From: an uncultured Clostridia bacterium
Lineage (GTDB): Bacteria; Bacillota; Clostridia; Christensenellales; CAG-1252
Direction of reading: 5' to 3'
DNA length: 39,317 bases
Assembly (NCBI GenBank): GCA_946648015.1
Contig: CAMPCZ010000004.1
Span: forward strand, 1 to 39,317
Position 1 is the stretch's first letter. Each line of letters starts with the position of its first letter. Both the position numbers and the translations under genes were made by a program. Positions 1 through 39,317 of the stretch are shown here, piece by piece. The notes beneath the pieces were generated by a model. The model was given only the letters and a program-made list of their open reading frames with translations, was not told where the DNA came from and made no database searches.

Positions 1-705
1 GCGGCCATCACACCCCGCACCAAGGCTTTGGTGTTGCCCTACCCCGACAACCCCACGGGCGCCATAATGACCCGAGAGGAACTGCAAGCGGTGGCAGACC
101 TTGTCAAGGCGCACGATTTGCTGGTCGTATCCGACGAGATATACGCCGAGCTTACCTACGGAGTGCAACACACGAGCGTGGCCACTCTACCCGATATGTG
201 GCAACGCACCATCGTACTCAACGGATTCAGCAAAGCGTTTGCTATGACCGGGTGGCGTTTAGGCTACGTTTGCGCTCCCAAGCCAATTCGCGACGTAATG
301 CTCAAAATACACCAATTTTCCCTGATGTGCGCGCCCACCGCAGCCCAATATGCGGGTCTGGAAGCAATGCAATCGGGCTTGGAAGACGACTTTGCCTCGG
401 TGGAAGTCATGCGCAAACAATACAACCTACGCCGCAAATATTTGGTGGCCAGCCTCAACGAGATGGGGCTAAGGTGCTTCGAGCCGCAAGGCGCGTTTTA
501 CGCCTTTCCCAACGTATCGGCTACGGGCATGGACGGCGAGGCGTTTGTCGAAACGTTGCTCAAAGAGGAAGCGTTAGCCGTTATACCCGGCCAAGCGTTT
601 GGCGAATGCGGCCGCGACAACGTGCGTATAAGCTACGCCTACTCTATGGAGCAGATCGCCGAAGCGTTGCGTCGTCTCAAACGCTTCGTTGCCAATCACC
701 ACTAA
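1..705 (+). CDS. Class I/II PLP-dependent aminotransferase, 5'-truncated by window edge
   Basis: The frame is open from base 1, so the TTG start in the ORF track is not real and the N-terminus lies outside the window. The visible part begins AAITPRTKALVLPYPDNPTG, the classic fold-type I segment ending in the NPTG motif. It continues with SDEIYAELTY (the PLP-contacting Asp and Tyr) and NGFSKAFAMTGWRLGY, whose Lys forms the Schiff base. The C-terminal NVRISYAYS supplies the substrate-carboxylate Arg. These are hallmarks of the aspartate/aromatic aminotransferase family, which transfers amino groups between amino acids and 2-oxoacids in the cytoplasm. About 235 of the usual 390 residues are present. 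Substrate cannot be assigned. The next gene starts 48 bases downstream on the same strand. Confidence 0.93.
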   Translation, partial: AAITPRTKALVLPYPDNPTGAIMTREELQAVADLVKAHDLLVVSDEIYAELTYGVQHTSVATLPDMWQRTIVLNGFSKAFAMTGWRLGYVCAPKPIRDVMLKIHQFSLMCAPTAAQYAGLEAMQSGLEDDFASVEVMRKQYNLRRKYLVASLNEMGLRCFEPQGAFYAFPNVSATGMDGEAFVETLLKEEALAVIPGQAFGECGRDNVRISYAYSMEQIAEALRRLKRFVANHH

Positions 706-712
706 TTCATTC

Positions 713-734
713 CGCAGCAACGTGCGTTTTTTTT
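713..734 (+). terminator. Weak candidate intrinsic terminator after aminotransferase
   Basis: A 4-bp CGCA/TGCG stem with a six-base loop is followed directly by eight T. The stem is short, so termination may be partial and readthrough into the next gene is possible. Confidence 0.3.
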
Positions 735-753
735 ACACAAACAAGGAGAAGAT

Positions 754-2307
754 ATGGATACGATTACCGTAGCGATGACGGGTGCAAGCGGCAATATGGG
801 ACAAGCCGTTGTGCGCGAAATGATGAAATTGACGGGAGTACGCCTTCGGGTGCTTTTGCTCGACCAAAAGCGAGAAAGACGCCTCAGCGCCAAATGGCGC
901 AAAACATACGGCGACCGCATAAGCGTGCTGTTTGGCAACATCAAAAACGCCGACGACTGCCTGTCTTTGGTGGCGAGCGCACAATACGTCGTGAGTATGG
1001 CCGCAGTCATTCCGCCCCTTGCGGACAAGCGCCCCGATCTGGCACGCGACGCCAACGTGGTGGGCGTCGCCAATATGGTGGCGGCGGTAGAGGCGCAAAC
1101 ACCCCAGCCCAAGTTCATACATATATCCACCGTGGCACTGTACGGCAACCGCGACTATCATCACCCTTGGGGACGCGTGGGCGACCCCTTGCTGCCCAGC
1201 GCCTACGACAGTTACGGCTTGGGCAAACTCATCGGGGAACGCACCGTGTTGGATAGCAACATCGCCACTTGGGCGGTGCTGCGCCAAACAGGTATGTTAT
1301 ACGAAAAATTGCTGATGGCCAACATTGCGGACGGCTTGATGTTTCACACCTGTTTCAACGTACCCATCGAGTGGGCGACCGACCACGATAGCGGCGTACT
1401 ACTCAAAAACATTTTGGAGCAGGATCTGCGCGGCGAAGCCGACGATTTTTGGCGAAACGTCTACAACATCGGCGGCGGCCAAGCCTATCGCACCACCGGA
1501 TTCGAGACCTTCGACATGGGGTTTGCAATGATAGGCGGCAGCGTCGAAAAATTCATGAAACCGAATTGGCACGCCACACGCAACTTTCATTGTATGTGGT
1601 TTGCCGACAGCGACGTTTTGGAGCAAAAATTCCACTACCGTTCCAAATCGGCGGCTCAGTTTTGGAAAGACGTGCGCGCCAAAAACAAATATTTTGCATT
1701 GGCCAAGTTGTTGCCGCCGGCGGCTATACGCGCCATCATATTCAAACCCCTACTCAAAGACAACAACGCCCCCTATCGCTGGGTAAAAGAGGGCAACGTG
1801 GGCCGCATCAACGCCTTTTTCGGCAGTAAACAACAATGGAAAGCAATCGGCGAGGATTGGACGAAATTTGCCGTATGGTGCAAAAACCAAATAGATGGAC
1901 AAGACTACAAAGCGGCGCTTGCGCCCGAGGCGGCCGCGCGATACAAGTTGTCGCACGGCTACGACGAAAGCAAGCCTATGGCCGCACTCGACCTTGACGA
2001 CTTGCGAAGCGCGGCCTCTTTTCGCGGAGGGCAATGTTTGGCGCCTCGGTTTGACGCGGGCAACTGGTATGACAAAGTGCTTTGGCAATGTGCCGACGGC
2101 CATACATTCGAGGCCTCGCCATATACCGTACTCAAAGCGGGCCATTGGTGCCCGCATTGCATACGCTGGGAGCATTGGAACTTTGACCGCTTGGCCAAAA
2201 ACAATCCTTTCTATGGCCAAATATGGTACGATACGCACTCGCCAAGCGAGAATGCAGTGTACTATTTTGATACCGACGGCATAGCCCGAGTCGAAGAGGA
2301 CGTTTGA
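754..2307 (+). CDS. Extended SDR (NAD-dependent epimerase/dehydratase) with C-terminal Cys/His metal-site-like domain
   Basis: Residues 1-300 are an extended short-chain dehydrogenase: TGASGNMG at 9-16 is the NAD(P)-binding glycine motif, HISTVALYG near 123-131 supplies the Ser/Thr strand, and Y154-x3-K158 is the catalytic pair. The protein (517 aa) is far longer than the usual 300-330. Residues about 300-420 are alpha-rich and unassigned. Residues 428-470 hold C428, C446, GH(449-450), and C466-P-H-C469, in a W-x-C-x-x-GH-x-F ... GHWCPHC layout resembling a zinc ribbon or treble clef. AAGGAG lies 6-7 bases before the ATG. The stop is one base before the EFR1 gene, so the two are probably co-translated. 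Substrate unknown; the SDR call is firm, the metal site is inferred. Confidence 0.85.
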   Translation: MDTITVAMTGASGNMGQAVVREMMKLTGVRLRVLLLDQKRERRLSAKWRKTYGDRISVLFGNIKNADDCLSLVASAQYVVSMAAVIPPLADKRPDLARDANVVGVANMVAAVEAQTPQPKFIHISTVALYGNRDYHHPWGRVGDPLLPSAYDSYGLGKLIGERTVLDSNIATWAVLRQTGMLYEKLLMANIADGLMFHTCFNVPIEWATDHDSGVLLKNILEQDLRGEADDFWRNVYNIGGGQAYRTTGFETFDMGFAMIGGSVEKFMKPNWHATRNFHCMWFADSDVLEQKFHYRSKSAAQFWKDVRAKNKYFALAKLLPPAAIRAIIFKPLLKDNNAPYRWVKEGNVGRINAFFGSKQQWKAIGEDWTKFAVWCKNQIDGQDYKAALAPEAAARYKLSHGYDESKPMAALDLDDLRSAASFRGGQCLAPRFDAGNWYDKVLWQCADGHTFEASPYTVLKAGHWCPHCIRWEHWNFDRLAKNNPFYGQIWYDTHSPSENAVYYFDTDGIARVEEDV

Positions 2308-2308
2308 G

Positions 2309-3166
2309 ATGAAAACCCTGGATGTCTACTATTTTTCGGCTACAGGCAACACCCTAAAGGCCGTGCAGGCCCTTTGCCACGCACTACAGGCCAAAGGAAT
2401 ACAAAGCCGTTTTTGGCCCATAGAAAAAACACAACCGCCCGCGGCACCCGACGGCGATATGATTTGCATTGCCTACCCTGTGCACGGATTCAATGCACCC
2501 GTCATTGCCGAACGATTTGCCAAGACCTTTCCACAAGGTAGCGGACAATATTTCTTCGTAGTCAAAACCGGGGGTGAACCCCTCAAGATCAACGGCGCCA
2601 GTAGCGTTCGTATCGTCAAACGAATGCAGGCCAAAGGCTATCGTTTCGGCGCCGAATTCCACTATATAATGCCCTATAACATCATTTTTCGCCACCCAGA
2701 CGATATGGTGGCGCTCATGCGCGAGCGTCTCTACCAAAAGGTAGCCGAGGACGCCGAAGTAGTGGCCAATGAACAGAACATTCCGCTGCCTGCCTGCGCC
2801 AAAGCACGCTTGGTAGCGGGACTTGTGCGCATAGAGCACCCCGCTATGCCCGTTATAGGCAAAACCTTTCGCGTTGTCAAAAAGAAATGCATAGACTGCG
2901 GACTGTGCATACGCAACTGCCCCACCCAAAACATACGCAAACAAGGGGACAAATTCAAATTCGGCAACCATTGTCTGGGGTGTATGCGTTGTTCCTTCCT
3001 CTGCCCCAAAGGCGCCATCAATATTGGCATTTTGCAGGCGTGGAAAGTCAACGGTAAGTACGACTTCGAGGGCGCAAAAGCAAGCGATACACCGCATATC
3101 ATACGCTATTGCCACAACAGTTACCTGCGCTATTTCGGCATAGACAAAGAGAACAAAAAAGACTGA
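2309..3166 (+). CDS. EFR1-type flavodoxin-ferredoxin fusion protein
   Basis: The N-terminus YYFSATGNTLK matches the FMN phosphate-binding loop (S/T-x-T-G-N-T) of flavodoxins. The flavodoxin-like part covers roughly residues 1-160. Near residues 195-240 two complete [4Fe-4S] motifs follow, CIDCGLCIRNCP and CLGCMRCSFLCP. This domain order defines the EFR1 family common in anaerobic Clostridia, thought to shuttle low-potential electrons between FMN and two clusters in the cytoplasm. The ATG follows the SDR stop by one base, and GAGGACG just upstream can act as ribosome binding site, so translation is probably coupled. The SDR neighbour is the obvious candidate partner, but this is inference from proximity. 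Confidence 0.9.
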   Translation: MKTLDVYYFSATGNTLKAVQALCHALQAKGIQSRFWPIEKTQPPAAPDGDMICIAYPVHGFNAPVIAERFAKTFPQGSGQYFFVVKTGGEPLKINGASSVRIVKRMQAKGYRFGAEFHYIMPYNIIFRHPDDMVALMRERLYQKVAEDAEVVANEQNIPLPACAKARLVAGLVRIEHPAMPVIGKTFRVVKKKCIDCGLCIRNCPTQNIRKQGDKFKFGNHCLGCMRCSFLCPKGAINIGILQAWKVNGKYDFEGAKASDTPHIIRYCHNSYLRYFGIDKENKKD

Positions 3167-3198
3167 TCACACGGCGTTTTGCCAACGATTCATAAACA

Positions 3199-3237
3199 AA
3201 ACAAAAGGCCATTCCGCATGGGAACGGCCTTTTGTTT
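3199..3237. terminator. Bidirectional intrinsic terminator between convergent genes
   Basis: AAACAAAAGGCC/GGCCTTTTGTTT plus TTCC/GGAA form a long stem with one A-C mismatch and loop GCATG. A-rich and T-rich flanks serve both strands, between the EFR1 gene (+) and the MFS gene (-). Confidence 0.85.
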
Positions 3238-3251
3238 GATCAAACCGCCTA

Positions 3252-5189
3252 TTATGCGCTGTGTTTGGCAGCGCGCGCCTCTTTGCGCGCGGATTGTTGC
3301 GACAAGAAGTCGGGTGCCTCGCCGTGCTTGACGAACAGCATCATGATAGCGCCCAACGCCACGCAGGCTGCGCTGAAGATAAACAAAGCCTTGCTGCCGC
3401 CGATGTAGTCCATGACCAAGCCGCCCAAGATGGGGCCGATGGTTTGCGCCGACATCGTGGCAATGTAGTAGATGCCCGTAAAGCGGCCGATATCCTCGGG
3501 AGAAGACACCTCCAGCACCATTGGCAAGGTGTTGACGTTGGCAAAGATGAGGCCAAAGCCGGACACCATATAGCACGCCATAAAGATGATGGTAGCGGTA
3601 TCGCTGGCCTTGTTGACGCAAATAGCCACCAACAAATAGCTGATAATGGCAAGGCTAAAGCCGAAAATAATAGACCATCTGCGGCCAATCTTGCGTCCCA
3701 TAATGCCTACGGGTATAAAGCCTATGGCCGCAACCACAAGGCTGGCGCCACTGACGATAGAGGCAAGACCCGTGCTGACGCCCAAAATCTTGACGCAATA
3801 GATGGGCATATTGTTGGCAATGGCATAGTAACCGATAAACCACATAAAGATGGAGCCCAAAATGAGAAGGAAGCTGGTTATCTTCTTTTTGCCATAAGCC
3901 TTGAACATATTGCCCTTGGCCTTTTTCTTCGTCTTGCCTTCCTCCTCTTTTTCCTCATATACCGGCAAACCGTACTCGCGGCAAATGGCATTGCATTGTT
4001 CCACCATCTTGCGCTCGCGCACCAAAAGGATGAATAACGTCAGCACCAGCGCCAACGAGGCCGCCATCGTGCCGAATATGATCCAATACTGCGTGGACAA
4101 AGGTATCTTGTCCGCAAACATAAAGGTGATGGTGTAGATGAGGAAGCCGATGCCGCCGCCCACGCCGCCGATGAGGTTGATCATGGCGTTGCCGGGGCTA
4201 CGCAACGGGCTGGGCGTTACGTCGGGCATCAAGCTGACGGCGGGCGTCCTGATGACGGTTTGCGCCAAAATAATGAGCACCAACGCCACCAAGAAGAAGC
4301 CGAAGAAGCCCCAATTTACCTCTTTGTTGACGGCCGCGGAAACAAAGTCGTTGGCGGTATCGTCCACGTATTGGGCATAGGCGGTGGCGGTAGCGTTGAG
4401 GGTATTGTATTGCTCCTCGCTAAGCGCCACGCTATCCTCCTTGGACGCCAAGGTAAAGGTGCCGTCGGCATAGGTTACGTTGCGAATAGAATAGGTCGCG
4501 CTACCGATGACGCCCATCAACTTGCCGTTGGAAACTTGGGGGTTGTACAGGCTGACGTAAAAATCGCGCGTGTTGTCGGGGTGCTCGCTCTTGAGCTTTT
4601 CAAAATCCGTTTTGCCTAAATGGCTATAATTCCCGTTTTCGGCTTCGTCATACCAAGAGGCCAACAACTCGTTGCGCGTAATAGGCGTGCCGGTTTCGGG
4701 ATTGGTGATGGCTATATTGCCGTCCTCTATCTCAAAGAAGCCTTGGTACTGGGTGCGAATGGCATTGCTGTTTGTCAACTGCTTGGACACCGAGATGGGC
4801 ACCAAAATCATGGCTACGATGGTAATGACCGTACCGATGACGATGAACGGTGTGCGGCGGCCGAAGCGGCGACCGAGTTTGGTGCGCCCCGATCGATCGC
4901 TGATGCCGCCGAAGATGGGCAGCAGCACCATACACATGGCCGAAGCAATGCCCACTATGACGTTGCGAATGGTATTGCTAAATCCAAACGCCTGCTCCAG
5001 CAAAAGGGGCACGACAAAGTTGTACACCGTCCAGAAAATCATTACGACGGCAAATCCCAAACCGACTTTGAGCGTTTGGGGATAATTGAGTTTGAGATCT
5101 TTGCAATCCTTGACTTGCGGCGTTTCGGCGACCTCGGGTGCGTCTACGCGGTCGGCAGCGGATTCATTCAAATTCTTTTCCTCGTCCAT
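3252..5189 (-). CDS. MFS/GPH-type sugar-cation symporter-like transporter with large extracytoplasmic insert
   Basis: An inner-membrane secondary transporter of 645 aa. Residues 1-38 are a polar cytoplasmic tail. TM1-3 follow, with the loop GGISDRSGRTKLGRRFGRRTP at 94-113, the D-(x)n-R-x-G-R-R motif typical of GPH and related MFS sugar symporters. Residues about 136-292 are a hydrophilic insert between TM3 and TM4, absent from ordinary 450-500 aa members. A second MFS-like loop GIMGRKIGRRW occurs at 495-505 in the C-terminal half. A Lys/Glu-rich cytoplasmic loop (about 405-436) separates the halves. AGGAGG lies 5 bases before the ATG and a TTGACA-N17-TAAAAT promoter precedes it; it appears monocistronic. 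The cargo, probably a sugar or glycoside, is inferred from family only. Confidence 0.82.
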   Translation of the reverse strand: MDEEKNLNESAADRVDAPEVAETPQVKDCKDLKLNYPQTLKVGLGFAVVMIFWTVYNFVVPLLLEQAFGFSNTIRNVIVGIASAMCMVLLPIFGGISDRSGRTKLGRRFGRRTPFIVIGTVITIVAMILVPISVSKQLTNSNAIRTQYQGFFEIEDGNIAITNPETGTPITRNELLASWYDEAENGNYSHLGKTDFEKLKSEHPDNTRDFYVSLYNPQVSNGKLMGVIGSATYSIRNVTYADGTFTLASKEDSVALSEEQYNTLNATATAYAQYVDDTANDFVSAAVNKEVNWGFFGFFLVALVLIILAQTVIRTPAVSLMPDVTPSPLRSPGNAMINLIGGVGGGIGFLIYTITFMFADKIPLSTQYWIIFGTMAASLALVLTLFILLVRERKMVEQCNAICREYGLPVYEEKEEEGKTKKKAKGNMFKAYGKKKITSFLLILGSIFMWFIGYYAIANNMPIYCVKILGVSTGLASIVSGASLVVAAIGFIPVGIMGRKIGRRWSIIFGFSLAIISYLLVAICVNKASDTATIIFMACYMVSGFGLIFANVNTLPMVLEVSSPEDIGRFTGIYYIATMSAQTIGPILGGLVMDYIGGSKALFIFSAACVALGAIMMLFVKHGEAPDFLSQQSARKEARAAKHSA

Positions 5190-5217
5190 AGCATCCTCCT
5201 ATTTACACTATAAATCT

Positions 5218-5246
5218 ATTTTACAGTACGAATAGTTGCTTGTCAA
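5218..5246 (-). promoter_or_regulatory. Sigma-A-type promoter of the MFS gene
   Basis: On the minus strand TTGACA is followed after 17 bases by TAAAAT. The predicted start gives a leader of about 20-25 bases that contains the AGGAGG ribosome binding site. Confidence 0.75.
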
Positions 5247-5251
5247 TATGC

Positions 5252-5270
5252 AAAAAAGGGGCGGCGCCCC
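5252..5270 (-). terminator. Intrinsic terminator of the Ssu/Tau-like ABC operon
   Basis: GGGGC/GCCCC stem with a three-base loop is followed on the minus strand by TTTTTT, 27 bases after the ATPase stop codon. Confidence 0.8.
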
Positions 5271-5296
5271 TCTTTTGGTTTATATTTTTGTAAATT

Positions 5297-5959
5297 TCAG
5301 CGAAGAATAGGCACTGGCGACGTCAATGCCGCGCGCACCGCGGCGCGAGCGACCTCTTTGTCCGCCACCGTTCCGTCATATACCACGGACGCAGGGCTAC
5401 CACGCAATACCAACACCCGCCCCGCCAACGCCACGGCCTCGTCTACGTCGTGCGTTACCATCACGGTAGTCGTGTTTGCCTCGCGCCATAATGCGGCGAA
5501 TACCTCGTGCAATTTGGCCTGCAACGATAGGTCCAACCCGCGAAACGGCTCGTCCATCAAAAGCAAATCGCACTCGGCGGCAAACGCGCGTGCCATAGAC
5601 ACGCGTTGCGCCATACCGCCTGACAATTGGTGGGGCAACAATTTGAGACTATCGCCAAGCCCCACCGCTTCGAGCCAGCGCTTGGCACCGGCCTCGTCGA
5701 TAGAAGGCACGGCCAACAAATTGTGCAATACGTCAAGCGTAGGCAGAAGGCGCGGCTCCTGAAACATATAGCCCACATTACGCTTGTCGATCCGGCCATA
5801 GTCGGGCGGCACGATACCCGCTAAAAGATGTAGCAGGGTCGTCTTGCCCACGCCGCTGTCGCCCAGCACGGCAGTGATGGCACCCTCCTCCAACGTCAAA
5901 TGCAAGTGGTCGAATATGACTTTGTCGCCATAGGCAAACCCTAGATCAGACAATCGCAT
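5297..5959 (-). CDS. ABC transporter ATPase, nitrate/sulfonate/taurine (SsuB/TauB) type
   Basis: The nucleotide-binding subunit of an importer; hydrolyses ATP on the cytoplasmic face. Walker A GDSGVGKTT, Q-loop YMFQEPRLLP, signature LSGGMAQRVSMARA, Walker B LLLMDEPFRGLD and the H-loop VTHDVDEA are all intact in about 220 aa, the usual SsuB/TauB length. The ORF track starts at 5965, but AGGAGG ends one base before that ATG and seven bases before the ATG at 5959, so 5959 is the better start. It overlaps the permease stop by 14 bases, indicating coupling. It is the last gene of the operon and a terminator follows. The substrate is not determined by the sequence. Confidence 0.9.
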   Translation of the reverse strand: MRLSDLGFAYGDKVIFDHLHLTLEEGAITAVLGDSGVGKTTLLHLLAGIVPPDYGRIDKRNVGYMFQEPRLLPTLDVLHNLLAVPSIDEAGAKRWLEAVGLGDSLKLLPHQLSGGMAQRVSMARAFAAECDLLLMDEPFRGLDLSLQAKLHEVFAALWREANTTTVMVTHDVDEAVALAGRVLVLRGSPASVVYDGTVADKEVARAAVRAALTSPVPILR

Positions 5960-6776
5960 TGCCATACCTCCTCAAGCACAAGCGCTCAATCAATTTGAGC
6001 AAGCACTCCGCCAATACCGACAGCAATACGGCCACCAACAGCCAAGCGAACAGCATGGCAGTCCCGTCCAGCAAATCGGCGGCGGCATTGGTCATATGCA
6101 CGCCGATAGAGCCCACGGTATGCGCCAAGATCTCGGCGCTGACCGTCGCTTTGATATTGAGAGCGAATGCGGTACTGCACGCCGAAAACATCATGGGGAC
6201 GGCGTGTGGCACGTAGATATACCGTATTTGCTTCGACAGGGGCATGCGATACACCTTGGCCATTTGCAGCAAATCGCGGGGCGCGGTGGCAATGCTATCG
6301 GCGACGGTGGTATATATCACCGGAAATACCATCAGAAAGCCTATGCAAACGGGGGTATATTTGGCTCGCAGCCACACCATAATGACGAGGGTAAGGCCCA
6401 TCGTGGGCGCGGCGCGAAAGAATGCGACCAGCGGCTTGCAAAAAGCGCGAAACTTGGAAAACACGCCACCCGCAACGCCCATCGCGGCACCTGCGAAAAA
6501 GGCTATGGCGAACCCGCAAATAGCGCGCAACAACGTGGCGAACGTATCTCGATAAAAGGATGGGGTACCCCACAACCTGCCGAATGCGACGCAAACGGCC
6601 GAAAAGCGCGGAAGCATATACTCTTTTTTGAGCCCGACTGCCACCAATTCCCACGCGCCCAAAAACAAAGCGATCGCCGCGAGGGCCAACAACGTGCCCC
6701 CGTGGCGTCGCCAAATATAGCCTGCAATACGTGCGGCCTTATTGCGCTTGGTAGAAGACGCCGTCATAATTGCCAT
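5946..6776 (-). CDS. ABC transporter permease, SsuC/TauC/ThiX-like
   Basis: An integral membrane subunit of 276 aa with about six hydrophobic segments, beginning with LLALAAIALFLGAWELVAVG. The stretch TAPRDLLQMAKVYRMPLSKQIRYIYVP fits the EAA-like cytoplasmic loop of BPD-type permeases, which docks on the ATPase. The start overlaps the binding-protein gene by 38 bases; an alternative ATG lies nine bases inside (6767), and neither has a clear SD, suggesting coupled reinitiation. Order binding protein-permease-ATPase matches nitrate/sulfonate/thiamine-precursor importers. Confidence 0.85.
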   Translation of the reverse strand: MAIMTASSTKRNKAARIAGYIWRRHGGTLLALAAIALFLGAWELVAVGLKKEYMLPRFSAVCVAFGRLWGTPSFYRDTFATLLRAICGFAIAFFAGAAMGVAGGVFSKFRAFCKPLVAFFRAAPTMGLTLVIMVWLRAKYTPVCIGFLMVFPVIYTTVADSIATAPRDLLQMAKVYRMPLSKQIRYIYVPHAVPMMFSACSTAFALNIKATVSAEILAHTVGSIGVHMTNAAADLLDGTAMLFAWLLVAVLLSVLAECLLKLIERLCLRRYGNAIV

Positions 6777-7818
6777 CGGCCAAGCGAGGAACCAACACGC
6801 CTACAAGACGCTTGACGTCCTCTTTTGCCGCGGAGGCCGAACGGTAGCTTTGCGCCGTGCGCAAATAGCATTGTTTGACGATGGCACCCTTCAAGCTATT
6901 GTCCTCGCGCGACTGCATATAGTTGCCCAATTCCTCGGCATTGGCCGCAGAAGCGTTGAAGTAGTCGATAGAGGCTGCAAGCGTACTCTCGAAAGCGGCG
7001 ATAAACGCTTGGTCGGCGGCAACGCTCTTTTTGACGAATATACCCGCTTGGGGGTAGGCAAGCCCGGTCAATGATTGCCACACGGCGCTTAGGCTACCCA
7101 AAATGCGATAGTTTGTCACGCCGTTTTTGGCGAGCAACGCTTTGGTGGCCGTGGCGGCAGGTTCGCCCAACAGAGCGCAGTCTACCGAGCCGGCAATGAG
7201 GTCTGCCTGAATGGTGGCCGCGTCCACGCCGTCGGCTACGGTGCAATCGACGTTTTGCAATCCCAACAGATATTTGAGACTATTGTCGGGCACTTGATTG
7301 TTGCCGATAGAACTGATGCTTTTTGCCGCGAATTGCGCCAAGAATGCGGCGGCATCGGCGGTTGTTGCATTGTCGGCCAGCGCCTCATAACCGTCGTTGG
7401 TAGTTACAATATATAGATTACCCCAACTGGTTACGCCCAACATATAGTAGTTGTCGGTGTTGATGCTCTGCATCACGCCTGCATTGGTGGGGGCAATGAT
7501 AAAGTCGGCGTCGCCGTTGATCATGCTGGCCGCCACGTTGGCCGCGCCTATGATCCTATAGTCCATGGCATGTCCCGCTACGGCGGCATTGTCCTTCATC
7601 ATTTTGGCTAAAGCCAAACTAGGCGCGCCATCGGGCGCAAACACGGTATAGGTCTCCTTGGCCCCCACGGGGTCTTGGTCGGCAGATTGCGAACTATCCT
7701 TATCGACAGGATCTTGGGTTTGTTGCGGACGAGTTGCGGCATTGTTGCAGGCGAATGCGCCCATGCACACCGCCAAGCATACGAATAATGCTACCAAAAC
7801 AACGATTACTTTTTTCAT
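6739..7818 (-). CDS. ABC transporter substrate-binding lipoprotein, NMT1/THI5 or SsuA/TauA-like
   Basis: The first gene of the importer operon. A signal peptide (MKK then a hydrophobic stretch) ends in a lipobox GAFAC, so Cys24 is probably lipidated and the protein tethered outside the membrane. A Ser/Asp/Gln-rich linker follows to about residue 50. The mature domain starts TYTVFAPDGAPSLALAKMM and includes NGDADFIIAPTNAGV, typical of the periplasmic-binding fold of the NMT1/THI5/SsuA group that binds nitrate, alkyl sulfonates, taurine or pyrimidine precursors of thiamine. Length 359 aa is normal. AAGGAG lies seven bases before the ATG. No TPP-riboswitch-like sequence is visible upstream, which gives no support for a thiamine role. 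Confidence 0.83.
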   Translation of the reverse strand: MKKVIVVLVALFVCLAVCMGAFACNNAATRPQQTQDPVDKDSSQSADQDPVGAKETYTVFAPDGAPSLALAKMMKDNAAVAGHAMDYRIIGAANVAASMINGDADFIIAPTNAGVMQSINTDNYYMLGVTSWGNLYIVTTNDGYEALADNATTADAAAFLAQFAAKSISSIGNNQVPDNSLKYLLGLQNVDCTVADGVDAATIQADLIAGSVDCALLGEPAATATKALLAKNGVTNYRILGSLSAVWQSLTGLAYPQAGIFVKKSVAADQAFIAAFESTLAASIDYFNASAANAEELGNYMQSREDNSLKGAIVKQCYLRTAQSYRSASAAKEDVKRLVGVLVPRLADGNYDGVFYQAQ

Positions 7819-7845
7819 ATTGAACTCCTTTGCGAATGCGATACT

Positions 7846-7851
7846 AGTATA
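7846..7851 (-). promoter_or_regulatory. Possible extended -10 promoter of the ABC importer operon
   Basis: On the minus strand TGATATACT gives a TGn-extended -10 element. No good -35 lies 17 bases upstream. The predicted start lies about 20 bases before the ATG. Confidence 0.4.
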
Positions 7852-7871
7852 TCACTTTTAGCGCGCACGAT

Positions 7872-7889
7872 ATGTTGCACAGGCAACAT
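7872..7889. promoter_or_regulatory. Perfect 7-4-7 palindrome near the importer promoter, candidate operator
   Basis: ATGTTGC-ACAG-GCAACAT is a perfect inverted repeat. It overlaps the place where the -35 region would be for the extended -10 at 7846-7851, so it could bind a repressor. It is followed four bases later by a second hairpin. Confidence 0.4.
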
Positions 7890-7893
7890 TTTA

Positions 7894-7915
7894 GCAAAAT
7901 ACTTTTGTATTTTGC
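7894..7915. other. Perfect 9-bp hairpin in divergent intergenic region
   Basis: GCAAAATAC-TTTT-GTATTTTGC forms a perfect 9-bp stem with a T4 loop. It lacks a T-tract long enough for a terminator and no gene ends here on either strand, so a protein-binding or RNA-structure role is possible. Confidence 0.35.
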
Positions 7916-8008
7916 GCGTTTCGGCGACATTGACGCCAAGTATAGGCGCGACAAACGCACATTCGAAAGAAATACGTCATCTTTTTTGCAGATAAAACGA
8001 ACAATCGT

Positions 8009-8038
8009 TTGACAATAGGCGATCCAAAAAGGTATGCT
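8009..8038 (+). promoter_or_regulatory. Candidate promoter of the TIM-barrel isomerase gene
   Basis: TTGACA, 18-base spacer, TATGCT, then the ATG 17 bases after the -10. The GAGG ribosome binding site would sit near the 5' end of the mRNA. Confidence 0.45.
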
Positions 8039-8054
8039 TGAATTGAGGTAAATT

Positions 8055-8840
8055 ATGGAAAAGCATATCAGTTTCGGCAACGGATATAAGACGAGTTACC
8101 AAAGCAAACTCGACACCATCAAAGGCGTAGGATTCGACGGCGTTTTCTTCATCTTTGAGTGCGACCGCAATTTTTACGAAGCCAACCAATATGCCCAAAA
8201 GATCGGGCTAAAAATCGACAGTATGCACCTGCCCTACTTGGCTACCAACGATATTTGGCGCGAGGGAGAGGACGGCGACTATTTTACCGACCGACTGATA
8301 GCGGGCATACACTATGCCGGCAGTATGGGCATCAAAAACGCCGTAGCACACGTATCCAGTTCGCCCACGCCGCCTATGCACAACGATTTGGGGCTCAAAC
8401 GATTGGAAAAGGTAGTGGCGGTAGCGCAAAAGCGCAACGTGCGGTTTTGCCTCGAAAACACGCGTCGCAACGACTATCTCGATTGGGTGTTTGCCAATTT
8501 CAAAGACGCCGACTCGCTGGGTTTTTGCTTCGACTTTGGTCATACCAACGCCTTTACACACGATACGACCGACCCCAGATGGTTGCCCTATCTCGACAAA
8601 TTGACCTGCGTACATATGCACGACAACGACGGCACGGGCGATCAGCACCTGCTGCCCTTCGACGGCAATCTGAATTGGCAATACCTTATGCCCACCGTAT
8701 TCAAAACGCGGCGCGACGTGCCCCTTACACTGGAGTTTACCGACAACGCGCGCACGCTACACCCCTACTGGACCGAAAAGCATTTTCTGGCCGAAGCGAT
8801 CGATCGACTATCTGTGCTGGAACACCTCATCGACAAATAA
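8055..8840 (+). CDS. Sugar phosphate isomerase/epimerase-like TIM barrel (xylose isomerase-like, AP_endonuc_2 family)
   Basis: A cytoplasmic 261-aa protein of the normal length for this family. It opens with GYKTSYQSKLDTIKGVGFDGVFF, the first strand and helix of the barrel. Predicted divalent-metal ligands lie on successive strands: Glu in FCLENTRRN, Asp/His in FCFDFGHTNAF, His/Asp in VHMHDNDGTGDQH, and Glu in LTLEFTD. Members isomerise or epimerise sugars or sugar phosphates, or act on inositol derivatives; the substrate here is unknown. GAGG lies six bases before the ATG. It is apparently monocistronic, with a terminator 23 bases after the stop. Confidence 0.85.
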   Translation: MEKHISFGNGYKTSYQSKLDTIKGVGFDGVFFIFECDRNFYEANQYAQKIGLKIDSMHLPYLATNDIWREGEDGDYFTDRLIAGIHYAGSMGIKNAVAHVSSSPTPPMHNDLGLKRLEKVVAVAQKRNVRFCLENTRRNDYLDWVFANFKDADSLGFCFDFGHTNAFTHDTTDPRWLPYLDKLTCVHMHDNDGTGDQHLLPFDGNLNWQYLMPTVFKTRRDVPLTLEFTDNARTLHPYWTEKHFLAEAIDRLSVLEHLIDK

Positions 8841-8863
8841 CCTTTGCACCAATTATGCAAAAG

Positions 8864-8890
8864 AAATGGCCGCCTTTTTGGCGGCCATTT
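8864..8890. terminator. Bidirectional terminator between isomerase and potD
   Basis: AAATGGCCGCC-TTTTT-GGCGGCCATTT is a perfect 11-bp stem with A-rich and T-rich ends, between two convergent genes. Confidence 0.9.
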
Positions 8891-8909
8891 TGCTATCTTT
8901 CGCGTCGTA

Positions 8910-10124
8910 TTATTGCAATCTCGACCACATTCTACTGATATTCTCGTAGTCGGCTGCGTCAAAATCTTTCATGACCCCGCAACGGTTGAGCGTTTCGGCA
9001 GAGGGGAACATGGTTTCGATAAACATCTCTTTCCAACCCGGTTGGGTGCCCTCAAACATCTCATCGTCGGTGGTATAGGTCTCGTACAATTCGTCATAAG
9101 CCGCTTTGACGGGGCTGATGGCACCTGCATAATCGCTGTTAAGCAAAGCGATATCTTTGCGGCACAAGAAAGCCAAAAACTCGTTGGCGGCGTCCACGTT
9201 GACGGCGTATTTGTTGATGACGAAGGCGTCGATATACACGTTGCCGCCCTCTTTGGGCACTACATACCACATATTGCGATTGCCCTCTTGCTCTTTGCCG
9301 GCGGCGTCCTCATAGTCGTTCATCACGTAGCCGGCGTCGCACGACCACATCAATGCCACGGCGGGAGCGGTGGATTTGCCGGCGGCCATATCGAATTTGA
9401 CGTCGTCCACGTCCCACACACTGCCGGACTTGACCGATTTCAACAACGTTTCGGCCTTGTTCACGGTGGCTGGCGAAGCGTCCTCGAAGATGGCTTGTAC
9501 GGCCTCTTTTTGCTGCACACCCTCTAGGCCCGCCAACTCGTTGCGCGCATTGTAGATGCAAGCGGACACGTAGGTGTCGCGAATGGAATCTTTGAGCGAA
9601 CGTCTATTGACGAACTCGGTACCGTACAACGCCTCCCAGCTATCGATCTGCTTGCCGGTTTTGGTGATGTCGTACACCAAACCGAGGGTACCGTACATAT
9701 AGGGCACGGCGTACTTGAGTTGGGGGTCAAATTCGCGGGCAGTCTCCAAATATTCGGAACGGAACAAACCCTCTTGCTCCACGTCCAACACGTTCTTGTC
9801 CACGGGCAACAACAGTTCCTTTTTGATCAAGTATTCCACCATGTAGTCGGAGGGGCAAATGAGGTCGTAATCGGCATGACGCACCTCCACTTCGCGCTGA
9901 ATGTCCTCTACCGCCTCGAAGTCCTCGGCCATCACTTTGACGCGCTTGCCCGTTTTCTCCAAATAATAGGACTCGAATTCTTCAAAGATATCATAGTCCA
10001 TATACTCGCCGGGTAGATAGATCTTGAGTTGCTCCTCGCGGGGTACGTTGTTGCAGCTGGCGAAAACGACGGCAACAGAGGCCAACATTGCCACACACAG
10101 TACGATACAAACAATCTTTTTCAT
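8910..10124 (-). CDS. potD: Spermidine/putrescine ABC transporter, substrate-binding lipoprotein
   Basis: The extracytoplasmic polyamine-binding subunit, 404 aa, slightly longer than the usual 340-360. The signal peptide MKKIVCIVLCVAMLASVAVVFASC ends in a lipobox with Cys24 as the lipidation site. The mature part begins QLKIYLPGEYMDYDIFEEFE and continues through DYDLICPSDYMVEYLIKKELL, AVPYMYGTLGLVYD and WYVVPKEGGNVYIDAFVI, the recognisable PotD/PotF pattern; the Tyr/Trp/Asp cage residues fit amine binding. AAGGAG lies six bases before the ATG. It is the last gene of the pot operon, 44 bases after potC, and a strong terminator follows. Confidence 0.92.
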   Translation of the reverse strand: MKKIVCIVLCVAMLASVAVVFASCNNVPREEQLKIYLPGEYMDYDIFEEFESYYLEKTGKRVKVMAEDFEAVEDIQREVEVRHADYDLICPSDYMVEYLIKKELLLPVDKNVLDVEQEGLFRSEYLETAREFDPQLKYAVPYMYGTLGLVYDITKTGKQIDSWEALYGTEFVNRRSLKDSIRDTYVSACIYNARNELAGLEGVQQKEAVQAIFEDASPATVNKAETLLKSVKSGSVWDVDDVKFDMAAGKSTAPAVALMWSCDAGYVMNDYEDAAGKEQEGNRNMWYVVPKEGGNVYIDAFVINKYAVNVDAANEFLAFLCRKDIALLNSDYAGAISPVKAAYDELYETYTTDDEMFEGTQPGWKEMFIETMFPSAETLNRCGVMKDFDAADYENISRMWSRLQ

Positions 10125-10168
10125 CCTTATTCTCCTTATAATTTATAATGCAACGCCTTGGCGTCGGA

Positions 10169-10990
10169 TTACTTTTTGCGCGCTTCGTTTTGCAAGCGCT
10201 TGTTTTTGATGATGTTACCCACTATCAACACGCCCAATACCAAAACGAAGATGATGGTGGACAGCGCGCGAATATCGGGGTTGAGCTTGTTACGAAGGCC
10301 ATCATAGACAATGGTGGATATGGTATCCACGCCGGTGCCGTTGATATTGGTAACCACAAAGTCGTCCAACGACAAAGTGAACGCCAATGCAAATCCCGAT
10401 ACCATAGCGCCCGCGAGTTGGGGTAGCAACACGGTAATAAGGCTACGAATAGCCCCCGCGCCCAAGTCCATACTGGCCTCCAACAGGTTGGGGTTGAGTT
10501 GTTTGAGACGCGGGCTGACGGTCAAAATGACGTAGGGCGTGGTGATGACGGTATGCGCCACAATCAGCCACCCCAATCCGAAGTTGACGGGCAATTTGAC
10601 GGTGTCGCGCAAAAACAGCATCAGCAAGAAAAAGCCCATAGCCGTAACGATCTCGGCATTGACCACCGTTATTTGCGAGGCGGTGTCCACCGCGGTTTGC
10701 CAACGACGGCGCATATAATGTATGCCTACGGCGGCGGTAGTCCCCAACAAGGTGGCGATCAGGGCGGAAACCACGCCTACGACGATGGTGTTTTTGGTGG
10801 CAGTCAGCAACTTTTTATCTTCAAACAGATTGGCGTATTGCGAAAAGGTAAATTCGCCGAAAGTGTCGCCTGCGGAGCGCGCGCCGCTAAAGGAATACAC
10901 CATTATCAGGATCAAAGGCAGATAGATAGCCAACAATACCACTATGAGGATAGCCCAACGGGCAATAGTCCACATCGTACTCTTTTTCAT
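10169..10990 (-). CDS. potC: Spermidine/putrescine ABC transporter permease PotC
   Basis: A 273-aa membrane subunit with about six TM segments, starting WTIARWAILIVVLLAIYLPLILIMVYSF. The EAA-like loop LEASMDLGAGAIRSLITVLLPQLAGAM contacts the ATPase. FTLSLDDFVVTNINGTGVDTIS is a strong PotC/YdcV-type signature. The ATG overlaps the potB stop as ATGA, and AGGAGG lies nine bases upstream, so translation is coupled. The Lys/Arg-rich C-terminus is cytoplasmic. Confidence 0.93.
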   Translation of the reverse strand: MKKSTMWTIARWAILIVVLLAIYLPLILIMVYSFSGARSAGDTFGEFTFSQYANLFEDKKLLTATKNTIVVGVVSALIATLLGTTAAVGIHYMRRRWQTAVDTASQITVVNAEIVTAMGFFLLMLFLRDTVKLPVNFGLGWLIVAHTVITTPYVILTVSPRLKQLNPNLLEASMDLGAGAIRSLITVLLPQLAGAMVSGFALAFTLSLDDFVVTNINGTGVDTISTIVYDGLRNKLNPDIRALSTIIFVLVLGVLIVGNIIKNKRLQNEARKK

Positions 10991-11793
10991 GCGACTTTAC
11001 CTCCTTTGGGCGCCTTTGCCGTGCGGCGGGATAGCAAATTGGTCACCACCATTACGATGAGCACCAACACCAGCAGCACAAAGGATAGCGCCGAACCGAC
11101 GCCATAGGAGCGCTGGTGAAACAAACTGGCGATTTTGGCGCCTATGACGGTGGTATCGGCGTCGCCCATCGTCTTGGTGATGGCATAACTACTGAATACG
11201 GGCATAAACACCATGCTTATACCGCTGACCACTCCGGGAACGGACAAAGGCAACGTTACGCGGAAAAACGTGCGCACGGGGCCTGCGCCCAAATCGGCGG
11301 AAGCCTCTACGTAACTCTTGTCCAAATTGCTCAGCACCGTGTAGATGGGCAATAACATATAGGGGAAGAAGTCGTATACGATGCCCACTACGGCAGCGAA
11401 ATACCCCTTGCCTATGCCCATCATCTCCAATAGCGACTTCAATGCAAATACGCGCAGTACGAAGTTGATCCACATAGGTATGATAAACAGCAAGGACAAT
11501 ATAGCCCATTTGTTGAAAGGTTTGGACGCCAACACGTAGGCCACCGGATAGGCAAGCAACAGGCAAATACCGGTAGACAGCGCGGCGATGCCCACCGTCT
11601 GCAACAGTTGCATCACGTTCTGTTTTTCGGTAAACACTTCGCGAAAATTGGCAAAGGTAAACCCGCCGTCTTGTCCGCGAAACGCGTAGACGAGCACCAG
11701 CACCAACGGCGCGATAACGAATACCAGCGTTACCGCAAGGTACGGAAACGAAAACGCCGTGGGGCGAAATACCTTGTTTCTATTTCTCTTCAT
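10987..11793 (-). CDS. potB: Spermidine/putrescine ABC transporter permease PotB
   Basis: A 268-aa membrane subunit of the polyamine importer. TM1 is AFSFPYLAVTLVFVIAPLVLVLVYAF; the EAA-like loop YVEASADLGAGPVRTFFRVTLPLSVPGV and MPVFSSYAITKTMGD are typical PotB/PotH features. The ORF track begins at 11823, but GAGGAG lies eight bases before the internal ATG at 11793, whose product MKRNRNKVFRP is a normal cytoplasmic N-terminus; 11793 is therefore chosen. This start overlaps the end of potA by 14 bases. PotB and PotC form the heterodimeric channel. Confidence 0.92.
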   Translation of the reverse strand: MKRNRNKVFRPTAFSFPYLAVTLVFVIAPLVLVLVYAFRGQDGGFTFANFREVFTEKQNVMQLLQTVGIAALSTGICLLLAYPVAYVLASKPFNKWAILSLLFIIPMWINFVLRVFALKSLLEMMGIGKGYFAAVVGIVYDFFPYMLLPIYTVLSNLDKSYVEASADLGAGPVRTFFRVTLPLSVPGVVSGISMVFMPVFSSYAITKTMGDADTTVIGAKIASLFHQRSYGVGSALSFVLLVLVLIVMVVTNLLSRRTAKAPKGGKVA

Positions 11794-13318
11794 CGGCGGT
11801 CTCCTCGGGGGCAACGTAGGCATCCACCAGCACTTTGGCAGGGTCGATCTTGATGCCTACACGGTCGTCCATATCCCACTCGTCGGCGGTATCTACGTAG
11901 AAATCCTCGTAGGTATCGGTGATCACCTGCACTTGGTAGTAGGTGCCTTTGTACACGCTCTGCGCTACTCTTGCGCCGATAACGCCGTCCTCTTCGTCAT
12001 CGGTGAGTTCCACCGCGTTGAAGGGGATTTGCACCACAACTTCGTCGCCTTTTTCAAATCCTTGTGCGGGTATCTCCCAATCGCCTTCGGCAAAGCAAAT
12101 CGTCTCTTCGTCATATACGTAGCCCACAAACTTGTTGATGGTGATCAACTTCTTCATAATATGGATGCTATCGGGCGCAATGGTAAGGGATACGGCAGCG
12201 CCTTTTTGAAACTCCACCTGATTTTGCACGGTAAACTCATAGTCGCCGGCCTTCACTTCCATCTCGTAATAGGTGCCCTTAAACACCACCGTCAGCACTT
12301 CACCGTCAAAGTGCCCCTGCCCCGGCCCTGCCGATATGCCGATATCTTCGGGGCGAATGATAACGTCCACGCGCTCGTTCTTCTCAAAGCCTTTGTCCAC
12401 GCAGGCAAGGGTCTTGCCCAAAAAGCGAATGGTATAATCCTTTTCCATAATGCCCGTCAAAATGTTGCTCTCGCCAATGAAGTCGGCGACAAAAGCGTTT
12501 TGCGGCTCGTCGTATATCTTTTTGGGTTGCGCCACTTGTTGTATAATACCGTCGTTCATCACGACGACCACGTCGCTCATCGTCAAGGCTTCTTCTTGGT
12601 CGTGCGTAACGAATATGAAAGTGATGCCCAATTCTTCGTGCATCTTTTTCAATTCTATCTGCATCTCTTTGCGCATTTTGAGGTCCAGCGCACCCAAAGG
12701 CTCGTCCAACAGCAGCACCTTCGGTTCGCACACCAGCGCGCGAGCAATGGCCACGCGCTGTTGTTGCCCGCCCGAAAGGCTATTGACGTCGCGATGGCCG
12801 TAGTCCTCCAAGCCCACCAATTTGAGGGCACGATTCACTTTGTCGGCAATCTCGCTTTTGGTCAACTTGCGCGTTGCTTCTACGCTGACTTTTACGCGCT
12901 CGCGGCGTACTTTTCCGTCTACCACCGTCTGTTTGGTAACGTACCGCTCTTTTGCGGGTTTGGTAGGATCGGCTATGCGTTTCAGTTTGAGGCCAAACGC
13001 TATATTTTTGAAGACGTTGAGATGGGGGAAAAGCGCGTATTTTTGAAACACGGTGTTGACGGGACGTTTGTAGGGCGGTATAGACGACATAGGCACGCCG
13101 CCGATATAGATCTCGCCCGAGGTGGGCGTCTCAAAGCCCGCTATCATACGCAAAAGCGTTGTCTTTCCGCAACCGGAAGGGCCCAGCAAGGTGACGAATT
13201 GCCCGCGTCGAATGGAGAGGGACAAGTCCTTGACGACGGCTTTGCCGTCAAACGACTTGGACACGTTTTTCAATTCGATGATCTTTTCAAAATCGTTCGT
13301 TTTATCATTGGCAGCCAT
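11780..13318 (-). CDS. potA: Spermidine/putrescine ABC transporter ATPase PotA with helical insert and two TOBE-like units
   Basis: The ATPase of the polyamine importer. Walker A GPSGCGKTT at 46-54, Q92 in the Q-loop, signature LSGGQ at 181-185, Walker B VLLLDEP at 201-207 and H239 are intact. It is 512 aa against about 350-380 for typical PotA. Two causes are visible: a basic insert at about 113-150 in the helical subdomain, and a C-terminal regulatory region holding two related units. The first (about 312-389) includes VVFKGTYYEMEV, the second (about 420-502) SVYKGTYYQVQV, each preceded by an FEK-rich strand. AGGAGA lies six bases before the ATG. It starts ten bases after the XRE-cupin regulator gene. 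Confidence 0.93.
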   Translation of the reverse strand: MAANDKTNDFEKIIELKNVSKSFDGKAVVKDLSLSIRRGQFVTLLGPSGCGKTTLLRMIAGFETPTSGEIYIGGVPMSSIPPYKRPVNTVFQKYALFPHLNVFKNIAFGLKLKRIADPTKPAKERYVTKQTVVDGKVRRERVKVSVEATRKLTKSEIADKVNRALKLVGLEDYGHRDVNSLSGGQQQRVAIARALVCEPKVLLLDEPLGALDLKMRKEMQIELKKMHEELGITFIFVTHDQEEALTMSDVVVVMNDGIIQQVAQPKKIYDEPQNAFVADFIGESNILTGIMEKDYTIRFLGKTLACVDKGFEKNERVDVIIRPEDIGISAGPGQGHFDGEVLTVVFKGTYYEMEVKAGDYEFTVQNQVEFQKGAAVSLTIAPDSIHIMKKLITINKFVGYVYDEETICFAEGDWEIPAQGFEKGDEVVVQIPFNAVELTDDEEDGVIGARVAQSVYKGTYYQVQVITDTYEDFYVDTADEWDMDDRVGIKIDPAKVLVDAYVAPEETADEEK

Positions 13319-13327
13319 ACTTTTCTC

Positions 13328-13861
13328 CTAAAAATTGCTGGGCGTTGCCACCCAAATGATTTTGCAATCCTTTGCTCCCACGTTGACTATGCGATGCTCC
13401 TTGTCGCCCAACAAATAGAAGGCGTCCCCTTTTTTTGCTTTGTAGGTGTAGTCGCCTACCGTTATCATGATTTTGCCTTCCAGCACGTACCCGAATTCTT
13501 CGCCCTCGAATGGGTAACGCACGTCGCTGCTACCATTGACAGGCAACGTCAGTATAATGGGCTCCATCTCGTTCTTTTGACTGTTGGGTATAAGCCAAGT
13601 AATGGTTCCGTCGCCGTTGGTCGACTCGAAAAAGTCGTTTTTGTCAAACACTACTTGCTCCTCTTTTTGCTCCGCAAAAAACTGTTGCAACGATATTCCC
13701 AACACGTTGAGTATGTCTATGAGCGTGGCGATAGAAGGACTGCTCACGTCGTTTTCCAACTGCGAGATGTACCCTTTGGTCAACTCGCACCGCGAGGCAA
13801 GCTCCTCTTGCGTCAAGCCGCGCTGCAAGCGGTATTCGCGAATTTTGGGCCCAATATCCAT
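13328..13861 (-). CDS. XRE-family HTH regulator with C-terminal cupin, probable polyamine-responsive regulator of potABCD
   Basis: A 177-aa two-domain regulator. Residues 6-62 are an XRE/lambda-Cro type helix-turn-helix (REYRLQRGLTQEELASRCELTKGYISQLE). Residues about 100-172 are a single cupin (YPFEGEEFGYVLEGKIMITVGDYTYKAKKGDAFYLLGDKEHRIVNVG), the layout of PuuR-like regulators in which the cupin senses a small ligand. It is the promoter-proximal gene of the pot operon with ten bases to potA, so it probably controls its own operon in response to polyamines; this is inferred from position. AAGGAG lies seven bases before the ATG. Activator or repressor mode cannot be told from sequence, but the palindromes around the promoter suggest repression. 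Confidence 0.88.
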   Translation of the reverse strand: MDIGPKIREYRLQRGLTQEELASRCELTKGYISQLENDVSSPSIATLIDILNVLGISLQQFFAEQKEEQVVFDKNDFFESTNGDGTITWLIPNSQKNEMEPIILTLPVNGSSDVRYPFEGEEFGYVLEGKIMITVGDYTYKAKKGDAFYLLGDKEHRIVNVGAKDCKIIWVATPSNF

Positions 13862-13873
13862 ATACTCTCCTTA

Positions 13874-13887
13874 GGGAAACTATTCCC
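13874..13887. promoter_or_regulatory. Palindrome GGGAA-N4-TTCCC in pot operon leader, candidate operator
   Basis: The inverted repeat lies between the predicted transcription start (about 13897) and the ribosome binding site of the XRE-cupin gene. It could be an operator half-site pair or a small leader hairpin. Confidence 0.4.
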
Positions 13888-13903
13888 CTTGTATAATAGT
13901 TAG

Positions 13904-13932
13904 ATTATATGGTTCAGGATTAGCAATGTCAA
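13904..13932 (-). promoter_or_regulatory. Consensus sigma-A promoter of the pot operon
   Basis: On the minus strand TTGACA, 17-base spacer, TATAAT: a perfect match to both hexamers with ideal spacing. Such a strong promoter upstream of an autoregulator fits a repressed operon. Confidence 0.88.
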
Positions 13933-13967
13933 TATTTTTTATTAAAAATACTAAACTTGCATAATTC

Positions 13968-13980
13968 TTAGTGTCACTAA
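13968..13980. promoter_or_regulatory. Palindrome TTAGTG-T-CACTAA, candidate XRE operator
   Basis: A perfect 6-1-6 inverted repeat in the divergent intergenic region, about 35 bases upstream of the pot -35 box. The right half plus flank, CACTAAACTT, is echoed by TACTAAACTT at about 13949-13958. The region between the two divergent genes (13862-14075) is AT-rich and holds no ORF. Confidence 0.45.
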
Positions 13981-14075
13981 ACTTTTTGTTTTATATCCTT
14001 TACTTCGTCTACAAGTTGCATACAATGGACGTATTGGGGGCATACTTTCAGTAATCAAACAAAAAGGAGATTATT

Positions 14076-14585
14076 ATGAGCGAACAAACCGTCAAAACCA
14101 GCAAAACCGACTGCACCACTTCGTCGTGTCAAGATCAATACGGCGGCCACGTGTCGGTCAAGGCCGAAAAAGTGATGTTGCACGATATGGTCAAAACCGC
14201 CGTAATGGGCGTGCAAGCCATCGACGTTGTAGAGGAATACATCTACAACCAAGAGTTCAAAAGTTTCGTTGTCCACCAAAAGGATCAATACCGACATTTC
14301 AGCACTTTGGTCAACGACTATATGCGCGAGCACGGCATCGAAGAGGACTTCTACTCCTCGGTGGAGCAAGCCATCAACAAAGGTATGCTCAAAATGGGTG
14401 CATTGGGCACCAATTCGGACAGCCGCGTGGCCGAACAACTGATCAAAGGCAGCAATATGGGTCTCGACACCCTATCCAAAAACATCAACAATCCCAAAGG
14501 TATCTCGGTAGAGTTGATGGACATTGCCAAAGACTTCGTTACCTTTATGGGCGACAGTCTCCAAGAACTGCGCAAATGGCTGTGA
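14076..14585 (+). CDS. Small helical protein of unknown function (possible ferritin-like/DUF2383-type bundle)
   Basis: A 169-aa soluble protein with no signal peptide. The first 25 residues are polar and include CTTSSC. The rest reads as four amphipathic helices: about 30-70, 72-95, 97-130 and 145-169. The stretch SRVAEQLIKGSNMGLDTLSKNINN resembles a group of small clostridial proteins with an AE-x-I-x-GS-x-MG pattern that I associate with ferritin-like/DUF2383 helical bundles, but no ExxH iron ligands are evident and I cannot name a function. AAGGAG lies seven bases before the ATG. It is transcribed divergently from the polyamine regulator and may share its operators. A weak -10 (TACAAT, 14021-14026) lies upstream. 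A terminator follows. Confidence 0.75.
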   Translation: MSEQTVKTSKTDCTTSSCQDQYGGHVSVKAEKVMLHDMVKTAVMGVQAIDVVEEYIYNQEFKSFVVHQKDQYRHFSTLVNDYMREHGIEEDFYSSVEQAINKGMLKMGALGTNSDSRVAEQLIKGSNMGLDTLSKNINNPKGISVELMDIAKDFVTFMGDSLQELRKWL

Positions 14586-14630
14586 TAAAAGGTGATTTGT
14601 CAATTCAAGTGCAACACCGCACAAAAAAAA

Positions 14631-14656
14631 ACCAACGGCACTTCCGTTGGTCTTTT
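14631..14656. terminator. Bidirectional terminator between helical-protein gene and V-ATPase operon
   Basis: ACCAACGG-CACTT-CCGTTGGT forms an 8-bp stem, preceded by A8 and followed by CTTTTT. It serves the plus-strand gene and, through the A8 tract, the minus-strand ATPase operon. Confidence 0.88.
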
Positions 14657-14658
14657 TA

Positions 14659-14693
14659 TTAGCTCTTGGTTTGCCGGTTAGCTTTTGGTTTGC
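14659..14693. repeat. Two tandem copies of a 16-base sequence with 19-base period
   Basis: TTAGCTCTTGGTTTGC and TTAGCTTTTGGTTTGC differ at one base and are separated by CGG. The second copy runs into the ntpD stop codon, so this looks like a small local duplication of the operon's 3' end. Confidence 0.7.
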
Positions 14694-15328
14694 TAATCGT
14701 TTCTGTCGGCGATCATGCTCTTCACTTTCATCAGCCTTGTGATAGAGGCGCGTTCGTTTTCGTCCAATTTTCCCTTGATATAGTGGATGGTCTCCTCTAT
14801 TTGGGGTATCATCACGTACTCCAATGCGTTGACGCGGCGTTTGTTGCGTTCTATCTCGATGGCAAGCATGGCGGTGGTTTTTTCGACCTCGGCCAGCGTC
14901 AACAACTTGCGCACCAATTCACCTATGCGCTTCACAGAATAGTCGGCCTCGCTGGTAACGTCGGCGAAAGAATAGGGATAGGCGTTGCCCGCCCCGCTCT
15001 CCACCACCTTGATTTCGGGCACTTCTACGCTCATCACGTTTTGCACGCCATAGGTGGCCTTGATACTTTCGGTCGGCATCGAAAACGCCTTTTCCATAGC
15101 GTCAGGCTCCATCAAACCGGCAGCCAAACTGAACTCTTTGAGGCAATCGGCCAATTCTTTCTCCAACTCGTCGCGCAGCTTTTTGTTCTCCTTGATGAGT
15201 ATGCTGAAGCGGCGGATCATTTCGTCCGATTTATCCTTGAGCAACTTGTGGCCGCGTACGGCGGTCGCCAATCTTGCTTTGAGTTTTTTCAACTCCATTC
15301 GTGTGGGGTTGACGTTGAGTCTTGCCAT
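14693..15328 (-). CDS. ntpD: V/A-type ATPase subunit D (central stalk)
   Basis: The 211-aa rotor-shaft subunit that joins the catalytic A3B3 head to the membrane ring. It starts MARLNVNPTRMELKKLKARLATAVRGHKLLKDKSDEM, the conserved N-terminal coiled-coil of ATP-D proteins, and ends with a second long helix. Length is normal. It is the last gene of the operon, two bases after ntpB; AAGGAG lies seven bases before the ATG, within the ntpB end region. A terminator follows. Confidence 0.95.
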   Translation of the reverse strand: MARLNVNPTRMELKKLKARLATAVRGHKLLKDKSDEMIRRFSILIKENKKLRDELEKELADCLKEFSLAAGLMEPDAMEKAFSMPTESIKATYGVQNVMSVEVPEIKVVESGAGNAYPYSFADVTSEADYSVKRIGELVRKLLTLAEVEKTTAMLAIEIERNKRRVNALEYVMIPQIEETIHYIKGKLDENERASITRLMKVKSMIADRND

Positions 15329-15330
15329 AC

Positions 15331-16710
15331 TTACTCCTTATTGCCGTCCAAATACTTGGAAATGTACGCCTCTTTGATACGTTTCAACTCGCTTCTCGGC
15401 AATATGCGCAACAAATCCCACCCCAAATCGAGGGTTTCCTCGATGGTGCGATTGGTCGTAAACCCTTGTGATACGTATCTACGCTCGAACTCCTCGGCAA
15501 ACTTGGCGTACAACTTGTCGGTGGCGGTAAGGGCGGCGTCGCCCAAAATGGCCGACAGCTCTTTGCACTCTTTGCCCTTGGCATAGGCGGCAAACAACTG
15601 GTTCATCGTGTCCGCATGATCCTCACGCGTTTTGTTTTTGCCTATACCTTTGTCTTTCAGACGGCTAAGCGAAGGCAACACGTCGATGGGGGGCGTCACG
15701 CCTCTCTTGTGCAACTCGCGCGACAAAATGATCTGTCCCTCGGTGATATAGCCCGTCAAGTCGGGGATAGGGTGCGTTTTATCGTCCTCGGGCATGGTCA
15801 ATATAGGAATTTGGGTGATAGAACCCTCTTTGCCCTTGATACGCCCGGCACGCTCGTACATACAAGCAAGGTCGGTATACAAATAGCCGGGGTAACCACG
15901 GCGACCGGGCACCTCTTTACGAGCGGCGGATACTTCGCGCAATGCCTCAGCATAGTTGGTGATATCGGTCAATATAACCAACACGTGCATGCCCTTTTCA
16001 AACGCCAAATACTCGGCGCAAGTCAGGGCTACCTTGGGGGTTGCAATACGCTCTATAGCGGGGTCGTTGGCCAAGTTGGTAAACAACACGGTGCGCTCGA
16101 TGGCGCCCGTTTTGCGGAAGTCGGAGATGAAATAGTCGGCCTCCTCGTAGGTGATACCGATGGCGGCAAAGACCACGGCGAATTTGCTATCCGAATTGAG
16201 CACTTTGGCTTGGCGCGCTATTTGCGCTGCCAACTCGGCGTGCGGCAAACCGCTCATAGAAAACACGGGCAATTTTTGACCGCGCACCAAGGTATTAAGT
16301 CCGTCTATGGCCGAAATACCCGTTTGGATAAATTCGTTGGGGTAGTCGCGGCTGGCGGGATTGATGGGCGAGCCGTTGATCGACAAACGCATCTCGGGAA
16401 TGATGGCTGCACCGCCATCGCGGGGTTTGCCCATACCGTCGAACACGCGGCCCAACATATCCTCGGACACATCCAAGGTTTGGCTATGACCCAAAAAGCG
16501 TGCGCGCGAAGAGGAAATTTTGAGGCCTTGCGTATTCTCGAACAACTGCACCACGGCCTTGTCGTCGCGCACTTCGAGCACCTTGCCACGGCGAATGCTG
16601 CCGTCCTCTTGCAATATCTCGACCAACTCGTCGTACTTGACTCCTTCTACGCCCTCTACGAGCATCAAAGGCCCTACGACCTCTTTGATGGTTTTGTATT
16701 CCTTATACAT
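15331..16710 (-). CDS. ntpB: V/A-type ATPase subunit B (regulatory nucleotide-binding subunit)
   Basis: The 459-aa non-catalytic head subunit, alternating with A in the hexamer. It begins [32 protein letters not shown]. The degenerate P-loop region is [18 protein letters not shown], as is normal for subunit B, which lacks a true Walker A. The conserved [22 protein letters not shown] and [18 protein letters not shown] are also present. The start overlaps the end of ntpA by eight bases. Length is normal. Confidence 0.97.
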
Positions 16711-18472
16711 TGACCTCTCCTCCTTCTGCCAAGGCTTTGAGTTGTGCCGTCAATTCGGCCTCGATATCGTCGAACGTGGCGATCTCATCCTCCACAATAT
16801 ATTTGGCGCGGCCAATGCGCTCTTTGGCGGGACAATTCAAAATGTCGTCCAAATCGGCATAGGCGGCCACGGCCTCGTTGCCCAAGTCGTAGAACAACTT
16901 GATGAGGCGCAACATACGGTATTGCTTGGCCATCGACGTAAATGTATCCACGTCGTGAAATGCGTTTTGGTGCAAATAGTCCTCGCGCACCATTTTGGCC
17001 GTTTCCATAGTCATGCGGTCGCGATAACTCAAAGCGTCCATACCCACCAAGCGCACGATCTCGTCGAGGTTGGCTTCCTCCTGCAACACGTTCATAATAA
17101 AGGCGCGCAGTTGCATAAAGTCGTCGGCCACGTTTTGTTGATACCACTCTTGCATACGATCGGCATACAAACTGTAGCTCACCAACCAGTCGATGGCCGG
17201 GAAGTGGCGTCTATACGCCAACTGGGCGCTGAGGCCCCAAAACACCTTGACGATGCGCAAAGTAGCCTGTGATACGGGCTCGGACAAGTCGCCACCCGGA
17301 GGGGATACGGCGCCGATAGCCGATACGCTACCCACCGTATTGCCCGAACCAAGCACTTTGACGATGCCGGCACGCTCGTAGAACTCGGCCAAACGACTGG
17401 CCAAATAGGCGGGATAGCCTTCGTCGCCGGGCATTTCTTCCAATCGACCGCTCATTTCACGCAAAGCCTCGGCCCAACGCGAAGTACTGTCGGCCATAAT
17501 GGCCACGCTATAGCCCATATCGCGGAAGTATTCGGCAATGGTTATACCCGTGTATATAGAGGCCTCGCGGGCGGCCACGGGCATATCGGAAGTATTGGCG
17601 ATAAGCACCGTGCGCTGCATCAAAGGCATACCCGTCTTGGGGTCCTTGAGTTCGGGAAACTCGTTCAACACGTCTGTCATTTCGTTGCCGCGCTCGCCGC
17701 AGCCCACGTAAACGATGATCTGCGCGTCGCTCCACTTGGCCAACTGGTGTTGCACTACCGTCTTGCCGCTACCGAAGGGGCCGGGCACGGCGGCCACACC
17801 GCCCTTGGCGATGGGGAACAACGTATCAATTACGCGCTGACCGGTTACCATCGGCATAGAGGGCGTCATTTTCTCTTTGTAGGGGCGCGCCTTGCGCACG
17901 GGCCAGCGTTGCAACATACACACTTCGCGTATAGTGCCGTCCGTTGCGGTGATGGCCGCCACCGTCTCGTCTATGGTGTAGTCACCCTCGGCAATGGAGG
18001 TAAGTTTGCCCTCCACGCCATACGGCACCATTATCTTGTGCACGACGATGGGAGTCTCCTGCACCACGCCCAGCACGTCGCCCGCCTCTACCGACGAGCC
18101 GACTTGCGCAGTGGGCACAAAGTGCCATTTCTTTTGATGGTCGAGATTTTGTATCTCCATACCGCGCACGATACGATCGCCGTATTTTTTGGCAATGGCG
18201 TCCAAGGGGCGTTGAATACCATCGAAAATACTCTCGATAAGGCCGGGAGCCAATTCGACGGAAAGGGGCATACCCGTAGACACCACTTTGTCGCCTACGC
18301 CCAAGCCCGACGTCTCCTCGTAAACTTGCACCGAGGCGCGGTCACCGCGCAACTCGATCACCTCGCCGATAAGGCCCATCTCGCCCACTTTTACCACGTC
18401 GTACATTTTGACGTCGGTCATATTTTCCGCCACGATAAGCGGACCGGATACTTTGATGATTTTTCCTTGCAT
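16703..18472 (-). CDS. ntpA: V/A-type ATPase subunit A (catalytic)
   Basis: The 589-aa catalytic subunit. An N-terminal beta-barrel is followed by the bulge domain, then the P-loop [13 protein letters not shown], the catalytic-Glu motif [10 protein letters not shown], and [12 protein letters not shown]. All are as in active A subunits. It starts directly after the ntpF stop with no gap, indicating coupling. With the Na+-binding K ring encoded upstream, the enzyme should either pump Na+ at the cost of ATP or make ATP from a Na+ gradient; the direction is not shown by sequence. Confidence 0.97.
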
Positions 18473-18799
18473 TTATTTGTCCTCTCTATTGAATAGAACG
18501 TCAACCCCAAGGGCACGCTCCATTTGCTCTTTCATTTTTTCCACGGCATAGCCGTTGCTGCCCGCGTCGCTGGGGATAGGCACCACCACGGGATATGGAT
18601 CCTGCAGCATACGTTTCAAAAGGTCGTCTAAGTCGCGTGCGAACACGTCCGTCAAAAAGATGACCTTGTGGTCGCGGGCCACTTTGCGCAAGATATCGCG
18701 CGCAGCGGCGCTGTCCGAGGCGGTGTAAGCGTCCACACCCGCCGCCTTAAAGGCCAATACGCCCGTGCCCAAACCGATAATCGCTAAATCACTCGCCAT
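18473..18799 (-). CDS. ntpF: V/A-type ATPase subunit F (central stalk)
   Basis: The 108-aa Rossmann-like subunit bound to D in the rotor shaft. LAIIGLGTGVLAFKAAGVDAY is the typical N-terminal strand-loop-helix, and PYPVVVPIPSDAG the conserved middle loop. It overlaps ntpC by 11 bases and abuts ntpA. In E. hirae nomenclature the corresponding gene is called ntpG; I use the general name for subunit F. Confidence 0.92.
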   Translation of the reverse strand: MASDLAIIGLGTGVLAFKAAGVDAYTASDSAAARDILRKVARDHKVIFLTDVFARDLDDLLKRMLQDPYPVVVPIPSDAGSNGYAVEKMKEQMERALGVDVLFNREDK

Positions 18800-19754
18800 A
18801 ACTTACACGCAACCTCTCTTTGATACTCTCTTTGTCGGCACCCGCCAACTTGCCGGCCAAAATGACGCGCACGTTGGCAATGTCGTTGGTTTTGTAGCCG
18901 AAATACAGCAAAAACGGCGCTACGCCCTCGCTACTGTATCGCTGCGGCAATAGCGTACGCAAAAAGGCGCTGTCCACTGCGTTTTCGTACTTGACCAAAG
19001 GCAAACGCTTCTCTTTGGCGTCTACGGCAGCACGCACCACCTCGGTATAATCGGTTTGCAAAAACCGTCTGTCCACCGCGGTGCGCTCCCCTTTTTGCAA
19101 CAACAGCAATGTGTCCACAGATAACTTGCCGCCCTCGATCCACATACTCTCAAGCTCGGCGCGTGTGTCGGCGCGCAACGCTATCGAAATATTTTTGGTG
19201 TCTATTTGCCACTGCACGTATCCCTTGGTGCGCCTATCTTTGCACACGGACAACAGATAGGCGTATAGCGCGCGATTAAAGATGGTACTGACGCCTACGC
19301 CCGTAGCGTCGCCTCGCTCAAAGGAAGCTTGCGCCTCTTTGATGGGGGCAACCAGATAGGCAGGCAACTGATTGTAAGCGCCCGCCACGCCTTTTTTGAC
19401 GCGCTCGATGGGCACAGTACCCTCTTGCATGGGCACGGTAGGCAAATTGACGTAGGCTTGGCGCAACAAATACTCGGCGTTGTAGAAGTCCCGCGGGGCC
19501 AGGCAAAAGGCCTTGATTGCCTCGGTGGGAGCGTAGGCACGCGCAAAAGCGTACAGCTGCCCCAATTCGCCATACAGCAACTGTTCGTATGCCTCGGGCG
19601 CAACGTCGCCTTCGCCAAAACCAAACTCGCCGAGCATACGAAAAGCCTCCTCGAAGTCTTGCGCCTCGAGCAAACGGGCCAATTTGTCCTTGCCCAACAA
19701 GTATTTTTGGCGCGATATGCACATCGCGTTGACAAACGTCTTGTCCACATTCAT
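18789..19754 (-). CDS. ntpC: V/A-type ATPase subunit C (d-type collar)
   Basis: The 321-aa collar subunit that seats the central stalk on the K ring. It is helical throughout and contains YNAEYLLRQAYVN, matching the common D-x-x-N-x-x-x-L-R-A pattern of archaeal/bacterial C subunits. The C-terminus overlaps ntpF. It begins two bases after the ntpE stop. Length is close to the usual 325-350. Confidence 0.9.
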   Translation of the reverse strand: MNVDKTFVNAMCISRQKYLLGKDKLARLLEAQDFEEAFRMLGEFGFGEGDVAPEAYEQLLYGELGQLYAFARAYAPTEAIKAFCLAPRDFYNAEYLLRQAYVNLPTVPMQEGTVPIERVKKGVAGAYNQLPAYLVAPIKEAQASFERGDATGVGVSTIFNRALYAYLLSVCKDRRTKGYVQWQIDTKNISIALRADTRAELESMWIEGGKLSVDTLLLLQKGERTAVDRRFLQTDYTEVVRAAVDAKEKRLPLVKYENAVDSAFLRTLLPQRYSSEGVAPFLLYFGYKTNDIANVRVILAGKLAGADKESIKERLRVSYGE

Positions 19755-19756
19755 CT

Positions 19757-20335
19757 TCAGTTACCAAACAAGCGGTCGGCCAACTCCATTTCGTGGTCGG
19801 CAAACACGCTATCGGCCAGTGCCTCAAAGCTCAGATCCTTGTCGATTGCGCGGCCTTTTAACAACACGCCGCTCTTGACCGAAGGATCGTAGACCACCTT
19901 AAGCGCGAGGGCGCGGCAAACGTCCAAAGACTGCACGTCCCCATAGGTAATGGCGCAATCCTTGGCGATACATACCTCGTCGCCCTCGGCGGCATACGTT
20001 TTCAACATGATATCGACCAAGTGCAAATAGTCCTTGTGCTCCAAGGCGTACAAACGCTCGACGAGCCTCGACTTCACCAAAGACAGCAGCGCGCGTTTTT
20101 CGGCGAGCAAAGCTTTTTTGCCATCCATACCGGCGGACACCTTGCGACGCGCCACCATATCGGCGGCGTCCGCGTCGTCTGCGCGTGCTTGGGCGTCGGC
20201 AAAGCGCTTCATTTCCGCATTGGCTTTGTCGGTTGCCTCGCTTGCGGCAAGAACGGCCTCGGCTCGAATTTGCTCGGCGCGACTCTCGGCTTCGGCCAAG
20301 ATCGCATTCAACAATTCCTGCTTGCCTTGTTCCAT
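19757..20335 (-). CDS. ntpE: V/A-type ATPase subunit E (peripheral stalk)
   Basis: A 192-aa peripheral stalk subunit. Residues 1-90 form a long charged helix rich in Ala/Glu/Arg (AEAESRAEQIRAEAVLAASEATDK) that pairs with subunit H. The C-terminal half is the globular domain that grips the head. The start ATG overlaps the ntpK stop as TAATG, so translation is coupled. Confidence 0.92.
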   Translation of the reverse strand: MEQGKQELLNAILAEAESRAEQIRAEAVLAASEATDKANAEMKRFADAQARADDADAADMVARRKVSAGMDGKKALLAEKRALLSLVKSRLVERLYALEHKDYLHLVDIMLKTYAAEGDEVCIAKDCAITYGDVQSLDVCRALALKVVYDPSVKSGVLLKGRAIDKDLSFEALADSVFADHEMELADRLFGN

Positions 20336-20781
20336 TATTTCAACATGATACCCAACACCAACGCCAAGATCGCGTAGAACTCGATCATAGCGGGGAACAG
20401 CACGTATTTACCGCTGCCGGCGCTGTTTTTGCCGACCGCACAAATACAGGCCGCGGCCGCTTTGCCTTGCAAAGCACCCGACGCCAAGCCGCTGAAGCCC
20501 ATGGCTACGGTTGCACCGAATAGCGCCCAACCGCCCGTAACGCCCTCGGCACCTACCAAGCCGGCCAAAGCGGAGATCTTCATGACCGCCAAAACGAAAC
20601 CGTAGATACCTTGCGTAGCAGGCAACAAGGACAAGACGATGATCTTGGAGAATTTCTTGCCGTCCTCCGCCAACACGCCCGCCGAAGCGGCACCGGTCTT
20701 GTACAAGCCGTAAGCACTACCCACGCCGCACAAAATCATACACAGCGCGATACCGATTGCACCAATCGCTTTTCCATCCAT
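20335..20781 (-). CDS. ntpK: V/A-type ATPase subunit K (ion-translocating ring), Na+-type
   Basis: A 148-aa double-hairpin proteolipid with four TM helices. The TTG start in the ORF track is not used; GGAGG lies eight bases before the ATG at 20781, which is chosen. The Na+ ligands of the E. hirae ring (Leu61 carbonyl, Thr64, Gln65, Gln110, Glu139) have exact counterparts here in L53-P-A-T56-Q57, Q105 in ALQGKAAAA, and E134 in MIEFYAIL. Na+ coupling is therefore strongly suggested. A 62-base gap to ntpI, with a small hairpin, precedes it; this may raise translation of the multi-copy ring subunit. Confidence 0.95.
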   Translation of the reverse strand: MDGKAIGAIGIALCMILCGVGSAYGLYKTGAASAGVLAEDGKKFSKIIVLSLLPATQGIYGFVLAVMKISALAGLVGAEGVTGGWALFGATVAMGFSGLASGALQGKAAAACICAVGKNSAGSGKYVLFPAMIEFYAILALVLGIMLK

Positions 20782-20803
20782 ATTGTTTTCCTCCAATATT
20801 TAT

Positions 20804-20815
20804 CCGCTATTGCGG
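20804..20815 (-). other. Small hairpin in the ntpI-ntpK gap
   Basis: CCGC-N4-GCGG lies 11 bases upstream of the GGAGG site of ntpK. It is too weak for a terminator and may affect initiation or mRNA processing. Confidence 0.3.
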
Positions 20816-20843
20816 TATTTTTCCTTATCCGCCCGTGTGCATT

Positions 20844-22877
20844 CTATTTCTGCTCGCTTTCGGCGGCAAAATAGATATGCTCGTGCGTACTGCCGATGGG
20901 CGTAAACAGTTCGCCCTCTCCCTCGAAGAAGCGCCCGAAGAACTCAACGTATTGCAGACGCGAATCGTGGATATATGCGCCCAAAAGGCTCATAGCTATA
21001 TTGAACAAGTTGCCTACCAAAATGATGACTACGCCAAAGATGACGCCGATGGCGCCCTTGGGGAACAGGGTCTCGATAGCCAAAGTTTTGGTAAATATAG
21101 CGGCGATTTGCGCACCCGACAACATCAAGCCGTACAGACGCGCGTAGCTCAAAATATCCGACATATAATTGATAAGGCCATAGGCCGCGCCGCCGATTTT
21201 GGTGATCTTGCCAAACCCTTTGGCGGTAATGCCCGACGTGAGAATGCCGAGGCCGATAAAGCCCAGCGTAACGTACATGGCGATATTGTCGAAAGTCACA
21301 CGGTCGGAAGCCATGGCAAACACCCACACCGCAAAGGATAGCATACCAAGACCCCACACGATGCCGCCGAAGATGCCGTCCAAATACTGCCCTCGACGGA
21401 AGTGTTGCACCGCTTTGAGGAACAAGCTGACCGCAATTTGCACAACGCCCAACCCCAAGCACCACAACAAAATGGAGGGCACGGTGATACCCATAATGGT
21501 GGTAGGCGCCTCGATGGCGTCCAGATACTTGGAATAAAAGCCACCGTACGTCCCCGAATAGAACCCTATATTGAAAGGCTTATCGCCCAACACAGTGCGC
21601 AGCAAATCGAAACCGAAGAAACTGTCGAAAAGCACGCCGAAACACATGGCGAAAATACCGCCCAGTACAAACACCTTGGCCATGCGATACAGCGAAGTGC
21701 CGGGGCGGCGCTTGGACGCTATCACCAAACCGCCCACCAGCATCAACAAACCGTAGACGGCGTCCGCCATGATGACGCCCATAAACAGGGAGAAGAAAAA
21801 GCTCATGACGGGGTTGGGATCGAGCGCGCCATACGCGGGCGCGCTATACATATTGGTAATAGCCTCGAAATTCTGCACCACTTTGTTGTTTTTCATCAAC
21901 ACGGGCGCGGTCTCGGTGCGAGGCACCGGCTCGGCCTCCACAAAAACGGCTTCGGTCGCCTTTTGCGCGGCCTCTGCAACGCGCTCCACCGCCTCGGTGG
22001 GCACGTAAGCCTGCATCACAAAAGTGGATTGGGTCGAAAGCATACCTTCGCTTGCCGTCTCTTTCTCTTTGACAAAGCCCAAATAATCGTCGTACAACTT
22101 GAGTAGGCGCACGTCTTCTTTCATTTGGCACGCCTCTTGCACCAATGCGTTTTGCTTGGCCAAGCAGTCGGCTATCGACTCGTCCAAGGCTGCAATATGC
22201 GCCTCCGCCGTGGTTTCATCGCGGAAAGGACAACGCTGGAAGCCGGCAAGCGCCAACGTCTCGTCCACCTCGGCGCGGTGGGTATAAAACGCAACTACGC
22301 CTATGGCTACCCCATTACCGGCGGCGCCGTATGAATGCACGCAGCACGCATCTATCTGCGATAGAGCCGCTATGGTGGCATTCACTTTGTCGGTGGGCAA
22401 AATGCCCAAATATACCGCCGTTTTGGCGGTATCCGCGAAGGTGGACAACGCGCAAGGCACCACAAGATAGGGCTCGTAACTCTTGCGCTCTTGGGTCAAC
22501 TTGGCCACCTCGGCACGATAGGCCGCTTGTCTGTCGGCCAAACTCTCTACTGCGGCGAGCACACCTTCCACTTGGGCGCGTCGCTCTGCCACTTGGTAAA
22601 ACTCGTCCAGGGTTACGCCAAAGCCATCTTTGGCCATACCCTCTCGCATCTCCTTGGGCGCGTCGCCGATAAGACCGACCAAAAACGCCAAATCGCGCTG
22701 TACCCTATCACTCTCTTTGGCGGTGTCGGTATTGGGCAACTGCAAAAAAGCGGCGTTCTCGTTATCCTCACACGACAGTACCTGCACGGCACCCGTACGT
22801 TGCAAGGCGTTGAGCAAACCGTCCCGCTCGGCAATTTTGCCCAATATGGTCATTTTGGACATTTCAGCAATTGCCAT
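20844..22877 (-). CDS. ntpI: V/A-type ATPase subunit I (membrane stator, a-type)
   Basis: A 677-aa stator subunit. Residues 1-345 form the cytoplasmic arm, with helical stretches that anchor the peripheral stalks. From about residue 365 onward there are seven or eight TM helices, starting VMSFFFSLFMGVIMADAVYGLLM and including SYARLYGLMLSGAQIA, whose Arg near LSYARL is the essential rotor-facing residue of the family. It overlaps ntpH by 14 bases. MAIAEMSKMTILG is the usual N-terminus of NtpI; GGAG lies ten bases upstream. A later ATG at 22862 is possible but less typical. Confidence 0.95.
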   Translation of the reverse strand: MAIAEMSKMTILGKIAERDGLLNALQRTGAVQVLSCEDNENAAFLQLPNTDTAKESDRVQRDLAFLVGLIGDAPKEMREGMAKDGFGVTLDEFYQVAERRAQVEGVLAAVESLADRQAAYRAEVAKLTQERKSYEPYLVVPCALSTFADTAKTAVYLGILPTDKVNATIAALSQIDACCVHSYGAAGNGVAIGVVAFYTHRAEVDETLALAGFQRCPFRDETTAEAHIAALDESIADCLAKQNALVQEACQMKEDVRLLKLYDDYLGFVKEKETASEGMLSTQSTFVMQAYVPTEAVERVAEAAQKATEAVFVEAEPVPRTETAPVLMKNNKVVQNFEAITNMYSAPAYGALDPNPVMSFFFSLFMGVIMADAVYGLLMLVGGLVIASKRRPGTSLYRMAKVFVLGGIFAMCFGVLFDSFFGFDLLRTVLGDKPFNIGFYSGTYGGFYSKYLDAIEAPTTIMGITVPSILLWCLGLGVVQIAVSLFLKAVQHFRRGQYLDGIFGGIVWGLGMLSFAVWVFAMASDRVTFDNIAMYVTLGFIGLGILTSGITAKGFGKITKIGGAAYGLINYMSDILSYARLYGLMLSGAQIAAIFTKTLAIETLFPKGAIGVIFGVVIILVGNLFNIAMSLLGAYIHDSRLQYVEFFGRFFEGEGELFTPIGSTHEHIYFAAESEQK

Positions 22878-23184
22878 TGAAAATAATCTCCATCAAATCG
22901 TTGACCAAGCCGTCCACTTGCGCCAACCCGCTTTCGTGCAAAGCGGCACATTGGTCGGCATATTGCTTGGCGATATCGGTCGCAGCGGCGTCGGCCTGCA
23001 TTTCGGCCCGAGCCAGCGTTTCGGCGCGGCGAGCCTTGACTTGGCGCTTGCATTCGGCCCAATTCGCCTCGGTTTTGGTCTGCTGCTCGCGCATGGCGAC
23101 ATTAGCCTCCGTCTCGGCGGCGGCTATCAACTCTTGCGCCTGTCGTTCGGTATTTTTGACACTCTCTAAAACTTCGTCCAACAT
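22864..23184 (-). CDS. ntpH: V/A-type ATPase subunit H/G (peripheral stalk helix)
   Basis: A 106-aa protein that is almost entirely one charged helix (ERQAQELIAAAETEANVAMREQQTK), the normal form of the stalk subunit that coils with subunit E. The ORF track extends to 23259, but that extension would run through the promoter. GGAG lies seven bases before the ATG at 23184, giving MLDEVLESVKNTE, which fits the family. It is the first gene of the ATPase operon. Confidence 0.88.
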   Translation of the reverse strand: MLDEVLESVKNTERQAQELIAAAETEANVAMREQQTKTEANWAECKRQVKARRAETLARAEMQADAAATDIAKQYADQCAALHESGLAQVDGLVNDLMEIIFNGNC

Positions 23185-23229
23185 ACTTACTCCGTCTTTT
23201 GCGTAGCGCTCACGCTTTTGCAATGATTT

Positions 23230-23259
23230 ATTATACAATAAGTTCGGTCTGTTTGTCAA
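23230..23259 (-). promoter_or_regulatory. Sigma-A-type promoter of the V-ATPase operon
   Basis: TTGACA, 18-base spacer, TATAAT on the minus strand. It lies directly after the ktrA stop, and gives a leader of about 40 bases before ntpH. Confidence 0.85.
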
Positions 23260-23262
23260 CCC

Positions 23263-23943
23263 CTATCCGTTGTCCTCTACGAGTTTGTCCAACAACTCCA
23301 GATTGTCCAATTTGCCCACCACGTACAGTATGTCACCCGAGGCAAAACGATAGCCGGGCTCTATGTTATCCAACACGCCCGCCACCGTCTCTATGGCGAT
23401 GATATTGAGGTGGAACGTATTGCGCAGATCTACCTCCACAATGGACTTGCCCACAAAACTGTCGGGCACCTGCATTTTGGACATATTGATCTGTTCGGAC
23501 AGCGACACTACGTCCAAAAGGTGCGAGTTGCTGAGTTTGGTAGCCAAACGCACGGCCATATCGTGCTCGGGAAACACCACCTCTGCGCCCATTTTCTCCA
23601 ATATTTTGCCGTGCATGGCGCCGGCGGCCTTGCTCACCACCTTGGGCACGCCCATATTCATCACCAACAATGTGGCCAATATCGAACTGTCCACGTGTTC
23701 GGTCAACGTTACCACCACCACGTCGCAATTTTGCACGCCCGCTTCCAACAAGGTTTTTTCATCTATGTTGCCAATGATCAAGGCGTTCTGCGTCAATTCG
23801 CGTGCTTCGGCCACGGCGTCGGCGTCGGTATCCAGCAACAGCAGATCGGCGCCCGTCTTGGCCAACTCGGAGGCCAACTCCAAGCCAAAGCGTTCGAGCC
23901 CAATGATGCAATATGCGACGTGTCCTCTTCTCTTTCTAAACAT
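23263..23943 (-). CDS. ktrA: Ktr/Trk potassium uptake regulatory subunit (RCK, TrkA-N/TrkA-C)
   Basis: A 226-aa cytoplasmic gating ring subunit that binds nucleotides and controls KtrB. The ORF track start (24069) lies inside ktrB; AGGAGG seven bases before the ATG at 23943 marks the true start, MFRKRRGHVAYCIIGLERFG. RCK_N covers about 9-130 and RCK_C about 140-222. The usual glycine motif G-x-G-x-x-G reads G15-L-E17-R-F-G20, with Glu in place of the middle Gly. The GAA codon is clear in the sequence. It follows ktrB by eight bases. Confidence 0.92.
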   Translation of the reverse strand: MFRKRRGHVAYCIIGLERFGLELASELAKTGADLLLLDTDADAVAEARELTQNALIIGNIDEKTLLEAGVQNCDVVVVTLTEHVDSSILATLLVMNMGVPKVVSKAAGAMHGKILEKMGAEVVFPEHDMAVRLATKLSNSHLLDVVSLSEQINMSKMQVPDSFVGKSIVEVDLRNTFHLNIIAIETVAGVLDNIEPGYRFASGDILYVVGKLDNLELLDKLVEDNG

Positions 23944-23951
23944 AATGCCTC

Positions 23952-25286
23952 CTAACCGATGGTGATATTGCCATCGGGATAATGCGTGCGTTTGGCGCTG
24001 CCTTGATACCACATAGTCAGCACAGTCAAGGGACTGACACGGCCGATGTACATCAACAAGCAAAACCACAACCTTGCGGCCGTGCCGTATTGGGTGGTGA
24101 TGCCCGTACTCATGCCCGCGGTGCTAAACGCGCTGACGTTCTCAAAAATGACGTCGCGCACCGCCAAGCTCGGCTCCAGCCAACACACCAGCAAGGTGCC
24201 GAACAAGCACAGACCCAAAGACAATATGGTAACGATAGACGCCTTGCGGTAGGCCTCTTGGGGAATGGTGTAATGAAAAGCGTGTCCCTCGCGATTGGTG
24301 GCCACCGTTTTGAGCTGCTGTACCAAAACGAAAACCGTCGTGGTGCGTATGCCGCCCGTCGTACTGCCCGGCGCGCAACCCACAAACATCCATGCCACCA
24401 TGACCACGAGGGCCGCATTGCTGAATAGCCCCAGGTCGTAGGTGGTAAAGCCCGCCATTCGAGCGGCCTCCGCTTGGAAGAAAGCGCCCAACCAACTGAT
24501 GTTGCCGTACTGCGTCAACTTGACAAGTAGCGTACCGACCACGGCCATTATGCCGCCCATCAACAACACTACCTTGGAGTGCAAGGACAACTTGCGCCAG
24601 CGGAAGCGCGAATCCAACAGATCGCGCACCACCAGGAAGCCCAAACCGCCCGAGGCCATAATGCCTACCGTGATCAGGTTGAACCAAACGTTGGTGCGAA
24701 ACTCAAAAATGCTTTGCCCGCCGAAAATATCCATGCCGGCATTGTTGAACGCGGCAATGGTATGAAATACGCTCAATTCCAAAGCGCGCAACGGGGCATA
24801 GTATTGCATCAAAACGAGAAAACAAAGCAACGCGCCTATCGCTTCGAAGATGAGGGTGGTAGACAAAACGCTGACCACAAAGCGAGCGATATAGCGCGAA
24901 GAACCGATATTCATGCTCTCGGCAAACAACAAGCGTTCTTTGAGATTGATGCGGCGGCGCATCATAAGCACCAAGCCCGCGCCCCAGGCCGTAACGCCCA
25001 AGCCGCCTATTTGCATCAAGATGGCCAACACAGCGCGCCCAAACGTGGTGAAAGTTTGCATCACGTTGACTACGCCCAAGCCCGTGGTGGTAGAAGCGCT
25101 TGTAGCCATAAACAAGGCGTCCATATAGGTGATGTCGTGTCCGTCGTACGTCGCCGATGGCAACGTCAACAGAGCCGCGCCCAAGAAAATGAGTATGACA
25201 AAACTCAGCGCAACGAGCCGTTGCGGCGGTTGTTTGCGAATAAACGCGGCAAATTTGTTTACTTTGACGGTCTTTTTTTCATTCAT
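23952..25286 (-). CDS. ktrB: Ktr/Trk-type potassium transporter, membrane subunit
   Basis: A 444-aa K+ channel-like transporter of the TrkH/KtrB superfamily. Four pore-loop motifs are seen in order: ASTTTGLG, NNAGMDIF, MAGFTTYDLG and FSTAGMSTG. These are the four repeats that form the selectivity filter. KtrB length (about 440-450) and the adjacent KtrA favour Ktr, often Na+-activated, over TrkH. The ORF track starts at a TTG (25295); the ATG at 25286 is chosen. It has no strong SD, and a consensus promoter ends only eight bases before it. Confidence 0.93.
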   Translation of the reverse strand: MNEKKTVKVNKFAAFIRKQPPQRLVALSFVILIFLGAALLTLPSATYDGHDITYMDALFMATSASTTTGLGVVNVMQTFTTFGRAVLAILMQIGGLGVTAWGAGLVLMMRRRINLKERLLFAESMNIGSSRYIARFVVSVLSTTLIFEAIGALLCFLVLMQYYAPLRALELSVFHTIAAFNNAGMDIFGGQSIFEFRTNVWFNLITVGIMASGGLGFLVVRDLLDSRFRWRKLSLHSKVVLLMGGIMAVVGTLLVKLTQYGNISWLGAFFQAEAARMAGFTTYDLGLFSNAALVVMVAWMFVGCAPGSTTGGIRTTTVFVLVQQLKTVATNREGHAFHYTIPQEAYRKASIVTILSLGLCLFGTLLVCWLEPSLAVRDVIFENVSAFSTAGMSTGITTQYGTAARLWFCLLMYIGRVSPLTVLTMWYQGSAKRTHYPDGNITIG

Positions 25287-25294
25287 TCTCAACA

Positions 25295-25323
25295 ATTATG
25301 CCACTACGATCTCTTTTTGTCAA
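25295..25323 (-). promoter_or_regulatory. Sigma-A-type promoter of ktrBA, very close to the start codon
   Basis: TTGACA, 17-base spacer, CATAAT on the minus strand, with the ATG of ktrB eight bases after the -10. Predicted transcription start is within about two bases of the A of the ATG. Confidence 0.8.
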
Positions 25324-25327
25324 CCGA

Positions 25328-26524
25328 TTACTCGCCCACGGCCGCGCCGTTACCCGCAACGATGCCCGACAGCCATGCCCAATACAAATTGTAGCCGCCG
25401 CACAAACCCGTTACGTCCAGCACTTCTCCCGCAAAATACAATCCGGTGGATTGTAGGCATTGCAGGTTTTGGTCCAGCCCGCGCAACAGCACGCCGCCGG
25501 CGGCCACTTGCGCCGCATCGTAGCCAAGAGGCCCTTTCACCGTAAATCGCCACCCCTTGCACACCTCGACAAGGCGCGTTATCTGCCTGCCGCTCAATGC
25601 CGAGCACGGCAGATCGAGGGGGGAGATACCCGCGTCTTTGAGTAGCGCATAGGCAATGGGGCGATCGAATAGCCCCACCAACAATTTGTCCACCGTGGCG
25701 TATTTGGCGGAAGCGGCGCGTCTTTCGAGCGCAGCCTGCAACGATTCGGCGGTAAGGGTCGGCGCCATATCCAACGTCAGGCGATCGCCCGCCTCGGCAA
25801 ACGCCGACAACTGCATAACGGCAATACCGCTCAAGCCATATTCGGCAAACAGCACCTCGCCCTGCTCACGCCTATCGCAGGCTTTGCCTGTCAAGCGCAA
25901 CGCCGCCCATTGTCTACAGCCCTTTAGCGAAGGGTGGTGTTCCACCGTAGCCAAAGGCACCAATGAGGGACGGGCGGGCGCCAATGACAAACCGAACGAC
26001 CGCGCTATACAAAGCCCGCAGTCGCTTGCGCCGAGCTGGGGTTGCGCCACGTTGCCCAACGCCACCACTACGGCGTCGGCCTCCACGTCGCCTACGTCGG
26101 TATGTACGCTATAATAGTTCGTTTGGCGGCGCACCGCGGACACGGTGGCCACCATGGTTTGCACGCCCAACGCTTCAGCCTCCAGCACCAAGGCGTCGCG
26201 CACCGTCTGCGCACGGTTGGAAGCGGGGTAAAGTCTACCCTCTGCGTCCTCTTGGATCAGTAGACCCAAATCGCGCCAAAACTTTTCCACCGACGCGCCC
26301 CTTTGCAACAGGGTTTGCAGTTGCTTGCTATCTTGCGTTTGATACGCGGCCGCAGATACGGCACGATTGCCCAAATTGCATCGGCCGTTGCCGCTTGCCA
26401 GCACCTTGCGCGCCGTGCGTTCCTCGCGATTGATAAGCACCACCTGCACGCCTTTGTGCCTTGCCGCGCTGATGGCGGCAGCGTATCCCGACGCGCCCGC
26501 GCCCAAAACCGCCACTCGCCTCAT
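25328..26524 (-). CDS. BaiN/HI0933-family FAD-dependent flavoprotein
   Basis: A 398-aa cytoplasmic flavoprotein. RRVAVLGAGASGYAAAISAAR is the N-terminal FAD Rossmann motif. KVLASGNGRCNLGN matches the family hallmark (SGGGRCNxTN). The C-terminus GLYFAGEVLDVTGLCGGYNLYWAWLSG is the second FAD-binding signature. Family members include BaiN, which reduces bile-acid intermediates, and proteins of unknown role; most are uncharacterised, so the substrate here is unknown. The ATG overlaps the stop of the upstream membrane protein as ATGA. It is the last gene of the GH operon; no clear hairpin terminator separates it from the ktrB promoter. Confidence 0.92.
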   Translation of the reverse strand: MRRVAVLGAGASGYAAAISAARHKGVQVVLINREERTARKVLASGNGRCNLGNRAVSAAAYQTQDSKQLQTLLQRGASVEKFWRDLGLLIQEDAEGRLYPASNRAQTVRDALVLEAEALGVQTMVATVSAVRRQTNYYSVHTDVGDVEADAVVVALGNVAQPQLGASDCGLCIARSFGLSLAPARPSLVPLATVEHHPSLKGCRQWAALRLTGKACDRREQGEVLFAEYGLSGIAVMQLSAFAEAGDRLTLDMAPTLTAESLQAALERRAASAKYATVDKLLVGLFDRPIAYALLKDAGISPLDLPCSALSGRQITRLVEVCKGWRFTVKGPLGYDAAQVAAGGVLLRGLDQNLQCLQSTGLYFAGEVLDVTGLCGGYNLYWAWLSGIVAGNGAAVGE

Positions 26525-27867
26525 ACGTCCTCCCGGCGGTCGCTCTCGCTATCCGCCTCCTCCCGGTGCGACGCGGAGTCATCGCTTGGGGGCAGTTGCC
26601 GGGCGTCTTCCTCTGCGCTTTCTTCTTGCACCCGTTCTTCGCTCGATTGCCCTTGTTTTGTTGCCGCCAGCGCCTGCAATTCCGCCAACATTTCGGTGGC
26701 GTTCTTGTCTTTTTTGCGGGGGGGTTGCCTTCGCTTCATCACGAAATAGGCCGCAAACAACAGCACCGATATGGCCGCCGTTACTATCATCAAAATGCCC
26801 AACGTGCCGAGTTTTTGCTTGGGTTGCACCATCGAGTCCGCCTCTATGCGTGCCAAATACAACGCAAGCATTTCTTCCACCTCCGTTTCGTCCTCGGCGT
26901 TTTGCATTTCGCGCCGCATCACTTCGGGCAAGGCATAGTAGAAGGCTTGGTCTTCGGCCGAAGCCGATGCGACGTAGTCGCTATTTGCCACGGCGCGGCG
27001 CAAGGTATCCACGGCGGCGTCGATAGCCGCAGACAGATCCACCTCGCGTTGGGGCGTAAGCAATGCGGCGGTTGCGGTGGCGGCGCGATAATCGGCCCAA
27101 ACCGAGCGCATCTCGTCCTCTACGGCGTATAATCCCAAAAGGCTGGTGGCTTCGAGCGCATTGCCGAATGCCTCGGCAATGGAAGCGGCGTCCTCTACGT
27201 TGGCGGCCAAATACGCCTCGAACATGGCGCTGGACGACTCGGCACTGCGCACCAAAAAGGTGGGCGCCTCCGTCTCATCCACGCCCAATTCGCGCCTGTA
27301 TGCGTTGACGCGTGTGGCGATGACGCCTATCTCGCGGTTGACCACGCGATCGTAGCGCTCGCACCATTGGTCGTATATCTCACTGTAGGTAGGCAACAGC
27401 ATGGCCTCTGCAAGTACCGACGAAACAGCCTCCTGCATGGCGCTTGCGCTCGTCGCCGAGCGTATGCGTTCCACCGCCGATTGATAACTCGTCTCTATTT
27501 CGTCCCATTCGCGCGAAGCGTAGGTGCGCTCCTCGCCCGCGCCAAAGCGCACGCGTTGCCCTATCCTGACGCGGTCGGCCAACTCCGCCAACGAGCAATC
27601 GCGCTCGTAATAAAGACGGTACATTGCCACTTTGTCCAAATCATCTTGGTCGTAGGCTTCCTGCACCTCGGGCTCATCGAGCAAGGCTTCGGCCTCCTCT
27701 ATATAGCCCAACGCTTGTCCGTTGGCATAGTTTTCCATCCCCTCTAATGCGTCCAAAAGCGCGGCAAACCGCGCCGCAACGCTCTCCTCCGCCATGCAAA
27801 ATGCCGACGGCAATACAGCCGCCAGCACCAGAATGACGATGGTCAACAGAGGGACAAAACGTTTCAT
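26521..27867 (-). CDS. Secreted-domain, single-pass membrane protein of unknown function
   Basis: The 618-aa ORF in the track is an artefact of reading antiphase through the GH2 gene; the real start is the ATG at 27867, giving 448 aa. Residues 1-26 are a signal peptide (VPLLTIVILVLAAVLPSAFCMA). Residues 27-345 are helical and Ala/Glu-rich, with repeated Tyr/Arg-rich segments and no catalytic motif I recognise. Residues 353-377 are one TM helix, followed by RRQPPRKK and a very acidic, low-complexity cytoplasmic tail of about 65 residues. The expected topology is N-outside, C-inside. Its start overlaps the GH2 stop (TAATG) and its stop overlaps the flavoprotein start (ATGA). Confidence 0.85.
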   Translation of the reverse strand: MKRFVPLLTIVILVLAAVLPSAFCMAEESVAARFAALLDALEGMENYANGQALGYIEEAEALLDEPEVQEAYDQDDLDKVAMYRLYYERDCSLAELADRVRIGQRVRFGAGEERTYASREWDEIETSYQSAVERIRSATSASAMQEAVSSVLAEAMLLPTYSEIYDQWCERYDRVVNREIGVIATRVNAYRRELGVDETEAPTFLVRSAESSSAMFEAYLAANVEDAASIAEAFGNALEATSLLGLYAVEDEMRSVWADYRAATATAALLTPQREVDLSAAIDAAVDTLRRAVANSDYVASASAEDQAFYYALPEVMRREMQNAEDETEVEEMLALYLARIEADSMVQPKQKLGTLGILMIVTAAISVLLFAAYFVMKRRQPPRKKDKNATEMLAELQALAATKQGQSSEERVQEESAEEDARQLPPSDDSASHREEADSESDRREDV

Positions 27868-29660
27868 TACAATTTGATCTGATCGTTGATCTCGCGCATA
27901 AATTGCACGGGTACCTTGACGACTTGGCGGTCGTAGGTAAGCATACCGTTCACCTCGTCCTGCACGTCGGACACCTGCGTATACACCAACGCCGACAACC
28001 CTTGCGCGATTTTGGGTTTGAGCGTTTCGAGATACAGTTTTTTGATGGCCGCCAGCAATTTTTCCTTTTTGCGGAAAGCGCGATAGCCCGGCATATTGAC
28101 GCCGAATACGGTGGATTCGTTGTGGATATGCCCCGCCTCTTGGTAAATCAGGCCGCCGAATTCGGTGAGCGCTATCACGCGCTCGTCGTCCTTGGAATAC
28201 TTGCAAAAACGAACGGGCGTAAAGTAGATGTGATAGCTGTTGACGTCGCCGCCGCCCTGGTCGTGCCAGCCGCTGGCATGGTCGATAAGGCGCGTGGCGT
28301 CCCACTCGCGCAACATATCCACCGCCTTGAGGGCGTCGAATTGCCCCCAGCCCTCGTTGTAGGGCACCCACAAGCACAAAGACACCGTGTTGTACAGCAA
28401 ATCTACCGTTTGCTTCATATCGCGGTAAAACTCCTCTCTGCCGTCGGCGTCCTGCCTATTAAACTTGCGATAGTTCTTTTCGCCGTCGTCCATATGTCCG
28501 ATATGTTTGTTGTTGAACAACAAGCCCATAAAGGGATTGCTGCCCACGGTAAAGGGGCTATAGGTACCCGCGCCGCCTGACACCATATCCTGCCATACCA
28601 GCATGCCCAAGCGGTCGCAATGGTAATACCAACGCAAAGGCTCTATTTTGATGTGTTTGCGCAGCATATTGAAGCCCATATCTTTCATCGTTTGTATATC
28701 GTACGCCATCGCTTCGTCGGCGGCGGCCGTATACATACCGTCCGACCAATAGCCTTGGTCCAACAAGCCGTTTTGGAAATAGGGCTTGTTGTTGAGCATC
28801 ATACGCGTAACGCCCATGGCGTCCTTGCCCATAGAAAACTTGCGCATACCGAAATAGGCCTTGACGCGGTCGTCGCCTACCTGCAAGTAGAGGTCGTACA
28901 ATTTGGGATTTTCGGGCGTCCACAGTTGATAGCGATCGAGTACGATCTCGAATTGTTTGGCCCCTTTGCCCTCGGACAGCACGTTGTCGCCGTCCTTTAC
29001 CTGCCACGCCACGTCCACGTCGCCGTCGGCAGCGACTTGCACCGCCAACACGTTGCGGTCGATATCGGGAGTAAGGCGCACGCTCTCCACGTACACTTGG
29101 GGCACGCTCTCGAGCCATACGGTTTGCCAAATGCCCGATATGGGCAAATACCAAATGCCCGAGCCACCCGTTATCTGTTTGCCGCGAGCCTGATGTCCCT
29201 TTTCGCTGGGGTCGGTAACCGCCAAAGTCAATTCGTTATCGCCCTCCACCAGCAATTTGGTTATGTCGAAAGTAAAAGGCAAATACCCGCCTTTGTGACT
29301 GCCCGCCTCCAAGCCGTTGACGCACACGGTGCAAGCATAGTCCACCGCGCCGAAATGCAGTAGAACCCTATCGTTGCGGAAGCCCGCCGGCAACGCGAAC
29401 GTGCGGCGATAGTAGAGCGTATCGGTAGGCGTAACGGTGCGCTCTACGCCCGACAACAAGCATTCGGGCGAAAAAGGCACCAATATTTTGCCTTCGTAGC
29501 CCGTAAAAGGCTGGGACGTAGGCAATATGGCATACTCCCATTCGCCGTTGAGATTGAGATAGGAATCACGCACCAACTGGGGGCGCGGATATTCCGAGAG
29601 CACTTGATTGCGGTCGATAGATTGCCCCCAAGGGGTGTACAATTTGTTGTCAGGTTTCAT
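27867..29660 (-). CDS. Glycoside hydrolase family 2 enzyme (beta-galactosidase/glucuronidase/mannosidase superfamily)
   Basis: A 597-aa protein with no signal peptide, so probably cytoplasmic. The sugar-binding jelly roll covers about 15-190 (LNGEWEYAILP, VFVNG-like CVNGLEAG), the Ig-like domain about 190-275 and the TIM barrel about 285-585. LWVPYNEGWGQFD has N435-E436, the acid/base pair of GH2, and ALTEFGG has E500 as nucleophile. RKHIKIEPLRWYYHCDRLGMLVWQDM is the typical strand-3/4 region. All catalytic parts are intact. The exact sugar cannot be told. AGGAGAGA-like SD lies before the ATG. It is 24 bases after the six-hairpin gene and presumably acts on the same substrate. Confidence 0.93.
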   Translation of the reverse strand: MKPDNKLYTPWGQSIDRNQVLSEYPRPQLVRDSYLNLNGEWEYAILPTSQPFTGYEGKILVPFSPECLLSGVERTVTPTDTLYYRRTFALPAGFRNDRVLLHFGAVDYACTVCVNGLEAGSHKGGYLPFTFDITKLLVEGDNELTLAVTDPSEKGHQARGKQITGGSGIWYLPISGIWQTVWLESVPQVYVESVRLTPDIDRNVLAVQVAADGDVDVAWQVKDGDNVLSEGKGAKQFEIVLDRYQLWTPENPKLYDLYLQVGDDRVKAYFGMRKFSMGKDAMGVTRMMLNNKPYFQNGLLDQGYWSDGMYTAAADEAMAYDIQTMKDMGFNMLRKHIKIEPLRWYYHCDRLGMLVWQDMVSGGAGTYSPFTVGSNPFMGLLFNNKHIGHMDDGEKNYRKFNRQDADGREEFYRDMKQTVDLLYNTVSLCLWVPYNEGWGQFDALKAVDMLREWDATRLIDHASGWHDQGGGDVNSYHIYFTPVRFCKYSKDDERVIALTEFGGLIYQEAGHIHNESTVFGVNMPGYRAFRKKEKLLAAIKKLYLETLKPKIAQGLSALVYTQVSDVQDEVNGMLTYDRQVVKVPVQFMREINDQIKL

Positions 29661-29684
29661 ATTTCTCTCCTTTGCTTTCTGCCG

Positions 29685-31577
29685 TTAGTGGGGCAGTTCC
29701 ACCTCTACGTGCTGTCCGCACAAGGCCAAACCGTCATAGAGTATTTGGCCGAATATATCCTCTATTTTGAAGTTGCCCTCTTTCCATTCCAAATTGAGTA
29801 CGCTACCGCCAATAGCAAGGCCGCGCACCTCGCAATGCCGCCACTCGCGCGGCAAATGCAAGCATAAGCCGACCCTATCGGTGGATAGCGGCTCCACCGA
29901 CAACAAAGCGCCCAGCAAGGTTTGACAAAACCGCCACGAAGACAAAGCGCTTTGCGCACCGTTTTTGCTCCACTCGTCCATAGGATAGGGCGAGCATAGG
30001 CCATACAGAACTTGCGTCGCATATACCTTGGCCATAGCGCCCGCCGCGTCGGCATAACCCGCTTTGGCCAGACCAAGTATGGCGGCAAAGGTATCCTCCT
30101 CCCTATAGTCGTTGTGCTTGGCGTCGTGCCGCACGTGCGCCCAACCGTCAAAGAGCATTTCGCTCACCAACGCTTTGGCCGTGCCCTCGGCACGCTCGTC
30201 CACCCCCACGCACAAGGGTTTGGCCACCTCGGCGCACAACGTCTTGCCGTTGGTGCGATAGGTATGGTAGCCGCATACCTCGGCGCCGTATTGCGTCTCT
30301 ATGCGCGACCGCACGGCAGCGGCCGCCTCTTGCCACACTTTGCTCTGTTCGGGCTCCTCGACACACGCGGCCACCCGCGACGAAAGCACGAGCAACTCGT
30401 ATAGATCGCATTGCACCGATAAGGTAGGCTTGCGTGTGTATATGGCGTTTTTGCATTGTTTGCGTATGCTGTCCACCAAGCCCCGCAACACTGCGTAGTC
30501 GTGCTTGAGCGTCTGCTCGTTGCCCGCAGTCAGCGCGCGGTGTGCCAACGCTCTGCCATAGACAATGCCGTCCGTACTACCCGAGGGCTTGCCCTCAACG
30601 TCGAAGTACGCATACGATCGGTCGCCTGCGGCGGCAAAGAAATGAGCGAGAGCCGCTTTGGCGCGATGCACGCCGCAGTAGCCCAAGATGGGCACTATGC
30701 CGGCGGTGCGCTCCACCCATACGCCGTCCTCCCACAAGGCAACGCCGATAGGCGAATCGGCCAAATGCTCAAACCCGGCAAGCAATGCGTGCGCAAAGGC
30801 GCGGTTGAGCAACGGTTCGGGCGTATGCAACACCAACGTATTACAAAATGCGTCGGCAATTTGTTCTTCTCTCTTTTTCCATTCGAGGCGGCAGTCGACC
30901 ATCAAGTCTTCGGCGCGCACTTTCGACCAATACACCACGTAATAGGCGGCCTCGTCGTGGGGGGCAAGCGTGCGATACGCGTTTTCGTCCAAATCGGTGA
31001 GCATACGCCCTTTTTCGTCGGCCAAATTCATACCGCTGGCGACGGGAACCGCCAACCCCTTGCGCGCAACGAAGCCGCACTGGGGCAAATCGAGGCGCAG
31101 ATCCAAAGTGGAGGCGGTGCGGTTGACGACGGTAATGCGCTCGATTAGCCCCATAGACTGCACGGCAGGATAGTAGCTATGCCGTATTTCGCACCCATCG
31201 CTTTGGGCAACGATATCCAGACGACCCCGCGTTTCCACGGAAACGACGCGCTCTTCCGCCAACGTACCTTCTACGTACAGGCGAGGCGAAACGTCGTACC
31301 GGTAGGCATACCCCATGCCGCCGAGAAAAGGATAGCCGCAATGCTTGCACACATCGTAGGAGCCATCCTCGTCGACCATATAGTACAAGGTAAAACGACT
31401 GCGATACCCCGCCATAGCAAACACGCCAACAAACGGAAACGTCTCGCCCTCGGCCAGCCAGCGCACGGCGCCGTCCGCCATCAAGTAGCGATTGCACTCC
31501 CCCGCTTCGGCAGGCGAAACTACGGCCCAGCGAGGTTTGCGCTGTGCTGACGTGTGTTTGCCTTTGCCGATACTCAT
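29685..31577 (-). CDS. Six-hairpin glycosidase-like protein (beta-sandwich plus alpha/alpha-toroid), unassigned family
   Basis: The ORF track start is too early; the ATG at 31577 has AGAGAGG seven bases upstream, giving 630 aa. Residues 1-230 are beta-rich and carry CKHCG near residue 70. Residues about 240-560 are made of repeated helices with WEDGVWVERTAG, STDGIVYGRALAHRAL and DYREEDTFAAILGLAKAGYADAAG, the pattern of an (alpha/alpha)6 barrel. Residues about 565-630 are a C-terminal beta unit. This architecture is shared by GH36-like/GH94-like and related glycosidases or phosphorylases. I do not see the DWND signature of GH94, so the family is unassigned. No signal peptide. First gene of the operon. 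Confidence 0.75.
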   Translation of the reverse strand: MSIGKGKHTSAQRKPRWAVVSPAEAGECNRYLMADGAVRWLAEGETFPFVGVFAMAGYRSRFTLYYMVDEDGSYDVCKHCGYPFLGGMGYAYRYDVSPRLYVEGTLAEERVVSVETRGRLDIVAQSDGCEIRHSYYPAVQSMGLIERITVVNRTASTLDLRLDLPQCGFVARKGLAVPVASGMNLADEKGRMLTDLDENAYRTLAPHDEAAYYVVYWSKVRAEDLMVDCRLEWKKREEQIADAFCNTLVLHTPEPLLNRAFAHALLAGFEHLADSPIGVALWEDGVWVERTAGIVPILGYCGVHRAKAALAHFFAAAGDRSYAYFDVEGKPSGSTDGIVYGRALAHRALTAGNEQTLKHDYAVLRGLVDSIRKQCKNAIYTRKPTLSVQCDLYELLVLSSRVAACVEEPEQSKVWQEAAAAVRSRIETQYGAEVCGYHTYRTNGKTLCAEVAKPLCVGVDERAEGTAKALVSEMLFDGWAHVRHDAKHNDYREEDTFAAILGLAKAGYADAAGAMAKVYATQVLYGLCSPYPMDEWSKNGAQSALSSWRFCQTLLGALLSVEPLSTDRVGLCLHLPREWRHCEVRGLAIGGSVLNLEWKEGNFKIEDIFGQILYDGLALCGQHVEVELPH

Positions 31578-31605
31578 ATATGCCTCTCTTAACAAAATAA
31601 TTAAA

Positions 31606-31614
31606 ATTATACCA
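31606..31614 (-). promoter_or_regulatory. Extended -10 promoter of the glycosidase operon
   Basis: TGGTATAAT on the minus strand is a TGn-extended, perfect -10. No good -35 is seen. Leader of about 20 bases. The region 31578-31759 also holds the undefined promoter of the divergent lipoprotein. Confidence 0.6.
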
Positions 31615-31759
31615 TACTTTTTGCCTTTTGTATAGATGCTTTGCCGTAGGTTTTGCGCCAAAATCCCTATTTTTTACAAAAAAGAGCCTGCTTTTGCCTC
31701 GGGCATAGTATGAAAGCACAGCCTATCGGTCATACTCCAAAAGAACAAGGAGGATAGGT

Positions 31760-33295
31760 ATGAAAAAGTTTGCATATAGCATCACGGCCATCATTTTGAT
31801 ATGCGCCATGTGTTTTGCCTTGGCGGCATGCCACAAAAAGACGGACGACAAGGCGCCCGAGGACGAGATAGACAAACCCATTGCCGCCGAGGGCATATCC
31901 CTCAATTGGCAGGAAGCGCTGATGGCCAAAGGGACCGCGCTGACGCTTGCGCACACGCTTAGCCCCGACGGTGCCACGGGCACCGCCGCCTACACCAGTT
32001 CGGATACGGCCGTGGCGCAAGTCAACGACAGCGGATTGGTATCGGCCATAGGGTCGGGCGTGGCGACCATCACCGTCAAAATCGACGACGACCACTATGC
32101 CGAGTGCCGCATTATCGTGGGCGACATCGTGGTTAAAGCGCCCGACCGCCCCGAAGGTAGCGACACAAACGGCGGGACAGACGTTACGGAGCCGGGTGGA
32201 GAAAACGGCGCCACTACGGGCGAAGGCAACACTACCGGTGACGGCAGTACCACAGGTGACGGCAGTACCACAGGAGGCAACGATACCATAGGTGATGGAA
32301 CCACTACCGGGGACGGTGAGCCTATCGGCACCGGCGACGCCGACACAGGGGACGGCAACACTACCGGTGACGGCAACACTACCGGTGACGGCAATACTAC
32401 CGGTGACGGCAATACGTCAGGAAATGACTCTGCGATAGTAGATGGCGGCGCCGTGGGTGAAGGCACCGGCAGCGACAACAACGGCAACGGTGCGAACAAT
32501 GCAACCGACACCGACGGTATGGGTGGCGACAGGCAAGCGCCCGGTGGCAGCGCACAGCCCACCGACGGCGAAGATCAGACCGCTACGCCCGCCGACAATT
32601 TGCGCCGAACCGTATTGGGCAACGAGGGCACCACGCTCTTTGACAACGTAGCGGCGGCCATAGCGGCGGCGACAGACGGCAACGTCATCGTGATAGACGC
32701 CGGCATCTACGCCGAAGACGTCGTTATCAACAAAAATCTGTCGTTGACGGGCGTCAACAATCCCAAAGTGCAGGCAATCACGGTAGAGGCAGGCAAAGCG
32801 GCCGTTCTATCCAACCTCAGCGTGGTATTGGCGGATTATCCCGACGCGGGGCAAGCGGCGGTGCACGTCAAATCGAACGCGTCGCTGGAGATGCTCAACT
32901 GCGTGGTGACAACCACCGCCACGGGCGAATTGACGGGCGGATACGGCGTATTGGTCGAAAAGCAAAGCAAAAAAGTAAAGATCGCGAGCAACAGCATAGG
33001 CAACTTCCGCTACGGCGTATATATCTGCCCCACCGACCAATCGGTGGCCGTGCACGACAACAAGTTTTCCAATATGGCGGTAGGCGTCGGCTTGGACGTG
33101 CGGCAGGAAAATGCGGAGACCAACTACCCCACGTTGGGTCGCATTGCCGACAACGAATACAACGAAGTGACCAACCACACCCAATTTTTGCACTACGGCG
33201 AAAACTACGACGGCGACTTCGACTTTGCCGACAATGAGCAAGAGAATGCGTCGGAGGGCAACAGCAATACGGGCGGCAGCGGCTTGCTCGAATAG
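31760..33295 (+). CDS. Lipoprotein with BIG2-like domain, Gly-Asp-Thr repeat stalk and beta-helix
   Basis: A 511-aa surface lipoprotein. The signal peptide ends in LAAC, so Cys24 is lipidated. Residues 46-125 resemble a bacterial Ig-like (BIG2) fold: ISLNW...GTALTLAHTLSPDGATGTAAYTSSDTAVAQVNDSGLVSAIGSGVATITV. Residues 148-260 are low complexity, dominated by GDGNTT/GDGSTT hexapeptides. Residues 285-495 look like a right-handed parallel beta-helix (LFDNVAAAIAAATDGNVIVIDAGIYAEDVVINKNLSLTGVN), the start typical of surface carbohydrate-binding or pectate-lyase-like proteins. No catalytic residues can be assigned. AAGGAGG lies seven bases before the ATG. Divergent from the GH operon, so it may bind the same glycan. 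Confidence 0.85.
   Translation: MKKFAYSITAIILICAMCFALAACHKKTDDKAPEDEIDKPIAAEGISLNWQEALMAKGTALTLAHTLSPDGATGTAAYTSSDTAVAQVNDSGLVSAIGSGVATITVKIDDDHYAECRIIVGDIVVKAPDRPEGSDTNGGTDVTEPGGENGATTGEGNTTGDGSTTGDGSTTGGNDTIGDGTTTGDGEPIGTGDADTGDGNTTGDGNTTGDGNTTGDGNTSGNDSAIVDGGAVGEGTGSDNNGNGANNATDTDGMGGDRQAPGGSAQPTDGEDQTATPADNLRRTVLGNEGTTLFDNVAAAIAAATDGNVIVIDAGIYAEDVVINKNLSLTGVNNPKVQAITVEAGKAAVLSNLSVVLADYPDAGQAAVHVKSNASLEMLNCVVTTTATGELTGGYGVLVEKQSKKVKIASNSIGNFRYGVYICPTDQSVAVHDNKFSNMAVGVGLDVRQENAETNYPTLGRIADNEYNEVTNHTQFLHYGENYDGDFDFADNEQENASEGNSNTGGSGLLE
32201..32419 (+). repeat. Coding tandem repeat, 18-base unit
   Basis: Units of GGTGACGGCAACACTACC (Gly-Asp-Gly-Asn-Thr-Thr) and variants with AGT or other changes. 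Three to four near-identical copies lie at about 32348-32410. Frame is kept by the 18-base period. Confidence 0.85.
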
Positions 33296-33302
33296 CAAAA
33301 AG

Positions 33303-33324
33303 GCACGGGAAACCGTGCTTTTTT
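33303..33324 (+). terminator. Intrinsic terminator of the lipoprotein gene
   Basis: GCACGG-GAAA-CCGTGC stem with a GNRA loop, followed by TTTTTT. Confidence 0.92.
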
Positions 33325-33393
33325 GTAACAAAAATATGCCAAAACCCGTGCATTACTGCCAAAAAACGCCGCGGTTTGATAGTCATATCGCGG

Positions 33394-33399
33394 TATAAT
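33394..33399 (+). promoter_or_regulatory. -10 box (TATAAT) directly upstream of spoIIE
   Basis: A perfect TATAAT ends six bases before the chosen ATG (33406). No -35 of consensus form is found at 16-18 or 21 bases. A direct repeat CGCGGT at 33370-33375 and 33389-33394 flanks the -35 region and could bind an activator. Confidence 0.55.
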
Positions 33400-33405
33400 A
33401 CACAG

Positions 33406-35667
33406 ATGAAACCGCACAAAAACACACGTCTAATACTGCAATATATAGCGTTTTTTATATTGTTTATCCTATCCGCTATGGCCTCAAACGGCGTCATTCG
33501 CCCCTTTGGCATAGGGCTATTCGTAGGTCTCGTCTATTGCCGCAAAAACATATGGCTTTTGGCGCCTATGCTATTGGCCGCCGCGCTCATAGGTGAGTTC
33601 AGTTGGCAATCCATACTGCTTGCGGGCACCGCCATCGCGATCATCACCGTGGCGTATTACGTACACTATTTGCTCAAAAAACGAATGCAAGCGTGGCACT
33701 TGTTGATCTACTCGTTCATAAGTCAACTGCCCGTGCTGTTCATCTACGGTCTTTCGCCCGAGCGCCTCGTATCCGGCGCCGTGTGCTTGGTATTGGGCAC
33801 CACCTACGCCCTCGCCTCGTGCGTGGTATGTCATATGGTTTTAGTCAAAGGCATACGTTACCGCGCCACCGCCAAAGAAGAACTGTCGGTGGGAATGCTG
33901 ATAGCGGCGCTCACCATGGGCTTGATGCGCCTTTTGGTTTGGGACGTGCGCTTCGGCTATTTGGCGTTGGGTTTCGGCTACCTGCTGGCACCGCGTATGC
34001 TGGGCGAAAAAGGGGTTTTTGCGGTGGTATCGTCGGGACTGGGCGCATGGGCGGCCACAGGCGACTTGGCTTTTTTGGCATTGGCGGCGGTGTGGGGCAT
34101 AGCGGCCTACACGTTGCGCCTCAAACACCCTATATTTGCCCTGTTGGTGCTGGTCTCCACCGATTTGGCGTGCGGATTGGCACTGCATTTATACGACAAC
34201 TATTTCTACGTAAACACACTGCTATTTGCCTTGGGTGGGCTTGCATTGGCCTTAGTTCCCCCCAAAGTGCGCCATACATGGGAAAAGTGCTTAGAAGCGG
34301 ACAACGACTTGGGCGTGCGCTATTTGGTCAACCGCAACCGATTGGACTTGTACACCAAACTCAACGGAGTCAGCAGCGTATTGACGGATATGCGTTTGGT
34401 ATTGGAAGGCGGCATAGCAAGCCTGCCGCCCCTTGCCAACAACAAGAACAAATTGGCAAAGGAATTGTCGCGCACGCTGTGCGTAGAATGTGAAAACAGA
34501 CCGCATTGCGAACGCGTTTTGTCGGCGTCTACCGCGGTTGCCATGTACGACCTGATCAGCCGCGGCATCGAATTGGGGCGCCTCAACCAACTGGAAATGC
34601 CCGCCTTCTTCGACGACAACTGCCCCTATGCGCGTCGCGTCGTAGAGCGCTGCGCCGCTCTTTTGGACGATTACGTCGCACGCAAAGAGGTATGCGACCG
34701 CGTAGACGACAACAAACGCATTATGTGCGAGCAATTGTCGGGGCTTGGCGGATTGATGACGGATCTGGCTACCGAAGTCAAGCAAGTGGTATCCTACGAC
34801 ACCACCACCGAAAAGCGCATCATAGAGGACTTGTCCAACCACAACGTCATAGCCAAGGAGTGCATCGTCTACCGCGACAAAGGGCTGGCTACCGCCATCG
34901 TGGTGGTGCGCGCCGCCGACGTAGACAAGCCCGACCTCGACATTACGCTTGCCAAGCACTTGGGCAAGATGGTACTCAAAAGCGTAACCAATCACACGGC
35001 AGGCTGGGTGAGCCGATGCTACGTAACGGCACCGCCTTTGGGGTTGGCCGCCGGACAGGCCGCCAGCACCAAAAAAGGCAGCGAACACACGGGCGACACG
35101 TTCTCGGTGCTGCCACTCTCCACCGACAAAACATTGCTGGCCGTGTGCGACGGTATGGGCAGCGGGATCGAAGCCTCGGGTGGCGCCAACGCGGCCATGG
35201 CGCTGGTAGAGAGTTTTTATACGGCGGGCATAGACGACGAATCTATTTTGGGGCTTATCAACAAGCTGTTGGTAGTGCGCAACGAAGACTGCTTTCAGGC
35301 TTTGGATATGTGCGTGGTGGATTTAAGGCACAAATACGCCGATTTTATCAAACTCGGCGCGCCCGAAAGCGTAATTCGCCGAGCCGACCGCATAGAAGTG
35401 GTAGAAGGCGGCGCGCTGCCTTTGGGCATTCTCGAAAACGTTACGCCAAAGGTGAGCCGCGTGCCCCTCGTGGCAGGAGATATGATCGTGATGTGTTCGG
35501 ACGGCATATCCGAGACCATTGGCGTGGACGGCGTGGTGCGCATGACCGAGCAAAACCCCACCACCAACCCCAAAACGCTGGCGCGGCTGGTATTGGAAGA
35601 CGCGCTATTCGTCAGCGAAGACGACGACAAGACGGTGCTTTGCGCGCGCATATTCGACAACGTATAG
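33406..35667 (+). CDS. spoIIE: Stage II sporulation protein E, PP2C-type phosphatase
   Basis: A 753-aa membrane phosphatase that, in Bacillus, dephosphorylates the anti-anti-sigma factor SpoIIAA to activate sigma-F in the forespore. Residues 1-300 hold about ten TM helices. A central cytoplasmic region (about 300-540) has CVECENRPHCE and other Cys residues, as in SpoIIE. The C-terminal PP2C domain has LLAVCDGMGSGIEA, MIVMCSDGISE and SEDDDKTVLCARI, giving the metal-binding Asp residues. The ORF track starts at a TTG ten codons earlier; the ATG at 33406 is chosen. It lacks a visible SD, and a TATAAT box ends six bases before it. Confidence 0.93.
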   Translation: MKPHKNTRLILQYIAFFILFILSAMASNGVIRPFGIGLFVGLVYCRKNIWLLAPMLLAAALIGEFSWQSILLAGTAIAIITVAYYVHYLLKKRMQAWHLLIYSFISQLPVLFIYGLSPERLVSGAVCLVLGTTYALASCVVCHMVLVKGIRYRATAKEELSVGMLIAALTMGLMRLLVWDVRFGYLALGFGYLLAPRMLGEKGVFAVVSSGLGAWAATGDLAFLALAAVWGIAAYTLRLKHPIFALLVLVSTDLACGLALHLYDNYFYVNTLLFALGGLALALVPPKVRHTWEKCLEADNDLGVRYLVNRNRLDLYTKLNGVSSVLTDMRLVLEGGIASLPPLANNKNKLAKELSRTLCVECENRPHCERVLSASTAVAMYDLISRGIELGRLNQLEMPAFFDDNCPYARRVVERCAALLDDYVARKEVCDRVDDNKRIMCEQLSGLGGLMTDLATEVKQVVSYDTTTEKRIIEDLSNHNVIAKECIVYRDKGLATAIVVVRAADVDKPDLDITLAKHLGKMVLKSVTNHTAGWVSRCYVTAPPLGLAAGQAASTKKGSEHTGDTFSVLPLSTDKTLLAVCDGMGSGIEASGGANAAMALVESFYTAGIDDESILGLINKLLVVRNEDCFQALDMCVVDLRHKYADFIKLGAPESVIRRADRIEVVEGGALPLGILENVTPKVSRVPLVAGDMIVMCSDGISETIGVDGVVRMTEQNPTTNPKTLARLVLEDALFVSEDDDKTVLCARIFDNV

Positions 35668-35673
35668 ATAGCA

Positions 35674-35707
35674 AAAAGGCTTGCGGAAAAATCAACACAA
35701 GCCTTTT
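35674..35707 (+). terminator. Intrinsic terminator of spoIIE
   Basis: AAAAGGCTTG/CAAGCCTTTT 10-bp stem with a 14-base loop, just after the stop codon. The 120-base region to the peptidase gene is AT-rich and has a small TTGTAA/TTACAA inverted repeat; no gene is seen. Confidence 0.8.
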
Positions 35708-35828
35708 CACTAATTATATGATAAGGGGGAAATTATAATTCTCTTTTGGTTGTAACCGTTGCCGATTACAATGATATCTTAGCACTATTTCCGTGCAAAG
35801 TCAATCTTTTTTACAACTGTATCGCGTT

Positions 35829-36533
35829 TTATTGCACAATAATCTCTTTTTTGCAAAATAGAGGCTGCGTTGCGTCCAATTCGTAGGCTTTGCCGCCCGT
35901 CGAAACCACTCGCTTTATTTGCCCGTCGCCGAAGTGCAGAGCCACGTTATCCTCCAATGCATAAGCGTGCATCCCCTCTCGCCGCACCACTTGGTCAAAC
36001 TCGGGTCGCAGGTTGTAGTGGGGCGTCATAGCGCCATGCAACAACCCCCACCCGTCCATCAGACAATAGTCGTTGCCCAGGCCTTCTATCATTTGGGTAT
36101 CGGTATACATACGGTCAAACCAGCAAATAGCGCCGGCCGACAATCCCGCTATCGGCACGCCGCGCCTATAGGCCGACACGATGCGCCGCCCCAGCCCCGT
36201 GCGCCGCCACTCGGCCAGCATAAAGCCCGTATCTCCGCCGCCGATGTAGATCAGGTCGCTTTGCTCTATTTTGGCTTGCATTTCGTCCTCGCTCATCTCG
36301 CCGCCGCGCACGGTCAGCACGAGGTCGGCCTTTATGTCAAATACCGAGGTATACGTCTTGCGAAAGGTATTGAAATATGGCTTGCTGTCGTGGCTCGCGG
36401 TAGGTACAAACAATGCCGTTGGGCGCTTGCCCTCGGCATGGCGGAAGGCCAGCGTTGCACAGTAGGCGTCAATGCCCAGGGTCGATTTGGCTCTGAGGTC
36501 GCCGCCCCCTATACAAATCAAAGTTTTTTCCAT
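35829..36533 (-). CDS. Peptidase S51 family protein (dipeptidase E / cyanophycinase-like)
   Basis: A 234-aa cytoplasmic serine peptidase with a class I glutamine amidotransferase-like fold. IYIGGGDTGFMLAEW is the first hallmark and AGLSAGAICWF holds the nucleophile S132 in the G-x-S-A-G-A elbow. HGAMTPHYN provides candidate His residues. PepE-type enzymes cleave Asp-X dipeptides; cyanophycinase relatives cleave beta-Asp-Arg. Which applies here cannot be told. AGAGGTGAT lies before the ATG. Divergent from the M1-like lipoprotein gene, with 79 bases between the start codons. Confidence 0.9.
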   Translation of the reverse strand: MEKTLICIGGGDLRAKSTLGIDAYCATLAFRHAEGKRPTALFVPTASHDSKPYFNTFRKTYTSVFDIKADLVLTVRGGEMSEDEMQAKIEQSDLIYIGGGDTGFMLAEWRRTGLGRRIVSAYRRGVPIAGLSAGAICWFDRMYTDTQMIEGLGNDYCLMDGWGLLHGAMTPHYNLRPEFDQVVRREGMHAYALEDNVALHFGDGQIKRVVSTGGKAYELDATQPLFCKKEIIVQ

Positions 36534-36550
36534 AATATCACCTCTACCCT

Positions 36551-36579
36551 ATCTTACCTATTTTGGCGCCAATCGTCAA
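36551..36579 (-). promoter_or_regulatory. Promoter of the S51 peptidase gene
   Basis: TTGACG, 17-base spacer, TAAGAT on the minus strand, giving a leader of about 12 bases that carries the SD. Confidence 0.7.
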
Positions 36580-36601
36580 CATATCGTGCGCTTTTTGCTC
36601 A

Positions 36602-36607
36602 TAAGAT
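36602..36607 (+). promoter_or_regulatory. -10-like box directly upstream of the M1-like lipoprotein gene
   Basis: TAAGAT ends five bases before the ATG at 36613, with no visible SD. No good -35 is present. Confidence 0.35.
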
Positions 36608-36612
36608 AGCGT

Positions 36613-37899
36613 ATGAAACGCCTATTTTTAGCCATGCTTTGCCTTGTCATATTGTTGTCCACCCTGCTTTGCGGCTGTCGGCACGCGGCGCCTTCCGCGC
36701 CACGACAACAAGAGTTGGAGCCCATCGCCTATTCGGCGCAAATCGTTCTCGACGCCGCCACCAAGCGAATGGAGGGGACACTCCAATTCACATTCGTCTC
36801 GCCCGAAAACGGTCTTAAGGAGTTATGCGTTTGGGCGCCTCACGGCTTAGACGGGGCGCAATGCAACGAGCAAAGCCTATCCCTCGAGCGGCAAGAGAAC
36901 TACACGCTGCTTGCCCTACCCACTGTCGCCGAGGCGGGCAGCGAATGGGATATACGCCTACGCTTTTCTATGGATTGCGCCTATGGAGCGGGCTTCGTCG
37001 CCCGCGATTTTATTCCCCTTGTGTGCGCCTTTGACCAAGGATTTCTGCGCCCCCAAGCACCCGACTACGCGCCCTATTTTCGACCATGGGCGGGGCAGGT
37101 CGACATGACGATCGTCGCACCAAAGACCCAGGTGGTGCTGTGCTCCGGGCAACTGGTCGAGCGCACCTATCCCGACGGCATACAGAGCGTACGCTACGCC
37201 TTGGACGTGGCGCGCCCCAACCAAATGATAGCCGACCCCTACCTCGCACGGCGCGAAGCCACCGTGGGGCATACCCATTGGGAATACTACGCCACTTCGT
37301 TGCATGACCCCGTGTGGCAAACTCTGCTATCGCTCGCCGACGCCGCCACTACGCTGTGGGGTGAGCCTGCACACGACCACGTGGCCATCGTGCAAGGGTC
37401 ATATGCCGCCACACCCGCCTTGGTCGGAATGGCGGCCACCGATATGCGCACCATAGCCGAAGCGGTAGCGGCCATGTGGGCGGGAGCGCCCGCCGCCGAT
37501 GCTTGGATCACGCCCTCTATCGAGCGATTTGCGCTGTATCGCCTGTATGTGGATATAGACGAAAAGGCCGCCTATAAACTGCGTGACGAAGCGCGGCAAA
37601 CCCTTTTGGAATACCAACTGTTATTTGGCCAAACGGGGGACGCCGCACGTATGGACAAACCGCTCGCAAGCTATGACGAGAACGCCTATCGAGCGCTGCT
37701 CGAGAACAAAGGACTGCTGCTATGGAGCACGTTGCGCGAAATAGCGGGCGAAGCGATAGACCGCGCCATACTCGCCTTGCGCCGATCGCCGACGGCACCC
37801 GATACGGCTGCGGTGATGGCCGCGGTGAGCAAGACCACCCATCACGATTATAGCGACTATTTTGCCGCCTGGCTCGGGGGCAACGTGTTATTGGTATAA
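36613..37899 (+). CDS. M1 aminopeptidase-like lipoprotein with lost zinc and catalytic residues (probable pseudoenzyme)
   Basis: A 428-aa lipoprotein; the signal peptide ends LLCGC, with Cys22 as lipid site. Residues 38-125 match the M1 N-terminal beta-domain (YSAQIVLDAATKRMEGTLQFTF). Residues 130-180 fit the following strand region of bacterial M1 proteins (DFIPLVCAFDQGF... then a DMTIVAP strand). The zinc helix, normally IAHELAHQWWG, reads I281-A-E-A-V-A-A-M-W-A-G291, so His, Glu and His of HExxH are replaced by E, A and A. The next ligand segment, normally WLxEGxA, reads WITPSIERFALY. The C-terminal part, NAYRALLENKGLLLWSTLREIAGEAIDRAIL and DYSDYFAAWLGG, keeps the M1 pattern. So the fold is kept and the chemistry lost. 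Domain call by eye, not by search. Confidence 0.7.
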   Translation: MKRLFLAMLCLVILLSTLLCGCRHAAPSAPRQQELEPIAYSAQIVLDAATKRMEGTLQFTFVSPENGLKELCVWAPHGLDGAQCNEQSLSLERQENYTLLALPTVAEAGSEWDIRLRFSMDCAYGAGFVARDFIPLVCAFDQGFLRPQAPDYAPYFRPWAGQVDMTIVAPKTQVVLCSGQLVERTYPDGIQSVRYALDVARPNQMIADPYLARREATVGHTHWEYYATSLHDPVWQTLLSLADAATTLWGEPAHDHVAIVQGSYAATPALVGMAATDMRTIAEAVAAMWAGAPAADAWITPSIERFALYRLYVDIDEKAAYKLRDEARQTLLEYQLLFGQTGDAARMDKPLASYDENAYRALLENKGLLLWSTLREIAGEAIDRAILALRRSPTAPDTAAVMAAVSKTTHHDYSDYFAAWLGGNVLLV

Positions 37900-37903
37900 A
37901 AAA

Positions 37904-37943
37904 GCGCCCCGCCGCATAGGGTACAAACCATTGCACGGGGCGC
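37904..37943. terminator. Candidate terminator between convergent genes
   Basis: GCGCCCCG/CGGGGCGC 8-bp stem with a 24-base loop that itself has a GGT/ACC pair. It is followed by GGTTTTC on the plus strand and preceded by AAAAAA, which serves the minus strand. Confidence 0.65.
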
Positions 37944-37959
37944 GGTTTTCTATGGACGA

Positions 37960-38718
37960 TCATAGGTACAATATGGCCAAGGCAATGAGGAATTGCGCCG
38001 CATAGTAGGTGATGTGATTGGACGCTATCATCAACTTGCTCTCGGGGTGCAAAGCACCCGTCCTTTGATAGTCGGCAGGTTTGCTGAAATAAGTAATGGA
38101 CAAGATGAGGTCGGATACGATAAAGAGTACCGCGCCCGCCAACAGCAAAGTATTGGCGGTGCAAGCGCAAACCGCCACCAACTGCCATATCGAATAGACC
38201 ACAAACCAGGCCAAAAGCAAAGCATAGCACACGCTGGGCAGCAAAAACTTGCCGAAGCGCATCTTCATCACGCCTATACTTACGGCAAATATGGCCGCTA
38301 CCAGCCCTATGGCCACCAGGGCCGACCACAACAAATTGAGTTGCGTGCCGCCAAAGCGCAATGCGCTAGCCGCAATATACAGCACGTGGCCTATGCCAAA
38401 CGCCGACATTCCTACGTATGTCATGGCGTCGGCGTCCTTTTGCGCGCCGTCGTAGCCCAGTCCTTTGAGAAAAATTTTGCAGTCCAGCGTGATGTCGCCC
38501 ACCAAGCCGCACACCAAACCGCCTATCATCAATAGAGCCGAGGTCAAGTGCGCTTGGGGGTCGGCGTTGCACAATAGGGCTGCCACGGCGACGGCCACAA
38601 ACAGCAACGACGTCAAACTTTTCAGACCAATGGCCAATGCCGACGAATACTTGTCGCGCACCACGCAAAATGCCGCGAGGGTCACTACACCCAATGCCAA
38701 AAAAATATACGGATACAT
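37960..38718 (-). CDS. YhhN family integral membrane protein (lysoplasmalogenase-like)
   Basis: A 252-aa membrane protein with about eight TM helices. The ORF track starts 15 codons early; AAGGAG seven bases before the ATG at 38718 gives MYPYIFLALGVVTLAAF. GLVGDITLDCKIFLKGL, FGIGHVLYIAA and GAVLFIVSDLILSITYFSK are the YhhN/TMEM86 signature regions with conserved Asp, His and Asp. Animal TMEM86 and Legionella relatives hydrolyse lysoplasmalogen; many clostridia make plasmalogens, so a lipid-turnover role is plausible but not shown. It is 45 bases after the ABM gene and may be co-transcribed. Confidence 0.82.
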   Translation of the reverse strand: MYPYIFLALGVVTLAAFCVVRDKYSSALAIGLKSLTSLLFVAVAVAALLCNADPQAHLTSALLMIGGLVCGLVGDITLDCKIFLKGLGYDGAQKDADAMTYVGMSAFGIGHVLYIAASALRFGGTQLNLLWSALVAIGLVAAIFAVSIGVMKMRFGKFLLPSVCYALLLAWFVVYSIWQLVAVCACTANTLLLAGAVLFIVSDLILSITYFSKPADYQRTGALHPESKLMIASNHITYYAAQFLIALAILYL

Positions 38719-38763
38719 AATTCTCCTTTTATACGTTATACAAGCGAAACGTTCGTCGGGCAA

Positions 38764-39087
38764 CTATTTGCGTATAAAGGACTCGTCGCCGCCGTCCTCT
38801 ATGGAAACGAAGCGTTCCACCGTCATATGCAAATCGTACTTTTCGCGCAAGGCGGCTATCTCGGCCATCATAGGCGACCGATGGTGCTCGTCCAGCGCCG
38901 CCTCGTCTCGCCAACTGTCCACCAGCAGCACGACACCCGCATCCTCGGCGGGATAGTAGTAGGCATACCGCAGATTGCCGGGCTCACGGCGAATGGACTC
39001 CACCACGCCCTTGGCAGTCATCTCGTCCGCGAAAGCGCGGGCAGCGCCCTCTTTTCCTCGATAAAAAACGTGTAATGTAATGCTCAT
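38764..39087 (-). CDS. ABM-domain (YgiN-like) small protein, putative quinol monooxygenase family
   Basis: A 107-aa cytoplasmic protein with one ferredoxin-like ABM domain: ITLHVFYRGKEGAARAFADEM, IRREPGNLRYAYYYPAEDAGVVLLVDSWRDEAALDEHHRSPMMAEI. The Glu/Pro-Gly-x-x-x-Y and the W-x-x-x-A-x-x-x-H parts are family hallmarks. Members act on quinones or aromatic compounds without cofactors or have unknown roles. AAGGAGAG lies before the ATG. The hairpin-rich leader upstream (39088-39317) is unusually long if transcription starts near 39302. Confidence 0.85.
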   Translation of the reverse strand: MSITLHVFYRGKEGAARAFADEMTAKGVVESIRREPGNLRYAYYYPAEDAGVVLLVDSWRDEAALDEHHRSPMMAEIAALREKYDLHMTVERFVSIEDGGDESFIRK

Positions 39088-39199
39088 AGGCTCTCCTTCT
39101 CAAAAGGTTTGTTTTGTCCCGACAAAATGCTTTCGTCCGCAATGCGGCCTCGGATACCAAGCGCCTTTTCTCTACACTATTTTGCAACCATACGAACGC

Positions 39200-39304
39200 C
39201 GGCCTCTCGGCCGTACCTACTTGGCAGTAGGCCTCGCTTCGCTCCTGCGTTCTGTCGCAAGACGGCGCAAGCGTAATGCAAATACTTCGTGCTTGCACGC
39301 TTGC
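39200..39304 (-). repeat. Hairpin-rich non-coding element at right edge (possible dispersed repeat or structured leader)
   Basis: Three stems are visible: CGGCC-TCTC-GGCCG (39200-39213), CCTACT-TGGC-AGTAGG (39216-39231), and GCAAGCGT/ACGCTTGC (39267-39274 with 39297-39304) with an inner GCAA/TTGC. The rest of 39088-39317 has no gene. Composition differs from the neighbours, and the stem arrangement resembles mobile palindromic intergenic units. Only one copy lies in this window. Confidence 0.45.
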
Positions 39305-39308
39305 TTCT

Positions 39309-39314
39309 ATTATA
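39309..39314 (-). promoter_or_regulatory. -10 box (TATAAT) upstream of hairpin element
   Basis: A perfect TATAAT on the minus strand at the window edge; the -35 would lie outside. If active, the mRNA of the ABM gene would start with the GCAAGCGT hairpin. Confidence 0.4.
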
Positions 39315-39317
39315 CAA

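Follow-up and report, generated by a model that had tools for sequence, protein, structure and literature searches.

The window, by which we mean the whole stretch of 39,317 nucleotides that was analysed, carries downstream of spoIIE a gene for a lipoprotein of the M1 peptidase family in which the residues of the catalytic site have been replaced (Table 1). Its reading frame opens with the ATG at 36613 and closes with the stop codon at 37897-37899, giving 428 codons with no internal stop, exactly as the sequence-only reading of this DNA had described it. The gene lies between a divergent gene for a peptidase S51 homologue and a convergent YhhN gene. The 79-bp gap that separates it from the S51 gene was searched for a shared regulated promoter and yielded only matches at chance level. 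The encoded protein begins with a signal peptide and a lipobox cysteine (MKRLFLAMLCLVILLSTLLCGC; motif judged by reading). The lipobox itself, L19-C-G-C22, is slightly unusual in having a cysteine at position -2, and those of the dead orthologues (LAAC, LVGC and TVGC) read as clean. The lipoprotein anchoring claimed in the earlier reading therefore holds at the level of the motif, for the window protein as for its orthologues, and the protein is probably held by a lipid anchor at the outer face of the membrane.

Table 1. Features of the window discussed in the text, with their positions and the grounds for each assignment
Feature	Position	Strand	Basis or remark
Catalytically dead M1-family (two-domain type) lipoprotein, 428 aa	36613..37899	+	Open reading frame, profile of active relatives, structure and fold match, catalytic positions
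Signal peptide and lipobox L-C-G-C22	36613..36678	+	By reading and from orthologue lipoboxes; lipidation inferred
Zinc-helix segment IAEAVAAMW (residues 281-289)	37453..37479	+	Replaces IxHExAHQW; neither zinc His retained
Third-ligand segment WITPSIERF (298-306)	37504..37530	+	In place of W[IL]DEGLAEY; Glu replaced by Pro301
Stretch D316-L337	37558..37623	+	D316, A320, A327 and Y334 invariant in dead orthologues, atypical of active relatives
ENKGLLLW (364-371)	37702..37725	+	In place of YxKGxLLF; catalytic Tyr replaced by Glu364; W371 invariant in dead orthologues
A419-W420 at the C-terminus	37867..37872	+	Retained from the M1 ancestor
Peptidase S51 homologue, divergent neighbour	35829..36533	-	Pair with the dead M1 gene kept in 4/4 carrier genomes
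YhhN gene, convergent neighbour	37960..38718	-	
V-type ATPase gene cluster	15331..23259		
V-type ATPase A subunit	16703..18472		Species marker

Taken alone, the window protein has no match among Pfam, NCBIfam, PHROG or the PDB sequences, and since neither Pfam nor NCBIfam recognises it, automatic annotation overlooks it altogether. A direct search with PF01433 did not reach it, and a first scan of contigs with the protein as single query found no relative. Whole-genome searches of the family and the order matched, outside the genus, proteins that contain HE[TIL]AHQWW, and the three of these that were scanned match PF01433 at 1e-12 to 1e-16. A profile built from 15 active M1 lipoproteins of the same order (A2), from which dead members were excluded, retrieved the window protein (E 3.1e-22) as well as its orthologue in genome G017 (E 4.9e-22). 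When this search was re-run with controls, the four dead orthologues scored 86.6 (the window protein, E 8.7e-24), 83.2, 49.5 and 35.1 bits, against a maximum of 4.8 among 364 shuffled or reversed sequences. A second profile, made from ten active Clostridia proteins, gave the window protein 27.5 bits with controls at or below 6.7, and hhalign aligned the four dead orthologues with these ten active proteins over 342 columns at a probability of 98.7% and E 2e-16. The M1 profile search suggested in the earlier reading thus failed with PF01433 itself and succeeded with a profile of active relatives.

Given an alignment with 46 active homologues, AlphaFold2 models the window protein (pLDDT 84.8, pTM 0.79) as an N-terminal beta domain followed by a thermolysin-like catalytic domain. 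Among full-length structures in the PDB the nearest match is a two-domain M1 peptidase from Deinococcus radiodurans (E ~1e-20, TM ~0.61), which is followed by IRAP, ERAP and LTA4H, and the best 50 fold matches listed for the model are M1 peptidases without exception. Prediction from the single sequence gives no usable fold (pLDDT 35), so that the AlphaFold2 model leans on the alignment of active relatives and adds no independent evidence; we take the profile results, and not the model, as the independent evidence for M1 kinship. Judged by these profiles, the protein is an M1 homologue, its kinship beyond chance. One might suspect, from the empty database searches and the failed single-sequence fold, that the protein is not M1-like and resembles the family by accident. 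We give this next to no credence in view of the profile scores relative to controls, the hhalign result, the full-length collinearity and the fold match, the A2 score of 86.6 bits against controls of no more than 4.8 being enough to rule it out. The same four lines of evidence bear out the M1 fold that had been read from the sequence, and the structure prediction and fold search proposed along with it return a two-domain M1 peptidase as best match.

In the alignment to active relatives, the His, Glu and His of the zinc helix are replaced by Glu, Ala and Ala, a register also backed by the orthologue L002 (ITEKVVGQW). A larger alignment (A4) shifts the helix by one residue and would retain a Glu at the general-base position; the register is thus uncertain by one residue, and both metal-binding histidines are lost in either. 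The third Glu of the HExxH-x18-E site is gone as well. The replacements at HExxH and at the third Glu had been recognised in the sequence-only reading and stand, save that the alternative register keeps one Glu; the loss of the catalytic Tyr to Glu364 and of the Glu of GxMEN had gone unnoticed there. In active M1 enzymes the latter residue binds the N-terminus of the substrate. With no zinc ligands, at most one general base and no Glu for the substrate N-terminus, the protein cannot act as an M1 enzyme, and its orthologues L002, L003 and L005 likewise retain none of the zinc ligands. Of 76 positions that are conserved among active relatives within the family, 16 keep their residue in at least three of the four dead proteins, Y225, D296, W298, G379 and W420 among them. 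Elsewhere all four share a residue that differs from the usual active one (for example D316, A320, A327, Y334, W371 and Y413), which, with n = 4 sequences, is suggestive rather than strong evidence.

The carriers of the dead gene, genomes G000, G014, G016 and G017, form a single clade (support 100/99) in a tree of the V-type ATPase A subunit, with G015 and G018 falling outside it. The three orthologues of the window protein occupy the same locus and have likewise lost the catalytic set, so that the comparison of orthologues proposed earlier shows the loss in all four members of the clade. With the catalytic columns left out, the M1 tree also unites the four dead proteins (98) and sets them next to the family's active proteins. 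In the outlying G018, also placed in this genus, the M1 protein is intact and its gene stands in a different context; no M1 protein was seen in G015, a genome that is 54% complete. This distribution is most simply read as a single loss, on the branch leading to the four carriers. As the gene neighbourhoods differ, the dead gene may be either a moved orthologue of the active gene or a surviving paralogue. The S51 and dead M1 genes stand together in all four carriers (the window, L031, L032 and L033), and the S51 and M1 genes are on separate contigs in G019 and in the genomes of genus g2 that were checked.

Is the protein kept for a purpose, or is it on its way out? Slow decay, in which cutting lost its use and the gene, with selection weak and relaxed, drifts toward loss with no new role, is the main rival to a role in binding or scaffolding. 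The dead protein does diverge rapidly, outpacing its active relatives: between G000 and G014 its identity is 29%, with 77% in the neighbouring S51 protein, which points to weak constraint relative to its neighbours. Active M1 pairs from genus g2 keep 43-66% identity at S51 identities of 67-84%, and the ratio of M1 to S51 distances, derived from identities, is 2.6-4.6 in the dead clade and 1.9-4.3 (mostly ~2.3) in active pairs. Many genomes of the order, moreover, are without the gene. Against decay, however, stand four intact dead frames at 24-31% identity. Neutral substitution of the window frame simulated to 31% identity introduced 12.8 stops on average and left none of 200 frames intact, and indels would lower the survival of neutral frames further; these genes are therefore not neutral relics. 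Identity between the window gene and L002 is about 0.46/0.56/0.33 at codon positions 1/2/3, the second positions being the most conserved, which indicates that selection acts on the protein, and new residues have become fixed in all four dead proteins. A lost catalytic motif in a maintained protein is one mark of a pseudopeptidase, and the earlier view of maintenance rather than decay agrees with the intact frames and the simulation. We accordingly regard slow decay as unlikely, if still a reading to be reckoned with.

Heteromeric peptidases with one dead subunit exist, and one could imagine the protein serving an active M1 paralogue in a regulatory or structural capacity; two genomes of family f4 do hold a dead copy beside an M1 copy without that flag. 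The active paralogue that the sequence-only reading had suggested looking for did not appear, however: PF01433 matches nothing in the window genome or in its three sisters, a search of the carrier genomes with the family profile gave no other convincing match, and the only M1 match in the paralogue search of the genus was the own copy of the outlying G018. Such a partnership is largely ruled out for the carrier clade and strikes us as very improbable. A new enzyme, the fold having gained another active or metal site, deserves slightly more thought, because pseudoenzymes with migrated or new chemistry are known (PMC10211241) and some newly conserved residues are, in sequence, close to the old cleft. 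The search for a second metal site among residues invariant in the four orthologues nevertheless found no invariant His, and the invariant Asp, Tyr and Trp compose no recognisable metal motif, which makes this reading improbable too.

What could be the role of a protein of this kind? We consider it probable that the gene goes back to a membrane-anchored M1 zinc aminopeptidase of the two-domain type, that zinc binding and catalysis were lost once, on the stem of the four-species clade, and that the protein has since been retained as a surface pseudopeptidase for binding or scaffolding. Binding or scaffolding strikes us as its most likely role; in the pseudo-metallopeptidases covered by a review, either the old cleft or another surface serves binding (PMC11266112). 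Its non-catalytic action might consist in holding a peptide in the altered cleft, as the sequence-only reading had proposed and even though the GxMEN Glu is gone, or, alternatively, in engaging a partner protein through the helices that follow the old zinc site, where new residues became invariant. That relatives have lost catalysis repeatedly suggests an active ancestor that was already engaged in binding or served a structural purpose, a role for which cutting could be dispensed with.

The two-domain M1 of Deinococcus radiodurans (PDB 6a8z, 6ifg, 6kp0) resembles the window protein in comprising the beta and catalytic domains only, in ~430 residues; it is an active zinc enzyme, whereas the window protein has no catalytic or zinc residues and bears a lipoprotein signal. 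Direct homologues with the same domain plan are the short M1 lipoprotein peptidases of Clostridia and Christensenellales (e.g. L004, L026, L102 and L141), many of which, among the active ones, carry a lipoprotein-type signal. These active proteins have the intact HExxH-x18-E, Tyr and GxMEN that the dead ones lack, and at ~480 aa, with a longer N-terminal domain, they exceed the 397-428 aa of the dead proteins. The yeast M1 pseudopeptidase Tma108, the sole M1 entry in a 2024 review of pseudo-metallopeptidases, is similar in its proposed non-enzymatic binding role, but it is eukaryotic, associated with the ribosome and retains the HExxH site (PMC11266112). The TFIID subunit TAF2 is predicted to use an aminopeptidase-like fold as a structural part (PMC4309443), but belongs to a large nuclear complex of eukaryotes and is not a lipoprotein.

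With profile A2, the M1 lipoprotein family was found in 290 of 396 sampled genomes of Christensenellales; about a quarter of them show no such gene, and its role is therefore not essential. The name of the order was deduced from the organisms to which the nearest named loci belong. Among 219 aligned homologous frames, a sample enriched in weak scorers, HExxH is kept in 193, and of these 191 have the third Glu and 191 the Tyr. The motif is not intact in 23 proteins, from families f1, f4, f19, f23, f24, f27 and f31, which is a lower bound for the sample because the inspection covered the weak scorers and only a sample of the strong ones. Some retain most of it (HEVAY in L087, HEVAR in L202, KETIH in L212, NEIAH in L227), and the others have lost it completely. 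By parsimony, the HExxH state changed at least eight times on the M1 tree, a count that is approximate, given the weakness of the deep branches and the risk of long-branch attraction. Firmer evidence of recurrence is the presence of both active and HExxH-less states within each of the genera g1, g25, g33 and g46. Active and dead genes of g46 share their gene order (neighbour families 1-5), so that for this one genus loss in place is evident. The other HExxH-less lipoproteins (L086, L089, L091 and L092 of g46; L212 and L214; L088, L237 and L239-L242) are of the same family and show the same kind of loss as the window protein; they differ from it in being separate losses by parsimony and, in g46, in remaining at the ancestral locus. 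It is conceivable, and we put it forward tentatively, that a second, non-catalytic function of the M1 surface lipoprotein in Christensenellales predates the losses, so that catalysis could be given up in place, time and again, without giving up the protein.

Animals and plants offer well-known examples of pseudoenzymes, and the pseudopeptidase as a kind is already known; a literature search for pseudoenzymes of Christensenellales found none. As far as the literature searched shows, what is new is a bacterial M1 lipoprotein that lacks a zinc site altogether and has arisen more than once: its active site has been lost, by parsimony, at least eight times in one order of mostly uncultured Clostridia. 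If the second function is the older one, the paired active and dead orthologues would form a natural set that separates two functions of a peptidase. Such pairs make the role of a peptidase besides cutting open to direct test.

Some further observations concern the wider family. In L089, L091, L092, L005, L002 and the window protein the first zinc His has become Glu and the Glu has become Gly, Ala or Lys (an E-G-[VI] pattern); the sharing of this replacement across separate losses is possibly convergence. Two genomes of family f4, G390 (L220 and L235) and G218 (L232 and L242), contain both dead and not-flagged-dead M1 copies, and there a dead-subunit partnership is possible. In-frame stops interrupt the matched M1 region of L217 (G056, TAA), L224 (G030, TGA), L228 (G043, TAG) and L234 (G096, TGA), which are possibly pseudogenes or assembly errors. 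Finally, the active M1 lipoprotein genes L274 (G067), L035, L036 and L037 adjoin a gene that reads to us like one for a PRC-barrel protein; such a neighbour occurs beside active M1 genes of the distant families f24 and f1 (genus g2) and is absent beside the dead genes of g1.
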